In this document: in pieces, positions 1 to 11,024 of the stretch
Layout: each line of letters starts with the position of its first letter
Numbering within the stretch: the stretch's first letter is position 1
NCBI GenBank assembly: GCA_030628225.1
Contig: DAOVRJ010000062.1
Location: 1 to 11,024, forward strand
Source: Candidatus Zixiibacteriota bacterium
GTDB lineage: Bacteria > SM23-81
DNA: 11,024 bases
Direction of reading: 5' to 3'
The notes under the pieces: model-generated
The model's input: only the letters and a program-made list of their open reading frames with translations
Databases searched by the model: none
Told to the model about the DNA's origin: nothing
Made by a program: the position numbers and the translations under genes

Positions 1-67
1 CCAAATCGGTGAAGATGCCCAGGTGGGCCTTGTCCGGCCGCGGTAGAATTGGCGAGTTAATGGTCAT
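1..67 (-). CDS. HAD-superfamily phosphatase, N-terminal fragment (probable glycosyl-3-phosphoglycerate phosphatase)
   Basis: Only the first 22 codons lie inside the window; the gene runs off the left edge. The start codon overlaps the stop of the glycosyltransferase gene by four bases (ATGA), indicating translational coupling. The fragment ends in GIFTDL, which matches the first HAD motif of mannosyl/glucosyl-3-phosphoglycerate phosphatases (usually FTDLDGTL, where the Asp is the nucleophile). In known pathways this enzyme removes the phosphate from glucosyl- or mannosyl-3-phosphoglycerate made by the GT81 enzyme, releasing the free compatible solute. The partner gene upstream makes the assignment more likely than the short peptide alone would. 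Catalytic residues beyond the first Asp cannot be seen. Confidence 0.6.
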   Translation of the reverse strand, partial: MTINSPILPRPDKAHLGIFTDL

Positions 68-1275
68 CTGGTAGCTTTCTCCGCGGCCTGCTCAAGCTGC
101 TCAAAGATATCACCGATGGCCGAGGAAACCCGGTTCCAGTTAGGGATCCTGGGCGTGCCCAGGGGGTCCTCCAGAAAAGTTTCGCCGGCGATGCCCAATC
201 CCCTGGCGAAAGTCTCCACGGCCCGTCCCTCAATATGCAGGGTGTAAAGGAGGCCGTTGATAGCCGCGTCGGCGGCATAACACTCTCTGGCGTCCTGAGC
301 CTCCCGGGTGTAAGCGCCGATGATGGTGGTCAGGGTCTCCCTGGTGAAGACGATTCCCAGAGAGGCCAGGGAGCGAAACAGGGTCTTGCCGATGTCAATG
401 CTCATTTTCATCAGACCCCGTTTGGGATCTTTGCTGGAGAGAGACTGGTGTTTGTGCTCATAATTGTGACAGAGCTCTACCTGGCAGACCCGTTTGGGGG
501 AGCAATTGCGAAATATCTCGCTGAGGATGCCCACCTCCAGCCCCCAATCGCCGGGTATGCGATTGATCCTGGCCAGTTCGGCCTCCATGCAGAATTCCCC
601 GGCCAGGGGATAGCGGAAACTGTCGATGAAGGTCAGAAGAGGCTGGGGACCGATCACTTTCAAGAAAGACCTAATCATGGGGAAGACGAACAGCCGGGTG
701 ACTCGACCGTACATTCGATCGGTGACCCGGCTGTAGTAACCCTTGCAGAACTCGTAATTCAGGTCCGGATTGACCACTGGATAACACAACCTGGCCAGCA
801 GCATTCGATCATAGTTGGCGATGTCGCAGTCATGAAGAGCGATGAGCCGACTTTTTCCGCTGGCCAGGACGTACCCATAGGCCATCCAGGCGGCGCGTCC
901 CTTGCCCTCGGTGCCGATGCGCAGGTGTTTTTCTTCCAGAAGTCGATAGATATTCTGCAGTCTCTTGCCGCCGTTCCAGATGATCGTTGTCTCCTGAGGT
1001 AAGGCGGAGAAGAATCTCTTGGCCTTCTGGAAATCGCTCTGTTTGGTGGTTCCGCCCAGCGAAACGATCACCTGACGCAGGTACTTTACTTTCTTAAGCT
1101 CCCGGATGATCCCGGGAAGGGCCTTGCCTTTAAGCTCGGAGAATAGAGAGGGCAACACCAGGGCGATAGGCCTCTTTTTGGCCATTCGTTCCAGCTCTGT
1201 CTCCAGAGAATCAAGATCTCGGTTGCCCAGGATATGCAGCGTGGTGACGCCCTCTGTCTGATAGAAATCGCTCAT
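64..1275 (-). CDS. gpgS: GT81-family glucosyl-/mannosyl-3-phosphoglycerate synthase
   Basis: This 403-residue protein resembles retaining GT-A glycosyltransferases that join a nucleotide-sugar (UDP- or GDP-glucose, or GDP-mannose) to 3-phosphoglycerate, the first step to glucosylglycerate or mannosylglycerate. Visible motifs are LPSL near residue 41 (nucleotide pocket), GKGRAAW at 124-130, the metal-binding DCD at 149-151 in place of the usual DXD, PLAGEF at 223-228 (acceptor region), WGLEVG at 244-249, and the His-rich HNYEHKHQ at 270-277 expected to supply a metal ligand. There is no signal peptide or membrane segment, so it is cytosolic. The start is supported by an AGGTGA ribosome-binding site about six bases upstream and by a good promoter. 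It overlaps the downstream phosphatase by four bases. Sugar specificity cannot be read from the sequence, and some GT81 enzymes accept both. The product typically protects against salt, heat or nitrogen stress. Confidence 0.75.
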   Translation of the reverse strand: MSDFYQTEGVTTLHILGNRDLDSLETELERMAKKRPIALVLPSLFSELKGKALPGIIRELKKVKYLRQVIVSLGGTTKQSDFQKAKRFFSALPQETTIIWNGGKRLQNIYRLLEEKHLRIGTEGKGRAAWMAYGYVLASGKSRLIALHDCDIANYDRMLLARLCYPVVNPDLNYEFCKGYYSRVTDRMYGRVTRLFVFPMIRSFLKVIGPQPLLTFIDSFRYPLAGEFCMEAELARINRIPGDWGLEVGILSEIFRNCSPKRVCQVELCHNYEHKHQSLSSKDPKRGLMKMSIDIGKTLFRSLASLGIVFTRETLTTIIGAYTREAQDARECYAADAAINGLLYTLHIEGRAVETFARGLGIAGETFLEDPLGTPRIPNWNRVSSAIGDIFEQLEQAAEKATR

Positions 1276-1359
1276 CTTAGGTCACCTTTCCCGGAAAGTG
1301 GTTGAGTTCGGAAAAGAAGCCGTACCAGTTGTATTTTCAGGCCGCGCAAATCCACCTTT

Positions 1360-1388
1360 AGAATAAAAAAGTTTACCAGAGATGTCAA
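1360..1388 (-). promoter_or_regulatory. Sigma70-type promoter of the glycosyl-phosphoglycerate operon
   Basis: Reading the minus strand, a perfect -35 box TTGACA (1388-1383) is followed after exactly 17 bases by TATTCT (1365-1360), a 4/6 match to the -10 consensus. Transcription would start near 1353, leaving a leader of roughly 75 bases before the ATG at 1275. No riboswitch-like fold was recognised in that leader. Confidence 0.65.
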
Positions 1389-1429
1389 GGATTTTCCCCC
1401 TCTCGGCTTTGAAGGGGGGACCGGGGTGT

Positions 1430-1454
1430 AAAAAGGGCTTGCTTTTTTGCCCTT
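1430..1454 (-). terminator. Possible intrinsic terminator or insulator hairpin
   Basis: On the minus strand AAGGGC (1454-1449) can pair with GCCCTT (1438-1433) across a ten-base loop, and the right arm continues into a short T-run. It lies upstream of the gpgS-like promoter, so it could stop antisense transcription coming from the MATE side. The stem is only six pairs. A second G/C-run hairpin (CCCCCT at 1396-1401 with AGGGGG at 1413-1418) lies between it and the promoter. Nothing else was recognised in 1276-1655 apart from the promoter. Confidence 0.3.
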
Positions 1455-1655
1455 GAGGCCGTAGAATGAACTAATTAGATGAATTCTTTCCTGGATGTGT
1501 AGAGGTTGTTTCCGCGAAAAAACCAGGGGGACGGGCAGACTCAAGGGGGCCGTCGTCCTGCGTTGTTTCCGATGGCTGTGCAGGGAAGCTGGCCTCTCTT
1601 TTTATGATCGTGCCGGTGGATGTGCCGGAATGAGCCAAACGGAGAAAATCTGTCC

Positions 1656-3020
1656 ATGATGCCGTCCCAGAACGGATCTCGGTCCCATCTGCTCAGCGGC
1701 TCCATCCCCGGATCCCTGCTGCGTCTCTCCCTGCCCATTATGGCCACATTTCTGCTGCAGACCCTGTACAGCATGGCCGACGCCTTCTGGTTGGGTAAAC
1801 TGGGCCGGGAGGCCATCTCGGCGCCGGGCATCTCCTTTCCGATCATCTTTTTATTCGTCTCCTTCGGGGCCGGATTTTCCGTGGCCGGCACCAGCTTGGT
1901 GGCCCAGTATACCGGCAGCGGCCAGCGGGACCAGGCCAACCTGGCGGCCGGCCAGACCTTCATTTATCTGCTCTTCGGGGCTATCTTTGTCTCTGTGGTG
2001 GGTATGCTGGTCTCGGACCCCATCCTTCGCCTGATGCATACGCCGGAGGATGTCTTCGTCAACGCCAGCGCCTACCTGAGGATAATCTTCTCTGGCATTC
2101 CCTTTATGGCCATCTCCTTTGTCTACGGAGGCATCATGCGCGGCGTGGGAGATGCCGTAACTCCCATGATCATAGATATGGCGGCCAACCTGCTGAACAT
2201 CCTGCTGGACCCCCTTCTTATCTTCGGCTGGGGGCCATTCCCCCGGATGGAGGTGGCCGGCGCCGCCACGGTGACCGTGTGCTCCCGGATCCTGGCCTCC
2301 ACTGCCTGTGTGATCCTGCTGCTATCCGGCTCCCGCGGGTTGAAGGTCCGCTGGGCTCAGATGCGGCCCCGCTGGAAGTATCTGGGCAGGATCATGCGCA
2401 TAGGTATGCCTGCGGCAGTGGGCCAGTCAGGAGCCTCGCTGGGCTTCATGGTCACACAGGGATTCGTCAACTCTTTCGGCTCGGTGGTGGTCAGTGCCTT
2501 CACCGTTGCCGTGCGAATCATACATTTTCTGAACGTTCCCAGCATGGGCCTCAGCGCAGGGGCAACGGCCCTGATCGGTCAGAACCTGGGAGCAGGTAAG
2601 GTGAAGCGAGCCGAGAAGACCATTTGGTGGGCAGTAGGCATGGTGGCGGCATTCCTGGCTGTTGGCTGTACCATACTGGTTTTTTACAGCCAGCCGGTGA
2701 TCAGGCTGTTCATAGACGACGCTCAGGTGGTGGCCCAGGGAGTGATTCTGTTTCGGATTATCTCCTACTCGGTCTTTTTCTTCGGCATCATCATGGTGGT
2801 CTTTGCCGCCTTTCAGGGGGCGGGGAAGACCTCGCCGGTGATGTATCTGTCCATAGGCCGCCTGTGGTTGCTGCGTATCCCCATCGCCTATGTGCTCTGT
2901 TTCCTCCTGGCCTGGGGACCATTGGGTCTGTGGTGGGCAATGTTCGTCTCCAACGTGATCTCCTGCATAGCCGGGCTGTTATGGTTCCGGCGAGGGACCT
3001 GGAAGCGGAAGGTGATTTGA
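1656..3020 (+). CDS. MATE-family multidrug/cation antiporter
   Basis: The 454-residue protein is almost entirely hydrophobic, consistent with the 12 membrane helices of MATE transporters, which export cationic compounds in exchange for Na+ or H+. Family hallmarks are RGVGDAVTPM at 162-171, the hinge-region GQNLGAGKVKRA near 308-319, and the second-half counterpart FQGAGKTSPVMYLS at 386-399. This pair of matching motifs reflects the internal two-fold repeat. The ATG at 1656 is preferred because GGAGAA at 1641-1646 lies nine bases upstream and the length fits the family; an in-frame ATG at 1620 would add 12 residues that look unrelated. A second ATG follows at once at 1659. The gene is divergent from the gpgS-like operon and is followed by repeat-rich noncoding DNA, so it is probably transcribed alone. 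The substrate cannot be predicted. Confidence 0.9.
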   Translation: MMPSQNGSRSHLLSGSIPGSLLRLSLPIMATFLLQTLYSMADAFWLGKLGREAISAPGISFPIIFLFVSFGAGFSVAGTSLVAQYTGSGQRDQANLAAGQTFIYLLFGAIFVSVVGMLVSDPILRLMHTPEDVFVNASAYLRIIFSGIPFMAISFVYGGIMRGVGDAVTPMIIDMAANLLNILLDPLLIFGWGPFPRMEVAGAATVTVCSRILASTACVILLLSGSRGLKVRWAQMRPRWKYLGRIMRIGMPAAVGQSGASLGFMVTQGFVNSFGSVVVSAFTVAVRIIHFLNVPSMGLSAGATALIGQNLGAGKVKRAEKTIWWAVGMVAAFLAVGCTILVFYSQPVIRLFIDDAQVVAQGVILFRIISYSVFFFGIIMVVFAAFQGAGKTSPVMYLSIGRLWLLRIPIAYVLCFLLAWGPLGLWWAMFVSNVISCIAGLLWFRRGTWKRKVI

Positions 3021-3065
3021 GGAAGTTAAGAGAGTTTAGCGAGTTTGGAGAGTTCTGAGAGTTAG
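3021..3065. repeat. Five-copy 9-bp tandem array (GAGAGTTNN)
   Basis: Directly after the MATE stop codon come five consecutive nonamers at 3021, 3030, 3039, 3048 and 3057, all with the core GAGTT or a near match and two variable last bases. It is the only array in the window with a clear 9-bp rather than 7-bp period. It is followed by GTTAGGAAAAAGCA (from 3061), which recurs with one change at 7185-7198. Confidence 0.7.
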
Positions 3066-3074
3066 GAAAAAGCA

Positions 3075-3102
3075 GATGCTGGATCCTGGATGCTGGATCC
3101 TG
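3075..3102. repeat. Four-copy 7-bp tandem array (GATNCTG)
   Basis: Four perfect-length heptads alternate G and C at the fourth position, so the array is also two exact copies of a 14-mer. The same GATNCT word builds the array at 10633-10660. Both arrays are followed within a few bases by GTTAA. Confidence 0.8.
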
Positions 3103-3139
3103 GTTAAAGGCAAATACAATGAGGCAAAGTATAGAGGGC

Positions 3140-3220
3140 GAGACTCGGGAATCGGTAATCGTAAAATACAGCATAAAGTCCGTTGGTTTTACGAATCTCG
3201 AGTCTCGAATCCCGAACCCC
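3140..3220. repeat. Inverted pair of 7-bp word arrays
   Basis: The left arm (3140-3160) contains three heptads that, read on the other strand, have the form GANTNCC/GAGTCTC. The right arm (3193-3220) contains four heptads of consensus GAATCYC. The arms are imperfectly complementary and are flanked by complementary GTAAAA (3161-3166) and TTTTAC (3187-3192), so the unit could fold into a hairpin with a loop of about 20 bases. Confidence 0.65.
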
Positions 3221-3278
3221 GCTTTTTTGCGGCCGAGGAAGGCCTTTAGCGATGGAATGACCACGGCTACACAGTTTG

Positions 3279-3310
3279 TGCTTGTGATTTTAGCCTATTT
3301 TTTTTATATT
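3279..3310 (+). promoter_or_regulatory. Promoter of the GltD-like/PorA-like/PorB-like operon
   Basis: TTGTGA (3282-3287, 4/6 to the -35 consensus) and TATATT (3305-3310, 5/6 to the -10 consensus) are separated by exactly 17 bases. The expected start near 3317 gives a leader of about 90 bases. The 12-mer TGCTTGTGATTT starting at 3279, which contains the -35 box, is repeated exactly at 7444 with the same distance to an identical -10 box. The gap 3021-3408 otherwise holds repeat arrays and no convincing gene. Confidence 0.65.
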
Positions 3311-3408
3311 ATCAAATTAGCAGGAATATGTTTGCGGATTGATGAAAAGGATAAAATGGTAGAGTCTCTGAAGTCTGTGAGCGTGCAGAGGCTTAGCAGA
3401 AAGCTTCC

Positions 3409-5130
3409 ATGACACAAAAAACTGAGCAGAGCAGATCACCCAGCGAGCCGTATTCATCCCCTCATGCCCAGGTTCCGGAGAGGCATGCCTCTGGGCCAAA
3501 TACCCCCTTCCAGCACCCGGAACCCTATTTCAACGACAAAACATCGCCCTGCAATATGGGATGCCCTGCCGGCGAGGATATCGTGGAGGCCATCTACTTA
3601 ACGGCCGAAGGGCGATTTCAGGAGGCCTGGGAGCTGATTTTGCAGGAGAACCCGTTTCCCGGCGTGTGCGGGAGAGTGTGTCCCCATCCATGTGAGAGCG
3701 AGTGCAACCGCAGGGAATTGGATGGGGCCATCTGCATACATGCTGTGGAGAGATTCTTGGCCGACTACGGACGGAGCATTCCGCGTTCCCGGCCCAAGTC
3801 CAGGCCTCAGAGAAGCAAACAGGTGGCCATTGTGGGATCCGGGCCCGCCGGGCTTTCTTGCGCCTATCACCTGGCTCTGATGGGCTATGGAGCCACCGTT
3901 TTCGAGGCTTTGCCCAAGGCCGGCGGGATGCTGCGGGTAGGCATACCCCGATACCGGTTGCCCCGGGCGGTGCTGGATCAGGAGATAGCCGACATCAGAG
4001 CCCTGGGTGTGGAGATCAGGACAAATACTTTGGTGGGCAGGGATATAACTCTGGATCAATTGAGAGGCTTCGACGCTCTATTTATAGCCACGGGTTTTCA
4101 CCGCGGCCAAAAGATGGATGTGCCCGGAGAAGAAGCCAGGGGAGTTTTCTCCGGTCTGGAGATATTAAAACGGGTCAGTCTCGGAGAGAAGATCAGGATC
4201 GGGGAGCAGGTTGCCGTCATCGGTGGCGGGAATACGGCGGTGCACGTGGCCCGCTGCCTCCTTCGACTGGGATGCCGGCCGACCATCCTCTATCGTCGCA
4301 GCAGGGGCGAGATGACAGCTATAGACAAGGAGATCAATGGTGCCCAGGAGGAAGGAATCGAGATAATCTGTCTGGCGGCTCTAACCCAGATTCTGGTTCG
4401 GGGGGGATGGGCAAAGGGTGTGGAATTCGTAAAGATGAGGCTGAGCAGGCCGGACGAGAGCGGTCGTCGACGTCAGGTTCCCAAAAAGGGGTCCAACTTT
4501 TGGCTGAAGGTGGATGGTGTTGTCTCGGCAATCGAGGAGCTTGCGGACATCGAATTTCTGCCCGACGACATTAAATCTGAAAGCCAGGGTATTCTCGTCG
4601 AAAGAGGATGCTTCACCAGTCGGAAAGGAGTTTTCGCCGGAGGAGATGTGGCTACCGGAAGAGCTACCGTTGCTCATGCCATAGGTTCCGGCAATAAGGC
4701 AGCCCTGGCCATCGAACGATACCTGAAGGGAGAGGATTTCTTCTCCATTCCGGAAAGTTTGGGAACGGACCAGATCCTTCCCCGGAAGGCGGATTCCGGC
4801 GTGGTCCGGTTTAATGACTTGAACCCGGTCTATTTTAAGAAGGAGTTGCCGGTGCCTTTGCGGGCCAGGCCGGTGAAGACACGAGTTAAAGGTTTTAAAG
4901 AGGTCTACTCGGGTTATAAAGCAGAGGAGATCGTGACTGAAGCTCAGCGCTGCTTCAGCTGCGGAGTCTGCAATATGTGCGACAACTGCCTGATCTTCTG
5001 CCCGTGTATTGCCATCTCACGCCGGCGCGGTAAATTCGGCTATAAGATCGATGTTACCTCCTGCGATGGCTGCGGCATATGCGTTCAGGAGTGCCCCCGG
5101 GACGCGCTGTCTTTTCGGAAGGTGCCCTAA
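3409..5130 (+). CDS. GltD-like FAD/NAD(P) oxidoreductase with N- and C-terminal iron-sulfur domains
   Basis: The 573-residue protein has the architecture of the glutamate synthase small subunit (GltD) with an added ferredoxin module. Residues 1-40 are a polar Ser/Pro-rich extension. Cys48, Cys52, Cys87, Cys91, Cys95 and Cys99 form the GltD-type [4Fe-4S] domain. GSGPAG (143-148) binds FAD, VIGGGNTA (270-277) binds NAD(P), and GGDVATG (411-417) is the second FAD motif. The tail has Cys515, 518, 521, 524, 527, 531 and 533, then Cys552, 555, 558 and 562, resembling a two-cluster ferredoxin with additional cysteines. No glutamate synthase large subunit lies nearby, so glutamate synthesis is unlikely. 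The stop codon TAA shares its last base with the ATG of the PorA-like gene, which suggests that it feeds or draws electrons from that pair. Inference: it moves electrons between NAD(P)H and a PorAB-type partner or ferredoxin. It would be cytosolic. No strong ribosome-binding site precedes the ATG. Confidence 0.85.
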   Translation: MTQKTEQSRSPSEPYSSPHAQVPERHASGPNTPFQHPEPYFNDKTSPCNMGCPAGEDIVEAIYLTAEGRFQEAWELILQENPFPGVCGRVCPHPCESECNRRELDGAICIHAVERFLADYGRSIPRSRPKSRPQRSKQVAIVGSGPAGLSCAYHLALMGYGATVFEALPKAGGMLRVGIPRYRLPRAVLDQEIADIRALGVEIRTNTLVGRDITLDQLRGFDALFIATGFHRGQKMDVPGEEARGVFSGLEILKRVSLGEKIRIGEQVAVIGGGNTAVHVARCLLRLGCRPTILYRRSRGEMTAIDKEINGAQEEGIEIICLAALTQILVRGGWAKGVEFVKMRLSRPDESGRRRQVPKKGSNFWLKVDGVVSAIEELADIEFLPDDIKSESQGILVERGCFTSRKGVFAGGDVATGRATVAHAIGSGNKAALAIERYLKGEDFFSIPESLGTDQILPRKADSGVVRFNDLNPVYFKKELPVPLRARPVKTRVKGFKEVYSGYKAEEIVTEAQRCFSCGVCNMCDNCLIFCPCIAISRRRGKFGYKIDVTSCDGCGICVQECPRDALSFRKVP

Positions 5131-6284
5131 TGAAGAAGATGCTGACGGAAAAGGAAGCCGTTTCCTGGGGAGCATATCGCTCTCGTGTGCAGGTCATCGC
5201 CGCATCTACACCTGAAGATCTCATCGTTGAGGAATTGGCCACTCTCTGCACCGAGGATAAGAGGGGGGCTAAATTCGTCATGGTGAGGTCTGAGCAGGCT
5301 GCTCTGGCCGTAGGCGTCGGCGCATCGGCCACAGGAAGCAGAGTCTTCACTGTTGCTTCGGCTCACAGCTTGGTCCCGATGCACGAGCTGCTCTACAAGG
5401 CATCCCTGAGCCGATTGCCGGTTGTCGTGGTCGATATCAATCGGGCTATGGTCCCCGGGGGATTGACCTGGACTGGCCAGATAGACTCTTTGGCCCATAG
5501 AGACACTGGCTGGTTCCAGTTCCACTGTGAGAGCAGCCAGGAGGTTATGGACACGATAATCCAGGCCTACAGGATCTCGGAGCAGGTTCTGTTGCCAGGC
5601 ATTGTTGTCCTGGCAGCATCCGCTGCTTCTCACGCAGTAAAGCCTGTAGACATTCCCAACCAGAAGAGCGTGGACCGCTATTTGAAGCCATGCCGGCTCA
5701 TAAACAAGCTGGATGTGAACGATCCCCATTCCTTTGCTGTCCTGGACACCCCTGAGAACTGCTATGAATCTTATTACAAGATGCAAAAAGCCATGGGAAA
5801 AGCCCTTCAGGTGGCTGAGAAGGCCGACGATGATTACGGCAAGCTATTTGGCCGGGGGTATGGTCTGGTGGAGAAATACCGCTGCCAGGGTGCGGAGACG
5901 ATTTTAGTGACATATGGCACTATCACCGGGACGGTCCGGGAAGTGGTCGACCAGCAAAGGGCCCGGGGGAAGAAAGTAGGTCTGCTGAAAGTCAGGCTAT
6001 TTCGTCCCTTTCCGGCAAGACTTATCAGGTCAGCCCTTAGCAAAGCCAGGAAAGTGGCCGTCATAGACGGCGAGGTTTCCCCCGGCAGCGGAGGAATTTT
6101 GCATCAGGAGGTCACATCGTCCCTGTTCAAGGTCAAGCCCAGGTTAAAGGCGGCTGTCTTCGGCTTTGTGGTCGGACTCAGCGGTGATGACATAGCGCCG
6201 GACATAATACAGAAGGTGGTCGATTACACCACAAAGCGCCAGGAGCCAGAGGAGAAAGTTATCTGGTTAGGAGTGAAGCGGTGA
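5130..6284 (+). CDS. PorA-like alpha subunit with altered substrate motif
   Basis: This 384-residue paralogue of the downstream PorA aligns nearly end to end (386 residues there). It keeps the Glu of SEQAA (Glu55), which corresponds to the TPP-activating Glu in known PORs, and Arg105 in NRAM. It lacks the YPITP substrate motif: QVIPAYPITPQT of the paralogue becomes QVIAASTPED with two residues deleted. SAQG becomes SAHS (77-80) and TDQND becomes TGQID (115-119). The ATG at 5130 is chosen over in-frame starts from 5079 because it couples to the upstream stop (TAATG), has GGAAGGTG five bases upstream, and gives the family's N-terminus. It ends in a GTGA overlap with the PorB-like gene. Function is inferred only as the partner of that protein. 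Ordinary pyruvate oxidation looks doubtful. Confidence 0.8.
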   Translation: MKKMLTEKEAVSWGAYRSRVQVIAASTPEDLIVEELATLCTEDKRGAKFVMVRSEQAALAVGVGASATGSRVFTVASAHSLVPMHELLYKASLSRLPVVVVDINRAMVPGGLTWTGQIDSLAHRDTGWFQFHCESSQEVMDTIIQAYRISEQVLLPGIVVLAASAASHAVKPVDIPNQKSVDRYLKPCRLINKLDVNDPHSFAVLDTPENCYESYYKMQKAMGKALQVAEKADDDYGKLFGRGYGLVEKYRCQGAETILVTYGTITGTVREVVDQQRARGKKVGLLKVRLFRPFPARLIRSALSKARKVAVIDGEVSPGSGGILHQEVTSSLFKVKPRLKAAVFGFVVGLSGDDIAPDIIQKVVDYTTKRQEPEEKVIWLGVKR

Positions 6285-7132
6285 GACATGTTCTTCCCAG
6301 ATCGCAGGTGCAGAACTTCAAAATACCCAAGATGGAGATCATGGGCTCCGGGCACTCGATCTGCCCTGGCTGCGGGATCTCTTTGTCCCTGCGATACGCC
6401 CTGAAGGGCTTGGGCCGGAAAACCATACTGGTGGTTCCGGCATGTTGCTGTTCCAACGCGGATGGGTCATTGCTTTATACCGCCGCTAATGTCCCGGTTT
6501 TTTATGCCGCCTATGGGACTGCGGCCTTCGCTGTTTCAGGGATCAGGGCGGCTCTGGACTTCCAGGGAAAAACCGATGTTCAGGTGGTGCTCTGGGCCGC
6601 AGACAGCAATAACCGTAATTTCGAGTTCTGGACCATGAACGGAGCCGACCGGCGGGAAGAGAACTTCATCTGCGTCTGTTGTGATGACCAGGCCGCCATA
6701 AAGGCCCGGTTTCCTAAATCAGATTTCCGAGGAGGTCTGGTGGAGATCATGGCCGCCCGGGGGATCTCCTATGCGGCTACAGCCTCGGTAGCCTATCCGG
6801 ATGATTTCATTGATAAGTTCCATAAAGCCAAGAGGATAAATGGAACGCGATTGATTCACATACACTTGCCCTGTCCGCCGTTATGGAAGATCTCCGCCAA
6901 TCTCTCCATCCAGATGGCCAGACTGGCTGTTCAGACCAGGTTATTCCCCCTATATGAGGTGGAGAACGGGGAGAAGTACACAGTCAATGTCATCCCCGAC
7001 AGGGGGTTTCCGGTGGAGGAGTTCCTTCGTCCCCAGGGTCGCTTCCAGCACCTGACCAACATGCAAACGGAAGTTATCCAGAAGGATGTAGAGCGGAATT
7101 GGAAGAGTTTGCTGAACAGGGCTGCGGAATGA
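6281..7132 (+). CDS. PorB-like beta subunit with degenerate TPP site
   Basis: The 283-residue protein starts at a GTG overlapping the previous stop (GTGA), with AGGAG seven bases upstream. It is a paralogue of the PorB at 9723-10601, sharing ARLAVQTR and a PQGRFQHLT-type C-terminus. The cysteines expected to bind the beta-subunit [4Fe-4S] cluster are kept: Cys28 and Cys31 (CPGC), the Cys55-57 run, and Cys198 (LPCPP). The TPP/Mg site is not: WAGDGG of the paralogue is WAADSN (105-110), so only the Asp survives; YDNEAY is CDDQAA (134-139); and the following loop with NTGIQRS is about 19 residues shorter (13 residues against 32). Extra cysteines occur at 131, 133 and 134. The frame is open with good codon structure, so it is not an obvious pseudogene. 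It may be a catalytically inactive electron carrier or scaffold, or an enzyme with a changed active site. Confidence 0.8.
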   Translation: MRHVLPRSQVQNFKIPKMEIMGSGHSICPGCGISLSLRYALKGLGRKTILVVPACCCSNADGSLLYTAANVPVFYAAYGTAAFAVSGIRAALDFQGKTDVQVVLWAADSNNRNFEFWTMNGADRREENFICVCCDDQAAIKARFPKSDFRGGLVEIMAARGISYAATASVAYPDDFIDKFHKAKRINGTRLIHIHLPCPPLWKISANLSIQMARLAVQTRLFPLYEVENGEKYTVNVIPDRGFPVEEFLRPQGRFQHLTNMQTEVIQKDVERNWKSLLNRAAE

Positions 7133-7159
7133 CATTCCACCCCCCGACCCAACCCAATC

Positions 7160-7194
7160 AGGATTTAGGATTTAGGGTATAGGGGTTAGGGAAA
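7160..7194. repeat. Five-copy 7-bp array (AGGRTTT-like)
   Basis: Five heptads starting AGG run from 7160 to 7194, the first two identical and the rest drifting toward AGGGGTT. The array resembles telomere-type TTAGGG DNA, but the period is seven. It is imperfectly complementary to the array at 7251-7278. Confidence 0.75.
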
Positions 7195-7250
7195 AGCAAA
7201 ACATCAGGTTCTAAAACAAAGATTTGAAAGATGGAAAGATTTTGGTTCAC

Positions 7251-7308
7251 TAACCCCTAACCCCTGATCCCTAATCCCTGTCTTTCCGGGTTCCCTAACC
7301 GCTAACCC
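7251..7308. repeat. Opposing 7-bp array (TAACCCC), potential minus-strand G-quadruplex
   Basis: Heptads of consensus TRAYCCC occur at 7251, 7258, 7265 and 7272, with two further degenerate copies at 7295 and 7302. They are the reverse complement of the 7160-7194 array, so a stem with a loop of about 56 bases is possible between porB-like and porG. On the minus strand the block 7254-7278 has four runs of three or four G separated by loops of three or four bases, which fits the standard G-quadruplex pattern. Confidence 0.7.
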
Positions 7309-7422
7309 CTTTCCTTTTAGAATCCTCGAACCCCAATCTTTTCCAAGAGCACGATACCTATATAGGCTAAAAATCCTCGCTAAGTATCGATTTTCCACCA
7401 AAGCATACTCTCGCCTCCCAAA

Positions 7423-7438
7423 AGTGAAAAATTTCACA
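7423..7438. promoter_or_regulatory. CRP/FNR-family-like palindrome upstream of the porG promoter
   Basis: AGTGA-N6-TCACA at 7423-7438 matches the CRP-type consensus TGTGA-N6-TCACA at nine of ten defined bases, and GTGAAA-N2-TTTCAC is a perfect inverted repeat. It ends nine bases before the -35 box, with its centre about 51 bases upstream of the predicted transcription start. A regulator of the CRP/FNR superfamily is plausible but unproven. Confidence 0.4.
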
Positions 7439-7443
7439 TTTTC

Positions 7444-7475
7444 TGCTTGTGATTTCCGGCCAATTTAGCTATATT
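7444..7475 (+). promoter_or_regulatory. Promoter of porG (and probably porDAB)
   Basis: TTGTGA (7447-7452) and TATATT (7470-7475) are 17 bases apart, exactly as in the promoter at 3282-3310, and the 12-mer TGCTTGTGATTT is shared. Transcription would start near 7482, about 40 bases before the porG ATG. Upstream, the gap 7133-7443 holds only repeat arrays and the palindrome at 7423-7438. Confidence 0.65.
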
Positions 7476-7522
7476 CAAAATCCTGAATGATCTATGCCAG
7501 GGTGTCAAGAAAGAGAGTTGCC

Positions 7523-8065
7523 ATGATAGAAATCAGGTTTCACGGACGAGGAGGGCAGGGTACGGTGGTGGCCTCCAAGGCGCTGGCCAATGCCCTGATG
7601 ATGGAGGGAAAATGGGTGCAGACCTTCCCCGAATATGGGGTGGAGAGGAGAGGAGCGCCGGTCGTTTCTTTCACCCGCATCGACGATAAAAGGATCTATC
7701 TGCGCTGCAAGATCTACGAGCCGGACCATGTGGTGGTTATGGACCCCAAACTCATGGGGGCAGTGGATGTGACCGGCGGGTTAAAATCAGGTGGTTGGGT
7801 GATCATCAATTCCGAAAAAGATGCCAAAACCTTCAGGATGCTGGATAAATTCCGGGTGAGAACCTTTGATGCCAGCTCCCTGGCGCTCAAATATGGTTTG
7901 GGCTCCAAGGCAGCACCCATTGTCAACATGCCCATGTTAGGGGCCTTTGCCAAGATAACGGGATTCGTGGGTTTGGATGCCCTTCTGAAGGCCGTCCGCG
8001 AGGAATCGCCGATCAAGAAGGACGAGAACGTTCAGGCGGCCAAGGAAGCGTATGAGAGTATGTAG
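7523..8065 (+). CDS. porG: Pyruvate:ferredoxin oxidoreductase gamma subunit
   Basis: The 180-residue protein begins MIEIRFHGRGGQG, the diagnostic start of PorG/VorC-type gamma subunits, followed by the conserved EYGVERRGAPV segment near residues 37-47. The gamma subunit completes the CoA-binding part of the oxidoreductase, which converts pyruvate and CoA to acetyl-CoA and CO2 while reducing ferredoxin. An in-frame ATG at 7487 would add 12 residues, but it lies only a few bases past the predicted transcription start and the extension is not family-like, so 7523 is chosen. The ribosome-binding site is weak (purine-rich AAGAGAG). It is the only gamma gene for two alpha/beta pairs, and it is separated from porD by 218 bases of repeat-containing DNA rather than abutting it as in many POR operons. 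Confidence 0.9.
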   Translation: MIEIRFHGRGGQGTVVASKALANALMMEGKWVQTFPEYGVERRGAPVVSFTRIDDKRIYLRCKIYEPDHVVVMDPKLMGAVDVTGGLKSGGWVIINSEKDAKTFRMLDKFRVRTFDASSLALKYGLGSKAAPIVNMPMLGAFAKITGFVGLDALLKAVREESPIKKDENVQAAKEAYESM

Positions 8066-8130
8066 GGAGGGAATTGGGGGTCGGGAAAGACAAATTAACG
8101 TGGCCGTGCTCGTGTCCGTTGAAAAAGAAA

Positions 8131-8228
8131 GAGATCAGAGAGTAGAGATCAAGGTAAAAAACGCGGTCTTCCAGAAACCTTCATATGGGGTAGAGGGGTT
8201 GGGGCACTGATCTCTGATCTCTTATTCC
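8131..8228. repeat. Inverted pair of 7-bp arrays (GAGATCA / TGATCTC)
   Basis: The left arm has heptads at 8131, 8138 and 8145, two of them exactly GAGATCA. The right arm has TGATCTC at 8208 and 8215, its exact reverse complement, then a degenerate third unit. The arms could form a stem with a loop of about 56 bases inside the porG-porD gap (8066-8283). No confident promoter or gene was seen in that gap. Confidence 0.7.
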
Positions 8229-8283
8229 CCGTATTAAGTATCACGCCATACGATGCACGTATCAAACAAGGCGAGGATAAGAA

Positions 8284-8565
8284 ATGTCTGAAAAGATCGA
8301 GATCAGAGGCGAGAGGGACATGCCGGTCAATGCTATGTCATTGGGCCTGATGACCTGGAACAAAACCGGGTCGTGGCGCAACCTGCGGCCGGTGATCGAC
8401 TACGAGAGGTGCACCGGGTGTATGATATGCTGGAAGTTCTGTCCCGATGCCTGCATCAACATCGAGAACGAGCGGCCGGTAATAGACTTAGACTACTGCA
8501 AGGGCTGCGGTATCTGCGTTGAGGAGTGCCCCAAGGTTGCCATTTCGGTAGTGAAGGAGGAGTAA
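8284..8565 (+). CDS. porD: Pyruvate:ferredoxin oxidoreductase delta subunit (2[4Fe-4S] ferredoxin)
   Basis: This 93-residue protein carries two classical CxxCxxCxxxCP ferredoxin motifs: Cys43, 46, 49 and 53, and Cys72, 75, 78 and 82. One additional Cys57 is present. The N-terminal 40 residues, with SWRNLRPVID before the first motif, are typical of PorD. The subunit passes electrons from the TPP/iron-sulfur core to external ferredoxin. GAGG at 8272-8275 lies eight bases before the ATG. The next gene begins directly after its stop codon. Confidence 0.92.
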   Translation: MSEKIEIRGERDMPVNAMSLGLMTWNKTGSWRNLRPVIDYERCTGCMICWKFCPDACINIENERPVIDLDYCKGCGICVEECPKVAISVVKEE

Positions 8566-9726
8566 GTGAAAAAAGTCATAATGGGCAACCACGCTTTATC
8601 ATACGGAGCCATGATGGCCCGGGCCCAGGTGATCCCGGCCTATCCGATCACGCCGCAGACCGAGGTAGTGGGCTTACTCTCAGAGCTCTGTGCCGATGGG
8701 CTTTTGGATGCCAAGTTCATCAAGGTAGAATCGGAACATTCGGCCATGGCCGCGGCCATCGGGGCATCAGCCGTTGGCGCGCGCGCCTTTACCGCCACAT
8801 CGGCTCAGGGTCTAGCCCTGATGCATGAGATGCTCCACTGGGCCGTTGGGGCCAGGCTGCCGGTGGTCCTGGGTAATATCAACCGGGCCATGGGACCGCC
8901 CTGGACCATCTGGACCGATCAGAACGACTCGCTGTCCCAACGGGATACCGGCCTGATCCAGTTTTACTGTGAGTCAAACCAGGAGGTGCTGGACACGGTC
9001 ATCCAGGCCTTCAAGATCTCGGAGAATGAGAAGGTGCTTCTGCCGTCCATGATCGTGCTGGATGCATTTGTGCTATCGCATACCTCCGAAGTAGTGGATA
9101 TGCCCGACCAAAAGCTGGTGGACGAATACCTGCCATCATATAAAGCGCGCTATCGTGTTCACCCCAGCGATCCTCATTCTTTTGGCGCCCTGACCACGCC
9201 TGACGCCTATTATGAATTGCGTTACAAGATCGAGCGTTCGATGATGGAGGCCAAGGAGCTGATCAAAAAGGCCGGGGAGGAGTTCGGGGAGGTGTTCGGG
9301 CGTAAGTATGGTCTTATCGAGACATATCAAACAGAGGATGCCGATTTTATCATCGTGGCCTCGGCCACAGTCGCCGGAACAGCCCGAACAGTTATCGATG
9401 AGCTGCGCGCCCAGGGACAGAAAGTCGGGCTGGTCAGGGTAAGGGTCTTCCGGCCGTTTCCCTTCCAGGAGATCCGTCAGGCCCTCAAGGGCGCCGGCAA
9501 GGTGGTGGTCATCGACCGCAACATATCATTCGGTCACTCGGGGATCTTCTTCCAGGAGGTGAAGGCGGGCATGTACGACCAGCCCGACCGGCCGCCCATC
9601 TTCGGGTATATCGCCGGTTTGGGCGGGAGAGATGTGACCCCGGATACAATCAAAGAGATCGTCGCGGATGCCAAGGGCAAACAGAAATCGGAAGAGAATA
9701 TTATCTGGATAGGATTGAAACCATGA
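8566..9726 (+). CDS. porA: Pyruvate:ferredoxin oxidoreductase alpha subunit
   Basis: The 386-residue protein has all motifs expected of an active alpha subunit: YPITPQT (26-32) at the substrate pocket, Glu57 in ESEH next to TPP, Arg107 in NINRAM, and TDQNDSLSQRDTG (117-129). The NRAMGPPWTIWTDQND stretch favours pyruvate as substrate, though 2-oxoisovalerate cannot be fully excluded. The start is GTG at 8566, immediately after the porD stop, with a strong AAGGAGG ribosome-binding site at 8554-8560. It overlaps porB by ATGA. It is the intact paralogue of the gene at 5130-6284, and both end in a similar WIGLK/WLGVK sequence. Confidence 0.93.
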   Translation: MKKVIMGNHALSYGAMMARAQVIPAYPITPQTEVVGLLSELCADGLLDAKFIKVESEHSAMAAAIGASAVGARAFTATSAQGLALMHEMLHWAVGARLPVVLGNINRAMGPPWTIWTDQNDSLSQRDTGLIQFYCESNQEVLDTVIQAFKISENEKVLLPSMIVLDAFVLSHTSEVVDMPDQKLVDEYLPSYKARYRVHPSDPHSFGALTTPDAYYELRYKIERSMMEAKELIKKAGEEFGEVFGRKYGLIETYQTEDADFIIVASATVAGTARTVIDELRAQGQKVGLVRVRVFRPFPFQEIRQALKGAGKVVVIDRNISFGHSGIFFQEVKAGMYDQPDRPPIFGYIAGLGGRDVTPDTIKEIVADAKGKQKSEENIIWIGLKP

Positions 9727-10601
9727 AACTTACCATTCCAGAACAGGAACTGATGTGTTCAGGCCATCTGGCCTGTCAGGGATGTGGGGCCACTCTGGCC
9801 ATGCGTTATGCCTTGAAGGCGCTGGGCAAGAACACAGTTCTTTCCATCCCGGCCTGCTGCTGGTCAGTGGTCGATGGCCCGTTTCCATATACCTCGCTTG
9901 ATGTGCCCATCTTCCATACCGCTTTTGAGACGGCTGCCTCAGCGGCCTCGGGGATGAAGGCCGGCCTGGAGATGTTGGGCGATGATGATGTCCAGGTGGT
10001 AGCCTGGGCCGGCGACGGGGGAACCTTCGACATCGGAATTCAGGCTCTTTCCGGAGCGGCCGAGCGTAATGACAACTTCATCTACATCTGCTATGACAAC
10101 GAAGCGTACATGAACACGGGGATCCAGCGTAGCTCGGCAACGCCCTGGAGATCATGGACCACAACCACCCCGGAGAAGCACCCCAAGGAGACCCCCAAAA
10201 AGGACATGGTCGGGATCATGGCCGCGCATCGGATACCCTATGTGGCTACCTGCTCCATTGCCTATCCTGAGGATATGATCAGGAAGATCAAGAAAGCCAA
10301 GGAGATCAAGGGCTGCAAGTTCATTCATGTGTTCGCTCCCTGCCCAACGGGCTGGCGCACCGCCCCGGAGAATTGTGTCAAGCTGGCCAGGCTGGCCGTG
10401 CAGACTCGGGTTTTTCCCCTGTACGAGATCACCAACGGCGTCGATTACAAGATCAACATCAAGCCGGCCAAGCCAAGGCCGGTGATCGAATATCTGAAGC
10501 CGCAGGGCAGATTCCGACATCTCACCGAGCAAGATGTGGCTCAGATCCAGCACACCGTGGACTGGGAATGGGAGCGGCTGATGAAGAGAGCTGCGGAGTA
10601 G
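9723..10601 (+). CDS. porB: Pyruvate:ferredoxin oxidoreductase beta subunit
   Basis: The 292-residue protein contains the complete TPP/Mg2+ site: WAGDGGTFDIG from residue 95 (GDG at 97-99) and YDNEAYMNTGIQRS from 124, with Asn126 as a metal ligand and a TPWRSWTTTTP loop after it. Cys18 and Cys21 (CQGC), the Cys45-46 pair and Cys207 (APCPTGW) are the expected [4Fe-4S] ligands. Together with PorA it forms the catalytic core that decarboxylates pyruvate and passes electrons on to PorD. The start ATG overlaps the porA stop. It is the intact paralogue of the degenerate gene at 6281-7132 and the last gene of the operon, followed by a terminator. Confidence 0.93.
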   Translation: MKLTIPEQELMCSGHLACQGCGATLAMRYALKALGKNTVLSIPACCWSVVDGPFPYTSLDVPIFHTAFETAASAASGMKAGLEMLGDDDVQVVAWAGDGGTFDIGIQALSGAAERNDNFIYICYDNEAYMNTGIQRSSATPWRSWTTTTPEKHPKETPKKDMVGIMAAHRIPYVATCSIAYPEDMIRKIKKAKEIKGCKFIHVFAPCPTGWRTAPENCVKLARLAVQTRVFPLYEITNGVDYKINIKPAKPRPVIEYLKPQGRFRHLTEQDVAQIQHTVDWEWERLMKRAAE

Positions 10602-10632
10602 GGGAGAGTTTACAGTTGAGATGAGAAAGGCG

Positions 10633-10660
10633 GATTCTGGATCCTCGATCCTTGATACTT
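10633..10660. repeat. Four-copy 7-bp array (GATNCTN)
   Basis: Four heptads at 10633, 10640, 10647 and 10654 share GATNCT. They belong to the same word family as the array at 3075-3102, over 7 kb away, and are likewise followed by GTTAA. Confidence 0.7.
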
Positions 10661-10743
10661 GTTAACAGAGAAAAAAACGATGCACGTTAGCTATCGTGTT
10701 CGAAGTTCGTATTCGTAGAAAATAGAGACCTAATAGGAATAGC

Positions 10744-10777
10744 AAAAAAGCCCGGCCGGGAAAGGTCGGGCTTTTTT
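10744..10777 (+). terminator. Rho-independent terminator after porDAB
   Basis: AAAAAAGCCCGGCC (10744-10757) pairs with GGTCGGGCTTTTTT (10764-10777) around the six-base loop GGGAAA, with only one G-U wobble. The GC-rich core and the T-run make a strong intrinsic terminator. The matching A-run makes it potentially bidirectional. It lies about 140 bases after the porB stop. Confidence 0.88.
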
Positions 10778-10783
10778 AAAGCC

Positions 10784-10825
10784 ATTGAAAATTGGAGATT
10801 GAGGATTTGAGATTGTAGATTTAAA
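10784..10825. repeat. Six-copy 7-bp array (ATTGNAG)
   Basis: Six in-phase heptads start at 10784, 10791, 10798, 10805, 10812 and 10819, all beginning ATT and mostly ATTG. The array begins a few bases after the terminator. No opposing array was seen for it. Confidence 0.7.
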
Positions 10826-10847
10826 TAGCGTGACCGCGAGGGAAGCG

Positions 10848-10922
10848 GATCCTGGATAAAGACGTTATTATATCATGGATATTTTCCAGCATCTTCGCTT
10901 TTTACCAGGATCTAGGATCAAG
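10848..10922. repeat. Inverted GATCCTGG / CCAGGATC words with 7-bp units
   Basis: GATCCTGG (10848-10855) is exactly complementary to CCAGGATC (10905-10912). Two heptads lie in each arm: GATCCTG and GATAAAG on the left, GATCTAG (10909) and GATCAAG (10916) on the right. The words belong to the same GAT-family as the arrays at 3075 and 10633. No gene was recognised between 10602 and the right edge. Confidence 0.55.
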
Positions 10923-11000
10923 CTTGCTATATTGTAGAAAAGGGTAGTTGAGCCTGTAAAAAAAGGCTATACTCCTTCTGATTTGAATTTTTGATTAGCA

Positions 11001-11024
11001 GCTCATTGATTTTCACCAATGAGC
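11001..11024. repeat. Perfect 8-bp inverted repeat at the window edge
   Basis: GCTCATTG (11001-11008) and CAATGAGC (11017-11024) are perfect reverse complements around an eight-base loop. The window ends here, so it cannot be told whether this is a regulatory hairpin, a terminator of a gene on the other strand, or part of a longer repeat. Confidence 0.5.

Follow-up and report, generated by a model that had tools for sequence, protein, structure and literature searches.

Balancing ferredoxin against pyridine nucleotides is a long-standing problem for anaerobes, and enzymes of the OFOR type with pyridine-nucleotide flavoproteins are already known. The phenylglyoxylate:NAD+ oxidoreductase PadEFGHI of Aromatoleum/Azoarcus is built on a POR-type alpha/beta core with gamma and delta, and an extra flavoprotein subunit delivers its electrons to NAD+. 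A second case, Por-Bfu, consists of POR and a HydBC-like bifurcating core, and in it, too, a POR is connected to a module for pyridine nucleotides; its flavoprotein is of the HydBC (BfuBC) type, not the GltD type, and its POR site is predicted to bind TPP (PMC9304861). In OFOR beta subunits, Gly-Asp-Gly and a downstream Asn bind the Mg ion of TPP, while a Glu of the alpha subunit activates the cofactor; moreover, OFORs are dimers with an interface formed mainly by domains I, II and VI, i.e., by alpha and beta (PMC5020499). The locus described here combines a GltD-like flavoprotein gene (G) with genes for a POR-like alpha/beta pair (psA and psB), and what is new in it is a core without TPP. The literature searched (open papers) yielded nothing relevant on a GltD-POR complex or a dead OFOR, and no description of an OFOR core kept as a scaffold without TPP. 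PadEFGHI differs from this trio in that the TPP site of the trio is lost, and the proteins of the locus fall far below the Pad cut-offs (237 versus 700 bits for PadG, and 130 versus 700 for PadI). The archaeal-type pyruvate synthase PorABCD (structure from Methanosarcina acetivorans, 9bt4) and oxalate oxidoreductase (5c4i) have the same fold and core as psA and psB; unlike them, the trio lacks the TPP site, and a GltD flavoprotein stands for gamma/delta.

The window, i.e., the whole stretch of 11,024 nt that was analyzed, has a GC content of 0.545. On its plus strand, G (3409..5130; 573 aa) encodes a GltD-like FAD/NAD(P) flavoprotein with a DPD-type N-terminal Fe-S region and a C-terminal PorD-like 2x[4Fe-4S] tail; psA (5130..6284; 384 aa) encodes a PorA-like pseudo-alpha subunit with POR_N and PFOR_II domains; and psB (6281..7132; 283 aa, GTG start) encodes a PorB-like pseudo-beta subunit with the PorB fold and four cluster cysteines. 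When the ORFs were checked, all three were intact, and the positions and translational couplings given in an earlier note on this DNA were confirmed, with G and psA overlapping by one base (TAATG) and psA and psB by four (GTGA). Leftmost in the gene row of the window is a GpgS-like gene on the minus strand, and a MATE transporter gene lies between it and G. Downstream of the trio, also on the plus strand, an adjoining and apparently active POR is encoded by PorC (gamma; 7523..8065) and PorD (delta, 2x[4Fe-4S]; 8284..8565), both identified by profile matches, PorA (alpha; 8566..9726), in which YPITP and ESEHSA are intact, and PorB (beta; 9723..10601), in which GDG and DNEAYMNTG are intact. A terminator-like hairpin with a T run (10744..10777, plus strand) is found 3' of PorB. 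The trio has no PorC of its own, and the nearest one, about 390 bases downstream of psB, belongs to this next gene set.

In another genus of the same family (G003, hereafter the sister genus), the gene order is GpgS, MATE, G, psB, PorC, PorD, PorA, PorB. Between G and psB lies a short ORF with a coupled ATGA start, and its first 24 residues match the N-terminus of psA (score 52 versus at most 39 in 1000 shuffles); because of this remnant, the common ancestor very probably had all three genes, most of psA having been deleted in the sister genus. The earlier note had proposed that an absence of this adjacency elsewhere would count against the trio, and the outcome was divided: the full trio was found only in the window, and the sister genus retains G, psB and the remnant of psA. 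Identity between the genera is 67% for G and 52% for psB, and 84-87% for PorA, PorB and MATE. The corresponding dN/dS values, which are approximate since dS is near saturation, are about 0.16 for G, 0.24 for psB, 0.07-0.08 for PorA/B and 0.07-0.10 for PorA, PorB and MATE taken together, placing psB at about three times the value of the live PorB. By these measures G and psB are constrained, but relaxed. A pseudogene was ruled out by the lack of stops, by the dN/dS of 0.16-0.24 and by neutral simulations, none of which (0 of 2000) stayed open, whereas the frames of G and psB are open in both genera. The trio is real, maintained and unusual. A wide distribution of the dead core was rejected, as no further case was present among the 45 loci returned by a pattern scan of 84,980 species or, under the threshold applied, in 400 genomes of Chloroflexota; psB was likewise not found in two other genomes of the phylum.

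The description of G as a flavoprotein with FAD, NAD(P) and Fe-S clusters, made earlier from the sequence, was borne out by profile searches, with matches to the Fer4_20, Pyr_redox_2 and Fer4 domains and to the NAD(P)-binding flavoprotein family PRK12771 of NCBIfam (536 bits, above the cut-off of 516). The FAD and NAD(P) motifs are kept, and the cluster cysteines are common to its relatives. G resembles NfnAB and GltD-type NADPH flavoproteins (9n5u, 5jca) in its FAD, NAD(P) and N-terminal Fe-S module; however, it has another C-terminal tail, and a POR-like partner replaces their usual partner subunits. The PorD-like C-terminal part is present in the G of the window, but the N-terminal segment of PorD was detected neither there nor in the G of the sister genus. 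The structure model of G, made from a shallow alignment, has a mean pLDDT of 58.5 and is poor in the Fe-S parts, and cluster geometry was not judged from it.

psA and psB each share 47% identity with their counterparts in the adjoining POR (PorA and PorB, both within 8566-10601). In psB, GDGG is changed to ADSN, and the loop DNEAYMNTGIQRSSATP...TTTTP (DNEAYMNTG...TTTTP) is deleted together with its Asn; the catalytic site, which had been described as impaired, is therefore more than impaired. In psA, YPITP has become S--TP, with PI lost, and ESEHSA has become RSEQAA, with the Glu kept. Residues invariant in 95% or more of 21 PorBs were treated as family-invariant, and psB of the window keeps 6 of 34 of these in the TPP region versus 35 of 42 elsewhere (Fisher p about 9e-9). 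The sister-genus psB, in which GDGG is replaced by GIEE, keeps 14/34 and 31/42, respectively (p 0.005), and the losses thus differ in detail between the two genera. Two divergent live PorBs keep 33 of the 34 TPP-region residues, and the GDG motif is kept in all 48 other PorBs compared. These data indicate that the losses in psB are concentrated on the cofactor site. Given the lost TPP site of psB and the two lost YPITP residues of psA, activity of the trio as a 2-oxoacid oxidoreductase is very improbable. psB is nevertheless PorB-like in its predicted fold (mean pLDDT 77; Z 27.9 and rmsd 2.6 over 254 residues to 9bt4_C, the PorB of M. acetivorans), and one low-confidence stretch of the model is the site of the missing TPP loop. 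The psB of the sister genus has a homologous N-terminus, which supports the GTG start. The core had also been said to retain its cluster, and this holds for the window, where the [4Fe-4S] ligands C28, C31, C56 and C198 are all kept; in the sister genus the third cluster cysteine is displaced, which makes an essential cluster in psB less likely.

The nearest relatives of the trio with live catalytic sites are PorC-G-PorA-PorB (C-G-A-B) operons in Chloroflexota (including an Anaerolineales genome), Schekmanbacteria and Parcubacteria (L013, L014, L017, L022, L024, L028 and L092). Their G, PorA and PorB are homologous to the proteins of the trio and are encoded in the order seen there, and their G, also in PRK12771, carries GltD and a PorD-like 2x[4Fe-4S] tail; unlike the trio of the window, they keep PorC, the TPP motifs and the N-terminal segment of PorD. 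In L014, G aligns with PorD at the N-terminus (37 residues, 54% identical; E about 1e-12), and a weaker match is seen in L028; the C-terminus of G in these operons matches the two [4Fe-4S] clusters of PorD. Since both ends match, the G of the C-G-A-B operons is, judged from its sequence, a PorD with an inserted GltD module. The earlier suggestion that the GltD-like protein could replace the delta subunit is consequently supported for the C-G-A-B type, where G has both PorD ends, but less so for the window, where the N-terminal segment is lost. A single L028 protein comprises both PorA and PorB, a fusion that speaks for one complex. The TPP motifs are intact in the C-G-A-B PorBs tested; these do not include the beta part of the fused L028 protein, which the YPITP pattern did not pick up, and a psB-like stretch in L013, which resembles a short C-terminal PorB fragment, was excluded from the analysis. 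The type is rare, with 2 cases in 400 genomes of Chloroflexota under the threshold applied, and no biochemical description of it was found in the literature searched (open papers). With intact catalytic motifs and GltD inserted in delta, its enzyme is suited to the question of direct pyruvate:NAD(P)+ activity.

A grouping of psB with its own PorB was rejected (AU p 0.002), and a position on the C-G-A-B side is compatible with the data (p 0.17). psA is also nearest to the C-G-A-B side, but less firmly, with an AU p of 0.07 against grouping with its own PorA. A recent duplication of the adjoining PorAB is thereby rejected for psB and not favored for psA. The position of the C-G-A-B operons as nearest live relatives points to descent of the trio from an NAD(P)-linked POR, and the trio looks like a C-G-A-B enzyme from which PorC, the TPP site and, in G, the N-terminal segment of PorD have gone.

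Upstream of G, a promoter-like element, CTTGTGATTT-N14-TATATT (3281..3310, plus strand), fits the pattern CTTGTG-N18-TATATT, and a second copy of this pattern (7446..7475, plus strand) is located upstream of PorC. Both are conserved in the sister genus, so that each genus has the pattern ahead of G and again ahead of PorC, and these four sites account for 4 of the 7 matches across both genomes when spacers of 17 to 21 are allowed. A longer form, GCTTGTGATTT...TATATT, occurs at only two sites in the 2.34 Mb genome, one before G and the other before PorC. CTTGTG-N18-TATATT was not found in two more distant genomes of the phylum, and general promoter scans of the window performed no better than shuffles. 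In the earlier note the trio was placed under one promoter, for which the element at 3281..3310 is a candidate. The element may be a promoter, an operator or both, and its presence before both G and PorC, the best evidence obtained here on this point, suggests that the trio works with the adjoining POR.

The favored reading, with a probability of roughly one half, is that the trio, devoid of TPP, forms an NAD(P)H electron module or a scaffold that is co-regulated with the adjoining POR and serves it. The trio would have descended from a C-G-A-B-type NAD(P)-linked oxidoreductase, and its alpha/beta core, with the TPP site lost, would no longer oxidize a 2-oxoacid. G is expected to remain able to pass electrons from NAD(P)H to its Fe-S chain or back, and the POR-shaped psB, a docking scaffold with or without psA, would hold G. 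The trio is probably co-expressed with the complete PorCDAB and most likely docks on PorCDAB or its ferredoxin; electrons would thus be moved between pyruvate oxidation and NAD(P), with both the cofactors bound and the direction of flow being presumed. The concentration of the psB losses on the TPP region, the open and constrained G and psB, the PorB-like fold, the shared element and the relationship to the C-G-A-B operons favor this module; however, psA is deleted and the third psB cluster cysteine displaced in the sister genus, dN/dS of psB is about threefold that of the live PorB, and the tree placement of psA is weak (AU p 0.07). Furthermore, docking on POR would be expected of the N-terminal segment of PorD, which G no longer has. 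Indirect support for the earlier proposal of an NAD(P)H conduit or regulator on POR comes from the flavoprotein, which is intact, from the promoter-like element common to both gene sets and from the conserved neighborhood. If true, the favored reading would show a way of coupling a ferredoxin-reducing POR directly to NAD(P).

The chief uncertainty lies between a working module and the slow loss of a redundant enzyme. In the latter case, the main rival, a redundant C-G-A-B oxidoreductase would have lost first PorC, next catalysis and finally alpha, such that only G or nothing matters and psB is weakly constrained. The missing PorC, the mere remnant of psA and the displaced psB cysteine in the sister genus, and the unlike TPP-site losses of the two genera all fit such a decaying relic; however, both genera have open, constrained frames for psB and G (dN/dS 0.24 and 0.16), most invariant residues beyond the TPP region persist, and each of the two operons has its promoter-like element conserved. 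Decay is regarded as less probable than the module.

Because the OFOR dimer interface is made by alpha and beta, a mixed dimer is also conceivable, in which the dead alpha/beta pair, or a dead beta with a live alpha, would be one half of an asymmetric POR carrying the GltD flavoprotein, and pyruvate electrons from the live half would reach NAD(P)+ via the dead half, a pseudo-protomer that would serve POR as a built-in NAD(P) outlet. In the sister genus, where psA is missing, the live PorA would have to be the partner of psB. An arrangement of this kind is considered rather unlikely. Still more doubtful is a regulator or assembly factor, with the dead alpha/beta pair as decoy or chaperone for PorA/PorB assembly and G sensing the NAD(P)H state: the pseudoenzyme pattern, in which the core and C-terminal arm are kept and the catalytic site is lost, and the promoter-like element common to the trio and POR would suit it, but nothing specific points there, and the redox cofactor ligands of G are all kept, which exceeds what sensing would require. 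An active oxidoreductase for another 2-oxoacid or a CoA compound that reduces NAD(P)+ directly, the second function proposed in the earlier note, would agree with the C-G-A-B architecture, in which catalytic sites are intact, and with the NAD(P) and FAD motifs of G, but it is highly improbable since both genera have lost the TPP/Mg site, with psB lacking GDG and the DNEAYMNTG/TTTTP loop, psA lacking the PI of YPITP and the operon lacking PorC.

A palindrome, GTGAAAAATTTCAC (7424..7437, no strand assigned), is also located upstream of PorC and is identical in the sister genus. It presumably resembles the core of a Rex operator; this link to Rex is only suggestive, and a protein with a Rex-type DNA-binding domain is encoded in both genomes.

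A second pairing of a 2-oxoacid:ferredoxin oxidoreductase with a GltD flavoprotein, independent of that in the window, is encoded in a more distant member of the same phylum (locus L094, G001:C9:8000-16000; positions 1-7999, minus strand). There, the genes for a KOR-type 2-oxoacid oxidoreductase, consisting of alpha, beta and gamma subunits and a small protein, are followed by one for a GltD flavoprotein of 763 aa whose tail is HdrA2-like, and then by those for a protein resembling Fe-S reductases and for HdrA2 in split parts; this system is possibly bifurcating. In the Parcubacteria locus L028 (137-4500), PorC and G are followed by PorA and PorB fused into one 742-aa protein. An 897-aa open frame at locus L064 (G000:C220) appears NuoF-like in its N-terminal part and is GltD-like in its C-terminal part.

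In the sister genus, G (L057:8533-10254, minus strand) reads CRHP where the YRRS stretch usual for the NADP phosphate is expected, which suggests that its pyridine-nucleotide preference may differ. The position of the GpgS-like and MATE genes beside the trio/POR cluster is conserved in both genera (window 64-3020; L057:10696-13710).

Degenerate short direct and inverted repeats, such as GATGCTGGATCCTG, present twice, fill the intergenic spacers of the window at 3021-3408, 7133-7522, 8066-8283 and 10602-10912; the repeat arms are 18-35 bases long, and the repeats differ from spacer to spacer.
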